A DNA stretch of 64,000 nt from Bradyrhizobium sp. NP1 (GTDB lineage: Bacteria > Pseudomonadota > Alphaproteobacteria > Rhizobiales > Xanthobacteraceae). The stretch covers positions 5,062,001-5,126,000 of the forward strand of contig NZ_CP127385.1 of NCBI RefSeq assembly GCF_030378205.1, given 5' to 3'. A program made the translations under genes and the position numbers. Under the pieces are notes generated by a model. That model was not told the DNA's origin. It did not search any database and saw nothing but the letters and a program-made list of their open reading frames with translations. Shown piece by piece: positions 1-64,000 of this stretch; the stretch's first letter is position 1, and each line of letters opens with the position of its first letter.

Positions 1-714
1 GAGGAACTAACCCCAATTACATACCCCTTCCGAACTTAGGAAATCACTAGGCGCTTGCTTCTAAATGAGATTCTTCCTTCAAGTATGTTGATGCACAAGT
101 ATCCCACTCGATACCCCACTTGCACGTTTGATCACGGCTGCTGCTCCCGGAACCGAAATGATCAAGCATGATCTAACGCGCTTGCACAAATCGGAGCGGT
201 TGAGCTCCACACGTGCGGCTGATGCGACCATCTCGGCATGGAGGGGTACGGCGCCTCATCAGGCGGAGGCATGACAATGCTGGCCGGTCCAGCCCATCCA
301 GGGGAAGTTTGGACTTGGTCCGGCCAGCGAGATCTAACATCCACATCTCAACGACCGCTTCGCGCCAAATCCAGACCTTCCGCCATCGGCGCTTTTCGAC
401 CCTGAGCGGACATCCTTACGAGCGACGGTTGCAGCGAAGATGATCTAATTGCATCAACCTACAGTTGCCATTGTCAAACACGGCGCCATTCTCAATTTCT
501 GGTTGTCACGGTCTTTGGGAGTGTTTCGCGATCCATCAACAAAACATGATCACTATGTCCGGCTTCGATCTTGATGGCCGAAAACTACCGTGTGGATCTT
601 TCAGCAATCCGAAGTCGCCCCAAACTTTCCCTACTTTCAGTGGAGGCACCAGGAGCGCTGTGATTGAATAAGCCGTTTGACAGACTTGGATTTCGGCCTG
701 CAGTTACAAGTTGA
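1..714. other. AT-richer stretch without a supported gene (end of integrated element)
   Basis: No reading frame here has a convincing ribosome-binding site, codon bias or recognisable motif. The base composition is visibly less GC-rich than the core genes to the right, especially in the first 160 bases. With the recombinase that follows, this suggests horizontally acquired DNA that continues beyond the left edge of the window. Confidence 0.5.
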
Positions 715-900
715 ATGTCGAGAACCAGATTCACTGAAGCTGACGTCAAACGCGCCGTAAGAGGTGTTCTCGGCGGTGGAGGTAAAGTGGCGCGCGTGGA
801 GGTTTGGCCTGATGGACGCATTTGTGTGTTGATAAAGGAAGAGACATCTATTCCAATCGATCCCGAGAATGACCCGGAGGTGTCGAGGAGACTGCTGTGA
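715..900 (+). CDS. Small hypothetical protein coupled to recombinase
   Basis: A 61-residue acidic-tailed protein that I do not recognise. It has no signal peptide or membrane segment. Its stop codon overlaps the GTG start of the downstream tyrosine recombinase (the TGA lies inside GTGA), so the two are almost certainly translationally coupled. Such a small partner in front of an integrase could be a recombination directionality or accessory factor, but that is inference from position only. The N-terminal half is basic (TEADVKRAVRGVL) and could form a helix that contacts DNA. Start ATG at 715; the ribosome-binding site is weak. Confidence 0.65.
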   Translation: MSRTRFTEADVKRAVRGVLGGGGKVARVEVWPDGRICVLIKEETSIPIDPENDPEVSRRLL

Positions 901-2156
901 CAGGGGTTGGACGATCCGCCTTGCCGCTTCCTCGCTATACCCTCCGCAAGCGTCTTAAAGACGGAAGCTTCGGCTACTTTTTCAACATACCGACGTGGGC
1001 ACGCAAGAAGGGATGCTCGATCGCAAACGAAGCGCTTGGCGTGGACTACAAGCGCGCGATTACACGCGCTGAACAGATACTTCTTCCTTGTTTTGACAGT
1101 TGGCGCACCGGCGGGGAGGACGCAAATCCGGTCGGCATTGGAGTCGTGGTCGGTACATTGGACTGGATGTTTCACCTGTACCGTCAAACCTGGTCTCAGA
1201 AAACCGCCAAGCGGCTTCAGCCTTTAAGCCCGGGCCAGTGCCGCGTTCATGAGACGGGCATCAAGATGATTTGCGAATACATTCTGCAAGATGGCCGACG
1301 ATTGGGGACGAGGCGCGTTTCAAGCATCGACACGGCGTTCGTCGATCAGCTCTTTGAAAAACTTCTCTTCAAAGAAGTGGACGGTAGGAAGGTCGAACGC
1401 CGCACCACCGTCAATCACGCGATGAAGACCGCGCGCGCCGCCTGGAACACGATTTCCCGAGCCCATCCGGGTTTGTTTCCGCCCCGCAATCCCTTCGAAA
1501 AAATGGGCCTGCAAGCGAGCTCGCGTGAAACACCACATGCGACATTTGTGGAGCTCATGGCGTTCCGCGCCAAAGCGATCGAGATGGGATATCCCTCGCT
1601 GGCTACTGGGGCCCTGATCGGCTGGGAATTACTTCAACGCGAAGCCCATATCTTCATTCGTTTCACGGCCGACCACTATCGACCTCCGGGCCGGCCAAAC
1701 CACGTCTACGTCATCAACTACAAGACGAGTACCGGCTCGTGGGAGCCGCTATTCAATACGAAAGGCAAGGCACTCTATCCACTTCTGATGACCGAACTCG
1801 ACGCGGTCAAAGAACGTCGTCCTACCGGCGGGCCGATGTTGCGGCGTGACGGTAGCCACCTACCGTGGTTCGGCAAAGGTGAGATGCTGACCCAGGTTCA
1901 GCGAATTACGAAGAAGATCATCCTCGCTGCAGGCTTGCGGCCTGCGCTGACCTTCACCTCATTCGGGCGTCACGGCGGCACTACGGAGGCGAGCGCATCC
2001 GGACTGACGGAAACGCAGCTGATGCAGAAAGGTCAGTGGTCGTCGACTGCGGCCATGGCGCACTATCTACATGACAACGATGAGGCCAAGCAGGACGCGC
2101 AAATGAAGCGTCTCAAGCGTCGCGCGCGGCAAGCCAAGCAAGCGAAAGAAAAGTGA
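897..2156 (+). CDS. Tyrosine recombinase / phage-type integrase
   Basis: A 419-residue site-specific recombinase that would cut and rejoin DNA at an attachment site through a 3'-phosphotyrosine intermediate. The C-terminal catalytic half is readable. Box I arginine is probably R248 (LLQREAH). Box II is atypical (SFGRHGG, R358), lacking the usual first histidine of HxxR. These are followed by W381 (GQW) and the probable nucleophile Y390 (AHYLH). The tail is strongly basic. Start GTG at 897 overlaps the upstream stop. The gene points at the 3' end of a tRNA-Gly 73 bases downstream, the usual layout of an island integrase next to its own attachment site. It appears full length; catalytic competence with the variant box II is uncertain. 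Confidence 0.85.
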   Translation: MTGVGRSALPLPRYTLRKRLKDGSFGYFFNIPTWARKKGCSIANEALGVDYKRAITRAEQILLPCFDSWRTGGEDANPVGIGVVVGTLDWMFHLYRQTWSQKTAKRLQPLSPGQCRVHETGIKMICEYILQDGRRLGTRRVSSIDTAFVDQLFEKLLFKEVDGRKVERRTTVNHAMKTARAAWNTISRAHPGLFPPRNPFEKMGLQASSRETPHATFVELMAFRAKAIEMGYPSLATGALIGWELLQREAHIFIRFTADHYRPPGRPNHVYVINYKTSTGSWEPLFNTKGKALYPLLMTELDAVKERRPTGGPMLRRDGSHLPWFGKGEMLTQVQRITKKIILAAGLRPALTFTSFGRHGGTTEASASGLTETQLMQKGQWSSTAAMAHYLHDNDEAKQDAQMKRLKRRARQAKQAKEK

Positions 2157-2160
2157 ACAT

Positions 2161-2195
2161 TTGTCAGAATGAGAATAAGCGACTTGTCAGAATGA
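2161..2195. repeat. Pair of 12-bp direct repeats beside the putative attachment site
   Basis: TTGTCAGAATGA occurs at 2161-2172 and again at 2184-2195, a 23-bp period (about two helical turns). The pair lies between the recombinase stop and the tRNA-Gly. It could be arm-type binding sites for the recombinase, or the remnant of an insertion-sequence end of a type that carries repeated transposase sites. The sequence alone does not decide. Confidence 0.6.
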
Positions 2196-2228
2196 AAAGT
2201 TCTTGACGCGCTAAGTCATTGAAACCAT

Positions 2229-2302
2229 TGGAGCGGGTGAAGGGAATCGAACCCTCGTATTCAGCTTGGAAGGCTGCTGCTCTACCATTGAGCTACACCC
2301 GC
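2229..2302 (-). tRNA. tRNA-Gly (anticodon UCC)
   Basis: Read on the minus strand the gene starts GCGGGTGTAGCTC and ends in an encoded CCA (complement of 2229-2231). It has a 7-bp acceptor stem (GCGGGTG/CACCCGC), a D-loop with AATGGTAGAGC, the anticodon loop CTTCCAA giving UCC, and a T-arm GGTTCGATTCC. Its 3' end faces the recombinase, so the 3' portion is the natural candidate for the attachment-site core; a faithful copy of the 3' end would keep the tRNA functional. Confidence 0.95.
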
Positions 2303-2380
2303 GTCGCGGGCGATCAAGTAACACGCCGGGCGCAGCGTCTCAACCGCTCTGCGACACTTGTTCCAGGCCGCCAGCGGTCC

Positions 2381-2409
2381 TTAACAGCGGCCGCGCGAGC
2401 CCCTATATT
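2381..2409 (+). promoter_or_regulatory. Predicted sigma-70 promoter of rreB
   Basis: TTAACA at 2381-2386 and TATATT at 2404-2409 are separated by exactly 17 bases, close to the TTGACA/TATAAT consensus. A start near 2416 would give a transcript of about 165 nt ending at the hairpin at 2552-2579. Confidence 0.65.
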
Positions 2410-2443
2410 GCCGTTTCCATCAACAAAGAAAGGAGGTGATCCA

Positions 2444-2488
2444 GTGTCTTATCTCAAGCGCTGTCACCTCGCTGGGATCGCCCGCTAA
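2444..2488 (+). CDS. rreB: rreB-type 14-residue mini-gene with extended Shine-Dalgarno
   Basis: GTG start at 2444, 14 codons (MSYLKRCHLAGIAR), TAA at 2486-2488. In front lies AGAAAGGAGGTGATCCAG (2427-2444), 18 bases that are the exact reverse complement of the usual 3' end of 16S rRNA, far longer than a normal ribosome-binding site. This matches my recollection of rreB, a small mRNA conserved in Bradyrhizobiaceae: about 165 nt, a 14-residue peptide, GTG start, a 17-nt Shine-Dalgarno, ribosome-associated and weakly translated. The -10/-35 and terminator seen here also give about 165 nt. The peptide is basic and has no recognisable domain; the RNA-ribosome interaction may matter more than the product. 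It is too short for routine gene finders. Confidence 0.85.
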   Translation: MSYLKRCHLAGIAR

Positions 2489-2551
2489 GCACCGTTTTCG
2501 GCTTGGCATCGGGGCGCTCTCAGCCCTGGACCAGCGAGATTGAAGAGTTGG

Positions 2552-2582
2552 AGCGCGGCGGGAGCCTTCCCGCCGCGCTTTC
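2552..2582 (+). terminator. Rho-independent terminator of rreB
   Basis: A perfect 12-bp GC-rich stem (2552-2563 with 2568-2579, loop GCCT) followed by TTTCC. Confidence 0.8.
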
Positions 2583-2718
2583 CGTTTCAGCCCAGCATGG
2601 TCGAAATCGTTCGGCGTCGCGGCAGCCGGCTACCTTGCGCCGGCGGACAAAAACCGGGTTGTCGGATTTGGCCATGCTGCTACGTCCTTTGGGCTGGACG
2701 ACGGCAACAGAGGAAGCG

Positions 2719-3105
2719 ATGCTGTACGCCATACTGGCCTATCACGTGGAATCCGAAGTGATGTCGTGGACGAAGGAGGAGGATACGGCCTTGATGACCG
2801 ACCTGCTCGAGGTCCACCACCGGCTGATCCGGGAGGGCAAATTGGGGCCGTCCGCCCGCCTCGACCTGACCGGCAAGGCGCGCACGCTGCGCGGTCCTGG
2901 TGGCAGCACCGTGATCGACGGCCCGTTTGCCGAGACCAAGGAGCAGCTGCTCGGCCTTTATGTCGCGGATTGCCCGGATGACGAGGCGGCGCTGGCCGTG
3001 GCGCGCCGGCTCAAGAGCGTCAACCCGAACGCGGTCTACGAGATTCGCCCGATCCGGCTCTACATTCCGGGCGCGGTGATTCCCGAGACCGAAGCCGAAG
3101 TCTGA
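2719..3105 (+). CDS. YCII-related (DGPF) family protein
   Basis: A 128-residue cytosolic protein starting MLYAILAYHVE. It carries the DGPF signature of the YCII-related family (VIDGPFAETKEQL, about residues 67-79), followed by the DEAALAVARRL helix and the EIRPI strand that close the ferredoxin-like fold. Family members of this subgroup are often found near ECF sigma factors, but none is present here and no reaction is established. I chose ATG 2719 because AGAGGA lies about 5-10 bases upstream and the protein then begins at the conserved first strand; the reading frame is open further upstream into the rreB terminator region, which is unlikely to be coding. Not obviously in an operon. Confidence 0.85.
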   Translation: MLYAILAYHVESEVMSWTKEEDTALMTDLLEVHHRLIREGKLGPSARLDLTGKARTLRGPGGSTVIDGPFAETKEQLLGLYVADCPDDEAALAVARRLKSVNPNAVYEIRPIRLYIPGAVIPETEAEV

Positions 3106-3199
3106 ACCACCACGCCCGAATTGCGCGCGAAGGGTGCGCCAGGTTCCGAAAATATCGGATTCTGGGTGGCAAAGCCTGCCGATCGGCCCATTCCGTTGG

Positions 3200-3228
3200 T
3201 TGACTTTGCCCCACCGCTTGCCGATAAA
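3200..3228 (+). promoter_or_regulatory. Predicted promoter of tRNA-Tyr
   Basis: TTGACT (3200-3205) and GATAAA (3223-3228) with a 17-bp spacer, about 100 bases upstream of the tRNA. The -35 matches consensus at five of six positions; the -10 is weaker. Confidence 0.45.
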
Positions 3229-3325
3229 CGCGCCCGGCCGCCGGCCGCCCGTATTCGGGCCGTGGTGGCCTTCCCATCTCGACGGCTGGGCCATCGCCGC
3301 TTGGCGAAGTGGATGCCGTTGAAAC

Positions 3326-3411
3326 GGGGGAGTGTCCCGAGTGGCAAAGGGAGCTGACTGTAAATCAGCCGCCTCATGGCTTCGCAGGTTCGAGTCCTGC
3401 CTCCCCCACCA
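3326..3411 (+). tRNA. tRNA-Tyr (anticodon GUA)
   Basis: An 86-nt class II tRNA with acceptor stem GGGGGAG/CTCCCCC, anticodon loop CTGTAAA (GUA), a long variable arm (GCCGCCTCATGGCTTC), T-arm GGTTCGAGTCC and encoded CCA at 3409-3411. Confidence 0.95.
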
Positions 3412-3505
3412 GCCTTCGCTCGCTGCGTGAGCTACGGTTCGGCAGGCCGACAGGGCGAAAAGGCTGTCGCGCCGAAGCCGGACGCGAAAACCGACGAAGG
3501 CTGCC

Positions 3506-4333
3506 ATGAGCCGTGACAACCGAAAACCGTCGTACCAAAGGGCTGGCGGCAAGCCGTTCGGCGCCGGCCGCGGCAAACGGCCGTCCGCCCCCTGGCAGCG
3601 GCGCGAATCCGATCCCGATGGTCCGGCCGTTCTCTACGGCTGGCATACCGTCAGCATGGCGCTGGCGAATCCCGCGCGCCGCTTCCGCAAGCTGCTGCTC
3701 ACCGAGAACGCCGCCCGGCGGCTTGCGGAGGAAAACATCGACACCCGTGTGACCCCCGAGATCGTGCGTCCCGGCGATATCGACCGGCTGCTGTCGCCCG
3801 ATGCCGTGCATCAGGGGCTCTTGGCGGAAGCTGATCCCCTGCCCTCGCCCGATATCGAGAGCCTGCCGCTCGAGGGCATCGTGCTGGTGCTCGACCAGAT
3901 CACCGACCCCCACAATGTCGGCGCGATCCTGCGCTCGGCCGCGGCCTTTGCGGTGAAGGCGATCGTGACCACCGCACGCCACAGCCCGGAGGCAACCGGC
4001 GTGCTGGCAAAGGCGGCTTCCGGCGCGCTCGAAATCGTGCCGCTGGTGACGGTGCAGAATCTGGCGCGCGCGCTGACGGCGCTCAACGAACGCGGCTTTT
4101 TGACCGTCGGCCTCGACAGCGAAGGCAGCGCGGATCTCGCCGCGGTCGAATTGCGCGCGCCGCTCGCGCTCGTGCTCGGCGCCGAGGGCAAGGGGCTGCG
4201 GCAGTTGACGCGCGAGACCTGCGGCGTGGTGGCGCGGCTCGACATGCCCGGCGCGATCAAGAGCCTCAACGTCTCGAATGCGGCTGTGCTTGCGCTCTAT
4301 GTCGGCGCGAGCCGGCTCGGGCTGATGAGATAA
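3506..4333 (+). CDS. rlmB: 23S rRNA 2'-O-ribose methyltransferase, TrmH/RlmB family
   Basis: A 275-residue SPOUT methyltransferase, probably the enzyme that 2'-O-methylates a guanosine in 23S rRNA (G2251 in E. coli) using S-adenosylmethionine. A basic disordered N-terminus (about 40 residues) precedes a substrate-binding domain beginning AVLYGWHTV. The three SPOUT motifs of the C-terminal knot are intact: motif 1 DQITDPHNVGAILR (about 129-142) with the catalytic-region asparagine, motif 2 LVLGAEGKGLR (about 221-231), and motif 3 SLNVSNAAVLALY (about 253-265). Length is normal for the family. It lies just downstream of tRNA-Tyr but has its own start ATG at 3506. The exact target base cannot be proved from sequence. 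Confidence 0.93.
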   Translation: MSRDNRKPSYQRAGGKPFGAGRGKRPSAPWQRRESDPDGPAVLYGWHTVSMALANPARRFRKLLLTENAARRLAEENIDTRVTPEIVRPGDIDRLLSPDAVHQGLLAEADPLPSPDIESLPLEGIVLVLDQITDPHNVGAILRSAAAFAVKAIVTTARHSPEATGVLAKAASGALEIVPLVTVQNLARALTALNERGFLTVGLDSEGSADLAAVELRAPLALVLGAEGKGLRQLTRETCGVVARLDMPGAIKSLNVSNAAVLALYVGASRLGLMR

Positions 4334-4337
4334 ACAA

Positions 4338-4366
4338 AACGCCCGCTCGTGATACGAGCGGGCGTT
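4338..4366. terminator. Bidirectional terminator between rlmB and the convergent exported-protein operon
   Basis: A 13-bp perfect stem, AACGCCCGCTCGT (4338-4350) with ACGAGCGGGCGTT (4354-4366), loop GAT, preceded by an A-rich stretch. It lies between two converging genes and can serve both. Confidence 0.75.
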
Positions 4367-4390
4367 CGCAGATGTCCGCCGCGCGGGTGA

Positions 4391-4861
4391 TCAGTAGTAG
4401 CGGCGCAGCACCGGATAGCCGCGGTGATAGCTGTGATAGCGCGGACCATAGCCGTAGCGGTGCCAGCCGTAACGGTAGCTGTGATAGGGACGACGCCAGG
4501 CGTGGTAGTGGCGGCGCCAGCGGTAGGGGTAGACCGCCGGAGCTGCGGCGCCGGCACCGTAGTAGTAGGGCCGCGCGTAGGCCACCGAGTTTTCCTGGTA
4601 GGTCGGGTACGGCGCGAACGCGCCCGGGCCGGAATAGGTCGGGCCCTGGTTGACGTAGTAATACTGCGTGGTCGGGTAATAGCCGGTAGCCCCGTAATAC
4701 TGCGTCTCCGGGTTGGCGAGGTGCTCGAAGCCCCAGCCGCAGGGGCTGTAATAGGCCGTGGCGCAGGGCGCGCACGCGGCGTAGCCGCACGCCATCGCCG
4801 GCGCGGCTCCCGCGGTCATCACGGCGATGGCCGCGACCAATCCTGAAATCGTCTGACGCAT
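4391..4861 (-). CDS. Exported Tyr/His/Arg-rich small protein
   Basis: A 156-residue predicted secreted protein. Starting at MRQTISGLVAAIAVMTAG it has a clean signal peptide with a cut after AMA. The mature part has Cys pairs near its start (CGYAACAPCATA), then many Tyr, and a C-terminal half dominated by YHSYRYGWHRYGY-type Arg/His/Tyr repeats. ATG 4861 was preferred over the frame's longer opening because AGGAGAG sits just upstream and the signal peptide starts there. It is the distal gene of a two-gene minus-strand operon with the exported protein starting at 5366 (37-base gap). Function unknown; low-complexity aromatic-basic proteins of this kind are common in Bradyrhizobium genomes. Confidence 0.8.
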   Translation of the reverse strand: MRQTISGLVAAIAVMTAGAAPAMACGYAACAPCATAYYSPCGWGFEHLANPETQYYGATGYYPTTQYYYVNQGPTYSGPGAFAPYPTYQENSVAYARPYYYGAGAAAPAVYPYRWRRHYHAWRRPYHSYRYGWHRYGYGPRYHSYHRGYPVLRRYY

Positions 4862-4898
4862 TACTCTCTCCTGTAGGCCTGTTCTCGTTGGCGTTGGA

Positions 4899-5366
4899 TT
4901 AGTTGTGAGGTCTTCCGGGGGCGCCGCGGAAACGCGGCGGCTGGTCGTAGAAATTCTGCGGCGCATAGATCACCGGTGGCGGATTGACGGGCACGCCGGT
5001 GTCCGGCGGCAGCGGCGCCGACTGCGCCGACCAGGATTGGTGAAAGCTCTCGGCCTGCGGCGGCAGCTTGCGGTTCGCCGGCGGCTCGATCTCGAGACGG
5101 CCGTAACCCGGAAGGCGTCCGGAACTCGGGAAATAGTGGCCGACATTCGGGATGTCGTCGACATAACGGCCGCCATAGATCGTGAGCGGCGGCGCATAGC
5201 TCTTGCCGAGACCGTAGGTGCCCTCGACCACGGCGTAGGAGACGTCGATACCATTAATGATGATCGGCACGCCGGGACGGCCGGGAATGACGATATCGAA
5301 GCCTTCGCTCGCGAAGGCCTGCGAAGCCATTCCGATCAGGATGAAAATTGCGGCGCGCAGCTTCAT
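4899..5366 (-). CDS. Exported hypothetical protein
   Basis: A 155-residue predicted periplasmic protein. MKLRAAIFILIGMASQAFA is a typical signal peptide; the mature region begins SEGFDIVIPGRPGVPIIING and ends in a proline-rich tail (LPPDTGVPVNPPPVIYAPQNF). No catalytic motif is visible and I do not recognise a named family beyond 'exported protein'. Start 5366 is chosen for the signal peptide; a longer opening at 5417 would bury it. It is the first gene of a probable two-gene operon with 4391-4861, both products exported, suggesting a shared envelope role. Confidence 0.8.
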   Translation of the reverse strand: MKLRAAIFILIGMASQAFASEGFDIVIPGRPGVPIIINGIDVSYAVVEGTYGLGKSYAPPLTIYGGRYVDDIPNVGHYFPSSGRLPGYGRLEIEPPANRKLPPQAESFHQSWSAQSAPLPPDTGVPVNPPPVIYAPQNFYDQPPRFRGAPGRPHN

Positions 5367-5536
5367 GAAACCAGTACCGATTGCTGGCCGCAAACCTATC
5401 GGAAGCGGCGACGGCAAGGGTTAAGGCGATGGGCCAAACTGCCGGTAAGCCTAATGCGTAAGGATCGGTCGCCGCTCAAATACCGGATATCGCGCTATCG
5501 GATTGTTAACGCCGCGGCCTTCGCCTGCCGCGTGCC

Positions 5537-6232
5537 TCAGGCCATCGTTGTTTCGACGATCGTCATGAGGCCGATCGCGATGGTGACGAGCCCGACTGCG
5601 CCCTGCAGCGTGCGGTTGGCGAAGGTCAGCCAGCGCGCCGACAGCGCGATCGGCACCGCGATTGCGCTGGACAGCACGCCCATCCCGATCATCGAGCCGA
5701 CGCCGAACAGCGCGACATAGGACAGCCCGATCAGCGGGCTTTGGACCTGCGAGACCGCGAGCACCAGAAGCGCGGCCGAGCCCGCCATGCCATGCATCAG
5801 GCCGACCAGCAGCGTGCGCCAGCGGAAGCCATGGCCATGTTCGTGCAGCTCGCGCGCATGCGCCCCGCGCTGGCCGGCGTGGCTGTGGGCGTGGACATGC
5901 ACGGTGCCGTCGGCGTGGCGGTGACTGTGAAAATGCACGCGGTCGCGCCACAGCCGCCACAGCACGTGCGCGCCAAGGCCGACCAGCATGACGCCGACCG
6001 CGGTCTCCAGCGGCCGCGACCAGGCTTCCGGGATCGCTTGTCCGAGCAGGATCGCCGCACCCGCAAAGGCGAACAGGGTGAGCGTGTGGCCGAGCCCCCA
6101 GGTCAGGCCGTGCTTGACGATGTCGGCCACGTCGGTGCGCCGCGCCGCGATGCTGGAGACCGCGGCGATATGATCGGCTTCCAGCGCGTGCTGCATGCCC
6201 AGCAGAAATCCCAATCCAAGAATGGCGAACAT
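5537..6232 (-). CDS. Nickel/cobalt permease-like protein (NiCoT/UreH-type)
   Basis: A 231-residue inner-membrane protein with about six hydrophobic segments. The first helix contains the H-x4-D-H signature of NiCoT-family metal permeases (LGMQHALEADHIAAV, about residues 12-26). A second histidine-bearing helix (VGLMHGMAGSAAL) follows a His-rich cytoplasmic loop (FHSHRHADGTVHVHAHSHAG), typical of metal-binding loops. The likely job is Ni2+ or Co2+ transport; direction and metal are not determinable. No urease or hydrogenase genes lie in the window to settle the partner. Start ATG 6232 puts the N-terminus right before helix 1; the longer frame to 6301 adds an unlikely charged leader. Transcribed alone, divergent from 6388. 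Confidence 0.82.
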   Translation of the reverse strand: MFAILGLGFLLGMQHALEADHIAAVSSIAARRTDVADIVKHGLTWGLGHTLTLFAFAGAAILLGQAIPEAWSRPLETAVGVMLVGLGAHVLWRLWRDRVHFHSHRHADGTVHVHAHSHAGQRGAHARELHEHGHGFRWRTLLVGLMHGMAGSAALLVLAVSQVQSPLIGLSYVALFGVGSMIGMGVLSSAIAVPIALSARWLTFANRTLQGAVGLVTIAIGLMTIVETTMA

Positions 6233-6387
6233 GCGGCCCCTGCTCCCGATCGGCGGAACTTCACACCGCCGATGGCCTTGCGCAAGTTCTTTGGAACTCA
6301 CGGCCGTGTGACGGGAGCAGGCCGCAGCACGCGGAACGTTGCGTAAAGGCGGCGCTTAGCCCGGCACCGCCAACAACGGAGAGACCT

Positions 6388-6849
6388 ATGACAAGAACAA
6401 CACTGCTCGGCGCCGCCGTGATTCTCGCCTCGGCGTACGCTGCTCCTGCGCTTGCGCAGCAGGTGGTCACCAATCCCGGCTATTGCGCGCAGTTCTATCC
6501 GAACGCCAACTGCCAGAACCGCGGCCCCGGCAGCCCCTATACCGGCGACTATCAGCGGCAGGTCGCCTATCGCGACCACGCCCGGATTCGCGATCGCGAT
6601 GACTGGAACAATGGCTGGCACGACAGCTGGAACGACAACCGGTATCGTTCGGGCTTCTGGCCGGGCGACGTCGCCGCTGGCGTTGTTGGCGGCGCGGTCG
6701 CGACCGCAGGCGCGGTTGCAACGGCACCGTTCCGCGCGGCAGATGCCTATGCCTGGGATCGCCGCAGCTATGGCGAGCGCAACGGCTTCGCCTGCACCCC
6801 CGGCACCTGGTTCCGTGGCGAGGATGGCCGCCGCCATCTCTGCCAGTAG
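6388..6849 (+). CDS. Small secreted protein (intact copy of duplicated gene end)
   Basis: A 153-residue exported protein. It has a signal peptide MTRTTLLGAAVILASAYAA with cleavage after ALA. The mature part has paired cysteines (GYCAQFYPNANC near the start; FACTPGTW and a terminal HLCQ), an Arg/Asp/Trp-rich middle and a Gly/Ala segment (AAGVVGGAVATAGAVATA) that may insert into a membrane or fold as a glycine-zipper. A GGAGAG ribosome-binding site precedes ATG 6388. Function unknown. Its 3' third and terminator occur again in decayed form at about 11,237-11,416, which brackets the sulfur cassette. Confidence 0.82.
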   Translation: MTRTTLLGAAVILASAYAAPALAQQVVTNPGYCAQFYPNANCQNRGPGSPYTGDYQRQVAYRDHARIRDRDDWNNGWHDSWNDNRYRSGFWPGDVAAGVVGGAVATAGAVATAPFRAADAYAWDRRSYGERNGFACTPGTWFRGEDGRRHLCQ

Positions 6850-6870
6850 GCGCGCTTCCACCTGAATGCG

Positions 6871-6899
6871 AAAGGCGGCCCCGTTCGGGCCGCCTTTTT
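6871..6899 (+). terminator. Rho-independent terminator after secreted protein gene
   Basis: An 11-bp stem AAAGGCGGCCC/GGGCCGCCTTT with loop CGTTC and a short T tract. A mutated copy is at 11,393-11,416. Confidence 0.85.
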
Positions 6900-6925
6900 C
6901 GATGACTTCGCCACACCTGCCGGGA

Positions 6926-6968
6926 TGATGCCGGTCGAGATTTGAACCGACCAACGGTTCACAAACCG
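6926..6968 (-). pseudogene. Degenerate tRNA-Thr fragment, inverted relative to the intact gene
   Basis: The minus strand reads CGGTTTGTGAACCGTTGG and then TTCAAATCTCGACCGGCATCA. This aligns with the anticodon arm, T-arm and acceptor 3' strand of the tRNA-Thr at 11521-11595, with several small deletions (three bases in the T-arm region, one in the anticodon loop) that destroy folding. It lies just after the terminator of the secreted-protein gene, whose decayed duplicate lies upstream of the intact tRNA-Thr. Confidence 0.7.
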
Positions 6969-7028
6969 ATGATTGGCCGGTTCGGCCCGGATCAATCTCT
7001 AAAATCTATTGAAACCATGAAAACATTC

Positions 7029-7051
7029 GGTTGGATTAATATATCGACCGC
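7029..7051. promoter_or_regulatory. Candidate LysR operator upstream of yeiH-like gene
   Basis: An imperfect inverted repeat CGGTTG-N11-CGACCG (arms match at five of six positions) around an AT-rich core (ATTAATATAT), about 35-57 bases before the exporter start. It would suit the LysR regulator encoded next to it; unproven. Confidence 0.35.
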
Positions 7052-7085
7052 ACCGATGTCGGAGTGAGGCAGAGGAGCCACTCCC

Positions 7086-8156
7086 ATGACCATCACGACG
7101 GACGATTTGAGCACGCCGCGGGCTGTCGCGGTCGGCCCAACCAGGGCCACGCAGGCCCCGGGATTTTCTTCCCCAGCGCTTGCTGTTCTTCCGGGCCTTG
7201 CCGTTGCCACGGCGATCGCAGTCGGGGCCTACCTCGCCCGTCGCATTCCGGGCATGGCCACTTTCAGCCCGATGATCCTGGCCATCCTGATCGGAATGGC
7301 CTTTCATAACATCGTCGGCACCCCGTCCATCGCGCGTCCCGGGATCGCCTTCGGCATGAGGCGGCTGCTGCGGATCGCGATCGTGCTGCTCGGCTTTCAA
7401 CTGACCGCGGCCCAGATCGCCGCCGTCGGCGGACGAGCGCTGCTCATTGTGGCCGCGACCCTTGTCGCCACCTTCGTATTCACCGTCTACGCAGGCCGCG
7501 CGCTCGGTGTCGACCGCAAGCTCACCGAACTGATCGCGGCGGGCACGTCGATCTGTGGCGCCTCCGCGATCGTTGCGACCAATACCGTGACGGATGGGTC
7601 GGACGAGGATGTCACCTACGCCATCGCCTGCGTCACCGTCTTCGGATCGATCGCGATGTTCGGCTATCCCGTCCTGCAGCACCTCCTGCATCTTGATCCG
7701 CGGGCCTACGGGCTGTGGAGCGGCGCCTCGATCCATGAGATCGCGCAGGTCGTCGCCGCAGCGTTCCAGAACGGCCAGCGCGCGGGCGAGCTCGGAACGA
7801 TGACCAAGCTCGCGCGCGTCATGCTGCTCGCGCCAACGGTCCTCGCGCTGAGCATCAAGGCTCGCCTTTCGCCGGGAAGCACGCGGGTCAGGGCGGTGAG
7901 CCCGCCCGTCCCGTGGTTCGTGCTCGGCTTCATCGCCGTCGTGGCCGCCAACAGCGCCATCAGCATCCCGGCCGATGCGCGGGACGTGATCGCCACAGTC
8001 ACGACGTTCCTGCTCTCCGTCGCCCTCGCGGCCATGGGACTGGAGACCGACATCGTGAAGCTCTACGCGAGGGGATTCCGCCCCGCTATACTGGGCGCGG
8101 CGGCCTTTCTGTTCATCGCGGCCTTCAGCCTGACGCTGATCAAACTCATGGGATGA
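7086..8156 (+). CDS. YeiH-family putative sulfate exporter (UPF0324)
   Basis: A 356-residue polytopic inner-membrane protein with about ten hydrophobic segments after a short hydrophilic N-terminus. The family-typical segment [19 protein letters not shown] (about residues 148-166) and the closing helix [18 protein letters not shown] are present. YeiH-family proteins are annotated as putative sulfate exporters; in other bacteria they sit beside CysB-like regulators and sulfite/taurine metabolism. Here the gene is followed at 7 bases by a LysR regulator, then by sulfite oxidase genes, which supports a role in moving sulfate or sulfite. Start ATG 7086 has GAGGAG upstream. Confidence 0.88.
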
Positions 8157-8163
8157 CCCGATC

Positions 8164-9048
8164 ATGACGCTCGAGCAGCTCCGGATCTTCGTGGCGGTCG
8201 CCGAGAAGCAGCACGTCACCCAGGCCGCAAGGGAGCTGAACCTGACGCAATCGGCCTCGAGCGCAGCGATCGCCGCACTGGAGGAGCGCTACGGCGTCAA
8301 ATTGTTCGACCGTGTCGGCCGCGGCATCATTCTCACCCATGGCGGCCGGCTGTTCCTGACCGAAGCCCGCGCGGTGCTGGCGCGTGCCCGCGGCGCGGAG
8401 CAGGTGCTGCGCGATCTCGCCGGGCTGAAGCTCGGCAGGCTGGTCGTCGCAGCCAGCCAGACCGTTGCCAACTACTGGCTGCCGCCGAGGCTGCAGGCGT
8501 TTCAGGCCGCCTATCCGGTCATCGACGTCAGCGTCAGGATAGCCAATACCGAGCGGGTCGCAGCCGACGTGCGTGAAAGCGTGGCCGACGTCGGCTTCAT
8601 CGAGGGTGATATCGACGATGCCGCCCTCTCCGCCCGCCGCATCGACGGCGACGCTCTGGTGGTCGTGGTCGGGCAGCGGCACCCGTTCGCGAAGCAGCGA
8701 AAGCTTCCTGCCGACTGGCTGACGCAAACGCCCTGGATCCTCCGCGAGCCGGGCTCCGGAACACGCGCGATGTTCGAGCAGGCCTTGAAGAAGCGCGGGC
8801 TGCGCCTGTCGGACCTGAAAGTGCAGCTCGAGCTCGCCTCGAATGAAGCTATTCGAACCGCTGTCGAGGCGGGATCGTGTGCAACGGCGATTTCCGATCT
8901 CGTGGTCGAAAGGTCGGTCGCGGCGAAGACGCTGTTTCGTCTCGAAGGCGAGCTTGCCAAGCGATCCTTTTATGCCCTGCGCCACAAGGAGCGCCACGCC
9001 AGCAAGGCCGAAACCGCGCTGCTCGCCAGCATCGCCGCGCCGAAGTGA
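8164..9048 (+). CDS. LysR-family transcriptional regulator (CysB/YeiE-like)
   Basis: A 294-residue LysR-type regulator. An N-terminal winged helix-turn-helix (QLRIFVAVAEKQHVTQAAREL, then QSASSAAIAALEERYGVKLF, residues about 5-50) is followed by a linker and a periplasmic-binding-protein-like effector domain beginning at KLGRLVVAASQ (about residue 88). It is separated from the YeiH-like gene by only 7 bases, so it is co-transcribed and probably controls this operon and perhaps the downstream sulfite oxidase genes. The effector is likely a sulfur compound by context, which is inference. Full length for the family. Confidence 0.9.
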   Translation: MTLEQLRIFVAVAEKQHVTQAARELNLTQSASSAAIAALEERYGVKLFDRVGRGIILTHGGRLFLTEARAVLARARGAEQVLRDLAGLKLGRLVVAASQTVANYWLPPRLQAFQAAYPVIDVSVRIANTERVAADVRESVADVGFIEGDIDDAALSARRIDGDALVVVVGQRHPFAKQRKLPADWLTQTPWILREPGSGTRAMFEQALKKRGLRLSDLKVQLELASNEAIRTAVEAGSCATAISDLVVERSVAAKTLFRLEGELAKRSFYALRHKERHASKAETALLASIAAPK

Positions 9049-9212
9049 ACGACAGCGTCACGCCGTTCCCGCCTTGATCCCTGCCTTGTTGAAGCGGTCG
9101 CTTGCGCCGAGCCTGGCCGGCCGTCCGCGTCGCGCCAAATCATAACCAAAATCGATCTGAATCAAAAAAGCAATCTGTTGGACGGATGTATGCCGCGACA
9201 CCTAGGTTCAGC

Positions 9213-9229
9213 ATGCATTCGAAAGGAAT
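9213..9229. promoter_or_regulatory. Inverted repeat upstream of sulfite-oxidase operon
   Basis: GCATTC-GAAAG-GAATGC style dyad (arms of 6, short spacer) about 55-70 bases before the first gene of the operon. It could be an operator; there is no T-tract to suggest a terminator. Confidence 0.3.
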
Positions 9230-9284
9230 GCTTGGCAGGCCGGGCACGGCTCCCTGCCAAACCCGTCAAACAAGGAGAACTGTC

Positions 9285-9527
9285 ATGATCATCAATCAAT
9301 CACGCCGCACAATTCTCTTCTGCGCAGGCTTGCTTGTCGCCGCCGCCACGACGCTAAACGCGCCGGTTGCGCTGGCCGCGCACCCCCTGCAGGCGCCGAT
9401 CGCCAGGGAACCCGTCCGGCAGACCGCGCACCTTCACCGGCTCCATAACCCGTCAGGGCCTCTTGTCCCCTCAGCGCAACGGCAGGATCATGCTGATGAT
9501 CCATTCGCATCCCTGCTGCTTGAATGA
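9285..9527 (+). CDS. Small exported protein upstream of sulfite oxidase
   Basis: An 80-residue protein with a signal peptide (MIINQSRRTILFCAGLLVAA, cut probably after ALA) and a short hydrophilic mature region rich in His, Pro and Arg (HLHRLHNPSGPLVP). AAGGAG lies 10 bases upstream of ATG 9285. It is 46 bases ahead of the sulfite oxidase gene and probably in the same transcript. I do not recognise a family. It might be a periplasmic partner of the oxidase or simply a leader gene; nothing in it indicates a cofactor site. Confidence 0.6.
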   Translation: MIINQSRRTILFCAGLLVAAATTLNAPVALAAHPLQAPIAREPVRQTAHLHRLHNPSGPLVPSAQRQDHADDPFASLLLE

Positions 9528-9573
9528 CGAATATGACCGACCTCGCCCCCACCCGATCGACAGGAGCGTCACC

Positions 9574-10851
9574 ATGCGTCATCACCAAGGCCTTTCAAAT
9601 TCATCAGCGCAGTTGACTGCCGCGACCTTCGTTCAGACACACGTCCTGTCTCGCCGCTCTGCGCTTCGGCAACTCGGCCTCGCAGGCCTGTCGCTGTTTT
9701 CGGCGCCGGCCTGGGCTGATGAGCTGATAAAATTGCCGCTTCCGAGCGGTCCCCGTGAACGGCCGATGACGCATGACTTCCCGCAGAAGGGCAGCATGAT
9801 CCTGCAGCGAGCCCGGCCGCCCCTGCTCGAAACGCCCATGGAAGTGTTCGATCGCGGGGTGTTCACGCCGAACGACCAGTTCTACGTGCGCTGGCACTGG
9901 GCAGTGATCCCGGCCTCCGTCGATGTGAACACGTTCAAGCTCGCCGTGCGTGGCCACGTCAATCAGGCCCTGTCGCTTTCGCTCGACGACCTTCTCAAGA
10001 TGCCTCGCGTGGAGCTTGCCGCCGTCAATCAATGTTCCGGCAATTCGCGCGGCTTCTTCGAGCCCCGCGTGCCGGGCGCACAATGGGCGCATGGCGCGAT
10101 GGGCAATGCCAGATGGACCGGGGTCCGCCTGAAGGACGTGCTGGATCGCGCCGGCGTCAAGGCGGGCGCGGTTCAGGTTCGCTTCGACGGCCTGGACGAG
10201 CCGGTCGTCTCCGACGCGCCCGACTTCAAGAAATCGCTCGCCATCGACCACGCGCGCGACGGCGAAGTGATGATCGCCTTCGCCATGAACGGCGAGAAGC
10301 TGCCGCTGCTCAACGGCTTCCCGCTGCGGCTGATCGTGCCGGGCTGGTATTCGACCTATTGGGTCAAGATGCTGAGCGACATCGAGGTGCTCGACAAGCC
10401 GGACGACAACTATTGGATGGCGGTCGCCTATACGATACCGGACACGCCGCACGCCAATATCAGCCCGGGCCAGACCGGCGTGAAGATGGTCCCGATCAAC
10501 CGGATGGTGCCGCGTTCCTTCTTCACCAATGTGGTCACGGGGGCCTCGTTCGCGGCGGGCACCGCCGCGCCCGTCCGCGGCATTGCCTTCGGCGGCGACA
10601 CGGGCATCGCCAAGGTCGAGCTCTCCGCGGATGGCGGCAAAAGCTGGCAGCCGACGAAGTTGGCCGATGACTACGGCAAATACAGCTTCCGCCAGTGGGA
10701 AATGAATGTCCCCCTTGCCGGGAAGGGCAGCCACGCGTTGATGGTCCGCTGCACCAATCTCAACGGCGAGGTCCAGCCGGACGCGCCAAACTGGAATACC
10801 AGCGGTTTCATGCGCAACCTCGTCGAAACAGTCGAAATCAACGCGGTCTAG
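9574..10851 (+). CDS. sorA: Periplasmic sulfite oxidase, molybdopterin subunit (SorA-like)
   Basis: A 425-residue molybdenum enzyme of the sulfite oxidase family, expected to oxidise sulfite to sulfate in the periplasm. The N-terminus has a twin-arginine signal (SRRSALRQLGLAGLSLF, about residues 29-45, cut after AWA). The oxidoreductase molybdopterin domain carries the conserved molybdenum ligand Cys154 in VNQCSGNSRG and the following RVPGAQWAHGAMGNARWTG loop; the C-terminal Mo-co dimerisation domain includes VRGIAFGGDTGIAKVELSADGG. AGGAG sits 8-13 bases before ATG 9574. A 9-base gap separates it from the cytochrome gene, the usual sorAB layout. Homologous SulP/SoxC-type enzymes are alternatives, but the adjacent small cytochrome favours SorAB. 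Confidence 0.9.
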   Translation: MRHHQGLSNSSAQLTAATFVQTHVLSRRSALRQLGLAGLSLFSAPAWADELIKLPLPSGPRERPMTHDFPQKGSMILQRARPPLLETPMEVFDRGVFTPNDQFYVRWHWAVIPASVDVNTFKLAVRGHVNQALSLSLDDLLKMPRVELAAVNQCSGNSRGFFEPRVPGAQWAHGAMGNARWTGVRLKDVLDRAGVKAGAVQVRFDGLDEPVVSDAPDFKKSLAIDHARDGEVMIAFAMNGEKLPLLNGFPLRLIVPGWYSTYWVKMLSDIEVLDKPDDNYWMAVAYTIPDTPHANISPGQTGVKMVPINRMVPRSFFTNVVTGASFAAGTAAPVRGIAFGGDTGIAKVELSADGGKSWQPTKLADDYGKYSFRQWEMNVPLAGKGSHALMVRCTNLNGEVQPDAPNWNTSGFMRNLVETVEINAV

Positions 10852-10860
10852 GAGCGTCCC

Positions 10861-11193
10861 ATGCGCAACCAAATCATCGCGATCGGCTGCCTGACCGTTG
10901 GACTGTTCGCTGCCACGCCGGCGCAGGTCCAGCAATTGCCGGCGATCACATCCACGAGCGTGGACCTTCCGCCCGGCGACAGCCTGTTCCCCGGCGGGGC
11001 CAGCGCGGAAGCCATCAACAACAACTGCCTGGCCTGTCATTCGGACGACATGGTGCTCAACCAGCCGCCGCTGCCGAAGGCGACCTGGGAAGCCGAGGTG
11101 CACAAGATGATCACGGCCTACAAGGCGCCGGTCGACGAGGGCGATGTGGCGGCTATCGTCGACTATCTGGTCAAGACCAAGGGTGAGAACTAG
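10861..11193 (+). CDS. sorB: Monohaem cytochrome c subunit of sulfite oxidase (SorB-like)
   Basis: A 110-residue periplasmic cytochrome c. After a signal peptide (MRNQIIAIGCLTVGLFAATPA) comes a single haem-binding site C56-L-A-C59-H60 (NNNCLACHSDD) with a candidate axial Met in HKMITAYKAPV or SDDMVL. It should take electrons from the molybdenum subunit and pass them to the respiratory chain. It starts 9 bases after the preceding stop with GGAG in between. The stop codon TAG (11191-11193) is part of the terminal CTAG of a hairpin-element fragment. Confidence 0.88.
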   Translation: MRNQIIAIGCLTVGLFAATPAQVQQLPAITSTSVDLPPGDSLFPGGASAEAINNNCLACHSDDMVLNQPPLPKATWEAEVHKMITAYKAPVDEGDVAAIVDYLVKTKGEN

Positions 11194-11236
11194 CGGTCCG
11201 ATTCTAACATTCGCATCCCGTCGTTCCACTGGCGGC
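11190..11236. repeat. CTAG hairpin element, fragment 1 (A-arm type)
   Basis: CTAGCGGTCCGATTC followed by TAACATTCGCATCCCGTCG and then TTCCACTGG: the left arm of subfamily I with a remnant of the opposite outer end, the middle missing. CTAG overlaps the sorB stop codon. Confidence 0.7.
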
Positions 11237-11416
11237 ATCGTGCGGACTTCTCGCCCGGCGAGGTCGCGGGCCGCCGATGCCCGTTGGCCAGAACCGCCGC
11301 AGCCCGCGCGCAACGGCTTCGCCCGCACTGTGCATCCGGTTCCACGGGGGCGGCCGCGGTCTTGCCAGCAGGCGCACTCCCCCTGAATGGGAAAAGGCGG
11401 CCTGTTCGGGCCACCT
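11237..11416 (+). pseudogene. Decayed duplicate of the 3' part of the 6388-6849 gene and its terminator
   Basis: The segment CGCAACGGCTTCGCCCGCAC at 11308 and the downstream CCCCTGAATGGGAAAAGGCGG line up with 6778-6880 of the intact secreted-protein gene. An upstream match (CTTCTCGCCCGGCGAGGTCG versus CTTCTGGCCGGGCGACGTCG) continues it with a deletion. The reading frame is broken, the stop is changed to CAG, and the terminator hairpin persists with mismatches (11,393-11,416). This marks the right border of the sulfur cassette. Confidence 0.75.
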
Positions 11417-11520
11417 TTTCCGTGTCCACGCCCGCTCGGGCAGGTTCTGGCCCTTTGCCCGGGAGTCTGGTATTCGCTCGGCCAAGCGACCCGCGAAGGC
11501 CTGGCCACGCCTCGCAAGCT

Positions 11521-11595
11521 GCCGGTTTAGCTCAGTGGTAGAGCAGCGGTTTTGTAAACCGTTGGTCGGGAGTTCAAATCTCTCAACCGGCACCA
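11521..11595 (+). tRNA. tRNA-Thr (anticodon UGU)
   Basis: A 75-nt tRNA with acceptor stem GCCGGTT/AACCGGC, D-arm AGCTCAGTGGTAGAGC, anticodon loop TTTGTAA (UGU), T-arm GGGAGTTCAAATCTCTC and encoded CCA. It is intact, unlike the fragment at 6926-6968. Confidence 0.95.
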
Positions 11596-11718
11596 GCGCG
11601 ATCAATCTCGTGATTCGATTGGCAGCCCCGAATTCAATACCACTCCCCCCGCAACGGAAATCGGGTCGTCGCAATGCCGGCCGGACCGTCACCAGAGACA
11701 AGCTGACCGGGGTGCTGC

Positions 11719-12570
11719 ATGGATGACAAGACGCATGGTGCCGAAACCGCCTGGCCGATCCTCAGCGGCAAGGACCCCGGGGCGGCCTCCGTGTTCCGGC
11801 CGGAAGGATTGTTGCGCGAAGCGCGCCGGCAAAGGCAGCTCCCGCTCGTCGCTGTCCCCGAAATCTGCGTACTCGATCCCGACGGCGACGTGGTGCGCCA
11901 CCTCAAACGGACCGGCAGTGGTCGCCTCCATGAAGGATGGGCCTGCTATCACACCGAGCTTCTCGCCTTCGACCTCGCCGGCGTGGGTGAGGTCGGCATC
12001 GTCGGCTGCGCCGTCGGCGCGCCGTTCGCGGTGCTTGTGGCCGAGCAGCTTTTCGCGTCGGGCTGCCGGCTGCTCGTCAGCGTCACCTCCGCCGGCCAGA
12101 TCACCCCGATCGGGCCCACGCCCTATTTCGTCCTGATCGACCGCGCGCTGCGCGATGAGGGAACAAGCTACCATTATCTTGCGCCGGCGACGTTCGCCGA
12201 GGCGCCAGATCGAGACCTGCTCGCGCGCGTGGAAGCCATCGTCCATGCGGAGCCGGGGGTCATGCTGCATCGCGGTGCAACCTGGACGACAGACGCGCCC
12301 TACCGCGAAACCGAGGCAGCGATTGCGCGCGCCCGGGATCTCGGCGCGCTCGCGGTCGAGATGGAAGCATCCGCCCTGTACGCGTTCAGCTTGAGCACGG
12401 GCCACGCCGTCGTCTGCTTTGCGCATGTCACGAACGCAATGGCGCAGACAGAGGGCGACTTTGAAAAAGGCGAAGCCGACGGGGCGAAGGCGACGCTTTC
12501 GGTCATCGCCGCCACGGCGCGCGCCTGGTCGGTCGCCCCGGCAGCCCGACCCGAACCGATCGGGCGGTGA
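11719..12570 (+). CDS. Nucleoside phosphorylase (PNP/UDP family)
   Basis: A 283-residue cytosolic phosphorylase-fold enzyme, probably cleaving a nucleoside with phosphate to base and ribose-1-phosphate. Visible family features are the glycine-rich phosphate-binding strand (VGIVGCAVGAPFAVLVAEQL, about residues 92-111), the LLVSVTSAGQI strand, and the purine/ribose site motif AVEMEASALYAFS (about 213-225) in which Met and Glu bind ribose. The protein is most like uridine phosphorylase-type members, but substrate cannot be assigned. The ATG at 11719 has only a weak GGGG ahead. It is downstream of tRNA-Thr and upstream of an unrelated TPR gene. Confidence 0.85.
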   Translation: MDDKTHGAETAWPILSGKDPGAASVFRPEGLLREARRQRQLPLVAVPEICVLDPDGDVVRHLKRTGSGRLHEGWACYHTELLAFDLAGVGEVGIVGCAVGAPFAVLVAEQLFASGCRLLVSVTSAGQITPIGPTPYFVLIDRALRDEGTSYHYLAPATFAEAPDRDLLARVEAIVHAEPGVMLHRGATWTTDAPYRETEAAIARARDLGALAVEMEASALYAFSLSTGHAVVCFAHVTNAMAQTEGDFEKGEADGAKATLSVIAATARAWSVAPAARPEPIGR

Positions 12571-12689
12571 CCGGCCGGCGGGACCGCCTCCCCGCCTTGT
12601 TTGCCGATCACGACCGGAAAACCCCTCGCAGCCTATTTACATCTGCCGCCCGGTTGCGCTTACAATCGCACCGTCATCGGCAGGGGCAA

Positions 12690-13259
12690 ATGATGATGGG
12701 GGCTTGGGTCCGGACGCTTGGCTGCGTCGCCGTTCTTATTTTTGGCCTGTTCAGCGGGCTGGTTCGGCCTGCGACCGCGCAGACCAACCAGCAATTGCAG
12801 GCCTGCAAGAGCGACACCGTCGACCCCGACGTCAAGATCCGCGGCTGCAGCGCCTTCATCGATAGCGGACGCGCGGTCGGCGGGCGGCCGCTGCCGCGAA
12901 AGGCGCTGTGGGCGGCCACCTCGCTGCGCGGCGTCGGCTACTTCAAGAAGAACGATCTCGACCACGCGCTCACCGACCTCAGCGCCGCGATCCGCATCGA
13001 CCCGAGCCAGTCCGAAACCTACGGCTATCGCGGCCTCGTCTATGTGAACCTCAAGCAATACGAGCGCGCACGGGCCGATTTCAGCGAAGCGCTGCGGCTC
13101 AGTCCGAACTACGCCTTCGCGCGAAACTGGCTGCAATCGCTCGACCTCAGCAAGCAGATGGACACGCGCTGGGCGCGCTACCTGCAGGAAATACAGGACG
13201 AGCGCGATTACGCGAACTGGTCGGCGCCCCCGCTGGAGCTCTACCGAAATGCGAAATGA
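12690..13259 (+). CDS. Exported TPR-repeat protein
   Basis: A 189-residue exported protein. The signal peptide follows a triple-Met start (MMMGAWVRTLGCVAVLIFGL, cut after ATA). The mature part starts with a Cys-x-Cys-spaced region (QACKSDTVDPDVKIRGC), then two to three tetratricopeptide repeats (AAIRIDPSQSETYGYRGLVY and FSEALRLSPNYAFARN). Start 12690 is preferred over a longer frame because CAGGGG precedes it and the signal begins there. Its last 11 bases overlap the start of the following 1003-residue gene, so the two are translationally coupled and the TPR protein probably binds that partner in the periplasm. Confidence 0.85.
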   Translation: MMMGAWVRTLGCVAVLIFGLFSGLVRPATAQTNQQLQACKSDTVDPDVKIRGCSAFIDSGRAVGGRPLPRKALWAATSLRGVGYFKKNDLDHALTDLSAAIRIDPSQSETYGYRGLVYVNLKQYERARADFSEALRLSPNYAFARNWLQSLDLSKQMDTRWARYLQEIQDERDYANWSAPPLELYRNAK

Positions 13260-16200
13260 TCGACGCAACGGCTCAGGCCATTTCGCGGCCGCCCGCCGCA
13301 GCCGCGGAGTGCTCCCATGGATCGTGCTGGCATGGCTCCTCGGCGGCGCGCTCGCAGCCTTCGCCCAGGACGCACCGCTGAAAGTGAGCGTCAACGGCAG
13401 GATCCTTCTCGTCAATGGCGAGGCGATCACGCCGCAGGATGCAACCGGCCCGATCGATACGCTGACCAGCCGCAAGGCGAGTCTGGCGGCGCACGTGCTC
13501 GACGAACAGATCCTGCATTCGGATTTCGCCGCAGGGCTGTTCAGCCCCGCGGTGCGGGCGGCCGTGCTGTCCGACCTCGCCTCGGGCAGGCTGGTCGAAC
13601 CCTGGCAGCGCGCGCTCGGCATGGACGGCAATGCCACCGACGCCGCGCTCGCGAGCGCCACGGAAAATTTCAAGACCTGGGCGACGAAGCTCGCTGCCGA
13701 GCCCCGCGAAATGACGCTGGCGATCGCGCGGAAGGCCTATCTCGAGGGCATTCCGGCCTACCAGGAGAACGCCGCGATCTATCGCAGCGTGATGGTGAAG
13801 CACGAGCCGCTCAGCTTTGACAGCGCGCAGCGGTTTCTGCAGAACCAGATGGCGACGCGCCGCCTCGCCGTCGCCGTCGAGCTCGAAAAATATGTCAGCG
13901 CCAATACTGCGCCGGCCGCGGGCGCTGCCGATCCGGACGAGCTGCGCACGCTGCGCCAGCGGCTTCAGAGCGAGGTGCTGGACCGCGTCAGCGGCGCGGC
14001 GACGTCGGCCGCCGGGCTCGAGCGCAGCTACACAACGATGGCCAGGATCGCCGAAGGCCAGTCCGCGCCGCTGCGCAGCTATCTCGGCACCGTGAAGCCG
14101 GCGGAGATCCGCTTCACCTTCACCGGCGGCAAGGGTGGCGCGGCAGCGCCGGCGCCGAGCCCAAGCCCAAGCCCCGGCATGATCGTCACCCGGTTCGCCG
14201 GCCAGAATGCCGTCACCATCAGCGTGCCGGTGACGCCGCCCAAAAATCCACCGTTCAACATCACCGGCGGCATCCTGCCGCCCCCTGCGGGTTACACCGC
14301 CGGCTCTCCCGCCGGCGGGGGCAATCGGACAGCCGCGAGCCCCTCCGGTCCCGGCACCGGCGCGGGTGCCAATGCGGGCGGAAGCGCCGCCGCGGGCAAT
14401 AACGGCAGCGCCGCAGGTGGCGCCACGAGCAGCGGCGGCACGAGCGGCGGCGATCAGGCAACGACCCCGGCTCCCGCCGACAGCCAGCTCGCCAATAATT
14501 CGGACCGGGGCTCAGCCGTCCCCGGCGACTTCGACAATCTGAGAACCTATTCGTCGAAGCCGTATCACAGCGCGGACGGCAAGGTCTTCAATCCGATGAA
14601 CGGCATGTGGGAGAACCCGGCCGATCCCGCCGACTATCGCATTCCCACCGTCATCACCTGCTGCGACAGCACCGGTCTCGCCTTTCCCGATGATGCGCTG
14701 GAAGCCCAGCAAGACTACTGGTGGGGCGACGGCAGCGGCGTTGGCACCGATCCGAACTGCGGCAGGCTTTATTCGTGCGGGCCGGTGGTCGATCCGGGGC
14801 CGGTCACGACGAGCCCGCCGTCGGACCGCGACAACGAGATCCTGAAGGCGATCGCCTATCTCGATCAGTTTCCGCCGGACCAGAAGGGACCGGCGTTCGC
14901 CAATTTCCTGAACAGCCTCGATCCGCTGATTCGCAACCGGGCGATCGAGCTGCTCCGGCAATACAATACGGGCCATGCCGGCGCCGCGGCCGCGGCTCGT
15001 CCTCGCCTCACCGCCCAGGCGGTGCGCAACGCCCCCTCGACGTCCTATGCCTATTCCGGCCGAAGCGGCGGCAACAATTCGACCATCACGGGCGTCGGGA
15101 ACAGTGGTGGCGGCGGGCTGCGTTCGAGCTACCAGCCGATCACGCAGAACGCGGCGCAGAGCATCGTCGGCCAATACAAGTCGATTCCCGGCGGCGTCAC
15201 GCTCGAAGGTTCAAGCCCCGACCTCGGCTTTGTCAAAACCATCTCCTATTTGCCGAAGGCAAATGCCTTCCTGCTCAACAACGACATCGTCTATCTCAAC
15301 CCGGTGTCGGCGGCGGATTTCGCCGAGATCCAGCGCGCGATCGCATCCGACGACAAGATGGGCGTTTCGCTGAGCTGGCAGGCGGCGATCGTCTACGGCA
15401 AGCTGGCGCCGCAGGGCGATGTCGCGGGAAATCTGGAGCTTGCCGACCGCTTTCTCGGCGACATAGCGTTCGGACAACAGCGAGTGACCAAAGGCTATGT
15501 CTTTGCGCCCGGCTACGAGCCCAAACCGGCGACGGTGGGCGGCAACATCGCGGTCTATTTCAACATCCACGACATCCGCTTCCGCGAAGCCGCCGACGGA
15601 CACATCGCGCGCTCGGGCGTCAATGTCGACACGACGCTGGTGCCGCTGATCGCGGCGGCCGGCAGCGACGGCGGCCACCTTCCCGATCTCGACCGGGTCA
15701 AGAACGGCAACATCCCCCCGGAATACGTCGCCAACCTGCAGCACCTGCAAAACAACATCGACTACTACGGGCGCGAGCGGATCGTCCGCAAGGCGCTCGC
15801 CTATGGCGAAGCCGCCGCTTTCGCGCGGACGCTGAAGGCGAGCGGCGTGACATTCGATCTGGCCTCGCTCGGCGAGGGCGTCGCGGCCGAAAAGCGCAAC
15901 GAAGGCGCGCCGGCCGCCTCCTCCGGCGGCGAAAGCTGCGCGCTCGCCGCCCTGCACTGGACCAGCACCGAATCGATCGGCACCCGCGAAGCCTATCGCG
16001 ACCACCTCGCCCGCTTCCCGAACTGCGCCTTTGCGACCCTTGCGACCGCCCGGATCGCGTCAATTGACGCCAAGGCCGAGCCGGCGCCTGCGGTCATGCC
16101 GCACGCCAGGGAACCGGTTCACCGCGAGCCGCCCCCGAAGCGGGTCGTGGCGCGCCGCGCAACCCCGAGCGCGGCTCCGGCGGCGTCGAGCGGCACCCTC

Positions 16201-16260
16201 GATTGCAACGGGCCGATCGCGCTGGTCGGCTGCGTCAGCCACGCCCTCTCGAAACACTAG
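13249..16260 (+). CDS. Large exported protein of unknown function
   Basis: A 1003-residue predicted secreted or periplasmic protein I cannot assign. A basic N-terminus leads into a signal segment (GVLPWIVLAWLLGGALAAFAQ, about residues 20-40). Residues about 45-290 form a helical domain; a Ser/Pro run (APSPSPSPG) leads to a Gly/Ser/Ala linker of about 100 residues (about 345-420). A mixed domain with cysteine-containing segments (TVITCCDSTGLAF; DPNCGRLYSCGPVV) follows, then a folded region about 630-880. The C-terminal ALHWTSTESIGTREAYRDHL...FPNCAFATLATARI motif resembles repeats that end caspase-like or Sel1-type surface proteins. It overlaps the upstream TPR gene by 11 bases. The TAG stop is contributed by a CTAG hairpin element. 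Confidence 0.8.
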   Translation: MRNDRRNGSGHFAAARRSRGVLPWIVLAWLLGGALAAFAQDAPLKVSVNGRILLVNGEAITPQDATGPIDTLTSRKASLAAHVLDEQILHSDFAAGLFSPAVRAAVLSDLASGRLVEPWQRALGMDGNATDAALASATENFKTWATKLAAEPREMTLAIARKAYLEGIPAYQENAAIYRSVMVKHEPLSFDSAQRFLQNQMATRRLAVAVELEKYVSANTAPAAGAADPDELRTLRQRLQSEVLDRVSGAATSAAGLERSYTTMARIAEGQSAPLRSYLGTVKPAEIRFTFTGGKGGAAAPAPSPSPSPGMIVTRFAGQNAVTISVPVTPPKNPPFNITGGILPPPAGYTAGSPAGGGNRTAASPSGPGTGAGANAGGSAAAGNNGSAAGGATSSGGTSGGDQATTPAPADSQLANNSDRGSAVPGDFDNLRTYSSKPYHSADGKVFNPMNGMWENPADPADYRIPTVITCCDSTGLAFPDDALEAQQDYWWGDGSGVGTDPNCGRLYSCGPVVDPGPVTTSPPSDRDNEILKAIAYLDQFPPDQKGPAFANFLNSLDPLIRNRAIELLRQYNTGHAGAAAAARPRLTAQAVRNAPSTSYAYSGRSGGNNSTITGVGNSGGGGLRSSYQPITQNAAQSIVGQYKSIPGGVTLEGSSPDLGFVKTISYLPKANAFLLNNDIVYLNPVSAADFAEIQRAIASDDKMGVSLSWQAAIVYGKLAPQGDVAGNLELADRFLGDIAFGQQRVTKGYVFAPGYEPKPATVGGNIAVYFNIHDIRFREAADGHIARSGVNVDTTLVPLIAAAGSDGGHLPDLDRVKNGNIPPEYVANLQHLQNNIDYYGRERIVRKALAYGEAAAFARTLKASGVTFDLASLGEGVAAEKRNEGAPAASSGGESCALAALHWTSTESIGTREAYRDHLARFPNCAFATLATARIASIDAKAEPAPAVMPHAREPVHREPPPKRVVARRATPSAAPAASSGTLDCNGPIALVGCVSHALSKH

Positions 16261-16380
16261 TGTCCCGGACCCGAAGTTCGCATCATTTTGCGGCGGGCTC
16301 TCTTGCGAACTTCCGGTCCGAAAGGACACTAGCAAACTCATGATTCTAGTGTGGTGGTTCGGAAGCGAAGGCGGAACCGC
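16257..16380. repeat. CTAG hairpin element 2 (C hairpin, linker, half D hairpin)
   Basis: Hairpin C runs 16257-16332 (CTAGTGTCCCGGACCCGAAG ... GGTCCGAAAGGACACTAG). The linker CAAACTCATGATT follows, and then from 16346 CTAGTGTGGTGGTTCGGAAG, the left arm of hairpin D with a truncated remainder. CTAG at 16257-16260 contains the stop codon of the preceding gene. Confidence 0.8.
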
Positions 16381-16406
16381 CGCGCCGCCCGCGGCGTTTC
16401 TCGTCC

Positions 16407-16607
16407 ATGAGAATTCCGGACCAGTACCGCAACATCCTCCTGCTCGGAACGGTGACGTTCCTTGGCGCATTCCTTGCCGCCGGCGCCGCGTTCTGGGACG
16501 AGCCGGCGCGGACGGAGCCGAAGAAGGCCGCCCTCCATACCGGCCAGACGCCGGTCCGCATCGTCGGTCCACCTTTCGTGCCCAACACCAATCCGCGCGA
16601 GCGATAG
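16407..16607 (+). CDS. Small single-pass membrane protein
   Basis: A 66-residue protein with one hydrophobic segment (NILLLGTVTFLGAFLAAGAAF, residues 9-29) followed by a basic hydrophilic tail ending in PPFVPNTNPRER. The ribosome-binding site in front of ATG 16407 is weak, and the gene lies directly after a hairpin element. Composition and codon use are compatible with a real gene. Function unknown. Confidence 0.5.
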   Translation: MRIPDQYRNILLLGTVTFLGAFLAAGAAFWDEPARTEPKKAALHTGQTPVRIVGPPFVPNTNPRER

Positions 16608-16767
16608 CGCGGCGCGCGCCGCGCGACTGCTGGTGACGACGCTCGCCGGTGTCACCGTTTTGTCACCCTGAATCTCAATCCGACATCGAACGGTTATCCA
16701 CAGGCAGGCCAGCTTGATTCCCTCAAGGCGCTTTGCTCGACTGTTTTTCTAGCGGCTGAGGTGGATC

Positions 16768-17169
16768 ATGAACTGGGTCCGTGAGCGTGACGCGCTGATC
16801 GCGCAGACTCTGGCATTCGTGCAGGGCGTCGCCGGCAAGACTGACAATGCGGCGCGACCGCAGGATCGGCTTGCAGGCCGCGGTGAGAACGGCGGTGTGG
16901 CCGCGTTTGACGCGGTACGAAGCCCGCGCGAGGTCATCGAGCGAGCGCGGGACACCCCCGTCGCGCGGGCCGAGCCCCTCGACCGCCGGCATCCGATCGT
17001 GCTCAGCGAGGTGAAACGGGAGATCCAGAGCCGGATCGACGGCTTTCGCGCTCATCAGGAGCGGTTCAACCGCGAACGTGCGGAGTATTTCAGCGCGACG
17101 ATCGCAAAACTTCGCGCCGCGATCGACGAGGTGCAACCGCCTCGGCCGTCCCGCCTGCGCGACAAATAG
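16768..17169 (+). CDS. Hypothetical cytosolic protein
   Basis: A 133-residue charged protein without signal peptide or membrane segment, predicted mostly alpha-helical. The C-terminal third (VKREIQSRIDGFRAHQERFNR ... AEYFSATIAKLRAAIDEV) looks like an amphipathic helix or short coiled coil. GAGGTGG lies just upstream of ATG 16768. I do not recognise a named family. A perfect DnaA-box-like TTATCCACA lies 66-74 bases upstream of the start, probably by chance. Confidence 0.7.
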   Translation: MNWVRERDALIAQTLAFVQGVAGKTDNAARPQDRLAGRGENGGVAAFDAVRSPREVIERARDTPVARAEPLDRRHPIVLSEVKREIQSRIDGFRAHQERFNRERAEYFSATIAKLRAAIDEVQPPRPSRLRDK

Positions 17170-17588
17170 GCTGGCCCGCTGTTTGGACGTGATCCGGTTG
17201 CGCTCGCGCTCCGCATTTTGTCGCCAAGGGAGTACCGTTACCCGCCTCGCGCCGGCCAGCCCGGCCCTTCCAGGGGGCCGGATCAAGGGGTCAGAGCCAG
17301 GCCCACACCAGCATCACATTGGCTGCGCAAGCCCCGAGCAGCGCAATCGTCAGCGCCAGATGAACCCGCGTGCAGGAGGTATGCAGCATCGTTCCCATGG
17401 CCGGACCATCGGGCGATTCTAGGCGGGGAGTCCCGGGGATTCTTTTTTCCGCGATTCAGGACTTGTTAAGGACTCAAAGGCCGGTCAGGCCGGGCCGGCA
17501 GGCTTGCCATTTTCGTGATGGATCGCCGCCTCCGCGCCCGGAAACCGCAAGCACAATCCGGACGTTGACCGGCTTTCGGGAGCCGTCC
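17170..17588. other. Intergenic region of about 420 bases
   Basis: It holds a possible 35-codon hydrophobic reading frame on the minus strand (17291-17398). No RNA gene or clear promoter was recognised. Confidence 0.4.
17291..17398 (-). CDS. Possible 35-residue single-pass membrane peptide
   Basis: The minus strand from ATG 17398 encodes 35 residues. A short polar start (MGTMLHTSCTRVH) leads into one transmembrane-like segment (LALTIALLGACAANVMLVWA) ending in a TGA stop. The ribosome-binding site is not clear; an alternative start is the second ATG nine bases on. The hydrophobic pattern and lack of overlap with other genes make it worth listing, but it is unproven. Confidence 0.35.
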   Translation of the reverse strand: MGTMLHTSCTRVHLALTIALLGACAANVMLVWAWL

Positions 17589-17843
17589 ATGCCTTACGCG
17601 CTGATTTGTGGCGACGCCCGGCTGAGCAAGGCCTATCCGACCGAAGCCGACGTCTGGAAACTCGCCCGGGAAAGCGGGCTAGTGGTCGACGCCGCCTCGG
17701 AGGAGGCGAAGCCGGCGCCACGGCCGGTGCTCGACAATGACTACGAGATAAGGCCCTGCCCGGCCGACCCGGACGAGGATCCGGCTCGGAACAAGGACGA
17801 GGCCGAGCGGCTGGCCAAGCGCGAGCTTCAGTTCATGCGGTGA
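17589..17843 (+). CDS. Small acidic hypothetical protein
   Basis: An 84-residue protein, strongly acidic in the middle (DNDYEIRPCPADPDEDPARNKDEAERL) and with no signal peptide. It starts MPYALICGDARLSKAYPTEADVW. The start is ATG 17589 after CGGGAGCCGTCC. I do not recognise the family; such short acidic proteins are frequent in Bradyrhizobium. It converges on the exported protein at 17881-18120. Confidence 0.65.
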   Translation: MPYALICGDARLSKAYPTEADVWKLARESGLVVDAASEEAKPAPRPVLDNDYEIRPCPADPDEDPARNKDEAERLAKRELQFMR

Positions 17844-17880
17844 AATGGCGCGGCATTCGCGGGCGCCGGGCGGCCGACCC

Positions 17881-18120
17881 TCACGGCGTCGCCGTCGCGC
17901 GCGAAGCCTGCTCGGCGGCGAGCGTGACGCAGACCTTCTTGCGGTGCAGGCCGCGGACCACGCCGGTGACCCTCAGCACCTTGCCGGCCGGGCACGCGGC
18001 ATCGCGGACGAAGGCGACTTCGAAGGGAGCAAGGAAAAGCGGCTCGGATTTCAGCACGGTTTCGGCCGACGACGGCAGGGTGCCCGCCGCAACGACAAGA
18101 GCTGAAATCAAGATACGCAT
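17881..18120 (-). CDS. Small exported protein
   Basis: A 79-residue protein with signal peptide (MRILISALVVAAGTLPSSA) and a mature domain of about 60 residues containing two cysteines (DAACPAGKVLRVTG and HRKKVCVTL) that could form a disulfide. Start 18120 is chosen because the signal peptide begins there; the longer frame to 18204 adds unlikely residues. It looks like a conserved small exported protein of rhizobia, function unknown. Confidence 0.75.
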   Translation of the reverse strand: MRILISALVVAAGTLPSSAETVLKSEPLFLAPFEVAFVRDAACPAGKVLRVTGVVRGLHRKKVCVTLAAEQASRATATP

Positions 18121-18214
18121 GTGCGTTACACCGCCCGCTTCCCGCATAATAGCGACGGAGCATGACAGGTTCCGTGCGGTCGTCGAAAAAAGTTCGGTCC
18201 TCAAGCAGGAAACA

Positions 18215-18242
18215 AAAAGGCCGGCGGGGACGCCGGCCTTTT
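18215..18242 (-). terminator. Terminator of outer-membrane protein gene
   Basis: A 12-bp stem AAAAGGCCGGCG/CGCCGGCCTTTT with loop GGGA. The minus-strand exit has a T-rich tail. It lies 29 bases after the porin stop. Confidence 0.8.
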
Positions 18243-18270
18243 CCGTTTCTGCGTGTGCTCGCGTTCGGCG

Positions 18271-18984
18271 TCAGTACTTGTTGGCGACCGGGCCACCCCA
18301 GCCGAAGCGATAGTTCACGCCGAGCTTGACGGTGTGGTCGTCGTCGCGGAAGCGCGTGCCGACAATCGGTGCCGGACCGCTGGTGAAGGCCGTCGAGCCG
18401 AAATTGTAATACTGGTACTCGGCCTTGGCCGACCAGTTCGGCGCGAACATGTATTCGAGGCCAGCACCGACGGTGTAGCCGTCGTGGTGATTGCCATTGG
18501 TGGTGAAGGCGACCGGCGCGCCGAGGGTGCTGACGCCGAAATTGTTGTTGTCGCGCCAGGCGTAGCCGCCCTTGGCATAGAGCAGTGCCGGACCCCAGGT
18601 ATAGCCGAAGCGGCCAGTGACCGAGCCGATCTCGTTATTCCTGGTAGTGATGACGGTGCTCCCGGGGAACAGCACGCCGTTACCGTTATTGTTGCTGAGC
18701 CAGCTATACTGGGCCTCGGCGCCGACCACCCAGTTCGGGGCGAACTGATAGTCGAAGCCGCCCTGCACGCCGCCCATGAAGCGGGCATTGCTGCCGATCA
18801 GGCTGTTGTTGCCGGCGAACGCTCCGCCGACATGGCCGCCGATGTAGAATCCGGTCCAATTATAGATCACGGCAGGCGCAGTATAGGCCGGCGCCTTGGT
18901 ATAGGTCCGCGCCGGCATGTCGGCGGCAACCGCCGGGGCCGCAAACGCGAACAGCGCGGCCGCGCCAAGCAAAAGCCTTTTCAT
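18271..18984 (-). CDS. Outer-membrane beta-barrel protein (Omp31/RopB-like)
   Basis: A 237-residue outer-membrane protein with signal peptide (MKRLLLGAAALFAFAAPAVA, cut before ADMPARTY). The first barrel strand is the typical YNWTGFYIGGHVGGAF of rhizobial and Brucella Omp25/31-type proteins. It has alternating amphipathic strands (FDYQFAPNWVVGAEAQYSW; VGAGLEYMFAPNWSAKAEYQYY) and a C-terminal aromatic residue (VANKY) for BAM recognition. Length fits an eight-stranded barrel. Start 18984 is chosen for the signal peptide with GGGGAA upstream. A 255-base upstream gap probably holds its promoter. Confidence 0.9.
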   Translation of the reverse strand: MKRLLLGAAALFAFAAPAVAADMPARTYTKAPAYTAPAVIYNWTGFYIGGHVGGAFAGNNSLIGSNARFMGGVQGGFDYQFAPNWVVGAEAQYSWLSNNNGNGVLFPGSTVITTRNNEIGSVTGRFGYTWGPALLYAKGGYAWRDNNNFGVSTLGAPVAFTTNGNHHDGYTVGAGLEYMFAPNWSAKAEYQYYNFGSTAFTSGPAPIVGTRFRDDDHTVKLGVNYRFGWGGPVANKY

Positions 18985-19239
18985 GAGAAATTCCCCGTTA
19001 CTGTCGGTGGCGACAACATTCAAACAACGTGGCCTCAGTTTGGTTGCTTCGCGGCAATGTCGGACCTGTGATTTCATGTCGCTGTGGCGCCGAAACAACA
19101 CCGGCGTTTGTTCCATCGCGAGGCAGCTTAGGCGACGAAAATGCTGATTTTCCATTAGTTTCGGCCATCGACCGGCCGGTCTGGTTCAAGCCTCGCCAAA
19201 AAGTGATCGGCAGGGTTCGCGCGGACTTAATGCGACGCC

Positions 19240-19659
19240 TCAACGTTGCATCTTTTCCAGATCCGGAAACGGCGCGTAGGCCGCGCCCGCGCAGACGTCG
19301 GACGCGTTCTCCACCAGGCGGTCGAGCCTGCCGCTGACATACATCACTGCGCGTTCGCGCGCCTCGCGATAGTTGCCGTCGAGCTCGCGCGGCGTGAAGC
19401 GCAGGCAACTGACATAGCGCTGCCGTCCGCCTACCGTGCGCACCACCGGGTCGGCCATCTCGGCATTGCGCACGCCGACGGGATTGTTGAGGTAGGTGCG
19501 CATGAAGGCCAGGATCTCGACGCGATAATTCTCCGGATACCGTTCCTGCGCGCTCGAGTCGGCCACGAAGGAGGTCGGCCCGGGCCCGTCATTGCCGAGA
19601 CAGCCTGTCAGGGCGAGCGGCAGCAGCACGATCGCGAGGCGCGTTGCCGATATGCCCAA
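19240..19659 (-). CDS. Putative lipoprotein
   Basis: A 139-residue exported protein. MGISATRLAIVLLPLALTGCLG has a lipobox (LTGC, Cys20), so it is probably lipid-anchored. The mature region has a conserved-looking YRVEILAFMRTYLNNPVGVRNAEM segment and three further cysteines (SCLRF, DVCAG). I do not recognise a named domain, although similar small lipoproteins are common in Nitrobacteraceae. It is monocistronic, with a hairpin element on its upstream side (19695-19805). Confidence 0.8.
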   Translation of the reverse strand: MGISATRLAIVLLPLALTGCLGNDGPGPTSFVADSSAQERYPENYRVEILAFMRTYLNNPVGVRNAEMADPVVRTVGGRQRYVSCLRFTPRELDGNYREARERAVMYVSGRLDRLVENASDVCAGAAYAPFPDLEKMQR

Positions 19660-19694
19660 TTGCTGTCCGTTCCTCGTGAATCGTCGGTGCCGTT

Positions 19695-19805
19695 CCAGCG
19701 GTCCGATTTTACCCGGCGAGGCACTTTTGCGAATGCTGGAATCAAGGAACCACTAGCAAATTATTGATGCCAGTGAAGCTTGGGATTTGACGTTTCCATT
19801 CACGA
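19695..19805. repeat. CTAG hairpin element 3 (decayed A hairpin, linker, half B hairpin)
   Basis: CCAGCGGTCCGATTTTACCC ... GGCACTTTTGCGAATG ... GGAACCACTAG, then linker CAAATTATTGATG, then CCAGTGAAGCTTGGGATTTG as the degraded left arm of hairpin B. It shares the inner GGCACTTTTGCGAATG with element 4. Confidence 0.75.
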
Positions 19806-19915
19806 AAAGATGCCGGCCCGCGGTCGCTGGGGACGCAACGACGCGGGCCGGCCATTATCCGCTGATGCGGCGGGGCAATGTGGAACGAACCACACCGGCG
19901 GATGGAGTTACGATC

Positions 19916-20215
19916 TCAGCCGCGACGGGTCTTGGCTTCGCTGTGCTTGAAGCCGACCTTCGCGTGCGTCTTGATCATGCCCATTTTCTTGTGGTGGTGA
20001 TGCCGGGCATGATGACGGCCCATCTTGGCGTTGGCATTGAGGACGTTCTGCTTGGCCGGCGCGACCTTGGTCGCCTCGGGCTTCGCCGCGATCGTCTTGG
20101 CCGGCTGGCTCTGGGTGGTGGCCGGGGTCTGCGCAGCCTTTTCGGGGCCGGCGGCGAGCGCCGGCGCGGCAATCACGGAAACGGCAAGCAGGGCTGCTGA
20201 AATGCTCTTGAGCAT
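19916..20215 (-). CDS. Small His-rich exported protein
   Basis: A 99-residue protein with signal peptide (MLKSISAALLAVSVIAAPALA), a Pro/Ala/Lys/Thr-rich middle, and a His/Lys-rich tail (GRHHARHHHHKKMGMIKTHAK) that could bind divalent metals. It resembles proteins I recall being named 'His-rich protein BRANT' in Bradyrhizobium genomes; that match is from memory. Start 20215 has AGGAGACAACC just upstream; the longer frame to 20320 lacks a signal. Function unproven. Confidence 0.78.
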   Translation of the reverse strand: MLKSISAALLAVSVIAAPALAAGPEKAAQTPATTQSQPAKTIAAKPEATKVAPAKQNVLNANAKMGRHHARHHHHKKMGMIKTHAKVGFKHSEAKTRRG

Positions 20216-20492
20216 GGTTGTCTCCTCTTGGGGATCGGGAGGTGACCGGCCGGATGGTCGGGCTTTCCGATCATTGCAACACGACCCTAAGGGGAGCGCA
20301 CTGAACCCACCCTGAAGCACGAAGACGGGCTCCGTTCATCTGCATGACATGTTTGTCATGTTCACCGATGCCGCATCTGGAGCCCTTGTGAACGGCGCCC
20401 GAACCAGCGCCGGGAATGTTTAAGCGGCTGAGGTGTTCAATTCCGCGGAGCTGGGTGTAGCGCCGGGTTTCCGAAAACTGTGGGAGAACTGC

Positions 20493-21035
20493 ATGAACAA
20501 GGTTGCGATACGGCTCTTGACGCTGGCGATGTTCGCCTTTGCGGTGGCGGCGGCGCCGCTCCTTTCCACCGCCTATGCCGCGGGAGGCGACAATCCCTCG
20601 CCGCCCGCGTCCGGTTCCAGCAAGGACAAGAAGAAGGACAAGAGCTCGGCGATCGACAACCCGAAATTCCTCGCCGGCTATCACACGGCCTACGCCACGA
20701 TCTATGACCGCCACGATTATGCCGCCGCAATCGATCAGCTCAAGGCGCTCGGCCAGGACGACCGCGCCGATGTCGCCAACCTGATCGGCTATTCCTACCG
20801 CAAGCTCGGCGACTACAAGCTGTCGCAGGTCTGGTATGAGCGCGCGCTCACGGCCGACCCGAACCACGTCCGCACCTGGCAGTATTACGGCCTCTGGCAG
20901 CTCGAACAGGGCAACCGCGATCAGGCGGCGTATCACCTGAACAAGATCGCCCAGCTCGCCGGCACCAGCAGCGAGGAATATCGCTCGCTCGCTGCCGCCA
21001 TGGAAAAGCCGCCGGGCACTGGTCTCGTCTACTAG
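20493..21035 (+). CDS. Exported TPR protein, paralogue 1 of tandem pair
   Basis: A 180-residue exported protein with signal peptide (MNKVAIRLLTLAMFAFAVAA, cut after AYA), a Lys/Ser-rich linker (GSSKDKKKDKSSA) and two to three TPR helices (YDRHDYAAAIDQLKALG; NLIGYSYRKLGDYKLSQVWY; TADPNHVRTWQYYGLWQLEQ). GGGAGAA precedes ATG 20493. It is followed 187 bases later by a close paralogue, and the two proteins match almost residue for residue over the last 140 positions. The TAG stop lies inside the CTAG of hairpin element 4. It is probably a periplasmic protein-protein interaction factor. Confidence 0.85.
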   Translation: MNKVAIRLLTLAMFAFAVAAAPLLSTAYAAGGDNPSPPASGSSKDKKKDKSSAIDNPKFLAGYHTAYATIYDRHDYAAAIDQLKALGQDDRADVANLIGYSYRKLGDYKLSQVWYERALTADPNHVRTWQYYGLWQLEQGNRDQAAYHLNKIAQLAGTSSEEYRSLAAAMEKPPGTGLVY

Positions 21036-21190
21036 TGGTCCAATTCTAATATTCGCATTCCGTCAGGACAGGCACTTTTGCGAATGTTAGAATAAGGACC
21101 GCCAGCAAATATTGTTTTCTAGTGGAGCTTTGGGTTTGACGTTCGCATCACGATGCTCGGTTAGTAGCGAACGTCAAATCCGCTCCACTC
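21032..21190. repeat. CTAG hairpin element 4 (complete A hairpin, linker, B hairpin)
   Basis: Hairpin A 21032-21105 (CTAGTGGTCCAATTC ... GCACTTTTGCGAATGTTAG ... GGACCGCCAG), linker CAAATATTGTTTT, hairpin B from 21119 (CTAGTGGAGC ... TTTGACGTTCGC ... AGCGAACGTCAAATCC ... CTCCACTC). It sits between the tandem TPR paralogues. The first CTAG supplies the stop codon of the upstream gene. Confidence 0.85.
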
Positions 21191-21222
21191 ATACCCAAAC
21201 CAACGGTCGACAGGAGGAATGG

Positions 21223-21771
21223 ATGAGCAAATCTGTGATCAGGTTCGCAACGCTTGCGGCGTTCTCGCTCGCATTCGCGTCAGCGCCCGTGATCTCGACG
21301 GTCTACGCCAACCCTGACGAGAATGCGCCGGCCCCCTCCTCCTCGACCAAGACCAAGGGCAAGAAGAAGAGCGAAGCGGCGCCATCAAGCGAGTATGCGG
21401 CATTCGCTGCCGGCTATCGCGCCGCTTACACGACGATCTACGACCGCCACGACTATGCGAACGCGATCGACCAGCTCAAGGCGCTGGGCCACGACGACAC
21501 CGCGGCGGTCGCCAATCTGATCGGCTATTCCTACCGCAAGCTCGGCGACTACAAGCTATCGCAGGTCTGGTACGAGCGCGCGCTGAAGTCCGATCCGAAC
21601 CACGTCAAGACCTGGCAGTACTACGGGCTGTGGCAGGTCGAACAGGGCAACCGCGATCAGGCGCAGTATCACCTGAACAAGATCGCGCAGCTCGCAGGCA
21701 AGGACAGCGAGGAATACCGTTCGCTCGCCGCGGCGCTCGAGCAGCCGCCGGGCACCGGCCTCGTCTACTGA
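21223..21771 (+). CDS. Exported TPR protein, paralogue 2 of tandem pair
   Basis: A 182-residue exported protein with signal peptide (MSKSVIRFATLAAFSLAFASAP, cut after VYA), an acidic then Lys-rich linker (SSTKTKGKKKSEAAPSS), and the same TPR region as its neighbour (NLIGYSYRKLGDYKLSQVWY and YRSLAAALEQPPGTGLVY). A strong AGGAGG precedes ATG 21223. The pair most likely arose by tandem duplication; the signal peptides and linkers have diverged more than the repeats. A terminator follows directly. Confidence 0.87.
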   Translation: MSKSVIRFATLAAFSLAFASAPVISTVYANPDENAPAPSSSTKTKGKKKSEAAPSSEYAAFAAGYRAAYTTIYDRHDYANAIDQLKALGHDDTAAVANLIGYSYRKLGDYKLSQVWYERALKSDPNHVKTWQYYGLWQVEQGNRDQAQYHLNKIAQLAGKDSEEYRSLAAALEQPPGTGLVY

Positions 21772-21791
21772 ACGCCCTGACCTGACCGAAC

Positions 21792-21827
21792 AAGACGGCG
21801 CGAGCCTTGCCGCTCGCGCCGTCTTTT
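21792..21827 (+). terminator. Terminator after TPR paralogue 2
   Basis: A 14-bp stem AAGACGGCGCGAGC/GCTCGCGCCGTCTT followed by TTTTGC. Its A-rich 5' side could also serve the convergent peptidase gene, which ends at 21831. Confidence 0.85.
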
Positions 21828-21830
21828 TGC

Positions 21831-23405
21831 TTACGGCTTCATCATGGCCTCGGCCTCGGCGCGGAGGGCCTGACGCGAGGTATCGTTCGAATAGAACATG
21901 TGGCCGCCGGGATAGACCGCGAAGCGCACCCGGTCGGGCGACGCGAAGGCAGGCAACTGGTCGAGCGCGATGCGCGTGCCGAAATAGGGCGTGGCGAGAT
22001 CGAACAGGCCATGCGCGACCAGCAGTTTCAGCTTCGGGTCGAGCGCGAGGATCTGCCTGAGCTCGGCGATCGACTGCGGCGGGTTGATGCCGCGCCCGAA
22101 ATCCCAGCTCCGCTCGACCGAGCCGTTGAGAAGTTCGTAGGAGCCGTCCGGCCGCCAGTTGAGCTTGCGCCTGGTGAGATCGACGGCGGCGCTCGAAAGC
22201 GACGCCATAAGTCCCTCGCCGGAGGGATCGCTGAAATGGAACGCGCTCGAATCCGGATAGGGGTCGAAGCCGCGCACCGAGGCGTCGTACCGTCCGGTCA
22301 CCTTGCCGTTGCGCCGGTCGAATTCGCGACGGAATTCACCGACGTCGAAGCGTCCGGCGAGCCGCCGGCTCACCGCCTGATCGATGCCGGTCAGCGCCGC
22401 CACGCGGTCGGCGAGCCGGTTAGTGGCTTCGGCATCCTGCTCGCCGCGGACGAGATCGGCCAGGAACTCGCCGCGCGCGTAGGTCTCGACCTCGGCGAGA
22501 TCGGCACGGGTCACGGGCCCCTTGGCGGCGCGCGCCACCGCTGCATAGCTCGGCAGGCTCGCGACGTACTGCAGAAGGCTGGAGCCGGTGAACTCGCGAA
22601 AATCGAGCAACGGCGAGATCAGGATCAGTCCGTTGACGCCGACGCCCTGCCGCGTCTGCAAATTGTTCACGACCTTGGGGCCGCGAATGCCGCCATAGCT
22701 TTCGCCGGCAACATATTTCGGCGAGGCCAGCCGGTCGTTCTTCTCCAGCCAGCGGCGGATCACCAGCGCGATCGAGGCCACGTCGCCCTCGACCGAGAAG
22801 AACCGCTTGCGCGCCTCCTCGCCGCTGGCGACGAAGCGGCTGTAGCCGGTGCCGACCGGATCGATGAAGACAAGGTCGGTGAAATCGAGCCAGGTCTCGT
22901 TGTTGGCCTCAAGCTTCGGCGCACTCGATGGCGTCACGCTGGCCGCATCGAGCGGCAGCCGCCACGGCCCGCTATTGCCGAGTTGCAGGTAGGCGGACGC
23001 CGCGCCAGGGCCGCCGTTGAACAGGAACGTCACCGGACGCGCGGCGCGGTCGACACCGTCGAGCTGGTAGGCGGTGTAGGCAATGTCGGCCTGCGGCTCG
23101 CCCTTGTCGTCGAACAGGCGGATGGAGCCCGCGGTCGCGCTGAAGGTGAGCGTGCGTCCGGGCAGATCGAGCGTCTGGCCGGTGGTGGAATCCGGTGGCA
23201 GCCGATGCTGCTCGGCGGCGCCCTGCGAGCCCGGCGTATTGGCCGCGGCGCGGCCACTGCCTGGTCCGGCCTTCTGACCCGCAGGAGTGGTGGCGGCTTC
23301 CGCAGGCGGCTGCGAGGCCTCCTGGGCCGAGGCGGCCGCGAGCGACAGCACGAGAAGTGCGGCCGCACCGTGCAGCGCGCGCCGCGACGGCAAGGCAAGG
23401 GGCAT
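21831..23405 (-). CDS. S10-family serine carboxypeptidase-like protein
   Basis: A 524-residue exported alpha/beta-hydrolase of the serine carboxypeptidase family, expected to remove C-terminal residues from peptides in the periplasm. Signal peptide about residues 9-27 (ALHGAAALLVLSLAAASA). Oxyanion-region motif FLFNGGPGAASAYL, catalytic Ser in AGESYGG (about 235), Asp in HGLFDLATPY (about 468), and His in YPGGHMFY (about 500) complete the triad. A low-complexity Ala/Gly/Pro linker separates signal and domain. Start 23405 gives the signal peptide. The gene is monocistronic and convergent to the TPR pair. Confidence 0.9.
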   Translation of the reverse strand: MPLALPSRRALHGAAALLVLSLAAASAQEASQPPAEAATTPAGQKAGPGSGRAAANTPGSQGAAEQHRLPPDSTTGQTLDLPGRTLTFSATAGSIRLFDDKGEPQADIAYTAYQLDGVDRAARPVTFLFNGGPGAASAYLQLGNSGPWRLPLDAASVTPSSAPKLEANNETWLDFTDLVFIDPVGTGYSRFVASGEEARKRFFSVEGDVASIALVIRRWLEKNDRLASPKYVAGESYGGIRGPKVVNNLQTRQGVGVNGLILISPLLDFREFTGSSLLQYVASLPSYAAVARAAKGPVTRADLAEVETYARGEFLADLVRGEQDAEATNRLADRVAALTGIDQAVSRRLAGRFDVGEFRREFDRRNGKVTGRYDASVRGFDPYPDSSAFHFSDPSGEGLMASLSSAAVDLTRRKLNWRPDGSYELLNGSVERSWDFGRGINPPQSIAELRQILALDPKLKLLVAHGLFDLATPYFGTRIALDQLPAFASPDRVRFAVYPGGHMFYSNDTSRQALRAEAEAMMKP

Positions 23406-23647
23406 TTTCGTCTCCTTACGGCTGAGGTCGGCTGGATCATGCCCGCGGTACTTATATCAGGCATGACAAGGCGATAGCCGCGGCTTCTAGCCCGCAATTG
23501 CGGCGGATTGGGGCAGCGCGGGCGGCCCGGTTAGTGCCGCCCGTTTGCGTTTGACTTCAAGAATCGGATCGGCGTCCGTCTCGACAAGCAGGATGCGGCC
23601 GTATAGACGACCACGGCGCCGGACACCGGCGCGCAAGGGACCATCAG

Positions 23648-24427
23648 ATGACCGCGAGCCAGCGATATGACCGGATCGCCTTCGTCGCCAGCGCCGGCAC
23701 CGAGGCGCAGGCGGCGCTCGCCCAGCTTGTGGCGCTTTACGGCAACCACGACCCCGACGATGCCGACGTCGTGGTCGCGCTCGGCGGCGACGGGTTGATG
23801 CTGCAGACGCTGCACCGGCACATGCGCACGGGAAAGCCGATCTACGGCATGCATCGCGGCACCGTCGGCTTCCTGATGAACGAGTACTCGACACACGACC
23901 TGCGCGCGCGCCTTTCCGCGGCGCGCGAATCCGTGATCCATCCGCTCCTGATGCGCGCCACCGACGTTCATGGCGGCATCCATATCCACCACGCCATCAA
24001 CGAGGTCGCGCTGTTCCGCCAGACCTACCAGGCGGCGCGGCTGCGCATCCTGATCGACGAGCACGAACGCATGCCGGAGCTGATCGCTGACGGCATTCTG
24101 GTAGCGACGCCGGCCGGCTCGACCGCCTACAATCTTTCGGTGCAGGGGCCGATCCTGCCGATCAACGCGGCGCTGCTCGCGCTTACCCCTATCAGCGCGT
24201 TCCGCCCGCGGCGCTGGCGCGGCGCCCTGCTCCCCAACACCGCCTATGTGACCATCGAAGTGCTGGAAGGCGAGAAGCGCCCGGTTGCGGCGGTCGCCGA
24301 CCACGACGAGGTGCGCGACGTACGCCGGGTCGAGGTGCTCTCCGACAAGACGATCGCGATGCGGATGCTGTTCGACCCCGGCCACAGCCTGGAAGAACGC
24401 ATCCTGCGCGAGCAATTCGGCTACTGA
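23648..24427 (+). CDS. nadK: NAD kinase
   Basis: A 259-residue cytosolic kinase that phosphorylates NAD to NADP. The diagnostic G46-G47-D48-G49 ([11 protein letters not shown]) is present, followed by the NE/D substrate region ([13 protein letters not shown]), and the conserved glycine-rich [23 protein letters not shown] (from about residue 151). The compact length is typical for alphaproteobacteria. The ribosome-binding site before ATG 23648 is weak. It is followed 101 bases later by a receiver/Hpt gene pair that may be separately transcribed. Confidence 0.95.
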
Positions 24428-24528
24428 TCCGCGCGCTCGACTGGCTCCGCCGCAACGCTTCGTTAACCGGCGCCGCGATATGGTTAACAGGGGTATACCG
24501 CCGGCCAGGCATGCCCCTGGGGCCTGCC

Positions 24529-25074
24529 ATGTTCCGCATCGATTTCAACAAGCTGCGTTTCCTCGTCTGCGACGACAATCCGCACATGCGCCGCATCCTG
24601 CGGACGCTTCTGCATTCGTTCGGCGCGCGCGAGGTCTATGAAGCCGAGGACGGCGCCACCGCGCTCGAAATGTACAGCCATTACGTGCCCGATATCGTCA
24701 TCACCGACTGGTCGATGCCGATCTTCGATGGCCTCGAGCTGACGCAGATGATCCGCCAGCCGGAATCCAAGGCCAACCCCTACGCGCCGATCATCATGCT
24801 GACCGGCCACTCCGAAAAGCGCCGCGTCACCGTGGCGCGCGACGCCGGCGTCACCGAATTCCTCGCCAAGCCGATCTCGGCCAAGGGACTCTACCAGCGC
24901 ATCCTCAACGTGGTCGCCAACCCGCGTCCCTTCATCAAGACCAAAATCTATTTCGGGCCCGATCGCCGACGCAACACCAACACCGCCTATATCGGGCCGG
25001 AGCGCCGCGGCACCGGCGAAGCGGAGGTCCTCCAGCAGCCTTCGCTGCTCGACAAGGCCCGGTCCTCCGCCTGA
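24529..25074 (+). CDS. Single-domain response regulator with C-terminal extension
   Basis: A 181-residue CheY-like protein. The receiver domain has the acidic pair D15-D16, phosphoacceptor D60 (VITDWSMPIFDG), T92 and K114 (EFLAKPI). After residue 125 there is a basic extension (YFGPDRRRNTNTAYIGPERRG) with the FGPDRR/IGPERR repeat common in rhizobial receivers of unknown output. I chose ATG 24529 (CTGGGG upstream) over 24511. A partner with an Hpt domain starts 13 bases downstream, so the two probably form a phosphorelay module; no histidine kinase is nearby. Confidence 0.88.
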   Translation: MFRIDFNKLRFLVCDDNPHMRRILRTLLHSFGAREVYEAEDGATALEMYSHYVPDIVITDWSMPIFDGLELTQMIRQPESKANPYAPIIMLTGHSEKRRVTVARDAGVTEFLAKPISAKGLYQRILNVVANPRPFIKTKIYFGPDRRRNTNTAYIGPERRGTGEAEVLQQPSLLDKARSSA

Positions 25075-25087
25075 GGTGATGACACGA

Positions 25088-25666
25088 ATGCCCAAGGACA
25101 AGCAGCCCGCGATCGAGGTCAAGACCTACCCGACCCACCACGTGATCACGCAGCCCAACCCGCTGCGCAGCGTGCTGCGCCGCGTGCCCGAGACCGATCT
25201 CGACGATCCGGTCGGACGTGCCGAAAAGGCGCTTGCCGGACTGTCGGGCGAATTCGGCAACTGGATGGCGGCCGAGGCCGACCGCCTGTCGGCGGCGCAT
25301 GCCGCGATCCTCAAGGGCGGCTTCACCAATGCGGCCTGCGAAGAGCTGTTTCGTGCCGCGCACGACATCAAGGGGGATGCGGCGACCTTCGGCTATCCGT
25401 CCGCGGCCGGCGTTGCCGAAAGCCTCTGCCGGGTGATCGAGCACGCCCCCGATCTCGATGCCGTGCCGACCGAGCTGATCGCGCATCACGTCAATGCCAT
25501 CCTGGCGATCGTGCATGGCAACACGCGGCTCGACAGCGTGCGCACCGCCACGGCCCTGAACCGCCGGCTGCGCACCGTCGCCGACGAATATCTCAAGCAG
25601 GTCAACCGCGACCGGCCCGAGCACCTCGAGGCGATCCTGGCGCCGAGCATCGTGCCGGGGGAGTGA
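25088..25666 (+). CDS. Hpt-domain phosphotransfer protein
   Basis: A 192-residue protein with an Hpt domain centred on the phosphorylatable H92 (ELFRAAHDIKGDAATFG). The N-terminus is Pro/Thr-rich and the C-terminus helical. ATG 25088 is preferred because GAGGTGA lies about 9 bases upstream; in-frame GTG 25076 and ATG 25079 overlap that site. It is directly downstream of the receiver gene, likely its phosphotransfer partner. Similar DUF-like Hpt proteins are widespread in Bradyrhizobium. Confidence 0.85.
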   Translation: MPKDKQPAIEVKTYPTHHVITQPNPLRSVLRRVPETDLDDPVGRAEKALAGLSGEFGNWMAAEADRLSAAHAAILKGGFTNAACEELFRAAHDIKGDAATFGYPSAAGVAESLCRVIEHAPDLDAVPTELIAHHVNAILAIVHGNTRLDSVRTATALNRRLRTVADEYLKQVNRDRPEHLEAILAPSIVPGE

Positions 25667-25689
25667 TCCCCAGGTTCGATCGTGACCTT

Positions 25690-25852
25690 CGTCGTGCCCG
25701 GCCCTTGAGCCGGGCATCGACGTCTCTGCGGCCATAAAATGCGGAAGACGTGGATGGCCAGGCATAGCCGTCCGGAGGACGGCGTCGCTTCCGCTCGCCT
25801 ATCGTCCGGAGGACGGCGTCGCTTCCGCTCGCCTATGCCCGGCCATGATGGA
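25690..25852. repeat. Dispersed palindromic repeat with internal 34-bp tandem duplication
   Basis: The outer arms are GTGCCCGGCCCTTGAGCCGG on the left and TATGCCCGGCCATGATGG on the right. The inner halves CATCGACGTCT and AGACGTGGATG are also inverted. Inside, a perfect 34-bp unit beginning CGTCCGGAGGACGG is present twice in tandem (25769-25802 and 25803-25836). The outer pattern is a common intergenic repeat type in Bradyrhizobium and Rhodopseudomonas. Confidence 0.75.
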
Positions 25853-25855
25853 AAG

Positions 25856-27031
25856 TCACGCCGCGATCAGGTCGTGATGGGCGGGCGCAACCGCGTGCTC
25901 GGCGGCGAGCTCCTCGCAGAACTGCCGCGCCTCCTCGCGCGCCGATTCCGTCGCAAAGCGCCGCAGCAGGATGAGAAGCGGCTCGGCCGCGTCACGGTCG
26001 CTCTCGCAATGGGTCAGCACGCGCTCGACCATGCGGCGGCGCAGCCGCGCGGCTCCCTCCGGCGTGTCGACGAAGCCGCTTTCATGACAGGCTTCGAGCG
26101 CGACGCGGAATGCCACATAGGTCGATGCCGGGAAGCCTGCGCGCTTCAAGAGGGCCTGCAGGCCCGCAGCGCCGCGGTCTTGCACCAGAGCCGAGACGCG
26201 CGCCTGCGGCAGACCGGACAGTTCGGAAAGCGCCGCGTCGAACAGTTCGAGATTTCCCGACAACAGCGCGCGCAGGATCAGACCCGCGGTGAGCTGGCCG
26301 GCGGCGCGCAGGTGCCGCACCAGGCCGCGCGTGTCATCGCCACACGAACGCGCCGCGATATGGATGGTGGAGCGATCGCGCGCTTCGCTCGCGATCCGCC
26401 CTGCCCGGTCGGCACTCAGCCAGTTTTTCGCCACCACGAATTGCGCCAGCGTCTCGGACAGCTTGGTGACCAGCGCGGCGCGGGTCGCAGCCGGCAAATC
26501 CTCCAGCGCCAGCATCGATTCCCTGATCGCGGCGAGATGGCCGTGCCGCTCGACGATGCGGTCCCAGGAAAACGGCGCCAGCTCTGCGTAAGGATTTTCG
26601 ATCAGTTCGAGCGCGGCCTCCGCGGAACCGACTTCGGCGATCGCCGCGCAGACCGAAGGCGGCAGCTTGATACGGCGCGCGATCGCGCATTGCACCTCGC
26701 TCGAGCCGGTCGCGACGATGTCGACGAGGTCGGCGTCGATCAAGAGCGTCGAATGTTCGAGCACGCACAGCGCGACCGAGGGCTGGTCGAGTGCCAGCGC
26801 CTGCACGATCGCTGCCGGTGCCTCGCTGCTGCGCGCGAATACCTGCGCCATCGCCTGGCGCACCAGCGGCGACGGATCGTCGAGCTGCATCAACAGCGCG
26901 CCTTCAGCCGCCGCGCGGTCCTCCTCGGAAAGATCCGAGATCAGCCAGGCCCGCGCCAGCGATCGGGTGGCTTCCGCCCGTTCGCCGGCGGCCGCGGTCC
27001 TTACCCAACTGATGAACTGCCGAACGATCAT
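25856..27031 (-). CDS. DUF2336 domain protein
   Basis: A 391-residue cytosolic, almost entirely helical protein. It has the pattern of DUF2336 proteins: an N-terminal HEAT-like segment (LVRQAMAQVFARSSEAPAAIVQAL), DQPSVALCVLEHSTLL, RSTIHIAARS, and a leucine-rich C-terminal part. No catalytic motif is known. Members are common in rhizobia; the biochemical role is not established. Start ATG 27031 has AGGA upstream; the frame is open further to 27091. It is transcribed alone on the minus strand. Confidence 0.85.
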   Translation of the reverse strand: MIVRQFISWVRTAAAGERAEATRSLARAWLISDLSEEDRAAAEGALLMQLDDPSPLVRQAMAQVFARSSEAPAAIVQALALDQPSVALCVLEHSTLLIDADLVDIVATGSSEVQCAIARRIKLPPSVCAAIAEVGSAEAALELIENPYAELAPFSWDRIVERHGHLAAIRESMLALEDLPAATRAALVTKLSETLAQFVVAKNWLSADRAGRIASEARDRSTIHIAARSCGDDTRGLVRHLRAAGQLTAGLILRALLSGNLELFDAALSELSGLPQARVSALVQDRGAAGLQALLKRAGFPASTYVAFRVALEACHESGFVDTPEGAARLRRRMVERVLTHCESDRDAAEPLLILLRRFATESAREEARQFCEELAAEHAVAPAHHDLIAA

Positions 27032-27157
27032 GAATCCTGCCGGCTTACGCAAAACCTTGAAAACGAGATCCAAACAACCACTGCAATACAAAATAAACCA
27101 CGACGCTTAACAAAGCGTTCACCATAACCGGCTGGTTTCATTGACGTTTCATTAACG

Positions 27158-27190
27158 AAGGCCGGCCGTCCAGGAAGCTTCGGCCGGCCT
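27158..27190. terminator. GC-rich hairpin downstream of phospholipase D-like gene
   Basis: AGGCCGGCC and GGCCGGCCT arms separated by about 14 bases, between the DUF2336 start and the phospholipase D-like stop. There is no strong T tract; a weak terminator at best. Confidence 0.35.
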
Positions 27191-27252
27191 GCATGCGCAA
27201 GCCGGCCGATCGGTGCCTTCAAAGATTGCCCCGGTCGCGACGGCGCCTGAAC

Positions 27253-29208
27253 TCAGGCGCGCTTGCGCGAGCGTCGCGCCGACTTGGCGGCCTTGTGCGC
27301 GACAGGCTTTTTCACCGCGGACCGCTTCCGGCGTACGCCACCATGCGGCGTCGCCGCGTGTTTGACCGGCTTCGCACCATGTTTCGCCGAAGCCGGCGCA
27401 TGCTGCGGCACGCGCGGCTTCGTCGCGGCGGTTGCCGCGCTGGCGGTTGCGGCCGCCGCGCGATGCGCGCCCATCCAGAACTGCAGCTCGGCGAGCTCGT
27501 CGCCGCCGAGATAGCCGGTCTGCCACTGGTCGTCGTCGACAAGGCCGTGCCAGACCTTCGGATCCTGCCGGTGCGCCTCGACATAGGCGTTCCAGCGATA
27601 GGTCTGGTAGATCGCGATGATGTTGGCGGCATAGGCCGCAGCAAGCGGCGCGTTGCCCTCGATGATCATCAGGTTGTCGTCGTTCTTGCTGGAAGCCTTG
27701 AAGCCGAGATTGTGCGAGCCGGTCATCACGACCGGCTTGTCGCCGAACGGATCGAGCACCACCACCTTGCTGTGGATGTGAACGCCCGAACCGAGAACTT
27801 CCGTCGCCCAGTCGTGGAAGACGTCCTTGATGTTCTTCGGCACCATCGATTCATAGCCCAGCCGCTGCGGCGGCTCCTTGCCGCCGTTGAACAGCGTCAC
27901 CGGTGTCTTGGCTTCCGGGTCGAGCGCGGCCTCCGCCGCCGACGGTCCAGCTCCCGCCTGCTCCGTGGTGAGGTTCTTGATCTCCTGGTTCACCACGCCG
28001 TGGATATAGAGGCTGCCATCGTAATTGGCGCTATCCTGGTGGTGACGGAACAGGATGCTCTGCAGCAGCGTCCATTTGCCGACCGGCTGGTCTTCCTGGA
28101 CAAAGCCGCCCGGGTTGAAGAACAGGAAGAGGATGCCCTGCTTGGCGGCGTTGATCAGCTTGCGCGCATATTCGAGGTCCGGCCCGCCATTGGTCGGCGC
28201 GAACCATTGGGTGATGGCGCCACCGTCGACGTTCATGGTCCTCGCGGTCGAATTCGTCTTCGCGAGCGCCGGCGGATAGCCGTTGCCGGCCTGCGCCAAG
28301 AGCTTCCATTCGGCGAGAAAATCCGCCGCGACCGCCGCGTCCTTGACGATGATCGCATTGTTGGCCTGCGTGCACAGGCCGGTGACGGTCCAGTTGGTGC
28401 TGCCGGACAGCACGCTGTTCGGGTTGCCCGCGGAATCGCAGGCGACCACGAACTTGTTGTGCGCGAAATGGTTGCCCGTGACGATGCGGTTCTTCAGGTC
28501 GACGACGCCCTTCAGTTGCGCGCGCACCGCCTTGTTCTCGTCATTGGTCGGTGGCTTGAAGGCGCCGTTGGCGAGGATCAGATGGCACTTCTTGCCGAGC
28601 GCCTTCAGCCCCGCGATCAGCTCGGGATCGTTGAGCTCGTAGAGCGCGGCGTAGATCTCGCCATTGCCCTGCTTGACGTCGGCCAGGAGCTGCAACAGCC
28701 GCTCCCGCAACAGCCCGCTCAGTTCGTTGCGCAAGGGATTGTTCGGCGTCTTGATGATCCCCTGGATATCGGGATGCGGACCAAGTTGCGCGAGCGCTCG
28801 CGAAACCCACTGCGCCGAGATGATGCCCTTGTTGAAATAGGCGCTGATGTTCGGGCTCGCCTGGCTCGAAATCGTCAGCGGCGCGGTCAGCGGACTCGCG
28901 GCCGTCGTGGCGAGCTGCAAATGGTTGCGGTCACCGACGACGGGAATGACCGAATACTGCACCACGTCGCCCGGCTTGACGTAGTAGTCCCACCACATGA
29001 AGCGCTGCAACGGATGTTTCCAGGGCGCTGTGGGATCGAGCTGGTCGTCATCGGAGAAGCCGGCAAAGCCGTGCAGATAGGTCTCGGCGCCGCCCTTGAG
29101 CTGGCGGATGGTGAAGCCCCGGCAATTTGCGATGGGCTTGGCATCGGAGGTCAGCCACACCACGACGGTGTGATCGCCGTTGTCATAAACTTTCACATCG
29201 ATGGACAT
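27253..29208 (-). CDS. Phospholipase D-like protein with two HKD motifs
   Basis: A 651-residue protein of the phospholipase D superfamily. Motif one is HNKFVVACD (about residue 249, in context NHFAHNKFVVACDSAG with a following SGSTNW), and motif two HSKVVVLDPFGD (about 478) with TGSHNLGF. Both HxKxxxxD cores are present, so it can form the two-motif active site of phosphodiesterases. There is no clear signal peptide. The C-terminal about 75 residues are Ala/Lys/Arg/His-rich and disordered, probably nucleic-acid or surface binding. GAGGTGA precedes ATG 29208. Substrate is unknown (phospholipid, or nucleic acid). Confidence 0.88.
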   Translation of the reverse strand: MSIDVKVYDNGDHTVVVWLTSDAKPIANCRGFTIRQLKGGAETYLHGFAGFSDDDQLDPTAPWKHPLQRFMWWDYYVKPGDVVQYSVIPVVGDRNHLQLATTAASPLTAPLTISSQASPNISAYFNKGIISAQWVSRALAQLGPHPDIQGIIKTPNNPLRNELSGLLRERLLQLLADVKQGNGEIYAALYELNDPELIAGLKALGKKCHLILANGAFKPPTNDENKAVRAQLKGVVDLKNRIVTGNHFAHNKFVVACDSAGNPNSVLSGSTNWTVTGLCTQANNAIIVKDAAVAADFLAEWKLLAQAGNGYPPALAKTNSTARTMNVDGGAITQWFAPTNGGPDLEYARKLINAAKQGILFLFFNPGGFVQEDQPVGKWTLLQSILFRHHQDSANYDGSLYIHGVVNQEIKNLTTEQAGAGPSAAEAALDPEAKTPVTLFNGGKEPPQRLGYESMVPKNIKDVFHDWATEVLGSGVHIHSKVVVLDPFGDKPVVMTGSHNLGFKASSKNDDNLMIIEGNAPLAAAYAANIIAIYQTYRWNAYVEAHRQDPKVWHGLVDDDQWQTGYLGGDELAELQFWMGAHRAAAATASAATAATKPRVPQHAPASAKHGAKPVKHAATPHGGVRRKRSAVKKPVAHKAAKSARRSRKRA

Positions 29209-29357
29209 AGGTCACCTCTCGGCCATGAGCCCAGCCACCCGGCGGCCAACCTATGCCTCTACCTCCAAGCGTACAAGTGAACTAGAACACTTTTGGTTGT
29301 CATAAAAATGTTGCGGGAATCGGCGCGTGAGGTCGGATGTGACGGAGCGCGATGCTG

Positions 29358-29429
29358 CTAGTGGAGCGGATTTGACGTTCGCTACCCGTCTGCCACGATG
29401 GGATGCGAATGTTGGAATCGGACCACTAG
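29358..29429. repeat. CTAG hairpin element 5 (internal-deletion form)
   Basis: CTAGTGGAGCGGATTTGACG TTCGC on the left and GCGAATGTTGGAATCGGACC ACTAG on the right: one outer B arm joined to one outer A arm, the inner A', linker and B arms missing. Its right CTAG (29426-29429) gives the minus-strand TAG stop of the transglycosylase gene. Confidence 0.8.
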
Positions 29430-30430
29430 CTCGAGAAGCTGCCGCTGCGGTCGCTGAAGAGATCGAGCGGCTGCGCCGCGCCACCATTCGGCGTGGTGCC
29501 CGGGACCGAGGTCAGCGACGAGGAATTGCCCCACAGCGCCTGCACGGTGGATGACACAGGCTGGGCGTTGGCGTCGGCCTGGAACAGCGAACGGAACATC
29601 GGCGGGCGCGGCGGCGCGCCGGCATCGCTGGCCGACGCCAGCGTGACCGCCGCATTGGCGCGCGTGTCCGGAAACGTCTGCAGATAGGCCGCGTTGTCGA
29701 TGACGGGCACGGCGGAGCCCGCGCTCGCGACCGCGCCTATGGAGGGCGCGTCACCATAGATCGCCATTGCCGAGCGCGTGGCCGGCGAACCTGCCGCAGC
29801 CGCATAGCGCTGGGTCAGCACCGAATAGACCTCGTAGACATTGCGCGCGCGCCCGTCGCGTTCGAAGAAGATCGAGCGGTTGGACGCGGCCGCATTGGGA
29901 AACAGCCGCGCCGCGGAGGCCTGCGGGTTGTCCTCGGCATTGGCGATCAGCTTGGCCGCGCCGCCGACGCCCATGAAATGGGCCATGTAGAGCTCGCTGT
30001 CGGTCGGGCGGCGGCCGAGCATCCCCGTCAGCTTGAAACTGTTGGACTGCGTCAGCACCGCCGCCATGGCGGAGGCAGCCTGCGGGTCGTCGCGCAGCTT
30101 CATGATCGACTGCCGCTTGGCGGGATCGCTGACCGAATAGGTGCCGGAGGGGGACTTGGTGATGGCGTCGGCGTGGGCGCCAAAGCCGAGCTGGGCGCCC
30201 GCCTCCTTCACCGTGCCGAGCCAGGTCTGCTCGATGAACTGGAACAGCCCGTGCGCCGAAGAGGTTGAGGCGCCCGCGGCCGGGTTGAAGTCGGACTCCA
30301 TCTTCGCGGTGGTCAGCAGATATTCGAAGCTCGCGCCGGTCGCGCTCGCCGCCTGCTTGATGGCGCCGGCCACCCGCGGCGCGCGGGAGGGATCGACACC
30401 CGCCGAGGCGTTTGATGGATCGACCGCCAT
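29426..30430 (-). CDS. Lytic transglycosylase (SLT domain) protein
   Basis: A 334-residue protein. The N-terminal SLT-like domain (about residues 30-160) contains the catalytic-glutamate segment TTAKMESDFNPAAGA (E45), then SSAHGLFQFIEQTW, and AHFMGVGGAAKLI, which together define soluble lytic transglycosylases. The C-terminal half is Ala/Ser/Pro-rich and disordered. No signal peptide is seen, as in proteins exported by a flagellar or similar route, so its location is uncertain. The stop codon comes from hairpin element 5. It would cleave the peptidoglycan glycan strand. Confidence 0.88.
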   Translation of the reverse strand: MAVDPSNASAGVDPSRAPRVAGAIKQAASATGASFEYLLTTAKMESDFNPAAGASTSSAHGLFQFIEQTWLGTVKEAGAQLGFGAHADAITKSPSGTYSVSDPAKRQSIMKLRDDPQAASAMAAVLTQSNSFKLTGMLGRRPTDSELYMAHFMGVGGAAKLIANAEDNPQASAARLFPNAAASNRSIFFERDGRARNVYEVYSVLTQRYAAAAGSPATRSAMAIYGDAPSIGAVASAGSAVPVIDNAAYLQTFPDTRANAAVTLASASDAGAPPRPPMFRSLFQADANAQPVSSTVQALWGNSSSLTSVPGTTPNGGAAQPLDLFSDRSGSFSS

Positions 30431-30572
30431 GCTTGCCCTGTTGCCTTGCGAAATGAACGCGCGGCTTCCTCGTCGCCGATCAATCGGCTGAAACGCCGTT
30501 CACACTGCGGCAATCATGGTTAATGCGAGGTTAAAACGGGCCTCGCGGCAGCCAGCATCCGGATCCAGCGCT

Positions 30573-30956
30573 TCAATCGATCAATGAAAGCTTCGCCTCG
30601 CCCGCACCGGTTTCGACCTTGCGGTAGAAGCAGGAGCGGCGGCCGGTATGGCAGGCGGGTCCCTGCTGCTCGACCCGGATCCAGACCGCGTCCTGGTCGC
30701 AATCGATCCGCATCTCGACGACCCGCTGGGTATGACCCGACGTCTCACCTTTCCGCCACAACGCCTTGCGGGAGCGGCTGAAATACCAGGCATCGCCGGT
30801 CTCTACCGTGCGCCGCAGCGCCTCCGCATTCATATGCGCGACCATCAGGACGTCGCCGCTTTTGGCGTCGGTGGCGACGCAGGTGACAAGGCCGGACGCG
30901 TCGAATTTAGGCTGCAGTGCCAGCCCCTCCTCGCGATCTTGGTCGGTTGTAGACAC
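30573..30956 (-). CDS. hisI: Phosphoribosyl-AMP cyclohydrolase
   Basis: A 127-residue cytosolic enzyme of histidine biosynthesis that opens the purine ring of phosphoribosyl-AMP. Metal-ligand residues are visible: D85-C86-D87-Q-D89 ([12 protein letters not shown]), C102 ([12 protein letters not shown]) and C109, with the [16 protein letters not shown] substrate loop before them. Length fits the monofunctional form (no HisE domain). It lies 27 bases downstream of folE on the same strand, so the two may share a transcript. Confidence 0.95.
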
Positions 30957-30983
30957 GGGAACCCTCGCAAATCTTTCGCGAGG

Positions 30984-31667
30984 TTACCGGTTCGGTCCTC
31001 GCACCAAGGACAGGAAGCGCGCCTGCTCGGCAGGATTGTCGCGAAACATGCCAGTGAAGCGGCTAGTGAAGGTCGTCGCGCCATGCTTGGCGACGCCGCG
31101 CACCGACATGCAGGTATGCTCCGCCTCGATCAGGACCGCAACGCCGCGCGGCTTCAGGATTTCATCGATCGCGGCAGCGATCTGGGCGGTGAGGTGCTCC
31201 TGGGTCTGCAGGCGGCGGGCGAAGATGTCGGTCAGCCGCGCCAGCTTTGACAGGCCCACCACCCGCTCCACCGGCGTATAGGCGATATGCGCCTTGCCGT
31301 AGAACGGCATCATGTGGTGCTCGCACTGCGAGGTGAACTCGATGTCGCGGACGAGGACGAAATCGTCATAGCCGGCGGTCTCGCCAAACGTGCGGTCGAG
31401 CACCTCGGCGGGGCACTGGTGGTAGCCCTGATAAAGCTCATCGAAGGCTTCGACGACCCGGCGCGGGGTGTCGAGCAGACCCTCGCGGTCGGCGTTCTCG
31501 CCGATATAGCCAAGCAGCGTCTTGACTGCGGCTTCCGCTTCGGCGCGCGAGGGGCGCGGCTGATCGGCGCGCACGAGGGCGGCCATGAACTCCGAAGGGT
31601 CGAGTTCGGCGGGGCGGGTTTCGGCAGGCTTGCCGGGGCGAAGTGGCTTGATAGTGGCGCCGTCCAT
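30984..31667 (-). CDS. folE: GTP cyclohydrolase I
   Basis: A 227-residue enzyme making dihydroneopterin triphosphate from GTP, the first step to folate. The zinc ligands C115, H118 (QCEHHMMPF) and C186 ([10 protein letters not shown]) are present with the expected motifs [12 protein letters not shown] and LTAQIAAAI. The first 40 residues are a variable extension. Start ATG 31667 has GGAGAAG upstream; the frame continues further, but the added residues are unlikely. It is upstream of hisI and divergent from a NifU-like gene. Confidence 0.95.
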
Positions 31668-31917
31668 GTCTTCTCCGTTCGACCGGTCGCGACGCGACCG
31701 GAGTGTCACCGGGCAGACGGGGCGGTTCTGCCGCCGGGCGCCTGAGTCCCCAAAGTCTTGCTGCAATCCTAGCATCCGGCGCGGTCGGTTGGCCCTGCAA
31801 TTCGGTCAACCGAGGCCCGCCAGCCGGGCTGTATTTCCAGCAGTTGCATCCATATATAAGACCCTGAAACCGGCCCGCCAAGGGCGTGTTCCGCCCGGAA
31901 CGGCGGGGAGTTCGCAC

Positions 31918-32370
31918 ATGCTGAACGACATCTACAACAAGCGCATCATCGAACTCGCCGGCAACATTCCGCGCCTTGGCCGCCTTCCCGATCCCGATGC
32001 CAGCGCCACCGCCCATTCCAAACTGTGCGGTTCTACCGTCAAGGTCGACCTCAAGATGGACGGCCCCCTCGTCACCGACTTTGGCCATGAGGTGAAGGCC
32101 TGCGCGCTCGGACAGGCCTCCTCCTCGATCATGGCGCGCCATGTCGTGGGCTCGACCGCCACTGAACTGCGCGAGCTGCGCGAAGCCGTCCGCCGGATGC
32201 TGAAGGAAAACGGCGCCCCCCCGCAAGGCAAATGGGCCGATATCGGCCTGCTCGAGCCGGTGCGCGACTTCAAGGCCCGCCACGCATCCACCATGCTGAC
32301 ATTCGATGCGGTGGTCGATGCGATCGGCCAGATCGAGGCCAAGGCGAAACAGCCGGCCGACGCAGGCTGA
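31918..32370 (+). CDS. NifU/SufU-like iron-sulfur scaffold homologue lacking third Cys
   Basis: A 150-residue IscU-fold protein. Cluster-ligand cysteines are C37 (SKLCGSTVKVD) and C62 (EVKACALGQASSSI); the usual third cysteine is replaced by His in the segment FKARHASTMLTF near residue 125. This variant is common in alphaproteobacterial 'iron-sulfur cluster assembly scaffold' annotations, so the protein may not hold a cluster like IscU. GGCGGGGAG precedes ATG 31918. Divergent to folE; no suf or isc genes are in the window. Confidence 0.82.
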   Translation: MLNDIYNKRIIELAGNIPRLGRLPDPDASATAHSKLCGSTVKVDLKMDGPLVTDFGHEVKACALGQASSSIMARHVVGSTATELRELREAVRRMLKENGAPPQGKWADIGLLEPVRDFKARHASTMLTFDAVVDAIGQIEAKAKQPADAG

Positions 32371-32394
32371 ATTCGTCGTCCTGAGACTAATTCG

Positions 32395-33294
32395 CTATTG
32401 CGACGGCGTGGCGGCGCGGCCGCCGGTCGGAACCACCGCTTCCGCGGTCCTGGTCGACTTCGCCACTTGCGTGGGGGCCTCGCTGGCCTTGGCGTCAACG
32501 CGATCCTGCGCCTTCGGCGCCAGCTCGGCCATCGGCACGGCCGTGATACCCGTGTGCGGCAGCACGTCGGCGACCAGCTCGGTCGTCGCCAGGTTGGTGC
32601 GCTGCAATTCCGCGCGCGACAATTCGTGGAGGTCTTCCCATGGCGGCACGCTGAGCGCGAGCGACAGCAATTCGCCTGCCCCGCCCATGTCGAACGTGTA
32701 TCTGGCGAGCCGGCCGATATCGCGCTCCACGATCATCAAATCCTGCGCCGTGTAGCTCGCGGCCTTGGGATCGTCGGCACGGTCGCCCATCCAGATCTGG
32801 TGCACCCGGACATGAGCGGCTTCCGGCACATAGCGCGCCTTGCCCGACAGCAGCAGGAACACGCACATCGACTCGCAATAGGCTTCCGGCATCACGCTGG
32901 TGCGTTCGCCCGGCGCGCCACGCTGCACGCTGATGCCGACCGTGGTCAGCATGCCAAGGTTGCGGAAATGGCGGCCGAGTATGATGGAGTCGTTGACCGA
33001 TCCGCCGCTGGAATCGAGCACCACGGTCGCGCCGTTAAGCTCGCGCCCGCGGGCAAAATCCTCGAAATCCTTCGGGCTGTCCGCCGTCACGACGCCGACC
33101 GCGCTGACCCAGCCGCGGCAATCGGGCTGGCAGGCCACCCAGGAAAACTTCATCGGCAGCTTGCGCTCTTCAAGCGCTGCGCCGGCGTGCGCCGAATTGC
33201 CCAGCGTCGTGACCGCGCCAGGCAATGCGATACAAAGGGCGGCGGCGCCAAGCAGCACCCATCCGCGGAGATCAGGCGACTTCAAGCGTATCAA
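32395..33294 (-). CDS. Exported ClpP/crotonase-fold protein (COG3904-like), paralogue 1
   Basis: An approximately 299-residue protein. A membrane or signal segment (GWVLLGAAALCIALPGAV) leads to a ClpP-like fold with the hydrophobic strand TVVLDSSGGSVNDSI, the GRHFRNLGMLTTVG helix, the Ser-bearing ESMCVFLLLSGKAR segment, and VRVHQIW with its histidine. These match the COG3904 family of exported ClpP-class proteins, whose activity is not established. The start was set at TTG 33294 (GGAAGGA upstream, LIRLKSPDLRG); an ATG at 33366 would extend it. A Pro/Ala/Thr tail follows. Another family member is at 42679-43917. Confidence 0.8.
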   Translation of the reverse strand: MIRLKSPDLRGWVLLGAAALCIALPGAVTTLGNSAHAGAALEERKLPMKFSWVACQPDCRGWVSAVGVVTADSPKDFEDFARGRELNGATVVLDSSGGSVNDSIILGRHFRNLGMLTTVGISVQRGAPGERTSVMPEAYCESMCVFLLLSGKARYVPEAAHVRVHQIWMGDRADDPKAASYTAQDLMIVERDIGRLARYTFDMGGAGELLSLALSVPPWEDLHELSRAELQRTNLATTELVADVLPHTGITAVPMAELAPKAQDRVDAKASEAPTQVAKSTRTAEAVVPTGGRAATPSQ

Positions 33295-33549
33295 GCCAGT
33301 TCCTTCCCCCAAGGCCCCCTTCACGGCGGCGACGGTGATGGAATTTGCCCCATGCCAACGCCACATGATTCTGTCATGGCGGCGTTATGAAGAGGGTAGT
33401 CATGCGGCGCGCGATCGTCCATAGAACCTTTGCTGCACCGCCGATCAAATCATGCATTTTCTTCAGACTGTGGCGCAATTAGCGGCGCCCTGTGAGTTCC
33501 TTGCACTGGAACCCCGCAGAACCACGGCTAAGATCGCGGCTCATTGCTC

Positions 33550-33891
33550 ATGAAGCATTCATTTGTTCACCTGCGCTGCGCCGACTGTGCGAACTCGCTG
33601 GCGCGAGTTCCGCGCAATGCGGGCCGTGTGCTGATCTGGATCTATCGCCATACGCTGTCGCCGCTGGTCGGCTACAACTGCCGCCATCTGCCGACATGCT
33701 CGGTGTATGGCGACGAGGCGATCGAGCGCTTCGGCTTGTGGGCCGGCGGCTGGATGACACTGGCGCGGCTGTTGCGCTGCCATCCGTTCGGCACCTCAGG
33801 GATCGACAATGTGCCGCGCGAACTCTCGCCTCGCGCGCGCTGGTACCTGCCCTGGCGCTACGGCCGCTGGCGCGGCGTCAATCCGGGCTAG
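33550..33891 (+). CDS. yidD: Membrane protein insertion efficiency factor YidD
   Basis: A 113-residue protein with the YidD signature: IWIYRHTLSPLVGYNCRHLPTCSVYGDEAIERFG (from about residue 30) contains the conserved Cys pair, and GTSGIDNVP the typical C-terminal motif, preceded by ARLLRCHPFG. YidD helps insert inner-membrane proteins with YidC, and sits at the membrane surface. It is usually next to rnpA and yidC, which are not here; such isolated copies occur in rhizobia. Start set at ATG 33550 with an in-frame TTG 33544 before it. Confidence 0.92.
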   Translation: MKHSFVHLRCADCANSLARVPRNAGRVLIWIYRHTLSPLVGYNCRHLPTCSVYGDEAIERFGLWAGGWMTLARLLRCHPFGTSGIDNVPRELSPRARWYLPWRYGRWRGVNPG

Positions 33892-34009
33892 GGCACCCCG
33901 CTGGGTCCGTCGGGGTCGCCGCATGGCTCCAAGGCCCCTGACGCATTGCATGGAACCGCAAGCCGCGTCCTCGCGTTGATTTGATGCTTCCCGTTGGGAG
34001 GAAACAACA

Positions 34010-34177
34010 ATGCGCTGGAAAATCAGCCGCCATGGTCACGATCCCAGGCAGGTGGATCTGTTGGCCGTCCTCGCCCTCCTCGTCCTGATCGCGGTCGCCT
34101 ACGACTATTTCACCCGCGATCCGCAGCCGCGCAGCTCGACGTCCTTCGTGGTGCCGAGCCAGCATGTGCGCTGGTGA
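34010..34177 (+). CDS. Small single-pass membrane protein
   Basis: A 55-residue protein starting MRWKISRHGHDPRQVD, followed by one transmembrane segment (LLAVLALLVLIAVAYDYF) and a polar C-terminus ending in QHVRW. GGGAGG lies 8 bases before ATG 34010, a strong ribosome-binding site, and the stop TGA is at 34175-34177. I do not recognise the family. It is separated from yidD by 118 bases and convergent with the serine hydrolase. Confidence 0.7.
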   Translation: MRWKISRHGHDPRQVDLLAVLALLVLIAVAYDYFTRDPQPRSSTSFVVPSQHVRW

Positions 34178-34225
34178 AGACCGGCGGGCCCTTTCGCCTG
34201 TCCGCGGCCCGGCCAAACCGCCTGA

Positions 34226-35545
34226 TCACTGCATCAGATGCCTGGCGAGCGCGTGGAACGCCGGCAGCGTGGTCGGATCGTTGTTGCCGTTGGCCGCCAG
34301 CGGATGCGAGGCGAAGCGCGCGATCACCATCTCGGCCTTGGGATCGATATAGATCGACTGGCCGTGAATGCCGCGCGCCATGAACGCGCCGTGCTCGTTG
34401 TTGGAGACCCACCACATGTCGCGGTAGCTCCAGCCGGGAAGCGTCGCATAGCCGGCCTTCTCGAAATCGGATGTCTTGCCGCCCTTGCGGATGTCGTCGA
34501 CGACAGCCTTCGGCACGATCTGCTGGCCGTTGTAGTTTCCGCCAAGCCGCATCATTTCGCCGAACCGCGCCATGTCGCGCACCGTGAGATTGAGCCCGCC
34601 GCCGGCGAACTCCGTCCCCTCGCTGTCGATCAGCATGTAGGCATCCTGCTCCATACCGAGCTTCTGCCAGATGCGTTCCGACAACAGATCGCCGACCGGC
34701 TGCCCGGACGCGCGCCGGACCAGCCAGCCCAGCACGTCGCTGTTCACGGTCTTGTAGGCGAAGGCCTGTCCATGCTCGCCTTCCTTCTTCAGCGTCTTGA
34801 GGAAGCCGTAGAAGCTGGTCGGGCCCGCATAGCCCGGCGGCCGCGGCAGCACGCCGCCCGCTCGCACATGATCCCAGATCTCCGCCTTGGGATCGGCGTA
34901 GTTCTCTGAATATTTCACGCCGATGGTCATATCCATGACCTGGCGCACGGTGGCATCGCCGTAGGCGGTGTCCTTCAGCTCCGGAATGTAGGTCGAGACG
35001 AGCGCCTTGTCGTCGAGCTTGCCTTCCGCGACCAGCATCGCACCGAGCGTGCCGAAAAACGACTTCGTGACCGACATCGCGATGTGCGTGGCATGCGGGT
35101 TCATCACGCCGAAATAGCGCTCGTAGACGATGCTGCCCTTGTGCAGGACGACGATCGCATCGGTGTAGTTGGCCTGAAGCGAGTCCGCCCAGGTCATGGT
35201 CGTGGTGCGGCCGAGCGGCTGGAAGGTGACGGCGTCGATATCCTCGCGCTCGGCGCGCGGAAGCGGCGCTGCGCCGCCCTCGCCGCGCCAGATGTTGCTC
35301 GACGGCATGAAGCGGCGGAAATTCGCAAACGACCAGCGCGTCTGCGGAAAGCGATGCATCGTGGCGTCGGAGAACAGGATCAGCTTGTCGGGCGGCGGTG
35401 GCGCACCGACCATCCAGCCCATCTTCACGGGATCGGAATCGGCGGCGCTGAGCGGCGGCTGGCCCTGCGCCAGCGTGGTTTCCGCGCCAAGCCCCATCGT
35501 CGCAGCCAGCATGGCAGCTCCTGCCATTGTTGAGCGGGTGGTCAT
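34226..35545 (-). CDS. Exported serine hydrolase, beta-lactamase/class C-like
   Basis: A 439-residue exported protein with signal peptide (MTTRSTMAGAAMLAATMGLG, cut after LAQ). The catalytic S158-V-T-K161 (AMSVTKSFFGTLG) is the SxxK motif of the beta-lactamase/penicillin-binding fold, with FAYKTVNSDVLGW as the YxN element and AHGAFMARGIHGQ near the third motif. It probably hydrolyses an ester or amide rather than a beta-lactam. GGGAGGAGG is upstream of ATG 35545. It is divergent from a LysR regulator and probably controlled by it. Confidence 0.88.
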   Translation of the reverse strand: MTTRSTMAGAAMLAATMGLGAETTLAQGQPPLSAADSDPVKMGWMVGAPPPPDKLILFSDATMHRFPQTRWSFANFRRFMPSSNIWRGEGGAAPLPRAEREDIDAVTFQPLGRTTTMTWADSLQANYTDAIVVLHKGSIVYERYFGVMNPHATHIAMSVTKSFFGTLGAMLVAEGKLDDKALVSTYIPELKDTAYGDATVRQVMDMTIGVKYSENYADPKAEIWDHVRAGGVLPRPPGYAGPTSFYGFLKTLKKEGEHGQAFAYKTVNSDVLGWLVRRASGQPVGDLLSERIWQKLGMEQDAYMLIDSEGTEFAGGGLNLTVRDMARFGEMMRLGGNYNGQQIVPKAVVDDIRKGGKTSDFEKAGYATLPGWSYRDMWWVSNNEHGAFMARGIHGQSIYIDPKAEMVIARFASHPLAANGNNDPTTLPAFHALARHLMQ

Positions 35546-35602
35546 GCGATCGCCTCCTCCCGGATTTGTTGTCTTCGTCCGCGGTAGCGCCGCCGTGCGA
35601 TA

Positions 35603-35622
35603 TATGTCAAATTCATAATATG
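35603..35622. promoter_or_regulatory. Candidate LysR operator between hydrolase and regulator
   Basis: TATG-N7-CATA (35603-35617) fits the T-N11-A rule of LysR boxes, and CATAATATG (35614-35622) overlaps it. Both lie in the 102-base divergent promoter region. Confidence 0.5.
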
Positions 35623-35647
35623 ATTTAAGTGATGAGCATATTTCATC

Positions 35648-36574
35648 ATGCCCACGATCCGGCAGATCCAGATGGTCCGCACGCTCGCCGAGCATCGCCA
35701 CTTCACGCGAGCGGCGAACGCGCTCGGCGTCACCCAGTCGGCGCTGACGAAAAGCCTGCAGGCGCTGGAGGACGAGCTCGGGGTGCGCCTGTTCGACCGT
35801 GGCACCGGCGAGCCGGAGCCGACCCTGTTCGGCGGGATCGTGCTCGACCATGGCCGGACGCTGCTGCGTGACATGTCGGAGCTGGTCCGGGAGATCGACC
35901 TTGCGAAGGGGCTGGAGACCGGAGGCATCACGGTGAGCGCCAGCGTGTTTCCCTCGGAGCTATGGGCGCCGCAGGCGCTCGGGCGCCTTGCGGAAGCTCA
36001 CCCCAGGCTCAATTGCGTGCTGCGCGCCGGCGACGCCAGGCAGGCCGTGGACGATGTCAGCGAAGGTGTCTCCGACGTCGCGATCGCCGACGCGGCGGAA
36101 GCCGAAGGACGCGACAATCTTGACAGCGAGATCCTGGCGACGACGCGCCTTGCCATGTTCTGCAGGCCGGAGCACCCGCTCGCGCGGCGCCGGGTCGTCC
36201 GGCCGAACGACCTTCTCGAATATCCGTTCGCCGGACCGCCGCTGCCTCGCGCGCTGGTTGGTCGCGACCTGCTGAAGCTGGTCAGGACCGCGTTCAGCGT
36301 CGCGCCCGGCGGGCAGCTGGTGCCCCGCCTTTCGGTCGGGAGCTTCTCGGCCATGGCGCGAATGGTCCTGCACAGCAATGCGCTGGGCTGGGCCCCGGAG
36401 GTTCTGCTGGCCGACGACTTCAGGCACGGCGTGTTCAGGCAGCTCAAGACCGACGCGCCGGCCATCGGCGCGACCTTCGCGCTGTTTACCCGACGCAACC
36501 GGACGCCGTCGCCGGCCACGATCGAATTCGTCCAGCTGGTGAAGGCGATGCTGCCGTCGGGCGCGCGGCAATAG
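35648..36574 (+). CDS. LysR-family transcriptional regulator
   Basis: A 308-residue LysR regulator. The N-terminal winged helix (IRQIQMVRTLAEHRHFTRAA, QSALTKSLQALEDELGVRLFDRG) occupies residues about 3-55, and the effector domain starts at GGITVSASVF (about 97). It is transcribed away from the serine hydrolase across 102 bases, the classical arrangement for control of the divergent gene. No further partner in the window. Length and domain order are normal. Confidence 0.9.
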   Translation: MPTIRQIQMVRTLAEHRHFTRAANALGVTQSALTKSLQALEDELGVRLFDRGTGEPEPTLFGGIVLDHGRTLLRDMSELVREIDLAKGLETGGITVSASVFPSELWAPQALGRLAEAHPRLNCVLRAGDARQAVDDVSEGVSDVAIADAAEAEGRDNLDSEILATTRLAMFCRPEHPLARRRVVRPNDLLEYPFAGPPLPRALVGRDLLKLVRTAFSVAPGGQLVPRLSVGSFSAMARMVLHSNALGWAPEVLLADDFRHGVFRQLKTDAPAIGATFALFTRRNRTPSPATIEFVQLVKAMLPSGARQ

Positions 36575-36583
36575 CGCGATCTG

Positions 36584-37798
36584 CTAGCGGAACCAGAGGA
36601 AGCCGCGCGGCCAGAGCTGCTGCCCGATCGGCGCGGGCGGCCGCGGCTTCCTGGGACGCGCGGGGCTCGGCGGCGCCGGCTCGGTCGAGGCGGTGGCATC
36701 GGCAACCGGCTCGTCGGCCGCGGTCCGCACCGAGAGCAGCAGGTTCGACTCGTTGGTGCGCCAGCGATAGCCGATGCCGAAATCTATCGGCTCGGCGCGG
36801 CGGAACAGCTCGGCATAGGATTGCTGGAACTTGCCTGGAAACTTCTCGATCGGACCCGCATAGCGGCCGAACGGGAAGAAGCGCCAGCTCTTCGGATTGT
36901 AATAGGCGAGCGGAATGCCGGAATCGTCCTGGATGATGGTTGCGCTGTTGGCGAGCAGGAAGTTGCGCACCGTGGAAAAATTGCCCGAATGCATCAGATA
37001 GGAGGCGCTCTTGATCAGGCTGTTGCCGGGCGCAAGCGTCGCGCAGAACTTCAGGAAGCCCGACGCCCTCACCCCGGCATTGGAAAGATCGGTCGAGAAA
37101 TAATACAGCGTCCGCTCCACGCGATCGTCGCCGCTGAAGATGATGCGGATGCCCCGCGCGGGATTCCTCCCCGCATTCTCGCTGCCGACATGGACGATGC
37201 CGCTCGCATCCAGCGCGACCGGGGTGACTTCCTTGATGGTCTTGCCCGATCGCGCCAGGAACACGTAGAGGATCGGCAGCGTGCCGCTGATCTGGTCGGC
37301 ATGCAGGTCGACCTTCATCTGCTTGGTGATGAAGAAGCTGAAGCTCAGGATCGAGCCGAGCGACCGCTCGACATTGTAGAGCGCGGCATTGACCGCGGAG
37401 TGCGGCAGCCTCGACAGATCGGGCACGAAGCCCGGCGGCTCGAGCGCGCTCAGCACGTAGGTCGTCGCCTTGCCGTAGAAGGCATCGGCGTAGAGGAAAT
37501 CGGGGCCAGAGAACATGTAGAACATGGTCGGCTTGGGTGCCGCGAGGTTGGCGTCGGCCCAGGTGCGGATCTTCGACACCTGCCGCTGCTCGAGCTGGCT
37601 GAACGCGTTGTCGAAGAATCTGGCGTGGCGCTGCCAGGCCGGGTCGCCGGTCAAGGCGGCAAGCGGCGAGTCCTGCGCGGGGCTCATGCCGGCGAGGAAG
37701 CGCGCGGTGTCATTGGCGGTGACATCGGCCGCGCGCGCCGGCAACGCCAGCGCAACGAGGGTTGCCGCAACAGCCACGAGCTTGGAAAGGATACGCAT
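36584..37798 (-). CDS. Exported protein of unknown function, operon with APC permease
   Basis: A 404-residue exported protein. Signal peptide MRILSKLVAVAATLVALALPARA, mature region starting ADVTANDTARFLAGM. The middle has regular strand/helix patterns (PTMFYMFSGPDFLYADAFYG; VERTLYYFSTDL; LYVFLARSGKTIKEV), and the C-terminal about 40 residues are Pro/Arg-rich. I do not recognise it as a known enzyme. It starts 2 bases after the permease stop, so the two are one transcription unit and may handle the same compound. ATG 37798 gives the signal peptide. Confidence 0.8.
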   Translation of the reverse strand: MRILSKLVAVAATLVALALPARAADVTANDTARFLAGMSPAQDSPLAALTGDPAWQRHARFFDNAFSQLEQRQVSKIRTWADANLAAPKPTMFYMFSGPDFLYADAFYGKATTYVLSALEPPGFVPDLSRLPHSAVNAALYNVERSLGSILSFSFFITKQMKVDLHADQISGTLPILYVFLARSGKTIKEVTPVALDASGIVHVGSENAGRNPARGIRIIFSGDDRVERTLYYFSTDLSNAGVRASGFLKFCATLAPGNSLIKSASYLMHSGNFSTVRNFLLANSATIIQDDSGIPLAYYNPKSWRFFPFGRYAGPIEKFPGKFQQSYAELFRRAEPIDFGIGYRWRTNESNLLLSVRTAADEPVADATASTEPAPPSPARPRKPRPPAPIGQQLWPRGFLWFR

Positions 37799-37800
37799 GT

Positions 37801-39162
37801 CTATTCCCGGCCCGGTGATGCGGGGGCGGCCCGCTTGCGGAAAACGGCGTAGATCAAAAGACCCGAGGTCATGATCAACGCGCCAAACAACGATTGCAAC
37901 GGCCGTTCCGTCAAGAGGTAGTACATCATGAATGCGGTCACGGTGAGGAAGATCAGCGGCGTGACCGGATAACCCCAGGCGCGGTAGGGCCGCGGCAGGT
38001 CGGGCCGCATGATCCGCAGCTTGATGACGCCAGCCACGGTGAAGAAGGAGCAGAACAGCAGCGAGAACTGGATGAAATCCAGCACCGCCTCGAAGCTGCG
38101 GGTGAACAGGAGCAGGCTGGCGACCGCAAGCTGGAACAGGATCGCGTAGGCCGGCGCGCCGTTGGCCGAGCGGCGCGCGAACAGCTTCAGCGCCGGAATG
38201 TCCTCGCCCATCGTCATCGTCACGCGCGGGCCGATCCACATCATGGCGCTGATCGAGGAGATCAGGCCGATGCAGATCATCCCCGCGACGATCCGGCCGC
38301 CGACCTCGCCGAAGATATAACGCCCGGAGATGCTGGCGACATCGAGCTTCCCGGCGAGTTCCGCCATCGGTGCGGTGTGCAGGAACACGGCATTCAGCGC
38401 GACATAGATCACGAGCACGATCAGCGTGCCCGCGAGCAGCGCCCGCGGCAGGTCCTGCTGCGGCGTCTTCATCTCGCCGATGATGTAGGTCGCCGCGTTC
38501 CAGCCCGAGAACGAATACATCACGAAGACGAGGCCGATCGCGAAGGGAGCGCTGACGACGTGGCCGAAATCCGCCGCGACGGGCGCAAAAGACACCGGCT
38601 GCGGCGTGCCGATGACGAAGCCTGCGACCAGGAACGCTGCGATCAGCGCCACCTTCAGGATGGTCGCGAACAGCTGGAAGGTGCCGGAATGCCTGACGCC
38701 GCCAAGCTGCACCAGCGACATCAGCAGGACCACGCCGACCGCGAGCGCCATGGGCGAGGCCGACGGCGCGACCGACTTGCCGTATTCGCCCAAGGCCATC
38801 GCCGCGAGCGCCACCGGAGCGGCAAAGCCGACGGTCGCCGACACCCAGCCGGCGAGGAAGCCGAAGGCCGGATGATAGGCGCGGCTGAGAAAATTGTATT
38901 CACCGCTGGAGCGCGGAAACATCGCGCCGAGCTCGCTGTAGGAAAACACCCCGCACAGCGCGACCAGGCCGCCGACCATCCACAGCAGCAGGATGGAAAA
39001 GCCGGACGGAATGTCCTTCACCTGGAAGCCGAGGCTGGTGAAGACCCCCACCCCCACCATGTCGGCCACCACGATCGCGGTCGCGACGACAAGGGAAACC
39101 CTGGCCGCCCTTCCAGGAAGCTGGCCCGGCCACACCCCGCTTTCCGCCTCTGATGTCGCCAT
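37801..39162 (-). CDS. APC-family amino-acid permease
   Basis: A 453-residue inner-membrane transporter with about twelve hydrophobic segments. The APC-type first helix VVADMVGVGVFTSLGF (about residues 32-47) carries the unwound GVG substrate region. Later segments include FSYSELGAMFPRSSGEYNFLS (helix 2/3 signature) and GEMKTPQQDLPRAL. Amino acids or organic cations are likely substrates. ATG 39162 was preferred; the frame remains open upstream to 39402. The downstream exported protein is translationally close (2-base gap). A 357-base gap lies upstream. Confidence 0.88.
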   Translation of the reverse strand: MATSEAESGVWPGQLPGRAARVSLVVATAIVVADMVGVGVFTSLGFQVKDIPSGFSILLLWMVGGLVALCGVFSYSELGAMFPRSSGEYNFLSRAYHPAFGFLAGWVSATVGFAAPVALAAMALGEYGKSVAPSASPMALAVGVVLLMSLVQLGGVRHSGTFQLFATILKVALIAAFLVAGFVIGTPQPVSFAPVAADFGHVVSAPFAIGLVFVMYSFSGWNAATYIIGEMKTPQQDLPRALLAGTLIVLVIYVALNAVFLHTAPMAELAGKLDVASISGRYIFGEVGGRIVAGMICIGLISSISAMMWIGPRVTMTMGEDIPALKLFARRSANGAPAYAILFQLAVASLLLFTRSFEAVLDFIQFSLLFCSFFTVAGVIKLRIMRPDLPRPYRAWGYPVTPLIFLTVTAFMMYYLLTERPLQSLFGALIMTSGLLIYAVFRKRAAPASPGRE

Positions 39163-39519
39163 GCCGGGTCCGTTCCCCCAAACGCGATGGTGCAGGCGGA
39201 AAAAGCCGACTTCAAGGAGCGTTAGTGGCGGTCGAACTGCCATCGCGAATAAGGTATTTTTATACCTCGATTGCCGGCAATATTGCGGCCGGACTGCTAC
39301 GGCATTGCGAAATCGCTTCGCCGGTCCCACAATCGCGACACGATTGAATGTTCTGCTAAAGCCTTCCGGATGTGGGGAGTTTTTCCGGAAGCTTAACGTC
39401 ACCTACACACCCGCGCGCCAGACTGACGCGTTGCCGGTGGAATTGGGGGGTGGATGGTCGGAGCGGATCCGAAATCCCGAATGCATGGGCGCGTGGGCCC
39501 GGCGCAATCGCCGGCCGCA
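39163..39519. other. Intergenic region of about 360 bases
   Basis: It holds two short hairpins: AGGTATTTTTATACCT near 39251 and CTTCCGG/CCGGAAG arms near 39361-39392 around a GTGGGGAG loop. No gene or RNA class was recognised. Confidence 0.35.
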
Positions 39520-40734
39520 ATGATGCGCGCCTTGCGCTGGCGGAATTTCGCGATCGCCTGCATCGGCCTGCCGCTCACCCTGACGCTCGCGCAATGCGGC
39601 CGCGCACCGGCACCGTCAGCGCTCGCCGCCAATGCGCAGGTGACGAGCGGCGACAGCTTCGAGGACCGCTTCCCGGCGCCGCAATTCCGTGACCGCTTCC
39701 CGTCGTCAGGCGAAAGCCTCGCGCAGCGCCAGCTCGCAGACTTCGCGCCCAAGCGCACCGCAGCCAGCGAGCCCGCGCCCTACCGCGTGGCCTCGCTCGG
39801 GCCGCAGATTCCCTATCAGCGCCCGACGGCGAAGGAAGACCTGACCACGCTGGTCAGCATGAAGACCTCCGCCTTCCCCTATTTCGGCAACAACCCCGCC
39901 TCCGACTCGCCGTTCCTCAACATCTCCAAGGGCGACCGCCGCGGCCATCGCAGCTATAGCGGCCGCGTCTACTGGCAGGACGAGACCTATAACGACAGCC
40001 GCGTGCTGCTGCATGTGCCCGAGCATTTCGACGTGCGGCGGCCCGGCGTAATCGTGGTGTTCTTCCACGGCAACGGCGCGACGCTGGAGCGCGACGTGCG
40101 CGACCGGCAACTGGTGCCGCAGCAGATCTCGGAATCCGGCGTCAACGCGGTGCTGCTCGCGCCGCAACTGGCGGTGGATGCCGCCGACTCCAGCGCCGGC
40201 AAGTTCTGGCAACCCGGCGGCTTCAAGCGCTTCATGGATGAATCGGCGAGCCACCTCGCCCGCCTCTATGGCGATCCAAACTCCGCCAAGGCGTTCGCCA
40301 ACATGCCGATCATCATCGTCGGCTACAGCGGCGGCTTCCTGCCGACGGCCTGGAGCCTGGACGTCGGCGGCATCCCGGACCGGGTGCGCGGCGTGTTCCT
40401 GCTCGATGCCGTCTATGGCGAGCTCGACAAGTTCGCCTCATGGATGGAGCATCACCGCAACGGCTTCTTCGTTGCCTCCTACACCCACTACACCGCGCGG
40501 CGGACCCGCGAGCTGATGGGCATGCTGCGCGAGAAGGGCGTCGGCGTCTCTGAGGACATGGGTGCGCCGTTGAAGCCCGGCGGCGCCGTGTTCGTCGAGA
40601 CCGGCGAAGGCATCACCCATCGCGACTACGTCACGCAGGCCTGGACGCGCAACCCGGTCAAGGAAGTGCTGGTGAAGATGGCGGCGACACCGGCGATGCG
40701 GATCGCCGCCAGTGGGCCCTCAGCCAACCGATAG
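39520..40734 (+). CDS. Exported alpha/beta-hydrolase-like protein
   Basis: A 404-residue protein. The N-terminus (MMRALRWRNFAIACIGLPLTLTLAQC) is a signal segment, possibly a weak lipobox. Strand IVVFFHGNGATLERD contains the HGN oxyanion-type motif, and IIIVGYSGGFLPTA carries the nucleophile elbow (GYSGG), with an Asp in VFLLDAVYG and a candidate catalytic His in GITHRDYV. The long Ser/Asp/Arg-rich stretch before residue 120 is probably disordered. No substrate can be named. The stop TAG precedes a dispersed repeat (40755-40880). Confidence 0.8.
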   Translation: MMRALRWRNFAIACIGLPLTLTLAQCGRAPAPSALAANAQVTSGDSFEDRFPAPQFRDRFPSSGESLAQRQLADFAPKRTAASEPAPYRVASLGPQIPYQRPTAKEDLTTLVSMKTSAFPYFGNNPASDSPFLNISKGDRRGHRSYSGRVYWQDETYNDSRVLLHVPEHFDVRRPGVIVVFFHGNGATLERDVRDRQLVPQQISESGVNAVLLAPQLAVDAADSSAGKFWQPGGFKRFMDESASHLARLYGDPNSAKAFANMPIIIVGYSGGFLPTAWSLDVGGIPDRVRGVFLLDAVYGELDKFASWMEHHRNGFFVASYTHYTARRTRELMGMLREKGVGVSEDMGAPLKPGGAVFVETGEGITHRDYVTQAWTRNPVKEVLVKMAATPAMRIAASGPSANR

Positions 40735-40754
40735 CGGATCAGCTCGCCGCGCCC

Positions 40755-40880
40755 AGAGCGTTTTCGAGCGACGGCCTGCCCCGGACTTGATCCGGGGCGA
40801 CGACCGGTTCGCGTGAAGAAAACGCGTCAAAACAAGAATCGAGAGCATCGGTTCTGAATCCATCAGAGCCCATGCTCTAG
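40755..40880. repeat. Dispersed AGAGC repeat element
   Basis: AGAGCGTTTTCGAGCG ... AGAAAACGCGTCAAAACA ... AGAGCATCGGTTCTGAA ... CATGCTCTAG, with a GCCCCGGACTTGATCCGGGG hairpin inserted in the first half. This repeat type is common between genes in Bradyrhizobium-related genomes. Confidence 0.6.
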
Positions 40881-40891
40881 CGGCCAGCGCA

Positions 40892-41245
40892 TCAGCTCTT
40901 CGGCAGCTTCGGCATGCTCTCGACAAAGCCGTTGAAGCAGCTCAGCCGCTCGTCTTCTTCCTTGGTGAAGCGGCAATCCATCACACCCTTGGCGGCAGGC
41001 GCCTTTGGATTGGGCTTCGGCGGCACGACCGCATCGTAGCAGTTCAGCCGCTCCTTGGTCTGGTCGTCGATGTCGAGGCAGGCCTGCAGCCGGACCGCGA
41101 CCGACTGGCCCTTGCCCGGCTTCTCCGGCGCGCCGCGCGACTTGACCTGCACCAGCGGCTTGCCCCCGACGGTCGGTGGCGGCTTGTCCTGCGCGAAGGC
41201 AGTCGCCGCATAGAGAACCGTCAGGAACGCCAGCACTATTCTCAT
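40892..41245 (-). CDS. Small exported Cys-motif protein
   Basis: A 117-residue exported protein with signal peptide (MRIVLAFLTVLYAATAFA). The mature part has two Cys-containing segments of the same pattern, ACLDIDDQTKERLNCYDAV and DCRFTKEEDERLSCFNGFV, i.e. a repeated C-x(8-13)-R-L-x-C-(Y/F) unit that could form disulfides. Function unknown; some type VI secretion lipoproteins carry a related C-x-x-x-D...RLxCYD sequence, but the context does not support that. ATG 41245 is taken. Confidence 0.75.
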   Translation of the reverse strand: MRIVLAFLTVLYAATAFAQDKPPPTVGGKPLVQVKSRGAPEKPGKGQSVAVRLQACLDIDDQTKERLNCYDAVVPPKPNPKAPAAKGVMDCRFTKEEDERLSCFNGFVESMPKLPKS

Positions 41246-41389
41246 GGCCCGTCACCCTCGTTGTCGTCGGTGGGGCGGCCGCGCCCGGGATCAAGGTCGG
41301 ACCGGCTCGCCTTTCGATGCGGCCTTTTATCCCCGACCCGCTTGCCTTGCCAAGCGCCTGTAGGCCGGAAAAAGCCGGACCCCACCGGC

Positions 41390-42550
41390 CTATGCCGCGG
41401 CGGCCCCGGCCCGCCTTGGCCGGGTCAGGACCACGACCAGGAGCGCCAGCGCCATCAGGGTCATCCCGACGAAGCCGACGCTGTGGAACAGGTCGCGCGC
41501 GTAAAGCAGACCGCCGATCGCCGAGCCGGTGGCCTGGCCGACATAGAGCACCGAGGTGTTGAGCGCGACGGACGCCGGTGCGAGGGGCGGCGCGGCGGTG
41601 ACGAGCCGGACCTGCTGCATCGAATTCGCCGACGCAAAGCCCAGGCCCCAGATCGCGACCGAGCCCGCCATCAGCGGATAGACGCCGGCACTCAGGGCCC
41701 AGCCGGAGACGCCGGCGAGCAGCAGCGCGGTGAAAAGCACCGACGTGCGCCAGGCGCCCCAGCTGTCGACGATGCGCGTTGCGATCATGATGCCGACAAA
41801 GCCGAAGACGCCATAGAGCGCGAACACGAGGCCGATGGCATCGGACCCGGCGCCGGTGAGCTTTGTCAGCAGCGGCCCCATGAAGGTGAACACCACGAAC
41901 TGCCCGCTCATCTGCAGCGTCGTGATCGCGAGCAGCACCACGATCAGGCGGTTGCGGCCGAGATCGACCCAGGTCTTCAGATCGACCGGCGCGCCCTTCA
42001 GGCCGCGCGGCAGCCGCCACAGCAAGAGCGCGCAGGCGATCAGGCCGGCCGTGCCGACCTCGCCATAGACCACCCGCCAGCCATGGCGGCTGGCGATGAT
42101 GGTGATCAGCGGCAGGCCGACGGCGGCCGCGAGCGACCAGCCGAGGAAGATATAGGCGATGGCGCTGCCGCGCCTTTCGACGGGCACGATCAGCGCGCCG
42201 GTGCCCGCCGCCTGCGGCGTATAGAGCGCGCCGACGAACAGCATCACCATGCGGATGATCAGCAGGCTCGTGTAGTCGGGCGCGAAGGCGGAGGCGACGT
42301 TGGCGAAGGCAAGCACGCCGAGCGTCGCCGCGAGCAGCGTGCGCCGCTCGATCCGGCTGGTGAGCCAGGCCGTCAGCGGCGAGCCGATGCAGAGCATGAT
42401 CGCGCCGAAGGTGATCAAGAGCCCGGCGGTGCGGACGCTGACGGAGAGGCCTTCCGACAATTCATGCAGCATGCCGGCCGGCGCCAGTACCGAGCAGCCG
42501 GTGACGATATTGCCGAGCATGAGGGAGGTGGGAGCGAAACGGCGAGTCAC
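41390..42550 (-). CDS. MFS efflux transporter
   Basis: A roughly 386-residue inner-membrane protein with about twelve hydrophobic segments. The loop 2/3 sequence of drug-type MFS transporters appears as LTSRIERRTLLAATLGV, and LLIIRMVMLFVGALYTPQAAG matches helices 4 and 5 with the GxxxxP-type bend. It is probably a drug or sugar efflux pump. Start set at GTG 42550 (TRRFAPTSLML follows); an upstream ATG at 42586 is also possible. It is monocistronic. Confidence 0.85.
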   Translation of the reverse strand: MTRRFAPTSLMLGNIVTGCSVLAPAGMLHELSEGLSVSVRTAGLLITFGAIMLCIGSPLTAWLTSRIERRTLLAATLGVLAFANVASAFAPDYTSLLIIRMVMLFVGALYTPQAAGTGALIVPVERRGSAIAYIFLGWSLAAAVGLPLITIIASRHGWRVVYGEVGTAGLIACALLLWRLPRGLKGAPVDLKTWVDLGRNRLIVVLLAITTLQMSGQFVVFTFMGPLLTKLTGAGSDAIGLVFALYGVFGFVGIMIATRIVDSWGAWRTSVLFTALLLAGVSGWALSAGVYPLMAGSVAIWGLGFASANSMQQVRLVTAAPPLAPASVALNTSVLYVGQATGSAIGGLLYARDLFHSVGFVGMTLMALALLVVVLTRPRRAGAAAA

Positions 42551-42678
42551 TTTCCGACCATAGCAGATCTTTCCATGCATTTGCATGAAACCTTCTCATG
42601 CGTGGCATGACAAGAGCGCGACGGTGTTTCGAAACGCTCGCGCGTCGCTTCACCTGATAATCGGTGAGGCCAACGCGG

Positions 42679-43917
42679 TCACGGCGCGGGCGCAGCGCTC
42701 ACGCTCGGGAGCGGCCCCATCGGACGGGGGCTGGTCGTCGCGACCGGACACGACGCCAAAAGCTGCGTCCATGCCGGTTCCAGCCCGGTGGTGTCGATGT
42801 CGAATGTTGCAAGGCCTGCCTTGCCGTCCGATGTCGACATGCTCTCGCCGACCTGCAGATGCGGCATCGCCGATACCGCCTTGACGGCGGCAGACGCGAG
42901 CGTGTCGCTCCAGACCTCGTATTTGCCGACCCGCGCCGGATATCTGCCGAACGCCACAAACCTGTCGGCGCCCGCCATCATCACCACCGTGCTCTTGCCG
43001 GCGGCTCCCTCGTCGAACTCCCGCACGAACATCAGTCGCGCGCGATCCTTGTTCTCGCAGAACAGGCGCCACTCCAACATCCGGAACGAAGCGCCATTGT
43101 CGCGTCGCTCCAGCGCAGTCTTGTGGATGTAGGGCCGAGCCGCCTTCTCCAGCGTCCACATCGTCTCAGGCAATGGCCGCGTGTCGATTCCGAAACGATA
43201 GAGTTCCGGCCGCGTCAGCAGGTGCATGGTTTCGAATTTGACCGTCCTGATCAGATCGTTGAGCTCGCGGTTGATCCCCATTGCGGCAAGGAAGGCGGCG
43301 CGCTCGCGATCGGCGGTCAACATCTGGCGCTGCCTGTAGTCAGCAAGCGCCTGCGCAGGCGGATGGCCGCGGACGACGAACACCAGCCTGGAGTTATGCA
43401 CCCCCATCGCCGCATCGGGCGCCACCTCACGGGTCGCCGCGCCAAGGAACAGATAGCCGCAGGCCGAATTGCACATCGCGCCGCGCGTGGAGAGTTCGGC
43501 CTCAAGCTCGCCGCCCGCGTTCTTGATCTTCAGGCACGCCGCATCGACCTGCGTGCCGGCGGCGCATGCGGTCGCAATCGTTCGGCCAACCCGGGCGATC
43601 GCCTTGCGGCTGCGCAGCAACCGCCCGATGACGTAGGACTGCTCCACGTTTCCGCCGGGTGAGTGAAAGTAGATCGGGCGCTGCGTGTCCTTGACGCCGG
43701 CCAGAAAGCGGCGGATGCGCGCAGCCGCGTCACGATCCACCTCGCCCTCCACGGCGATCCAGCGATCACAGTTGACGCCACAGGCGTTGGCCGCCCCCTT
43801 GGCGAGGTAGATCGTGAACTTCGGGGCAAATCCGGCTTTCTCGGCCGTCGTCTCTTCCGCGCGCGATGCGCCGGGGATCGACAGCGAGGCCACCAGAAGC
43901 AGAAGACGGACAAACAT
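42679..43917 (-). CDS. Exported ClpP-fold protein (COG3904-like), paralogue 2
   Basis: A 412-residue exported protein with signal peptide MFVRLLLLVASLSIPGASRA. The ClpP-like core reads RPIYFHSPGGNVEQSYVIG, then MCNSACGYLFLGAATREVAP with a candidate nucleophile Ser, and MGVHNSRLVFV with a His. It has a longer C-terminal domain than the 32395 paralogue. Related proteins are called periplasmic COG3904-type; activity and substrate are unknown. ATG 43917 starts the signal peptide. It is divergent from thrS. Confidence 0.82.
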   Translation of the reverse strand: MFVRLLLLVASLSIPGASRAEETTAEKAGFAPKFTIYLAKGAANACGVNCDRWIAVEGEVDRDAAARIRRFLAGVKDTQRPIYFHSPGGNVEQSYVIGRLLRSRKAIARVGRTIATACAAGTQVDAACLKIKNAGGELEAELSTRGAMCNSACGYLFLGAATREVAPDAAMGVHNSRLVFVVRGHPPAQALADYRQRQMLTADRERAAFLAAMGINRELNDLIRTVKFETMHLLTRPELYRFGIDTRPLPETMWTLEKAARPYIHKTALERRDNGASFRMLEWRLFCENKDRARLMFVREFDEGAAGKSTVVMMAGADRFVAFGRYPARVGKYEVWSDTLASAAVKAVSAMPHLQVGESMSTSDGKAGLATFDIDTTGLEPAWTQLLASCPVATTSPRPMGPLPSVSAAPAP

Positions 43918-44095
43918 GAGGCCGACGGAACCACGCGACGCGGAAGGAAAATGGCCTCGTGAGGTTAGACGACGAACGGCATGGTCGCAACGTCCGGTAG
44001 CGCATCGACGCCGGCGAAAACCCGCAGGCGCCGCGGTCTGGCCGGACCGCTCGCCGCAGCAAGGCTGACAGGCCGATTTTCTTGCTGTTGCCCGA

Positions 44096-44123
44096 TTGCA
44101 TCGCCCGAATCGCCTGCTATATC
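44096..44123 (+). promoter_or_regulatory. Predicted promoter of thrS
   Basis: TTGCAT (44096-44101) and TATATC (44118-44123) with a 16-bp spacer, about 55 bases before the ATG. No T-box-like or attenuator leader was recognised. Confidence 0.45.
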
Positions 44124-44177
44124 GCTGTTTCCCGCTTACCTGCGCTCGTTCGCAGGAGTGAGCCTTGAGGAGAAGCC

Positions 44178-46232
44178 ATGTCCGACGATCACAAGTCCGA
44201 ATCCGGATTCCAGTACAGCCTCAGCAATCTGAAGCCCGCAACCCCGCCGCTGAAAGTCACCCTCACCTTCCCCGACGGCGCCAGCCGCGAATTCCCGAAA
44301 AGCACCACCGGCCTCGAGATCGCCAAGGGCATCTCGCCCTCGCTTGCCAAGCGCACCGTCGCCATGGCGCTCGACGGCGATCTTGCCGACCTCAACGATC
44401 CGATCGAGCAGGACGCCAAAATCGAGCTAATCTCGCGCGATGACCCGCGCGCGCTGGAGCTGATCCGGCATGACGCCGCCCATGTGCTGGCGGAGGCCGT
44501 GCAGTCGCTGTGGCCGGGCACCCAGGTCACGATCGGCCCCGTGATCGAGAACGGCTTCTATTACGACTTCTTCCGCAACGAGCCGTTCACCCCGGAAGAC
44601 TTCGCCGCGATCGAGAAGAAGATGCGCGAGATCATCGCGCGCGACAAACCTTTCACCAAGGAGGTCTGGGATCGCGAGAAGACCAAGCAGGTGTTCCGCG
44701 ACAAGGGCGAGGCCTTCAAGGTCGAGCTGGTCGACGCCATTCCCGGCAGCGAGCCGATCAAGATCTACTTCCAGGGCGACTGGTTCGATCTCTGCCGCGG
44801 CCCGCACATGACCTCGACCGGCAAGATCGGAAACGCCTTCAGGCTGATGAAGGTCGCTGGCGCCTACTGGCGTGGCGATTCCAACAACCCGATGCTGACC
44901 CGCATCTACGGCACGGCGTTCGCAAAGCAGGAAGAGCTCGACGCGTATCTGAGGCAGATCGAGGAAGCCGAGAAGCGCGACCACCGCAAGCTTGGCCGCG
45001 AGCTCGACCTGTTCCACTTCCAGGAGGAAGGCCCGGGCGTGGTGTTCTGGCACCCCAAGGGCTGGACCATCTTCCAGGAGGTCATCGCCTATATGCGGCG
45101 GCGCCTTGCCGGCGAGTACAACGAGGTCAACGCGCCGCAGATCCTCGACAAGGTGTTGTGGGAGACCTCGGGCCACTGGGACTGGTATCGCGAGAACATG
45201 TTCGCGGCACAGTCGGCCGGCGACGAAGCCGAGGACAAGCGCTGGTTTGCGCTCAAGCCGATGAACTGCCCGGGCCATGTGCAGATCTTCAAGCACGGCC
45301 TGAAGAGCTACCGCGACCTGCCCTTGAGGCTTGCCGAGTTCGGCGTCGTGCACCGCTACGAGCCTTCCGGCGCCATGCACGGCTTGATGCGGGTGCGCGG
45401 CTTCACCCAGGACGACGCGCACATCTTCTGCACCGAGGAGCAGCTCGCCGACGAGTGCCTGAAGATCAACGACCTGATCCTGTCCGTGTACAAGGATTTC
45501 GGTTTTGAGGGCGATCTCACGGTCAAGCTTTCGACCCGTCCCGACAAGCGCGTCGGTACCGACGCGATGTGGGATCATGCCGAGCGCGTAATGGCGACCG
45601 TCTTGCATGAGATCCAGGCGCAGAACAACAACATCAAGACGCAGATCAACCCCGGCGAAGGCGCCTTCTACGGGCCGAAGTTCGAATATGTGCTGCGCGA
45701 CGCCATCGGCCGCGACTGGCAGTGCGGCACCACGCAGGTCGATTTCAACCTGCCGGAACGCTTCGGCGCGTTCTACATCGACCATGACGGCGCCAAGAAG
45801 CCGCCAGTCATGGTGCATCGCGCGATCTGCGGCTCGATGGAGCGCTTCATCGGAATCCTGATCGAGCACTTCGCCGGCAATTTCCCGCTGTGGCTGGCAC
45901 CGACGCAGGTCGTGGTCACCACCATCACCTCGGAAGCCGACGAATACGCCAAGCAGGTTCTGGCCGAGGTGCGGCGCGCCGGCCTGCGGGCGGAGATCGA
46001 CCTGCGCAACGAGAAGATCAACTACAAGGTCCGCGAGCATTCGCTGGCGAAGATCCCGGCATTGCTCGTGGTCGGCAAGAAGGAAGCGGAAAGCCATTCG
46101 GTCTCGGTCCGCCGGCTCGGCAGCGAGGGCCAGAAGGTGATGCCGACGACCGAGGCGATCGCGGCCCTCGTCGAGGAGGCGACGCCGCCGGATATCGCGC
46201 GGGCGAAGCAGGCGACCGGATCGGCTTCATAA
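44178..46232 (+). CDS. thrS: Threonyl-tRNA synthetase
   Basis: A 684-residue class II synthetase charging tRNA-Thr with threonine. Layout is standard: TGS domain (about 25-90), editing/SAD domain with [12 protein letters not shown] and zinc-type HxxxH motifs (about 98-260), and a catalytic core with motif 2 ([23 protein letters not shown]), the zinc-ligand Cys in [10 protein letters not shown], and motif 3 ([21 protein letters not shown]). The C-terminal anticodon-binding domain begins [12 protein letters not shown] (about 573). GAGGAGAAG precedes ATG 44178. The tRNA-Thr at 11521 is one substrate. Confidence 0.98.
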
Positions 46233-46308
46233 TCGATCTAAAGTCGCTTTCGCTTCGCGCTCCTCCTTCCTATCTGGTTGGCAGATCAAACGACGAGAAA
46301 GAACCGAC

Positions 46309-46872
46309 GTGCCCGACGCCCTTGAACTGTTGAAGACCCGCCGCTCGGCCAAGCCGCGCGAGATGACCGGCCCCGGTCCGTCGGCGGCCGAGCTCGAGAC
46401 CATCCTCACCATCGGCGCGCGCGTGCCCGATCACGGCAAGCTCGCGCCCTGGCGCTTCATCATCTTCGAGGGCGAGGCGCGCGAGCGCGCCGGCGACGTC
46501 ATCGCTGCCGTGTTCGCCCGCAAGAATCCGCAGGCGACCGCAGCCGAGATCGAGGTCGAGAAGAAGCGGCTTACCGACGCGCCGCTGGTGATCGGCGTGG
46601 TGAGCTCCACCAGGCCGCATCCCAAGGTGCCGCCGTGGGAGCAGGAATTGTCGGCCGGCGCGAGCGCGATGAACATCGTCACGGCTGCCACCGCGCTCGG
46701 CTACGGAGCCTGCTGGCTGACCGGCTGGTTCGCCTTCGACCGCGACGTGCTCGAAGGCCTTGGGCTCAAGGGCGACGAGAAGCTCGCCGGCTTCATTCAC
46801 ATCGGCAAGACCACGAAGCCGAACGAGGACCGCCCGCGGCCGAACCTGTCGGATATCGTCACGCGGTTCTAG
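46309..46872 (+). CDS. Nitroreductase-family protein (YdjA-like)
   Basis: A 187-residue FMN-dependent nitroreductase-like protein. The start RRSAKPREMTGPGPSAAELETIL carries the FMN-phosphate binding Arg region, followed by ARVPDHGKLAPWRFI, ASAMNIVTAATALGYGACWLTGWF and FIHIGKTTKP. The short form resembles YdjA/TM1586-type enzymes that reduce nitro compounds or quinones with NADH. GTG 46309 is the start with GAGAAAGA upstream. It is 76 bases after thrS and may be co-transcribed. Confidence 0.87.
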   Translation: MPDALELLKTRRSAKPREMTGPGPSAAELETILTIGARVPDHGKLAPWRFIIFEGEARERAGDVIAAVFARKNPQATAAEIEVEKKRLTDAPLVIGVVSSTRPHPKVPPWEQELSAGASAMNIVTAATALGYGACWLTGWFAFDRDVLEGLGLKGDEKLAGFIHIGKTTKPNEDRPRPNLSDIVTRF

Positions 46873-46873
46873 C

Positions 46874-49219
46874 TCACGCCGCCTTCGAGGCACGGTGGCC
46901 GAAGCGGGCCAATAGCTCCGCGATCTCCTGCGCCGGCCGCGCCGCGCTGAACAGGAAGCCCTGCACCTCGTTGCAGCCTTCGGCGCGTAGCCAGTCGAAC
47001 TGATCGATCGTCTCCACCCCTTCCGCTGTGGTGGTGATGTTGAGGCTGCGGCCAAGCCCGGAGATCGCCCGCACGATCGCCACGCAATCCGGCCGCTGCG
47101 AAAGATCCTTCACGAAGGAGCGGTCGATCTTGATCTTGTCGAACGGGAAGCTGCGGATATAGCTCAGGCTGGAATAGCCGGTGCCGAAATCATCCATCGA
47201 AATCCGCACGCCGAGCTCGCGGAGCTGATGCAGGATCGCGAGGTTGGCCTCGCTGTCGGCGAGGAAGATCGACTCGGTGATTTCAAGCTCGAGCCGCTTC
47301 GGCGACAGCCCGGACTGCGCCAGCGCCGAGATCACCACCTGCACCAGGTTGCGGCCGCGGAACTGCACCGGCGACAGGTTGACCGCGACCTTGACGTCGT
47401 CGGGCCATTTCACCGCCTCGTTGCAGGCTTCCCGCAGCACCCATTCGCCGAGCGGGGCGATCAGCCCGATGTCCTCGGCGACCGGGATGAACTCGGCGGG
47501 CGAGATCATGCCCTTGTCCGGATGCCGCCAGCGCAACAGCGACTCGAAGCCCGAGATGCGGTCGGCGGAGATATCGACCAGCGGCTGGTAATGCAGCTCG
47601 AACTCGCCATTGGCGAGCGCGCGGCGCAGGTCGAGTTCCATGTCGCGGCGCCGCTGCGCCTGGAGGTCCATCTCCTTCTCGAAGAAGTGGTGTATGCCGC
47701 CGCCCTCTTCCTTGGCGCGGTACAGCGCCATGTCGGCGTTGCGCATCAGTTCCTCGCCGCTCGCGCCGTCGCCGGGCGACAGCGCGACCCCGATCGAGGC
47801 GCCGATCACCACTTCCATGCCGTCGATGTCGTAGGGCGCGCTCAACAGCTTGATCAGCCGCACCGCACCGGCGCTCGCCTCGTTGGGCGAGGCGCCCGCG
47901 GCGATGATGACCGCGAACTCGTCGCCGCCGAGCCGCGCGGCAAGGTTGCTGCCGCGGATCTCGCCGCGCAGCCGCTCGGCCACCAGTTTCAGGAGACGGT
48001 CGCCTATCGGGTGGCCGAAGGAATCATTGACGTTCTTGAACAGGTCGAGGTCGATGCAGAGCACGGCGACGCGTCCGGCCTTCGGGTCCGCCAGCGCCTC
48101 GCGCAGCCGTTCCTGGAAAAATTCGCGGTTCGGCAGATTGGTCAGGCCGTCGTGATGCGCCATGTAGGCGATGCGCGCCTCGGCGCGGCGCCGCTCGGTG
48201 ATGTCGGCGACCGCGACCAAATAGCCGTCGCGGCCCTCGAAGCCGACGCGCCGTCCGAAGGTCAGGACCTCGATCTCGCTGCCATCGGCCTTCAGGTGCC
48301 GCCAGGTGCGGCTGGAATGGTAGGCCTCGCCGATCTCCTTGAGCGCGCGGCTGTGCGAGGCCCATTCGTCCTGCGGCCAGATCTCGCGCAGCTTCATCGA
48401 CAGGAATTGCGCGCGGCTGTAGCCATAGTGCTGGACGGCGGCGTCGTTGACGCCGAGGAAGCCGGTGGTTTCGGTGTCGAACACCCACATCGGCATCGGG
48501 TTGTTGTCGAACAGCAGGCGGAACGATTCCTCGCGCCGCTTGATCGGCGTGACGTCGGACACCGTCAGCGACAGGAGATTGCCGCCCTCGCTCAGGCGAC
48601 GCCACAGTAGTTCGCTCGACGGGCGCCTGAGCAGCCGCGCCGCGCCCTGGTTGAGATGCACGATCTGGAAATCGGCAATGCTTCCTTCAGCGCTGCGGAT
48701 CGCCGCGAGAGACAGCACGCCGTCCTCGGTGGTCGAGAAGATCGCATCGAGCAAATTGTACTGGCCGGCGCGCTCGTTGACATAGGTGCCGATCAGCGTG
48801 CCGCCCCAGCGCGACCAGGTCGGCAGCGCCAGCACGTCATAGGTGCGCACCATGCCGTCGCGCACGCAGTGGGCGGCGGCGAGGTAGGGACGGCCGTTGG
48901 CGAGCGCGTTGCCCGCCGCTTCGCCGAGCGCGGTCGCGCAGTCCGGCGGCAAGGCGCACAACGGCACGTCCCAGCGCTCGTCATCGAGCCATTTCTGGAC
49001 ATAGCGGCCGGTGCGCGTCACCTCGAAGCCGGCGTCGGCGTTCTTGAGCAACAGGATGTGGTCGGCGAGCTTGCCGAGGCTGCCCAGCATCACGTCCTCG
49101 TAGCGCGGAAGCGTCTCGCCGGGCTTGAGCGCCGCCTGCCATTTCCGGCGCAGCACTGGCACGTCTTCGAACATTTCGGTGTTGAGCTTTCCCGGCGATT
49201 TGCTGCTGGCAGCAACCAT
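46874..49219 (-). CDS. PAS-GGDEF-EAL protein (cyclic-di-GMP turnover)
   Basis: A 781-residue cytosolic signalling protein. N-terminal helical and PAS-like regions (two PAS-type segments, about 10-200 and 215-350) are followed by a GGDEF domain with an intact RLGGDEFAV (about 430) and an EAL domain. The EAL signature reads ESLLRW at about 558 (Ser instead of Ala), with DDFGTGYSS (about 676) and TTAEGVET intact. So both diguanylate cyclase and phosphodiesterase activity are possible. No transmembrane segment is evident. ATG 49219 is the start. It is convergent to the nitroreductase gene. Confidence 0.92.
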   Translation of the reverse strand: MVAASSKSPGKLNTEMFEDVPVLRRKWQAALKPGETLPRYEDVMLGSLGKLADHILLLKNADAGFEVTRTGRYVQKWLDDERWDVPLCALPPDCATALGEAAGNALANGRPYLAAAHCVRDGMVRTYDVLALPTWSRWGGTLIGTYVNERAGQYNLLDAIFSTTEDGVLSLAAIRSAEGSIADFQIVHLNQGAARLLRRPSSELLWRRLSEGGNLLSLTVSDVTPIKRREESFRLLFDNNPMPMWVFDTETTGFLGVNDAAVQHYGYSRAQFLSMKLREIWPQDEWASHSRALKEIGEAYHSSRTWRHLKADGSEIEVLTFGRRVGFEGRDGYLVAVADITERRRAEARIAYMAHHDGLTNLPNREFFQERLREALADPKAGRVAVLCIDLDLFKNVNDSFGHPIGDRLLKLVAERLRGEIRGSNLAARLGGDEFAVIIAAGASPNEASAGAVRLIKLLSAPYDIDGMEVVIGASIGVALSPGDGASGEELMRNADMALYRAKEEGGGIHHFFEKEMDLQAQRRRDMELDLRRALANGEFELHYQPLVDISADRISGFESLLRWRHPDKGMISPAEFIPVAEDIGLIAPLGEWVLREACNEAVKWPDDVKVAVNLSPVQFRGRNLVQVVISALAQSGLSPKRLELEITESIFLADSEANLAILHQLRELGVRISMDDFGTGYSSLSYIRSFPFDKIKIDRSFVKDLSQRPDCVAIVRAISGLGRSLNITTTAEGVETIDQFDWLRAEGCNEVQGFLFSAARPAQEIAELLARFGHRASKAA

Positions 49220-49394
49220 GACGTCCCCACGCGAGCTTTCTGCCCCTCACGCGGCATCCAATGCGCCGCCGCTTAATGCGATGTAAAAAAAGCAAGCTTC
49301 GCCCGGCCCATGGCCGATTATGACAGTTTTAAGTCACGCGATGGTTAGTGGCCGTTAGAGACTATGACAGCCGGCGCGCGGCGCGCGAGAGCCC

Positions 49395-50468
49395 TCAGCG
49401 CGCGATCACCTCGACTTCGCCGTCGACGCCGTTGACGACGTTGAACGGCCGCTCGAACACCTTGCCTTCGTTCTTGGCGATGGCGCGATATTCGCCTTCC
49501 GACAGCACGACCTTCGGGAAGGCGCCGATCGATTCCTTGATCACGTCGCCGCCGGGCGTGATCACCGACCAGGCGGTGTTGGCGAGCGCCTCGCCGCCCC
49601 GATCGCTGACCAGCTTCAGCGTGATGACAGCGGCGCGATGGGTGATGGTGACGTCGGTCAGCTTGCTCGCCTGCACGCGGATGTCGGAACGCACCACGGA
49701 ATTGGCGTCGCCGTAATTGGAGATGATGTAATAGGTGCCTTCCGGCAGCAACACGACGTCGCCGGCGGCGACGTTCGGTACCAGCGAGGCGCGCTCGGCG
49801 GTCTCGAACTGGCTGCCCTTGTAGATCGCGAACGAAATCTGGTTCTGCGGAATCTTGCTGGTGCCGACGCGGCCCTCGATGCGCAGGCCTCCCGCCGGCA
49901 GGATGAAGGACTCGCGGTCGGTCTCGGCCTTCAGGCTCACCGCGCGCACGGTGCTGACGAGGCCAAGCGCGACATGGACCACGTAGTTGCCGGGCGGCAG
50001 CACGACATTGGGATTGGCGCTGCGGTCCTCGCGGATCAGCTTGAACGTGCCGTTGTCGTCGGGACGGTCGGGGAAGATGCGCCACACCAGCCCGGCATTG
50101 ATCGCCGGCAGGTCCTTGCCGTAGCGCGCCGACAGCGACAGCACCGCCTGTCCGGGTGCCGCACCCGGCGGCGTCGTCGGCTGCGGCGGCACGCTCACCA
50201 TCGCCGGCGCCGCTGGTGACGGCAGCGGCGACTGGGTCAGCGGCGGCGGCAGGTTGGACGCGGGTCCCGTGGGCGGAGCGAGATTGAGCGCTGGCCCCGA
50301 CGGCGGATCGGGCACGGCGGCCGGAGGTATCGGCGGCGGGCGGTCGCTGAACAGCTGCGCCTGCGCCGCGCTGACGGGAGCAAGGAGCAGCACGGAAGCC
50401 AGCGCAAGCCATGGCGCGCCTGCGCGGCGGAATCGGTTGATGCCGTCACCCCCTGATCTCATCGTCAT
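49395..50468 (-). CDS. Exported protein with Pro-rich linker and repeated beta-domains
   Basis: A 357-residue exported protein. Signal segment about residues 13-35 (RAGAPWLALASVLLLAPVSAA), then a Pro-rich stretch of about 80 residues. The remainder shows recurring strand patterns (VLPPGNYVVHVALGL; LLPEGTYYIISNYGD; VLSEGEYRAIAKN), i.e. three related domains of Ig-like or carboxypeptidase-regulatory type. This repetition is visible in the sequence. Function unknown; it probably binds a surface or cell-wall component. Start 50468 is chosen over 50519. Confidence 0.8.
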   Translation of the reverse strand: MTMRSGGDGINRFRRAGAPWLALASVLLLAPVSAAQAQLFSDRPPPIPPAAVPDPPSGPALNLAPPTGPASNLPPPLTQSPLPSPAAPAMVSVPPQPTTPPGAAPGQAVLSLSARYGKDLPAINAGLVWRIFPDRPDDNGTFKLIREDRSANPNVVLPPGNYVVHVALGLVSTVRAVSLKAETDRESFILPAGGLRIEGRVGTSKIPQNQISFAIYKGSQFETAERASLVPNVAAGDVVLLPEGTYYIISNYGDANSVVRSDIRVQASKLTDVTITHRAAVITLKLVSDRGGEALANTAWSVITPGGDVIKESIGAFPKVVLSEGEYRAIAKNEGKVFERPFNVVNGVDGEVEVIAR

Positions 50469-50756
50469 GCTTTTCACCGAAAACGCGGCAAATTCAAGCC
50501 TCAGCGGCCCGGTGAACACCGGGTTTTGGAACTGGGGTCATGCCGTGGAGGTCGGCGATGGCCCCGCCGCGGTCACAATGCACGCCTACCCACGCCTCTC
50601 CAAGCCCGGCCAAAATGGCATAAACCATGCCTGTTGGACGCGGTGGCGCAGCGCGGCCTCCGCGCATAATCTGAGGCTTGCGGGAATGCGCCTAAGCCGT
50701 TGGCGCGGAGGATTTTCTCGCTTCTGGGAAGATCCAGAAATTTCGGTGAGATTACG

Positions 50757-51809
50757 ATGCTCGACAATTTGATCGGACGAAGCCAGAACGGACGCGGCGG
50801 CGACAAGGTCGGCCTCGGCAGCATTCGCCGGCCGGTGATCGGGCTTGCGCTCGGCGGCGGCGCGGCGCGCGGCTTCGCCCATATCGGGATCGTCCGCACG
50901 CTGGTCGCCCACGGCATCATGCCGAATGTCGTGGTCGGCACCTCGATCGGCGCGGTGGTGGGCGGCGCCTATGCGACCGGCCATCTCGACCGGCTGGAGA
51001 GCTGGGCGCGCGGCCTGCAGCCGCGCAATGTGCTGGGCTATCTCGACATCCGCCTCAACGGCTCCGGGCTGATCGGCGGCACCAAGCTCGCCGCCGAACT
51101 GGAGTCGGCGATGGGCGACAGCCTGATCGAGGATCTGCCGGTGAAATTCGCCACGGTTGCGACCGAAGTGCGCACCGGCCACGAGATCTGGCTGACCCAC
51201 GGCCGCATCGTCGATGCGATGCGCGCTTCCTACGCGCTGCCCGGCATCTTCTCGCCGGTCATGGTCGGCGACCGCTGGCTGGTCGACGGCGCGCTGGTCA
51301 ATCCGGTGCCGGTGTCGGCGGCGCGCGCCATGGGCGCCGAGATCGTGATCGCAGCCAACGTCTCGAGCGATGTGTTTGCCCACTCCACCACGATCTATTC
51401 GTACGGGGCGACCGGCGACGCCGCGGTCGCAGCCGCCTCCGAGGTGATGGACCCCTCCCCGCCCAAGCGCGGGCTCGGCCGGTTCTTCTCCGCCGAACGC
51501 ACGGTGAAGCGCGAGTTCTTCGGCGGTGGCGGACGGCCCGGCATCTCCACCGTCATGGTCGACGCCTTCAACATTATGCAGGACCGCATCACCCGCGCGC
51601 GGCTCGCCGGTGATCCGCCGGACTATCTGATCTCGCCGCGCGTCGGCGAGATCGGCTGGTTCGACTTCCACCGCGCCGACGAAGTGATCGCGCATGGCGC
51701 GCGCGCCGCCGAGCGCGCTATGGAATCGATCCAGGAGGCCATCGGCATCCTGGCGCCGCCGGCCGATGGCGCCGACAAGGTGAAGAAGGACGAGGTCAGG
51801 CGGTCTTGA
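50757..51809 (+). CDS. Patatin-like phospholipase
   Basis: A 350-residue cytosolic or membrane-associated lipase of the patatin family. The oxyanion glycines LALGGGAARGFAHIG (about 30-44), the nucleophile S63 in GTSIGAVVGG, and the Asp of WLVDGALVNPVPV (about 178) form the Ser-Asp dyad. Such proteins hydrolyse the acyl ester of phospholipids. CGGTGAG precedes ATG 50757; the in-frame start 50700 is less likely. Its last 14 bases overlap the end of the convergent CBS gene. Confidence 0.9.
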   Translation: MLDNLIGRSQNGRGGDKVGLGSIRRPVIGLALGGGAARGFAHIGIVRTLVAHGIMPNVVVGTSIGAVVGGAYATGHLDRLESWARGLQPRNVLGYLDIRLNGSGLIGGTKLAAELESAMGDSLIEDLPVKFATVATEVRTGHEIWLTHGRIVDAMRASYALPGIFSPVMVGDRWLVDGALVNPVPVSAARAMGAEIVIAANVSSDVFAHSTTIYSYGATGDAAVAAASEVMDPSPPKRGLGRFFSAERTVKREFFGGGGRPGISTVMVDAFNIMQDRITRARLAGDPPDYLISPRVGEIGWFDFHRADEVIAHGARAAERAMESIQEAIGILAPPADGADKVKKDEVRRS

Positions 51810-52224
51810 TATATTCGCGCAGCGCTTCCTGCTCGCGCTCATATTCCTGGACGCGGTGCTTGACGATATCGCCGATCGAGATCAGCCCGACCACCCGTCC
51901 GTCCTCCACCACCGGCAGATGACGGAACTTGCCGAGCGTCATCATTTCCATGATGCCCGCGACGGTATCCTTTTCCCGGCAACTCACGACCTTGCGCGTC
52001 ATCACCGCGCTGACGGGCTCTTCGAGCACGCCGGCACCGCGTTCGCTCAGGACGCGCACGATGTCGCGCTCGGAGAGGATGCCGTCGATCCGGCCCTCCT
52101 TCATCACCACCACGGCGCCGATCCTCTTCTCGCCGAGAATCTTGATGGCCGCGGCGAGCTTATCGTCCGGCCCGACATTCAGAACCTGATGACCCTTGGA
52201 ATCAAGAATTGCACGCACCGTCAT
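51796..52224 (-). CDS. Tandem CBS-domain protein
   Basis: A 142-residue cytosolic protein made of two CBS domains: VRAILDSKGHQVLNVGPDDKL starts the first, and PVSAVMTRKVVSCREKDTV the second (about residue 71). These bind adenosine nucleotides and usually regulate a partner. No enzyme is fused; free-standing CBS pairs are common in rhizobia. Start ATG 52224 with GGGAGG upstream. The 3' end overlaps the convergent patatin gene by 14 bases. Confidence 0.9.
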   Translation of the reverse strand: MTVRAILDSKGHQVLNVGPDDKLAAAIKILGEKRIGAVVVMKEGRIDGILSERDIVRVLSERGAGVLEEPVSAVMTRKVVSCREKDTVAGIMEMMTLGKFRHLPVVEDGRVVGLISIGDIVKHRVQEYEREQEALREYIKTA

Positions 52225-52427
52225 TGTCGCCTCCCTGAATCCGTTCGCGCGCCCACCCGAGCAGGCTCGACCCGATCGTTGCCGGGTCAGCATCAACAGT
52301 TTCGCGCCGGTTTCGTTTCAGGCGCCGCTGGCGGGCGCAGCTTTATTCGGCTGGTCAGCCAGCCTGTCTCTTGCATCGTGCTGAGTTCGATGATGGATGA
52401 AATCGGGCGGCGCCGCAAGCGCCTGCA

Positions 52428-53234
52428 TCACACCTGATCTGGTGTGCCAGGCGGCGGCGCTTCGACTGCGTCGGCCGGCGCGCGCGGCACCGGATCGAAC
52501 AACGAGAACAGCAGCAGGCCGGCGAAGAAGCCGCCGATATGCGCCTGCCAGGCGACGCTCGCGCCGTCCATCCCGAGTTCGAGCGACCAGACGCCGAACA
52601 CGATGTTGACGCCGAACCAGATCGCGAGAAAGGACAGCACGCGGCGGTTGCGCAGCGCCTGCGACAGCGACAGCGCCGGCACCCTGGCCGCCGTGTCGGC
52701 ATCGCCCCGGCCGAAGGACAGGAAGCTGCCCTGCACGAACGCGAAACGCATGGCGGCCGCCATCGTGCCCGAGACCGAGGCCGAGGCCCCGATCATCGGC
52801 GCCACCGCATGCTCGTGGGTGATGAGATGGGCCAGCGCGCCCGCCGCAGCCGTCACCGCCATGAAGACGAAGAACCTGACGGCGCCGAAACGGCGCGCCA
52901 GCGCGCTGCCGAACGGCAACAGCCACAGCACGTTGAACACGATGTGGGTGAGATTGGCGTGCAGCAGCGAATAGGTGACGAAGGTCCAGGCCTTGGCACC
53001 CGCGCCGCCGGGAAAGGTGTAATCGAGCAGCGTCGGATCATAGCGCTTCGGGATGAAGCCGAAGACGTCGATGGTCCAGTTCTCCCATTCCGGGGACAGC
53101 AGCACCCGCAGGTGGATCAGCGCGATCAGGACCACATAGGCCGTCAGCGCCGGCGGCAGCGTCAGGATCGGCTCGCGCACGCGCTCGGCGGGAACTTCTG
53201 ATCCGGGCGGCGGTGATTCGGGAGCGTATTCCAT
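52428..53234 (-). CDS. Rhomboid-family intramembrane serine protease
   Basis: A 268-residue inner-membrane protein with about six hydrophobic segments after a Pro/Glu-rich N-terminus. The rhomboid features are SLLHANLTHIVFNVLWLLPFG with the conserved Asn, catalytic S151 in PMIGASASVSGTM, and H232 in WQAHIGGFFAGLLL. The GASA variant replaces the usual GASG. It cleaves transmembrane proteins within the membrane. ATG 53234 is chosen as the first methionine before the domain; a longer frame runs to 53768 across the probable small-RNA gene and is not coding. Confidence 0.9.
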   Translation of the reverse strand: MEYAPESPPPGSEVPAERVREPILTLPPALTAYVVLIALIHLRVLLSPEWENWTIDVFGFIPKRYDPTLLDYTFPGGAGAKAWTFVTYSLLHANLTHIVFNVLWLLPFGSALARRFGAVRFFVFMAVTAAAGALAHLITHEHAVAPMIGASASVSGTMAAAMRFAFVQGSFLSFGRGDADTAARVPALSLSQALRNRRVLSFLAIWFGVNIVFGVWSLELGMDGASVAWQAHIGGFFAGLLLFSLFDPVPRAPADAVEAPPPGTPDQV

Positions 53235-53392
53235 GAGCGGCGGCTTGAGCGGGCGATAAGCCCTGATAGGCGGCTTTGCCTCGCCTGTGCAAGTGCACAA
53301 TGGGACAATCTCCCGTGTCCTGCACGCTTTGCGTGTTCCGGACGCGGTGCGGCAAGCTTCCCGGTCCCGGATGCGCTGCGGCACGAGACGCC

Positions 53393-53546
53393 AAAAACAA
53401 AAAGGGAGGGCTCTGAGAAAGCCCTCCCTTGCTCGTTCGGCGTTTCGCGCGAGGTGCAACCCCACCCCTCCCCGCGCGAACGCCGATCTCCGTTTGACCG
53501 CCGTGTACCACCTCGCCGGCGTGTTCACCGTGCGAGGAATTCGGTG
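53393..53546 (-). ncRNA. Candidate small RNA with own promoter and terminator
   Basis: The minus strand shows a promoter-like CTTGGC-16-CTAGGG (complement of 53553-53580) with a start near 53546. A 5' hairpin CACCGAATTCCTCGCACGGTG follows. A second stem CGGCGTTCGCGCG/CGCGCGAAACGCCG holds a loop with GGGGAGGGGTGGGG. Then comes the terminator AAGGGAGGGCT/AGCCCTCCCTT with a T-rich tail (TTTTTGTTTTT). No reading frame of weight is encoded and rhomboid starts only 159 bases further on. The family is not recognised. Confidence 0.6.
53402..53430 (-). terminator. Terminator of candidate small RNA
   Basis: An 11-bp stem with loop CTGAGAA (plus strand) and a minus-strand T-rich tail from 53391-53401. 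Confidence 0.75.
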
Positions 53547-53552
53547 AGCCGA

Positions 53553-53580
53553 CCCTAGCAGGGTCGCATGGCGCGCCAAG
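53553..53580 (-). promoter_or_regulatory. Predicted promoter of candidate small RNA
   Basis: On the minus strand CTTGGC (complement of 53575-53580), 16-bp spacer, CTAGGG (complement of 53553-53558). It resembles strong alphaproteobacterial promoters with CTTG-type -35. Confidence 0.45.
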
Positions 53581-53751
53581 CCCATAGTTAACTTAACCTT
53601 AACGACGCAAAGACGTGGCCAGCGCGCGCCGAAAGCCGCTTCGGCATGGACGCTGCACAGCCCCTCCTGCACAACAGGAAAGGGAAACGGGCATGCGCAA
53701 AAGCGGGACACAACTGTCTCAACCGGGCATGCGGGGCGTGGGTTCTGGCCG

Positions 53752-54306
53752 ATGAAACATCCGTCCAACCAGGAGTTCTTCGGCTATTGGGACCGCAAGC
53801 GCGGCACCGCGCGCGCCCCCGACCGCGCCGATATCGAGCCAGCCGCGCTGCGCGAGCTGCTCGGCGACATCTTCGTGCTGGCCTACGACACGCAGGCCGG
53901 TTTTCCATTCCGCGTTGCCGGCACGCGGGTTTCCGCCCTGCTCGGCCGCGACCTGAAGAATGAAGGCTTTGCCGGGCTTTTCGCCGGGGAAAGCTGCCGC
54001 GACGTCGAGGACCTCGTCGGCGGCGTGGTCGAGGACGTGCTGCCGGCAGTCGCCGGCGTCACTGCCCTCACTGCGGACGGCTCACCGGCGCATCTCGAGC
54101 TGCTGCTGCTGCCGTTTGTCGCCCGCGCCCATTCGCCGGTGAGCCTGACCGGACTGCTCGCGCCGTTCGACAGCGCGCCGGCACCGATCCGCGATCTCAC
54201 GCTGACCTCCTGGCGCTATCTGCATCCGCCGGAGACCTTCGTGCCCCGCGTGATCCGCAAGCTCGCGATCGCCCGCGGCTTCATGGTCTATGAGGGGTTG
54301 CGCTAG
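53752..54306 (+). CDS. PAS-domain protein (PAS_5 type)
   Basis: A 184-residue cytosolic protein. After KHPSNQEFFGYWDRKRGTARAP and ALRELLGDIFVLAYD the sequence follows the PAS_5-type domain found as a stand-alone protein in rhizobia (FPFRVAGTRVSALLGRDL near 50-68, and HLELLLLPFV). No output domain or catalytic motif is fused, so it may act as a sensor subunit or inhibitor. The stop codon TAG (54304-54306) is part of the CTAG of hairpin element 6. Confidence 0.82.
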   Translation: MKHPSNQEFFGYWDRKRGTARAPDRADIEPAALRELLGDIFVLAYDTQAGFPFRVAGTRVSALLGRDLKNEGFAGLFAGESCRDVEDLVGGVVEDVLPAVAGVTALTADGSPAHLELLLLPFVARAHSPVSLTGLLAPFDSAPAPIRDLTLTSWRYLHPPETFVPRVIRKLAIARGFMVYEGLR

Positions 54307-54467
54307 TGTGGCGGTTCAGAAGTCCGCATCATTATTGCCGCGCGTTCGTCATGCGGACTTCCGAACCAAAGCCACACTAGGTCAATAAGTTGCTAGTGTC
54401 CTTCGATTACGAAGTTCGCAAATGAGGGGCCCGCAGAATGATGCGAACTTCGGAATCGGGACACTAG
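54303..54467. repeat. CTAG hairpin element 6 (complete D hairpin, linker, C hairpin)
   Basis: Hairpin D 54303-54380 (CTAGTGTGGCGGTTC ... CCGAACCAAAGCCACACTAG), linker GTCAATAAGTTG, hairpin C 54393-54467 (CTAGTGTCC ... GGGACACTAG). Both hairpins are intact and bounded by CTAGTG...CACTAG. It is the best-preserved copy in this window. Confidence 0.88.
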
Positions 54468-54521
54468 CGGCTCGACAGCCGCGTCGCGCATCCCCCGACC
54501 CTTCACCGCAGCGTTTTGGGA

Positions 54522-54989
54522 TCACCCGGCATAGCGTCCAACCAGTTCGGGCGTGCGAATAAGGCCGAGCTGAAGCATCGCGCTCAACGCGTCTTCCTGT
54601 CCCAGCTCCTCGGCGATGCATCCGCGCTCCAGGCGAAGCACCGTTGTGCCGGCGAACTTCATCTTGCGGCCGGAGGCTGCCGGGATCGAGCCCATGCGGA
54701 AATCGCTGAAGGCCGGGCCGGTGTGAGTGCCGCCGCCCTCCCATCGCCCCACGACGTAGTCGCCCTCCGCGATGAGATCGCCGACACCCCGGAAATCAAG
54801 ATCGGGAAAGGCGTCGCGGAATTCGACCATGAATTCCGTGACCGCGGCGCGCCCTCTCTTCGGCTCATGCATCGGATAGTGCAGCACGATGTCAGGTGCG
54901 GCGAGTTCATTTACAATCTGCGGATTCCACGGGTTTCCCCAGAACTCCTTGAACCATCGCGCTACGATATTCTTGTTGTCCTGTGACAT
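54522..54989 (-). CDS. NTF2/SnoaL-like protein
   Basis: A 155-residue protein of the SnoaL-like cone-barrel fold: KNIVARWFKEFWGNPWNPQIV (N-terminal helix), VLHYPMHEPKRGRAAVTEFM and FPDLDFRGVGDLIAEGDYVVGRWEGGGTH follow the usual order. Members include ester cyclases and many uncharacterised proteins; the visible His/Asp are not enough to claim catalysis. GGAGATGA precedes ATG 54989. Isolated gene beside hairpin element 6. Confidence 0.85.
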   Translation of the reverse strand: MSQDNKNIVARWFKEFWGNPWNPQIVNELAAPDIVLHYPMHEPKRGRAAVTEFMVEFRDAFPDLDFRGVGDLIAEGDYVVGRWEGGGTHTGPAFSDFRMGSIPAASGRKMKFAGTTVLRLERGCIAEELGQEDALSAMLQLGLIRTPELVGRYAG

Positions 54990-55256
54990 CAGTCATCTCC
55001 ATTCGCTCGTTGCCGCTTCAGCAAAGGCAGCGGCTTCGATGCGAGGAGTAGATCGCGAGCGCCCACGCCAACCACCCGCTTTCCGATCTGGTCATTCGGC
55101 AATCGGGTGGCTTGTCGGCTGCAAGCTCCTCACGTGCCGCCAGCAAGACGGCATGATGCAGGCTGGCCCGGACCTCGCTTCGGAGACGCAAGCCGCTGAC
55201 GCGCGCGCGACACGCTGCTATGATCGCGACAAAGGATCATAGCCAGGGAGGCCCAG

Positions 55257-55706
55257 ATGGATGCCGCGACGCCGCAAGGCCAGCAAACGGCCGAGACGCA
55301 TTCCCACGTCGTTCGTCCCGCCGAGATGGAGTGGCAGAAGACGCGCTTTCCCGGCTGCGAGGCGAAAACACTATTGTTCGACCGTAAGAGCGGGCTGATG
55401 ACGGCCCTGATGCGCTTTGCGCCCGGCGCCGTGCTGCCCGACCATGAGCACGTTCATATCGAGCAGACCTATGTGCTCGAAGGCTCCCTCGTCGACAAGG
55501 AAGGCCCCGCCAAGGGCATCGCCTGCAAGGCCGGCGAGTTCATCTGGCGCGAGGCGAAGAGCCGCCACGTCGCCTGGTGCCCCGAAGGCGGGCTGATGCT
55601 CGCGATCTTCCAGGTGCCCAACAAGTTCTTCGAGGCCGACGGCCGCGTCGTCGACGCCGCGGGCGAGGACTGGGACGCATCCTGGGGCCACACCGGCAAG
55701 GGCTGA
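55257..55706 (+). CDS. Cupin-domain protein
   Basis: A 149-residue single-domain cupin. Metal ligands are visible in motif 1 (PGAVLPDHEHVHIEQTYVLEGSL, with H, H and E) and in motif 2 (EFIWREAKSRHVAWCPEGG, with H). It may be a non-enzymatic binder or a dioxygenase- or isomerase-type enzyme. GGGAGG precedes ATG 55257. It is followed convergently by a zinc alcohol dehydrogenase whose stop lies 8 bases away. Confidence 0.88.
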   Translation: MDAATPQGQQTAETHSHVVRPAEMEWQKTRFPGCEAKTLLFDRKSGLMTALMRFAPGAVLPDHEHVHIEQTYVLEGSLVDKEGPAKGIACKAGEFIWREAKSRHVAWCPEGGLMLAIFQVPNKFFEADGRVVDAAGEDWDASWGHTGKG

Positions 55707-55713
55707 GCCGCTT

Positions 55714-56865
55714 CTATTCCACCAGCTCCGGCCACGGCACGATGGTCGACTTCACCGTCTTCATCGCCATGGCGTCGGCTACGGCCTGCGCGATCCCCTC
55801 TTCCGAGAATGGATAGATCGTCTGCATGTCGAGCCACGGATATTTGTCGCGCGTGCGGTAGAGCATGTCGACGCCGAGCGGCAGGTCGTTGCCGGTAAAG
55901 CCCCAGGAGCCGAGCACGTTGAGGTCCTTGGTGCAGATGCGGTGCCAGGAGGTATCGATCGAGCCGGCATCGGTGAACTGGCCCATCTCGACATAGGTGC
56001 CGCCGTCGCGCAGCATCTCGATGCCCTCAGGCCCTGCGCTCGGATGGCCCGAGCAATCCATCACAAGATCGGCGCCAAAGCCGCCGACGATGTCGCGCAC
56101 CCGCGCAATGCGCTGCTGCGGCGTCCTGAGCTCGTCGATATCAACCGTCGCCGCCGCGCCGAATTTCCGCGCGAGCTCCAGCCGCGGCTGTTGCGGCGCG
56201 CCGACGCAGATCACCCGGGACGCCCCCATCTCCTGCGCGGCGGCAACCGCAAGGATGCCGATCGGGCCGGAGCCCTGGATCACCACGGTATCGCCCCAGG
56301 TGAAGCCGCCGGCCCGCGTCGCGCGGTTGAAGGCGCGGATGCAGGAGGTCAAGGGCTCGGACAGCGCGCCCAGTCGAAGCCGCATGTCGTCGGGCAGCTT
56401 GTAGATCTTGGTGCCCGGCAGCATCTCGAGATCGACATAGACGTATTCGGCCCAGCCGCCCCACAGATGCGGCGCCTTGTCGAAGCCGAGATAGCGGCCG
56501 TAATAGACCGGCGTCAGGCACTTGTTCGCGGTCTGCGGATAGTGGATGCAGTAGTAGCAGCGTCCGCAGGGCATCAAGGGCGGGATCATCACCTTCGAGC
56601 CCACGCCAAGCGGCTTGCTCATGAAGTCCTCGGTGAATTCGGCTCCGCATTCGACGATGACGCCGCCGAGCTCGTGGCCGAGCGTGAACGGCCACGGCAG
56701 CGGCTTCGGCCAATGACCCTTGAGGATATGCAGGTCGGTGCCGCAGACGCCGCAGGCGCCGATCTTGATCAGCGCCGCCTTCTTCCCGACTTTCGGCCAC
56801 GGCACGCTGCGGATGACAGGCTCGGCGCCGGGCCCGGCGTGGGTGCATACCCTGATCTGGTCCAT
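55714..56865 (-). CDS. Zinc-dependent alcohol dehydrogenase family protein
   Basis: A 383-residue MDR-family oxidoreductase. Catalytic zinc ligands C41 (ACGVCGTDLH) and H64-E65 (TLGHELGG); structural-zinc lobe cysteines C100, C103, C106 and the Cys of NKCL. A Rossmann segment VIQGSGPIGILAVAAAQEMGA starts at about 194. The substrate is not deducible; sugar-alcohol or aromatic alcohol dehydrogenases are possible. The MBL hydrolase gene lies 42 bases upstream on the same strand and may be co-transcribed. ATG 56865. Confidence 0.9.
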   Translation of the reverse strand: MDQIRVCTHAGPGAEPVIRSVPWPKVGKKAALIKIGACGVCGTDLHILKGHWPKPLPWPFTLGHELGGVIVECGAEFTEDFMSKPLGVGSKVMIPPLMPCGRCYYCIHYPQTANKCLTPVYYGRYLGFDKAPHLWGGWAEYVYVDLEMLPGTKIYKLPDDMRLRLGALSEPLTSCIRAFNRATRAGGFTWGDTVVIQGSGPIGILAVAAAQEMGASRVICVGAPQQPRLELARKFGAAATVDIDELRTPQQRIARVRDIVGGFGADLVMDCSGHPSAGPEGIEMLRDGGTYVEMGQFTDAGSIDTSWHRICTKDLNVLGSWGFTGNDLPLGVDMLYRTRDKYPWLDMQTIYPFSEEGIAQAVADAMAMKTVKSTIVPWPELVE

Positions 56866-56907
56866 GAGCTTCCCCGTCTCTTGTCGTGGTGTTGTCGTTG
56901 CTCGCTG

Positions 56908-57876
56908 CTATCGCCCGGTCAGCGGCTGCAGCGCTTCGCCGCCGGGACCGAACGCCAAAACCTTGTCGGCGATCACGAACGACATCAGGTCATGGCCGAC
57001 GACGAGCGGCCCCTGATAGGTGGTCCGCGTGCGCGCAACCAGCCTGTCCTCGGGCACGTCCTGCGTCGGCGGCAGGCTTGCAAACACGATGTGCGAATAG
57101 ACCGCGAGCTTCGGCTTCGCCTCGGCGAAGATCCGCCCTGCATCCTCGGGCGCGGTGTGATGGTTCTCGATGGCGCGATAGGCCGGATAGGTCTTGACGA
57201 GCTCGGGGTCGATCACCGCGACCTCGTGGATCAGGAGATCGGCGCCCTCGGCCGCCTTCTCGACCCGCGCATCCGGCTTGGTGTCGCCCGACAGCACGAC
57301 CTTCTTGCCGTCGAACTCGACGACGTAGCCCAGCGCCGGCTTGATCTTCTCGCCATGATTGACCTCGATCGCGGTCACCTTCACGCCGTTCCTCTCGTAG
57401 ACGAGACCGGGCTCGATATCATGGGCGTCGAAGGCGACGCCTTCGGGCGGATAATCCTCGTCGTCGATACGGATGCGGATGTCTTCCGAGAAGGCCTTCG
57501 TGAGGTTCTCCGTCATCGCGACCGTGCCCTTCGGCCCATAGATCACCATCGGCGATTTGCGCGATCCATAGGGCGTGCCGAGCCAGCCGGTCAGCCACAT
57601 GTCGGGCAGCCCGACGACATGATCGGAGTGCAGATGGGTGAGGAAATGCGCCGTGATCGTGCCGAGCGGGATCTTCTTCTGGAACAGGCGGATGGTCGCG
57701 CCGCGGCCGAGGTCGAAGACCAGTCGTTCCGATCCGGCCTCGACCAGTGTGGCAGCGCTGAAGCTCGAAAGCCGCGGCGTCGGCGTGCCCGTGCCGAGCA
57801 GCGTCACCCGCATCTCGGCAGCGCGCCCCTGCGTCGCGCAGGCCAGCGCGGCGAGGAGCGCGAGCCCAAACCGCAT
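56908..57876 (-). CDS. Exported MBL-fold metallo-hydrolase
   Basis: A 322-residue exported enzyme with signal peptide (MRFGLALLAALACATQGRA) and a metallo-beta-lactamase fold: TH81-L-H83-S-D85-H86 (THLHSDHVVGL), later GDTKPD and H in YSHIVFASLPP. It resembles the ribonuclease Z/ElaC-like or phosphodiesterase-type branch, so a cyclic phosphodiester or RNA-like substrate is possible, but export argues for another one. ATG 57876 starts the signal peptide; a longer frame to 57990 is unlikely. Same strand and 42 bases from the alcohol dehydrogenase gene. Confidence 0.85.
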   Translation of the reverse strand: MRFGLALLAALACATQGRAAEMRVTLLGTGTPTPRLSSFSAATLVEAGSERLVFDLGRGATIRLFQKKIPLGTITAHFLTHLHSDHVVGLPDMWLTGWLGTPYGSRKSPMVIYGPKGTVAMTENLTKAFSEDIRIRIDDEDYPPEGVAFDAHDIEPGLVYERNGVKVTAIEVNHGEKIKPALGYVVEFDGKKVVLSGDTKPDARVEKAAEGADLLIHEVAVIDPELVKTYPAYRAIENHHTAPEDAGRIFAEAKPKLAVYSHIVFASLPPTQDVPEDRLVARTRTTYQGPLVVGHDLMSFVIADKVLAFGPGGEALQPLTGR

Positions 57877-58047
57877 CGAATGTCTTCCCACCCTCTTGTC
57901 CCGTCGTTCTTGATCCGTCACACGCGGCGGCGAAGCCCGAAGCCTAGGTGAAGCCGGCAGCGATGCCAATTGCCGCAGCGCGGTTGACATTCAAACGGCG
58001 GCCAGCTCAGGCTGCGCGCCCGCAAGCGATACGAGGGGGATGAGGCG

Positions 58048-59190
58048 TTGCACAACCGCTGGGGCGTTCTGACAATCCTGTTCATCGTCCGCCTCACCAT
58101 GGCCTTCCAGTTCCAGAGCGTCGCTGCGGTCGCGCCGCTCCTCGGCCACGATTTCGGCGTCGGGCTTGCCGATATCGGCGTGCTGATCGGCCTCTATTTC
58201 ATGCCGGGGGTGGTGCTGTCGCTGCCCGGCGGCGCCATCGGCCAGCGACTGGGCGACAGGCACACAACGCTCGGCGCACTCGCCCTGATGCTGATCGGCA
58301 GCCTGATGATGGCGCTGACCGCGTCCTGGAGCTGGCAGGTCGCAGGGCGGTTGACCGCAGGCGCCGGCGGCGTCCTGCTCAACGTGCAGCTCACCAAGAT
58401 GATCACCGACTGGTTCGCGGGCCATGAGATCGCGACAGCGATGGCGGTCTTCGTCAACTCCTGGCCGGCCGGCGTTGCGCTGTCGCTGTTGACGCTGCCC
58501 TGGATCGGCACCGCCTATGGCGTGAACGCGGTCTATCTCGTGGTCGCCGCGCTGCTCGCGCTCGGCCTTGCACTCGCGGCGACCTATCGCCCGCCGGCGG
58601 CGCATGCGGCCGTGGCCGCGGCGAGCGGCCAGCTCGACCTCCAGGCGATGGCCGCCGTCACCGTCGCCGGCCTGATGTGGGGCCTGTTGAATGTCGGCTT
58701 CGCCACGATCTTCAGCTTCGGGCCCACCATGCTGGTCGAGCGCGGCTGGTCGATCGCGTCAGCGGGATCGACCATCAGCCTCGTGCTGTGGCTGGTCGTG
58801 CTCAGTGTGCCGCTCGGAGGGTTCGTCGCCGACCGCCTGAAGCGCCCGCAGGCGGTCCTAGTCGGGGGCTCGCTCTTGTTCGCCGTCCTGATGCTCGTGT
58901 TCGCCCATACCGGCGCAGTGCTGCCATCGGTGATCGCGCTTGGGCTGATCAGCGGCCAGCCGGCGGGGCCGATGATGAGCCTGCCGGCGCGCGTGCTGCA
59001 GCCCGCGACGCGAGCGGTCGGCATGGGGCTGTTCTACACGCTCTATTATGCGGCGATGATGCTCGGGCCCGTGATCGGCGGCGCCTATGGCAGCACCACC
59101 GCCGCCTTCGATTTCGGCGCGATCGCGCTCGCGCTCTGCCCGCTGCTGCTCGTGCTGTTCAACGCCATCGCGCGACGCCGCGTCGCTTAA
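58048..59190 (+). CDS. MFS transporter
   Basis: A 380-residue inner-membrane protein with about twelve hydrophobic segments. The start is TTG 58048 (GAGGGGG upstream, sequence HNRWGVLTILFIVRL). The loop motif RLGDRHTTLGALALM between helices 2 and 3 and GFVADRLKRPQAVLVGG between helices 8 and 9 are MFS signatures. It probably exports a small organic compound. It is divergent from the MBL hydrolase. Confidence 0.86.
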   Translation: MHNRWGVLTILFIVRLTMAFQFQSVAAVAPLLGHDFGVGLADIGVLIGLYFMPGVVLSLPGGAIGQRLGDRHTTLGALALMLIGSLMMALTASWSWQVAGRLTAGAGGVLLNVQLTKMITDWFAGHEIATAMAVFVNSWPAGVALSLLTLPWIGTAYGVNAVYLVVAALLALGLALAATYRPPAAHAAVAAASGQLDLQAMAAVTVAGLMWGLLNVGFATIFSFGPTMLVERGWSIASAGSTISLVLWLVVLSVPLGGFVADRLKRPQAVLVGGSLLFAVLMLVFAHTGAVLPSVIALGLISGQPAGPMMSLPARVLQPATRAVGMGLFYTLYYAAMMLGPVIGGAYGSTTAAFDFGAIALALCPLLLVLFNAIARRRVA

Positions 59191-59286
59191 GCGCACGTTA
59201 GCTTTCCCATGGCGCCGATAACCACCCGTTAACCCTGCCAGCCGTAGGGTTTCGCGAAGGCGAAAAGCCTGTCCTCAGGTGGCACG

Positions 59287-59898
59287 ATGGCGTTGGCGCA
59301 AAAGAAAACCTTACCGGCCGCCGAAGAGCGGCGACGCTTCCAGCGCGTCAAGGTGCATCTGCTCGGCCGCTACATGCTGCCGGACCGCCGCGAATTCCCC
59401 TGCCAAATCATCAATATGTCGCCCGGCGGGCTGGCCCTGCTGGCGCCCGGCATCGGCAATGTCGGCGACCGCGTCATCGCCTATCTCGACCATATCGGCC
59501 GCGTCGAGGGCAGAATCACCCGCATCATCGACAACGGCTTTGCCATGACGGTCGGCGCCACCGCGCGCAAGCGCGACAAGCTCGCCGCCCAGCTGACCTG
59601 GCTTGCCAACCGCGATATCCTCAACCTGCCGGAAGACCGCCGCCACGACCGCATCATCCCACGCAACCCGATCGCCGTGCTCACCCTCGAGGACGGCAGC
59701 AAGATGACCTGCCGGATCATCGACCTCTCGCTGTCGGGGGCGGCGATCGCCGCGGAAAACCGGCCGCCGCTGAAGTCCCAGGTGCTGCTCGGCAGGGTCG
59801 CCGCGCGCGTGGTGCGAAACCTCGAAGAGGGCTTCGCGATCGAGTTCATGCACGAGCAGCACGCCGAAACTCTCGAAGAGAGCGTTACCGCCCGGTAA
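59287..59898 (+). CDS. PilZ-domain protein (two domains)
   Basis: A 203-residue cytosolic protein with two PilZ modules. The first carries RRRFQRVKVHLLGRYMLPDRRE and NMSPGGLALLAP; the second DRRHDRIIPRNPIAVL and DLSLSGAAIAAENRP. The RxxxR and (D/N)xSxxG motifs bind cyclic-di-GMP in this family. It may be a receptor for the second messenger made and broken by the GGDEF/EAL protein at 46874-49219. ATG 59287. A terminator follows. Confidence 0.9.
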   Translation: MALAQKKTLPAAEERRRFQRVKVHLLGRYMLPDRREFPCQIINMSPGGLALLAPGIGNVGDRVIAYLDHIGRVEGRITRIIDNGFAMTVGATARKRDKLAAQLTWLANRDILNLPEDRRHDRIIPRNPIAVLTLEDGSKMTCRIIDLSLSGAAIAAENRPPLKSQVLLGRVAARVVRNLEEGFAIEFMHEQHAETLEESVTAR

Positions 59899-59935
59899 AG
59901 CGCCGGCCGCCCTTCCTTCCCCGATTTGCCCCGAC

Positions 59936-59969
59936 AAGGCGGTATCCGGATCACCGGATGCCGCCTTTG
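59936..59969 (+). terminator. Terminator after PilZ gene
   Basis: A 14-bp imperfect stem AAGGCGGTATCCGG/CCGGATGCCGCCTT with a loop ATCA, followed by T. Confidence 0.7.
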
Positions 59970-60094
59970 CCGTATCTGGCGGCGCGCCGGCGGCGGTTAA
60001 CGCCGGCCGCTTTGGCGGCCGCAAGCGCCCTATTGGCGGGCGTTTTCGCCTTAATGCATAAAATTTGAATCAATTGCAGTTGTTTCGAATTTTA

Positions 60095-60160
60095 GTCGAA
60101 TTTAGCGCAAGTATAAATCAAATAAGCCGCCGTTTTTACTTGCATTTGCTTCAATTCGAC
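60095..60160. repeat. Imperfect inverted repeat in AT-rich gap
   Basis: Arms GTCGAATT (60095-60102) and AATTCGAC (60153-60160), plus GCAAGT (60107-60112) and ACTTGC (60138-60143), around an AT-rich core. It lies 72 bases upstream of the transglutaminase-like gene. Confidence 0.5.
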
Positions 60161-60231
60161 TTGGCGCACTTAGCAGCGGCGCAAAAGCTTTGTGCGAAAC
60201 GTGGTCCCAACAAGAAAAACGGGGGGCCACG

Positions 60232-60858
60232 ATGCTCAAGCTCAGGGGACAGGGAAAGGGGTTGGCGGTTGCCGCCTTCCTGATGGGGATGACTGCGTCG
60301 GCGCATGCCGGCGACGAGCGGGTGCTTTATGCGAGCCTCGGCGACGCCACGCGAGCGCCGATCGGCTGGGTTGAATTCTGCGCCGAAAACGCGAGCGAAT
60401 GCCGCGGAGGAGCGACGCAGCCACGGGACATCGTTCTGACGCAGGCCGCCTGGCGCGACCTCGTCAAGGTCAATCGCTGGGTCAACGAGACCATCAAGCC
60501 GATGACCGACATGGAGCATTGGGGCGTGATCGAGAAGTGGTCGCTCCCGACCGACGGCTACGGCGACTGCGAGGATTATGTGCTCTTGAAGCGCAAGATG
60601 CTGATCGACGCCGGCTGGCCGCGCGAAGCACTGCTGATCACGGTGGTGCGCGACAAGAAGGGCGAAGGTCACGCGGTGCTGACGGTGAAGACCGACAAGG
60701 GCGAGTTCATCCTCGACAACCAGAACGAGGCCGTCGTCGCCTGGACCGAGACCGGATACCGCTTCGTCAAGCGCCAGTCGCAGAGCGATCCGAACGTCTG
60801 GGTCTCGCTCGGCGACACCAAGCCGGCGGTCGCGACCGCCAGCGCCCACGACCGCTGA
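60232..60858 (+). CDS. Exported transglutaminase-like cysteine protease (BTLCP type)
   Basis: A 208-residue exported protein with signal peptide (GLAVAAFLMGMTASAHA, residues 10-26). The catalytic triad of the bacterial transglutaminase-like cysteine proteinase family is C113 (GYGDCEDYVL), H147 (GEGHAVLTV) and D162 (FILDNQ). Family members such as LapG cleave surface adhesins; here no LapD or adhesin gene is nearby, so that function is not implied. GGGGGG precedes ATG 60232. A C-rich candidate RNA and terminator follow. Confidence 0.88.
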   Translation: MLKLRGQGKGLAVAAFLMGMTASAHAGDERVLYASLGDATRAPIGWVEFCAENASECRGGATQPRDIVLTQAAWRDLVKVNRWVNETIKPMTDMEHWGVIEKWSLPTDGYGDCEDYVLLKRKMLIDAGWPREALLITVVRDKKGEGHAVLTVKTDKGEFILDNQNEAVVAWTETGYRFVKRQSQSDPNVWVSLGDTKPAVATASAHDR

Positions 60859-60861
60859 ACA

Positions 60862-60971
60862 CGAACGAGGAATTCACAGGTTACGCGACCCGGTCACATC
60901 CCCACCCCTCCCCGTCCCAGACCGGTTCGCGCGCGGCCAGGCTTCCCCCAAAGCCTGGCCGCAACTTTTTT
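60862..60971 (+). ncRNA. Candidate 3'UTR-derived or independent RNA with C-rich loop
   Basis: Downstream of the protease gene lie CGAGGAATTC (60866-60875), a stem of GACCCGGTC with GACCGG holding the loop CCCCACCCCTCCCCG (60900-60914), and a strong terminator (60933-60971). The C-rich loop is complementary to Shine-Dalgarno-like sequences. Whether the RNA has its own promoter is unknown. Confidence 0.4.
60933..60971 (+). terminator. Terminator after transglutaminase-like gene
   Basis: A 12-bp perfect stem GCGGCCAGGCTT/AAGCCTGGCCGC with loop CCCCCA and a run of six T. Confidence 0.88.
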
Positions 60972-61108
60972 GGCGGCCAGCAAATCATTTTGCAGCGCGA
61001 TAAATCGTTTTTGTGTTCACTCCGGAACAGATCGCCCTATGACTGCATATTAGAAATCGAAGTGCTGAACCCTGCGGAATAGGACCCGTAAGCACGAGAG
61101 AATGTGTC

Positions 61109-61306
61109 ATGGAGCGTCATCGTTTTAGACAAACCCAATCCCTTGAAAAACGACTTGCCGAAGAAGCGAAGCGCCTGCGAGCCGAAGCCAAATTGCTTCC
61201 ACCCGGCGCGGAGCGGGACGAAATGATCCGAAAAGCCCGGCAGGCCGAAATAGCCGCTCATATGAACGAGTGGCTTACATCGCCGGGACTTCGCCCACCG
61301 GAATAG
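61109..61306 (+). CDS. Small coiled-coil-like hypothetical protein
   Basis: A 65-residue strongly charged helical protein (SLEKRLAEEAKRLRAEAKLL, then GAERDEMIRKARQAEIAAHMNEWL). The heptad-like pattern suggests a short coiled coil. The gene is a common orphan type in Bradyrhizobium genomes, as far as I recall; function unknown. Start ATG 61109. Confidence 0.7.
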   Translation: MERHRFRQTQSLEKRLAEEAKRLRAEAKLLPPGAERDEMIRKARQAEIAAHMNEWLTSPGLRPPE

Positions 61307-61661
61307 AAGCAAGGCTCTGCCTCAGTTGGCGGCCTTCCCTGCCCACACGGTATCGCTGCGGCATTGCTCATCGCCATGGCGATGATCGCGAGACGAAGCT
61401 TTGACTTTGCAAGCGCTGCAAATCCGCAGCGGGAGACCGTGGGCCGGCCGCTCGAGCTCGCGGGGGCCAACGCTCTGGTTCCTCATTCCTTGCACGTAAA
61501 AGCCTCTTTTTGGTCAGAATCGTTGCGAAAGCTCGGTTCGGCGCGAGCGTTGTCGCGCCGAACATGTTCGCGTTCAGGGTGCCCGGCGTGTTGCGGACGG
61601 GCGCGTCGCCGACAGGCGATTCCCCGCGTTTTGCAGATTTCACATTGGTTTCGGGTTTTGC
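61307..61661. other. Intergenic region of about 355 bases
   Basis: No reading frame with a convincing start was seen. A short GC hairpin CGGCGCGAGCGTTGTCGCGCCG lies near 61540-61561. No RNA class was recognised. Confidence 0.4.
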
Positions 61662-62165
61662 ATGGTCATCACTTCCATCCCGTCCCCTGACGGGGCACGC
61701 GCAAGCCGCACCGGCATCGGTGCCCAGCCGATCGCGCTCGCCGCCGTCACCCTTGGCATCGTCCTGCTCGGCATCGCCTCCATCACGACCTGGCGGGCCT
61801 ATACCGGCACCTCGCCCGAAGCCGAGCGGCAGGCAGCCACGCGCCTCCTGCAGGCACGCGCCGCCCAGGCTTCCGAACAGCTCGTCGAGAAAACCAAGGG
61901 ACTGGAAGCGACCCAGCAGGAATCGATCGATCAGTTGCAGATGCTTCAGGATCAGTTGCAGTCGGTCAAACGCCTGATCGCCGCGCAGCAGGCGGACTCG
62001 CGACGGCTCTCCGAGCAGATGTCGGGACTGACCGAAGCGATCGAGGGCTTGCGGCAGTCTTTCGCCAGCGTGCGGGCCAGTGAGCCGGATCCGGCGCCCT
62101 CGGCACGCAATGGTCGCTTCCGCGGCCATGCGGCACGGTCCAGGCGGGCGCGGTCCCGCGGCTAA
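61662..62165 (+). CDS. Membrane-anchored coiled-coil protein
   Basis: A 167-residue protein with one transmembrane segment (ALAAVTLGIVLLGIASITTW, about 25-44), then a long helical coiled coil (AERQAATRLLQARAAQASEQ ... LQMLQDQLQSVKRLIAAQQ) and a basic Arg-rich tail (RFRGHAARSRRARSRG) that could bind nucleic acid or a membrane surface. Function unknown. Hairpin element 7 follows the stop. Confidence 0.78.
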   Translation: MVITSIPSPDGARASRTGIGAQPIALAAVTLGIVLLGIASITTWRAYTGTSPEAERQAATRLLQARAAQASEQLVEKTKGLEATQQESIDQLQMLQDQLQSVKRLIAAQQADSRRLSEQMSGLTEAIEGLRQSFASVRASEPDPAPSARNGRFRGHAARSRRARSRG

Positions 62166-62173
62166 GGTGCCTC

Positions 62174-62241
62174 CCAGTGGAGTGGATTTGACATTCGCTC
62201 CCCATCCTGACCGCGAGCCGGCAAAGCGAATGTCAAACTAG
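62174..62241. repeat. CTAG hairpin element 7 (B hairpin alone)
   Basis: CCAGTGGAGTGGATTTGACA TTCGCT on the left with AGCGAATGTCAAACTAG on the right. Only the B hairpin is present, 9 bases after the upstream stop. Confidence 0.7.
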
Positions 62242-62465
62242 CGCCCCTTGGCGACTGCCGAATAATTTCTTGTTTGAATGTGAACCGGCTCACACTTGAC
62301 CGGAAGAAACCGGGGCACATTGGACCGCACCGGAAGGCGCGAGCCGATTTTAATTTCCGGGGCTGGCAAGGTCGTTGGCGGTATATTGCGTCAACGGCCT
62401 TGTTTCTTTTTCAGCCCTGTTTGCTTCGGGTCTCGTGTTTTCCGAGACCGCCGGCCGCGATTCCG

Positions 62466-63089
62466 TCAACCGCAGACCTGCACCGGGCGCACCCGCCAGC
62501 CATAGCTCGTCCGCACGCGCTGCCGCACCACATAGCAGCCGCCGCCATCGGCATAGTAGCTGTCGTCATAGGCATAGTCGGGATAGTCGTAATACGGGTA
62601 GTAGTCGCCATAGAAGCCGCCGTCGCCGATGAAGAAGAACCGCCGGTGATGGCGGAAGCGGCCGTCAAAGCGGTGGTCAAAGCGACCGGCGAAATGCCGG
62701 CCCGCAACAAAGCCGGCACCGCCAGCGATTGCCGCCGTGCGCAATCCCGGCCGGAACGCGCCGGTATTCATCCCGCCCGTGTGCCACGCGCCCATGCTGG
62801 CCATGCCAGGCCGGGAGCCTCCGGCCATGGCCGGATGGAATCCACCGCCGCCGAACCCGCCGCCACGGAGACCGCCACCACCAAATCCGCCACCGCCAAA
62901 GCCGTGGCCACCGCCGAAGCCACCGCCGAAGCCGTGGCCACCGCCACCACCGCCGCCATGGCCACCACCACCACCGCCGCCATGACCACCGCCGCCGCCG
63001 CCACCACCGCCGCGCGCCGCGGCGACATCAGGTGCCAACATTGAAAGGGCTGCAGTCGCCGCCAAGGCGATCATCATCTTGCGCAACAT
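62466..63089 (-). CDS. Glycine-rich exported protein
   Basis: A 207-residue exported protein. A signal peptide (MMIALAATAALSMLAPDVAA) is followed by a glycine-rich domain of about 55 residues with GGGGHGG/GGGGFGG repeats, a middle with His/Phe/Arg, and a Tyr/Asp-rich stretch (FYGDYYPYYDYPDYAYDDSYY), ending with a Cys pair (GGCYVVRQ ... VQVCG). The base repeats in the Gly region come from codon repetition. ATG 63089 is chosen because GAGGAG lies 8 bases upstream; the in-frame GTG 63098 overlaps that site. Function unknown. Confidence 0.8.
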   Translation of the reverse strand: MLRKMMIALAATAALSMLAPDVAAARGGGGGGGGGHGGGGGGGHGGGGGGGHGFGGGFGGGHGFGGGGFGGGGLRGGGFGGGGFHPAMAGGSRPGMASMGAWHTGGMNTGAFRPGLRTAAIAGGAGFVAGRHFAGRFDHRFDGRFRHHRRFFFIGDGGFYGDYYPYYDYPDYAYDDSYYADGGGCYVVRQRVRTSYGWRVRPVQVCG

Positions 63090-63220
63090 GTCTCGCACTC
63101 CTCATCCCAATTCCGAACAGGTTCGGAATGACCGCACTGAGCCAGGGCCATCAAAAGCTAGGACAGGATTCCGGCATGTGCACGAATTGTCGCGCTCACT
63201 TCTGCGCGACCCTGCGGCAT

Positions 63221-63700
63221 TCAGCAGCCGCGGCAGATGCTCTTCACCTTCCTGTCGATCGTCTTGTCTTCTTCCTCGATCGCAGCATCACCGTTTTTCT
63301 GCGGCCCGGTCACGTCCGTGCCGGGTGCCGCTCGGCCCGCCGACCCCGTGGTGACGCCGGGCTGGGCGTTGACCGCAGAGCCTGAGGATTGTGCGGTGCC
63401 CGCGCTGTTGGTGCCGGGCGCTGGCGGCGAATTATTCAGTTTGGCGGCATTGCCGGCGCCGCTCGGATCATTCGCCGAATTGTTGAGGCCGCCGGCATTG
63501 GCCGGGCCCGAGGGCACGCCGCTGACACCCGAGGTGCCGGCGACGGCCGAGCCGGCATTGGGTGAACCGACCGCGCTGCCGGTTCCTCCGGTCGGGCCGC
63601 TCGCGGCGACGCCCGCACCGCCGCTCTGGCCGGACGCGGCGAGGGGAATAGCCGACAGCGCTAGCGCCAACGTCGCCGCCATCACAGCGCATCTGAACAT
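63221..63700 (-). CDS. Exported Gly/Ser/Ala/Pro-rich protein
   Basis: A 159-residue protein with signal peptide (MFRCAVMAATLALALSAIPLAA). The mature part is low complexity (Gly, Ser, Ala, Asn and Pro) and ends in an acidic-basic tail with two cysteines (IEEEDKTIDRKVKSICRGC). AAGGAG lies upstream of ATG 63700; an earlier in-frame ATG at 63718 overlaps it. It is likely a disordered envelope protein. Confidence 0.75.
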   Translation of the reverse strand: MFRCAVMAATLALALSAIPLAASGQSGGAGVAASGPTGGTGSAVGSPNAGSAVAGTSGVSGVPSGPANAGGLNNSANDPSGAGNAAKLNNSPPAPGTNSAGTAQSSGSAVNAQPGVTTGSAGRAAPGTDVTGPQKNGDAAIEEEDKTIDRKVKSICRGC

Positions 63701-63846
63701 GGCAATCTCCTTTGCCACTCAACGGCTGCGCCGCGAGCCCGTTCCACCGGCAATGCGATGGGGGCCATGCCGGACGCAGGTTGCAGCATTTGGATCAATC
63801 AGCCGCTATTGTTCCCATCGCTTCACCAGGCTGGGAAAACCGCGCC

Positions 63847-64000
63847 ATGCGCAAACTGATCGCATTCGACGACGACACTTTCGACAAGCTCAAGCAACTC
63901 GCGCGCGACAGGATGGCGACGTTTCAGGAACTGGCCGACGAAGCCTTCGCCGATCTGCTGAAGAAGCACGGGATCCCGATCGACCTGCGCGATGCGCTGC
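63847..64000 (+). CDS. Small protein, 3'-truncated by window end
   Basis: The gene opens at ATG 63847 (MRKLIAFDDDTFDKLKQLAR ...) and continues past 64000. The visible 51 residues (ELADEAFADLLKKHGIPIDL) resemble ribbon-helix-helix-type or 'DNA-binding protein' annotations common in Bradyrhizobium, but the fold cannot be confirmed from a fragment. GGGAAAACC lies upstream. Confidence 0.6.
   Translation, partial: MRKLIAFDDDTFDKLKQLARDRMATFQELADEAFADLLKKHGIPIDLRDAL

Follow-up and report, generated by a model that had tools for sequence, protein, structure and literature searches.

The genome of Bradyrhizobium sp. NP1 carries a two-hairpin, CTAG-inserted, non-autonomous element that is widespread in Alphaproteobacteria, and one complete copy occupies positions 54303-54467 of the window (the whole 64-kb stretch of DNA analysed, part of a 7.71-Mb single-contig genome). 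The element is mobile, since at the gene end that bears it at 54303 it is absent in 9/9 relatives, seven of which have an uninterrupted CTAG there, one TTAG and one CTGA. With a probability of roughly 0.7 we regard it as a non-autonomous MITE-like element of ~160 bp plus CTAG, in which two different inverted imperfect palindromes surround a short linker and which is moved in trans. A previous, sequence-only reading of the window had described a spreading element with two main subfamilies and covarying arms, and this description is borne out by the copy number, by the unrelated flanks of the copies and by their absence at orthologous gene ends of relatives. New over that reading are the relation of the two hairpins (B/D is an inverted relative of A/C), the identification of CTAG as the insertion site and the reach of the family beyond the genus.

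Anatomy and folding

Read in its common orientation, the unit has a CTAG followed by a first hairpin (A or C), a linker near CAAATTATTGAT and a second hairpin (B or D), and it closes with another CTAG. Statistics refer to 126 copies from the NP1 genome ("own copies"), namely 83 from DNA searches and 43 more of the 150 scored with a covariance model. The unit is ~165 bp long overall (164-169 bp in 114/126 copies), with a first hairpin (A/C) mostly of 75-77 nt and a second one (B/D) of 77-79 nt. The shared linker of the sequence-only reading is present, with 12-14 nt in 121/126 copies, but it is among the less conserved parts; the family is defined by its arms and CTAG ends, and within the consensus the stems vary less than the loops and linker.

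The 54303 element folds into two hairpins, both as RNA (z = -9.7) and as DNA (z = -10.1), with 0/200 shuffles reaching either value. Extra A's are found in the 3' arm of hairpins A/C and extra T's in the 5' arm of hairpins B/D, and because these mirror each other, hairpin B/D can be recognised as an inverted relative of A/C. The outer ends of A and B agree in part only, pairing being far better inside each hairpin. The G+C content of the element is 50% (126 own copies and 30 from a relative, G213) compared to 65% for the window. An Rfam scan of the window returned three tRNAs only above the gathering score, and no match to the element. The window contains 16 CTAGTG hexamers where 6.7 would be expected, and 0/100 shuffles reach the observed number. 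CTAG as such is about sixfold depleted in the window (33 occurrences vs. about 206 expected from base composition), and 14 of the 33 sit in elements.

The seven sites in the window are composed as follows.

54303..54380, minus strand: hairpin D (TGTGG type) of a complete CD element, the common orientation of which is on the minus strand
54381..54392, minus strand: linker, reading CAACTTATTGAC on the minus strand
54393..54467, minus strand: hairpin C (TGTCC type) of the same 54303-54467 CD element
54304..54306, plus strand: TAG stop of the upstream gene, inside the terminal CTAG of the element (54303-54306)
16257..16332, plus strand: hairpin C of a CD element, the first CTAG of which contains the stop of the predicted gene 13048-16260
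16333..16423, plus strand: linker (CAAACTCATGATT) and decayed hairpin D of the 16257 element, right limit approximate
21032..21105, plus strand: hairpin A of a complete AB element, the CTAG of which contains the stop of the upstream gene ending at 21035
21106..21118, plus strand: linker CAAATATTGTTTT of the 21032 AB element
21119..21191, plus strand: hairpin B of the 21032 AB element, right end decayed to CTCA
19695..19756, plus strand: shortened hairpin A, left end CCAG
19757..19800, plus strand: linker CAAATTATTGATG and hairpin B remnant of the 19695 site, right limit approximate
29358..29429, minus strand: one hybrid hairpin in which an internal deletion has brought together the outer halves of B and A; the predicted minus-strand gene 29426-30499 has its stop in the right CTAG of this hairpin
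11190..11223, plus strand: 5' arm of hairpin A (remnant), the CTAG of which contains the stop of the predicted gene 10852-11193
62174..62241, minus strand: decayed hairpin B, left limit approximate

Two hairpins had been assigned to each of these seven places. The assignment holds for three of them, 54303 and 21032 being complete and 16257 retaining a decayed D, whereas those at 19695, 29358, 11190 and 62174 have undergone shortening, fusion or decay. The order C-linker-D irrespective of orientation, also part of the sequence-only reading, was confirmed for 54303 and 16257.

Arm pairing and stem covariation

The rule that A is joined to B and C to D is followed by 128 of 129 plain arm pairs from own-genome loci (73 A-B, 55 C-D), as had been proposed from the window, and the sole exception is one C-B recombinant; five odd pairs, from nested or tandem junctions or having one hairpin with an inverted loop, were set aside. 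The relative G213 contributes 24 A-B and 8 C-D pairs. A further 116 A-B pairs were extracted from named-genome loci, a set that is selected for A-B by its search pattern, and when 29 taxon-labelled loci were aligned the layout was kept and paired stem changes were visible by eye.

Covariation of the arms, suspected earlier, is evident in 63 aligned own copies. Standard pairs make up 97.9% of the cells in 48 stem pairs, compared to 85.9% in shuffles (a contrast that kinship of the copies can inflate), and compensatory change, with both sides altered, is seen in 27/48 stem pairs. When the partners were slid by 1 to 3 columns, 26-40% still paired.

Copy number and distribution

At least 150 full-length copies are present in the own genome according to the covariance model, with an end-to-end match in 150/150 scored candidates, and at least 150 were likewise found in G213. 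In DNA searches of the own genome with a CD and an AB query, 40 first-look candidates were scored for each. The CD query gave 79 matches, from which 40 places were kept (one partial), the other 39 being part or reverse-strand matches of the same palindromes; the AB query gave 49 matches, of which 43 were kept, those dropped being two further tandem copies, one short fragment and three hits on the reverse strand. Median pairwise identity is 80% for 60 AB copies and 74% for 55 CD copies, the most alike reaching 99%, and near-identical copies sit in unrelated flanks.

Within the genus, 160/242 genomes, own included, have at least one match (with at most 11 scored per genome), and in a DNA search the element was found in 7/60 genomes, again including the own. 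A confinement to Bradyrhizobium is not supported, as an exact AB pattern is found in at least 120 stretches of named genomes from many alphaproteobacterial families. Among the AB matches listed are the isolates Mesorhizobium atlanticum, Afipia massiliensis, Nitrobacter winogradskyi, Stappia albiluteola and Pleomorphomonas sp. JP5, in the last of which only hairpin B was recognised. Also among the matches listed are MAGs labelled Xanthobacteraceae, Methylocystis, Rhodoplanes, Telmatospirillum, Rhodobacteraceae and others, MAG labels being sometimes wrong. The plasmid and phage collections contained no match to the CD query at E 1e-5.

Insertion at CTAG

The element inserts at CTAG, and once it is in place this tetranucleotide is found at either end. 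Besides the gene end at 54303, empty sites were sought at three other places: the AB element at 6858427 is absent in 29/29 relatives, with CTAG in 8; for the right side of the element at 5874101, 2/2 relatives lack it and both have CTAG; and that at 21032 is absent in 9/9, which have TGA stops and none a CTAG. A profile search at E 0.01 detected no family hairpin in any of these 49 relative loci. The relatives being distant, the comparison of the empty sites covers their near side. Fixation at orthologous loci, which would have spoken against a spreading element, was thus looked for at four gene ends and found at none. In five relative loci (L113, L116, L121, L125 and L133) a ~27-bp CTAG-bounded quasi-palindrome follows the stop orthologous to own 6858427, and is perhaps a mini-element or a remnant.

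In about a third of the copies examined (44/126) the stop of a flanking gene lies exactly in the terminal CTAG, which places two strong hairpins at a gene's stop codon. For each element side the best coding-like ORF was taken (ORF calls are heuristic), and of the 127 inward gene ends with a stop, 48 stop exactly at +1 of the element (46 TAG, 2 TAA) and 4 further inside, while the other 79 comprise 45 TGA, 19 TAG and 15 TAA. In a shifted control, with the left boundary moved outward by 37, 61, 113 or 149 bp, stops at +1 were found in 1/126 inward ends. Both outer ends of the element, t1 and t4, are used equally, 24 times each. The stop is in the terminal CTAG on one side in 40 elements and on both sides in four, and the latter are what one would see if a single CTAG, once shared by the ends of two convergent genes, had been doubled. 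Active targeting need not be behind this bias, because among the 19 window CTAGs outside elements 3 coincide with predicted stops and 9 fall within predicted genes, so that loss of intragenic insertions would suffice.

Insertions at inner CTAGs of other copies form at least seven clusters (L020, L027, L147, L278, L286, L307 and L334). In L020 the host copy has CTCG as its inner site, and the CD element inserted there is likewise joined to it by CTCG on both sides; in L027 the two junctions differ, one being CTGG and the other CTAG. Tandem AB copies have one CTAG in common. At 1197767 hairpin C is missing exactly between two CTAGs, which slippage between repeats could explain. The reading of CTAG as a 4-bp duplication draws on three observations: CTAG itself, the four elements between convergent genes and the one nested variant.

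The four CTAG positions, t1 to t4, are intact in 82, 80, 85 and 87 of the 126 own copies, respectively. Changed feet agree in a complementary manner within each hairpin, 17 times vs. 5.2 for t1-t2 and 22 vs. 4.3 for t3-t4 (0/1000 shuffles each). Direct agreement of the outer ends t1-t4 (10 vs. 4.8, 7/1000 shuffles) is no specific evidence for duplication, because t1-t2 (10 vs. 4.9, 12/1000) and t2-t4 (10 vs. 4.4, 9/1000) show an excess of the same size. The strong complementarity within hairpins is not needed by a plain terminal-repeat transposon, and it fits correction or selection inside each hairpin; with both feet of each hairpin covarying, it is too simple to regard CTAG as a plain duplication unconnected with the hairpin. 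Vsr-like repair of T:G mismatches in the folded CTAG might account for the frequent CCAG/CTGG pairs.

How the element may move

In the MITE-like reading that we prefer, a transposase acting in trans would make a staggered cut at the palindrome CTAG, which would turn into a 4-bp target duplication beside the TG...CA ends of the element. Given the rarity of CTAG and the restoration of the stop codon at each end, insertions at TAG stops would be harmless and accumulate, whereas intragenic insertions would be lost. The mobilising enzyme probably requires the hairpin arms; alternatively, templated correction within the palindrome may keep them similar. A side effect would be that numerous genes have two strong RNA hairpins directly after the stop codon.

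An element of REP/BIME type, travelling as single-stranded DNA and served by an HUH (Y1) enzyme that recognises hairpins, would have the hairpin as its unit and the foot CTAGs pairing as guide and target. We consider this doubtful, although several features agree with it: pairing is better kept within a hairpin than between the element ends, both feet covary (t1-t2 and t3-t4), hairpin C has been lost exactly between CTAGs at 1197767, and, as in BIMEs, each hairpin has an asymmetric bulge and the two hairpins are inverted. The distribution of the enzyme argues against it. Using Pfam model PF01797 only, at E at most 0.001, RAYT/Y1 domains were found in 10/18 element-rich and 6/17 element-poor genomes and are absent from G213, despite its copy number; the RAYT-like transposase that, according to the sequence-only reading, might track with the element does not do so. 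CTAG hairpins were seen in none of 25 fetched RAYT loci and at neither of the two own RAYT loci, and RAYT was rejected as the partner on both counts. Moreover, CTAG on both sides of insertions and CTCG at both nested junctions are not predicted by a mechanism without duplication. The two own RAYT genes, at 1466708-1467004 (minus strand) and 5441865-5442161 (plus strand) (L055 and L056), are similar to each other, and each is flanked by GTAG-tagged hairpins in inverted orientation (GTAGGGTGGGCA...TGCCCACCCTAC), which belong to another repeat family than the CTAG elements.

A more far-reaching proposal, which we hold to be unlikely, is that recognition is of the hairpin in its folded form instead of a terminal repeat. 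The element would then consist of two inverted CTAG-closed modules served by an enzyme class not yet linked to such elements, with CTAG as both target and closing pairs, and stop codons would act as a safe harbour across Alphaproteobacteria.

The IS481 family was considered because a resident member also targets CTAG, as does Bordetella IS481, and the element might be a palindromic MITE of this family. The resident IS481-type element starts with TGT and lies between 6-bp NCTAGN repeats (L353, L354, L355, L383 and others), 10/20 fetched relatives of it have such a repeat in a simple scan, and domains of the family at large (NF033577) occur in 34/35 genomes tested. In L353 the stop codon of the IS481 transposase is the TAG of the repeated target. 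Against this origin, the ends of the hairpin element abut CTAG directly, without an extra base, and their similarity to the IS481 ends does not exceed that of shuffles in the case of A and C, and is only borderline in that of B and D (best 6/300 among 48 comparisons). The own IS481 subtype is present in 4/20 element-rich genomes (nine or more matches) vs. 59/265 overall, and one genome (G020) has the subtype and no element matches. The resident subtype was set aside as the partner, its target being promising and its ends and co-occurrence unsupportive, and the origin from IS481 appears quite improbable. An autonomous copy, with hairpins flanking a gene, was also sought: the fetched loci show lone or partial hairpins and no matching pair around a gene-sized stretch, and among the RAYT and IS481 candidates tested no parental IS or autonomous partner with the same ends was found.

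That the hairpins are a host-maintained 3' UTR element (a terminator or mRNA stabiliser) and not a mobile parasite would agree with their exact position after stop codons and with the very stable RNA hairpins; yet relatives lack them at the four gene ends examined, near-identical copies occur in unrelated flanks and copies are inserted into other copies, so this explanation is very unlikely. Least credible of all is a recombination site or integron attC-like element served by a tyrosine recombinase, for which imperfect palindromes with conserved bulges and the hairpin loss between CTAGs can be cited, but insertion at CTAGs throughout the genome, with the tetranucleotide on both sides, differs from the way in which attC elements are inserted.

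With its fixed 4-bp target, sharp junctions and two subfamilies that insert into each other, the family is a clean system for the study of such elements, and it has consequences for how gene ends and 3' UTRs are annotated in rhizobia and their relatives.

Comparison with known repeats

RIME (Rhizobium intergenic mosaic elements) are palindromic mosaic intergenic elements of rhizobia and in this respect resemble the present element. In the literature searched, most subscription papers being outside reach, no description of the element was found.

Bacterial MITEs, as presented in a review that names ERIC, RUP and RPE among others (PMC10969869), resemble the element in being short, non-coding and multicopy, with the target sequence at both ends and with inverted repeats, which in the element are clear within each hairpin and partial between its outer ends. 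The present element is short, without coding capacity and dispersed in copies, and its target is found at both ends and singly at empty sites (CTAG on both sides, a single CTAG in relatives, the convergent genes and the one CTCG case). Unlike MITEs, it has two different palindromes per unit instead of one terminal-repeat pair, its target is CTAG at stop codons, and no parental IS was found among RAYT and IS481.

REP/BIME sequences associated with RAYT (PMC3733652) share with the element the pairs of imperfect hairpins, the tetranucleotide foot and the large numbers. They differ in hairpin length (20-40 nt, vs. mostly 75-79 nt in the element) and in the foot, which in REP is GTAG or CGTC at one end and in the element CTAG on both sides; the element also has no RAYT link. 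The Br-REP1 and Br-REP2 repeats of Bradyrhizobium are, according to PMC5082802, intergenic palindromic repeats located in 3' UTRs in the same bacterial group. None of five core strings of these repeats occurs in 156 elements or in the window, and identity with Br-REP1/2 was rejected because the published sequence is absent. With the IS481 family (PMC10045372) the element shares the CTAG target of the resident subtype, but it lacks the 6-bp NCTAGN repeat, and the resident IS481 is coding, has ends that do not match and belongs to a subtype that shows no clear co-occurrence with the element. The element is MITE-like with a fixed CTAG target, has the anatomy of two inverted hairpins of a BIME, and does not qualify as a REP/RAYT system.

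Variant copies

A few copies depart from the common layout. In own 5484480-5484645 (L032) the arms of hairpin D are intact but its loop seemingly lies in reverse orientation, as an inversion within the palindrome would leave it. L292 (5906-6064) is a C-linker-C homodimer with two inverted C hairpins, unlike the usual C-D. The copies at own 5463984, 6753685 and 1536906, and similar ones, have CD stems of different sequence (TGTCCCGGTT...AGCCGCCACA) and form additional sub-groups that the division into two subfamilies does not cover.
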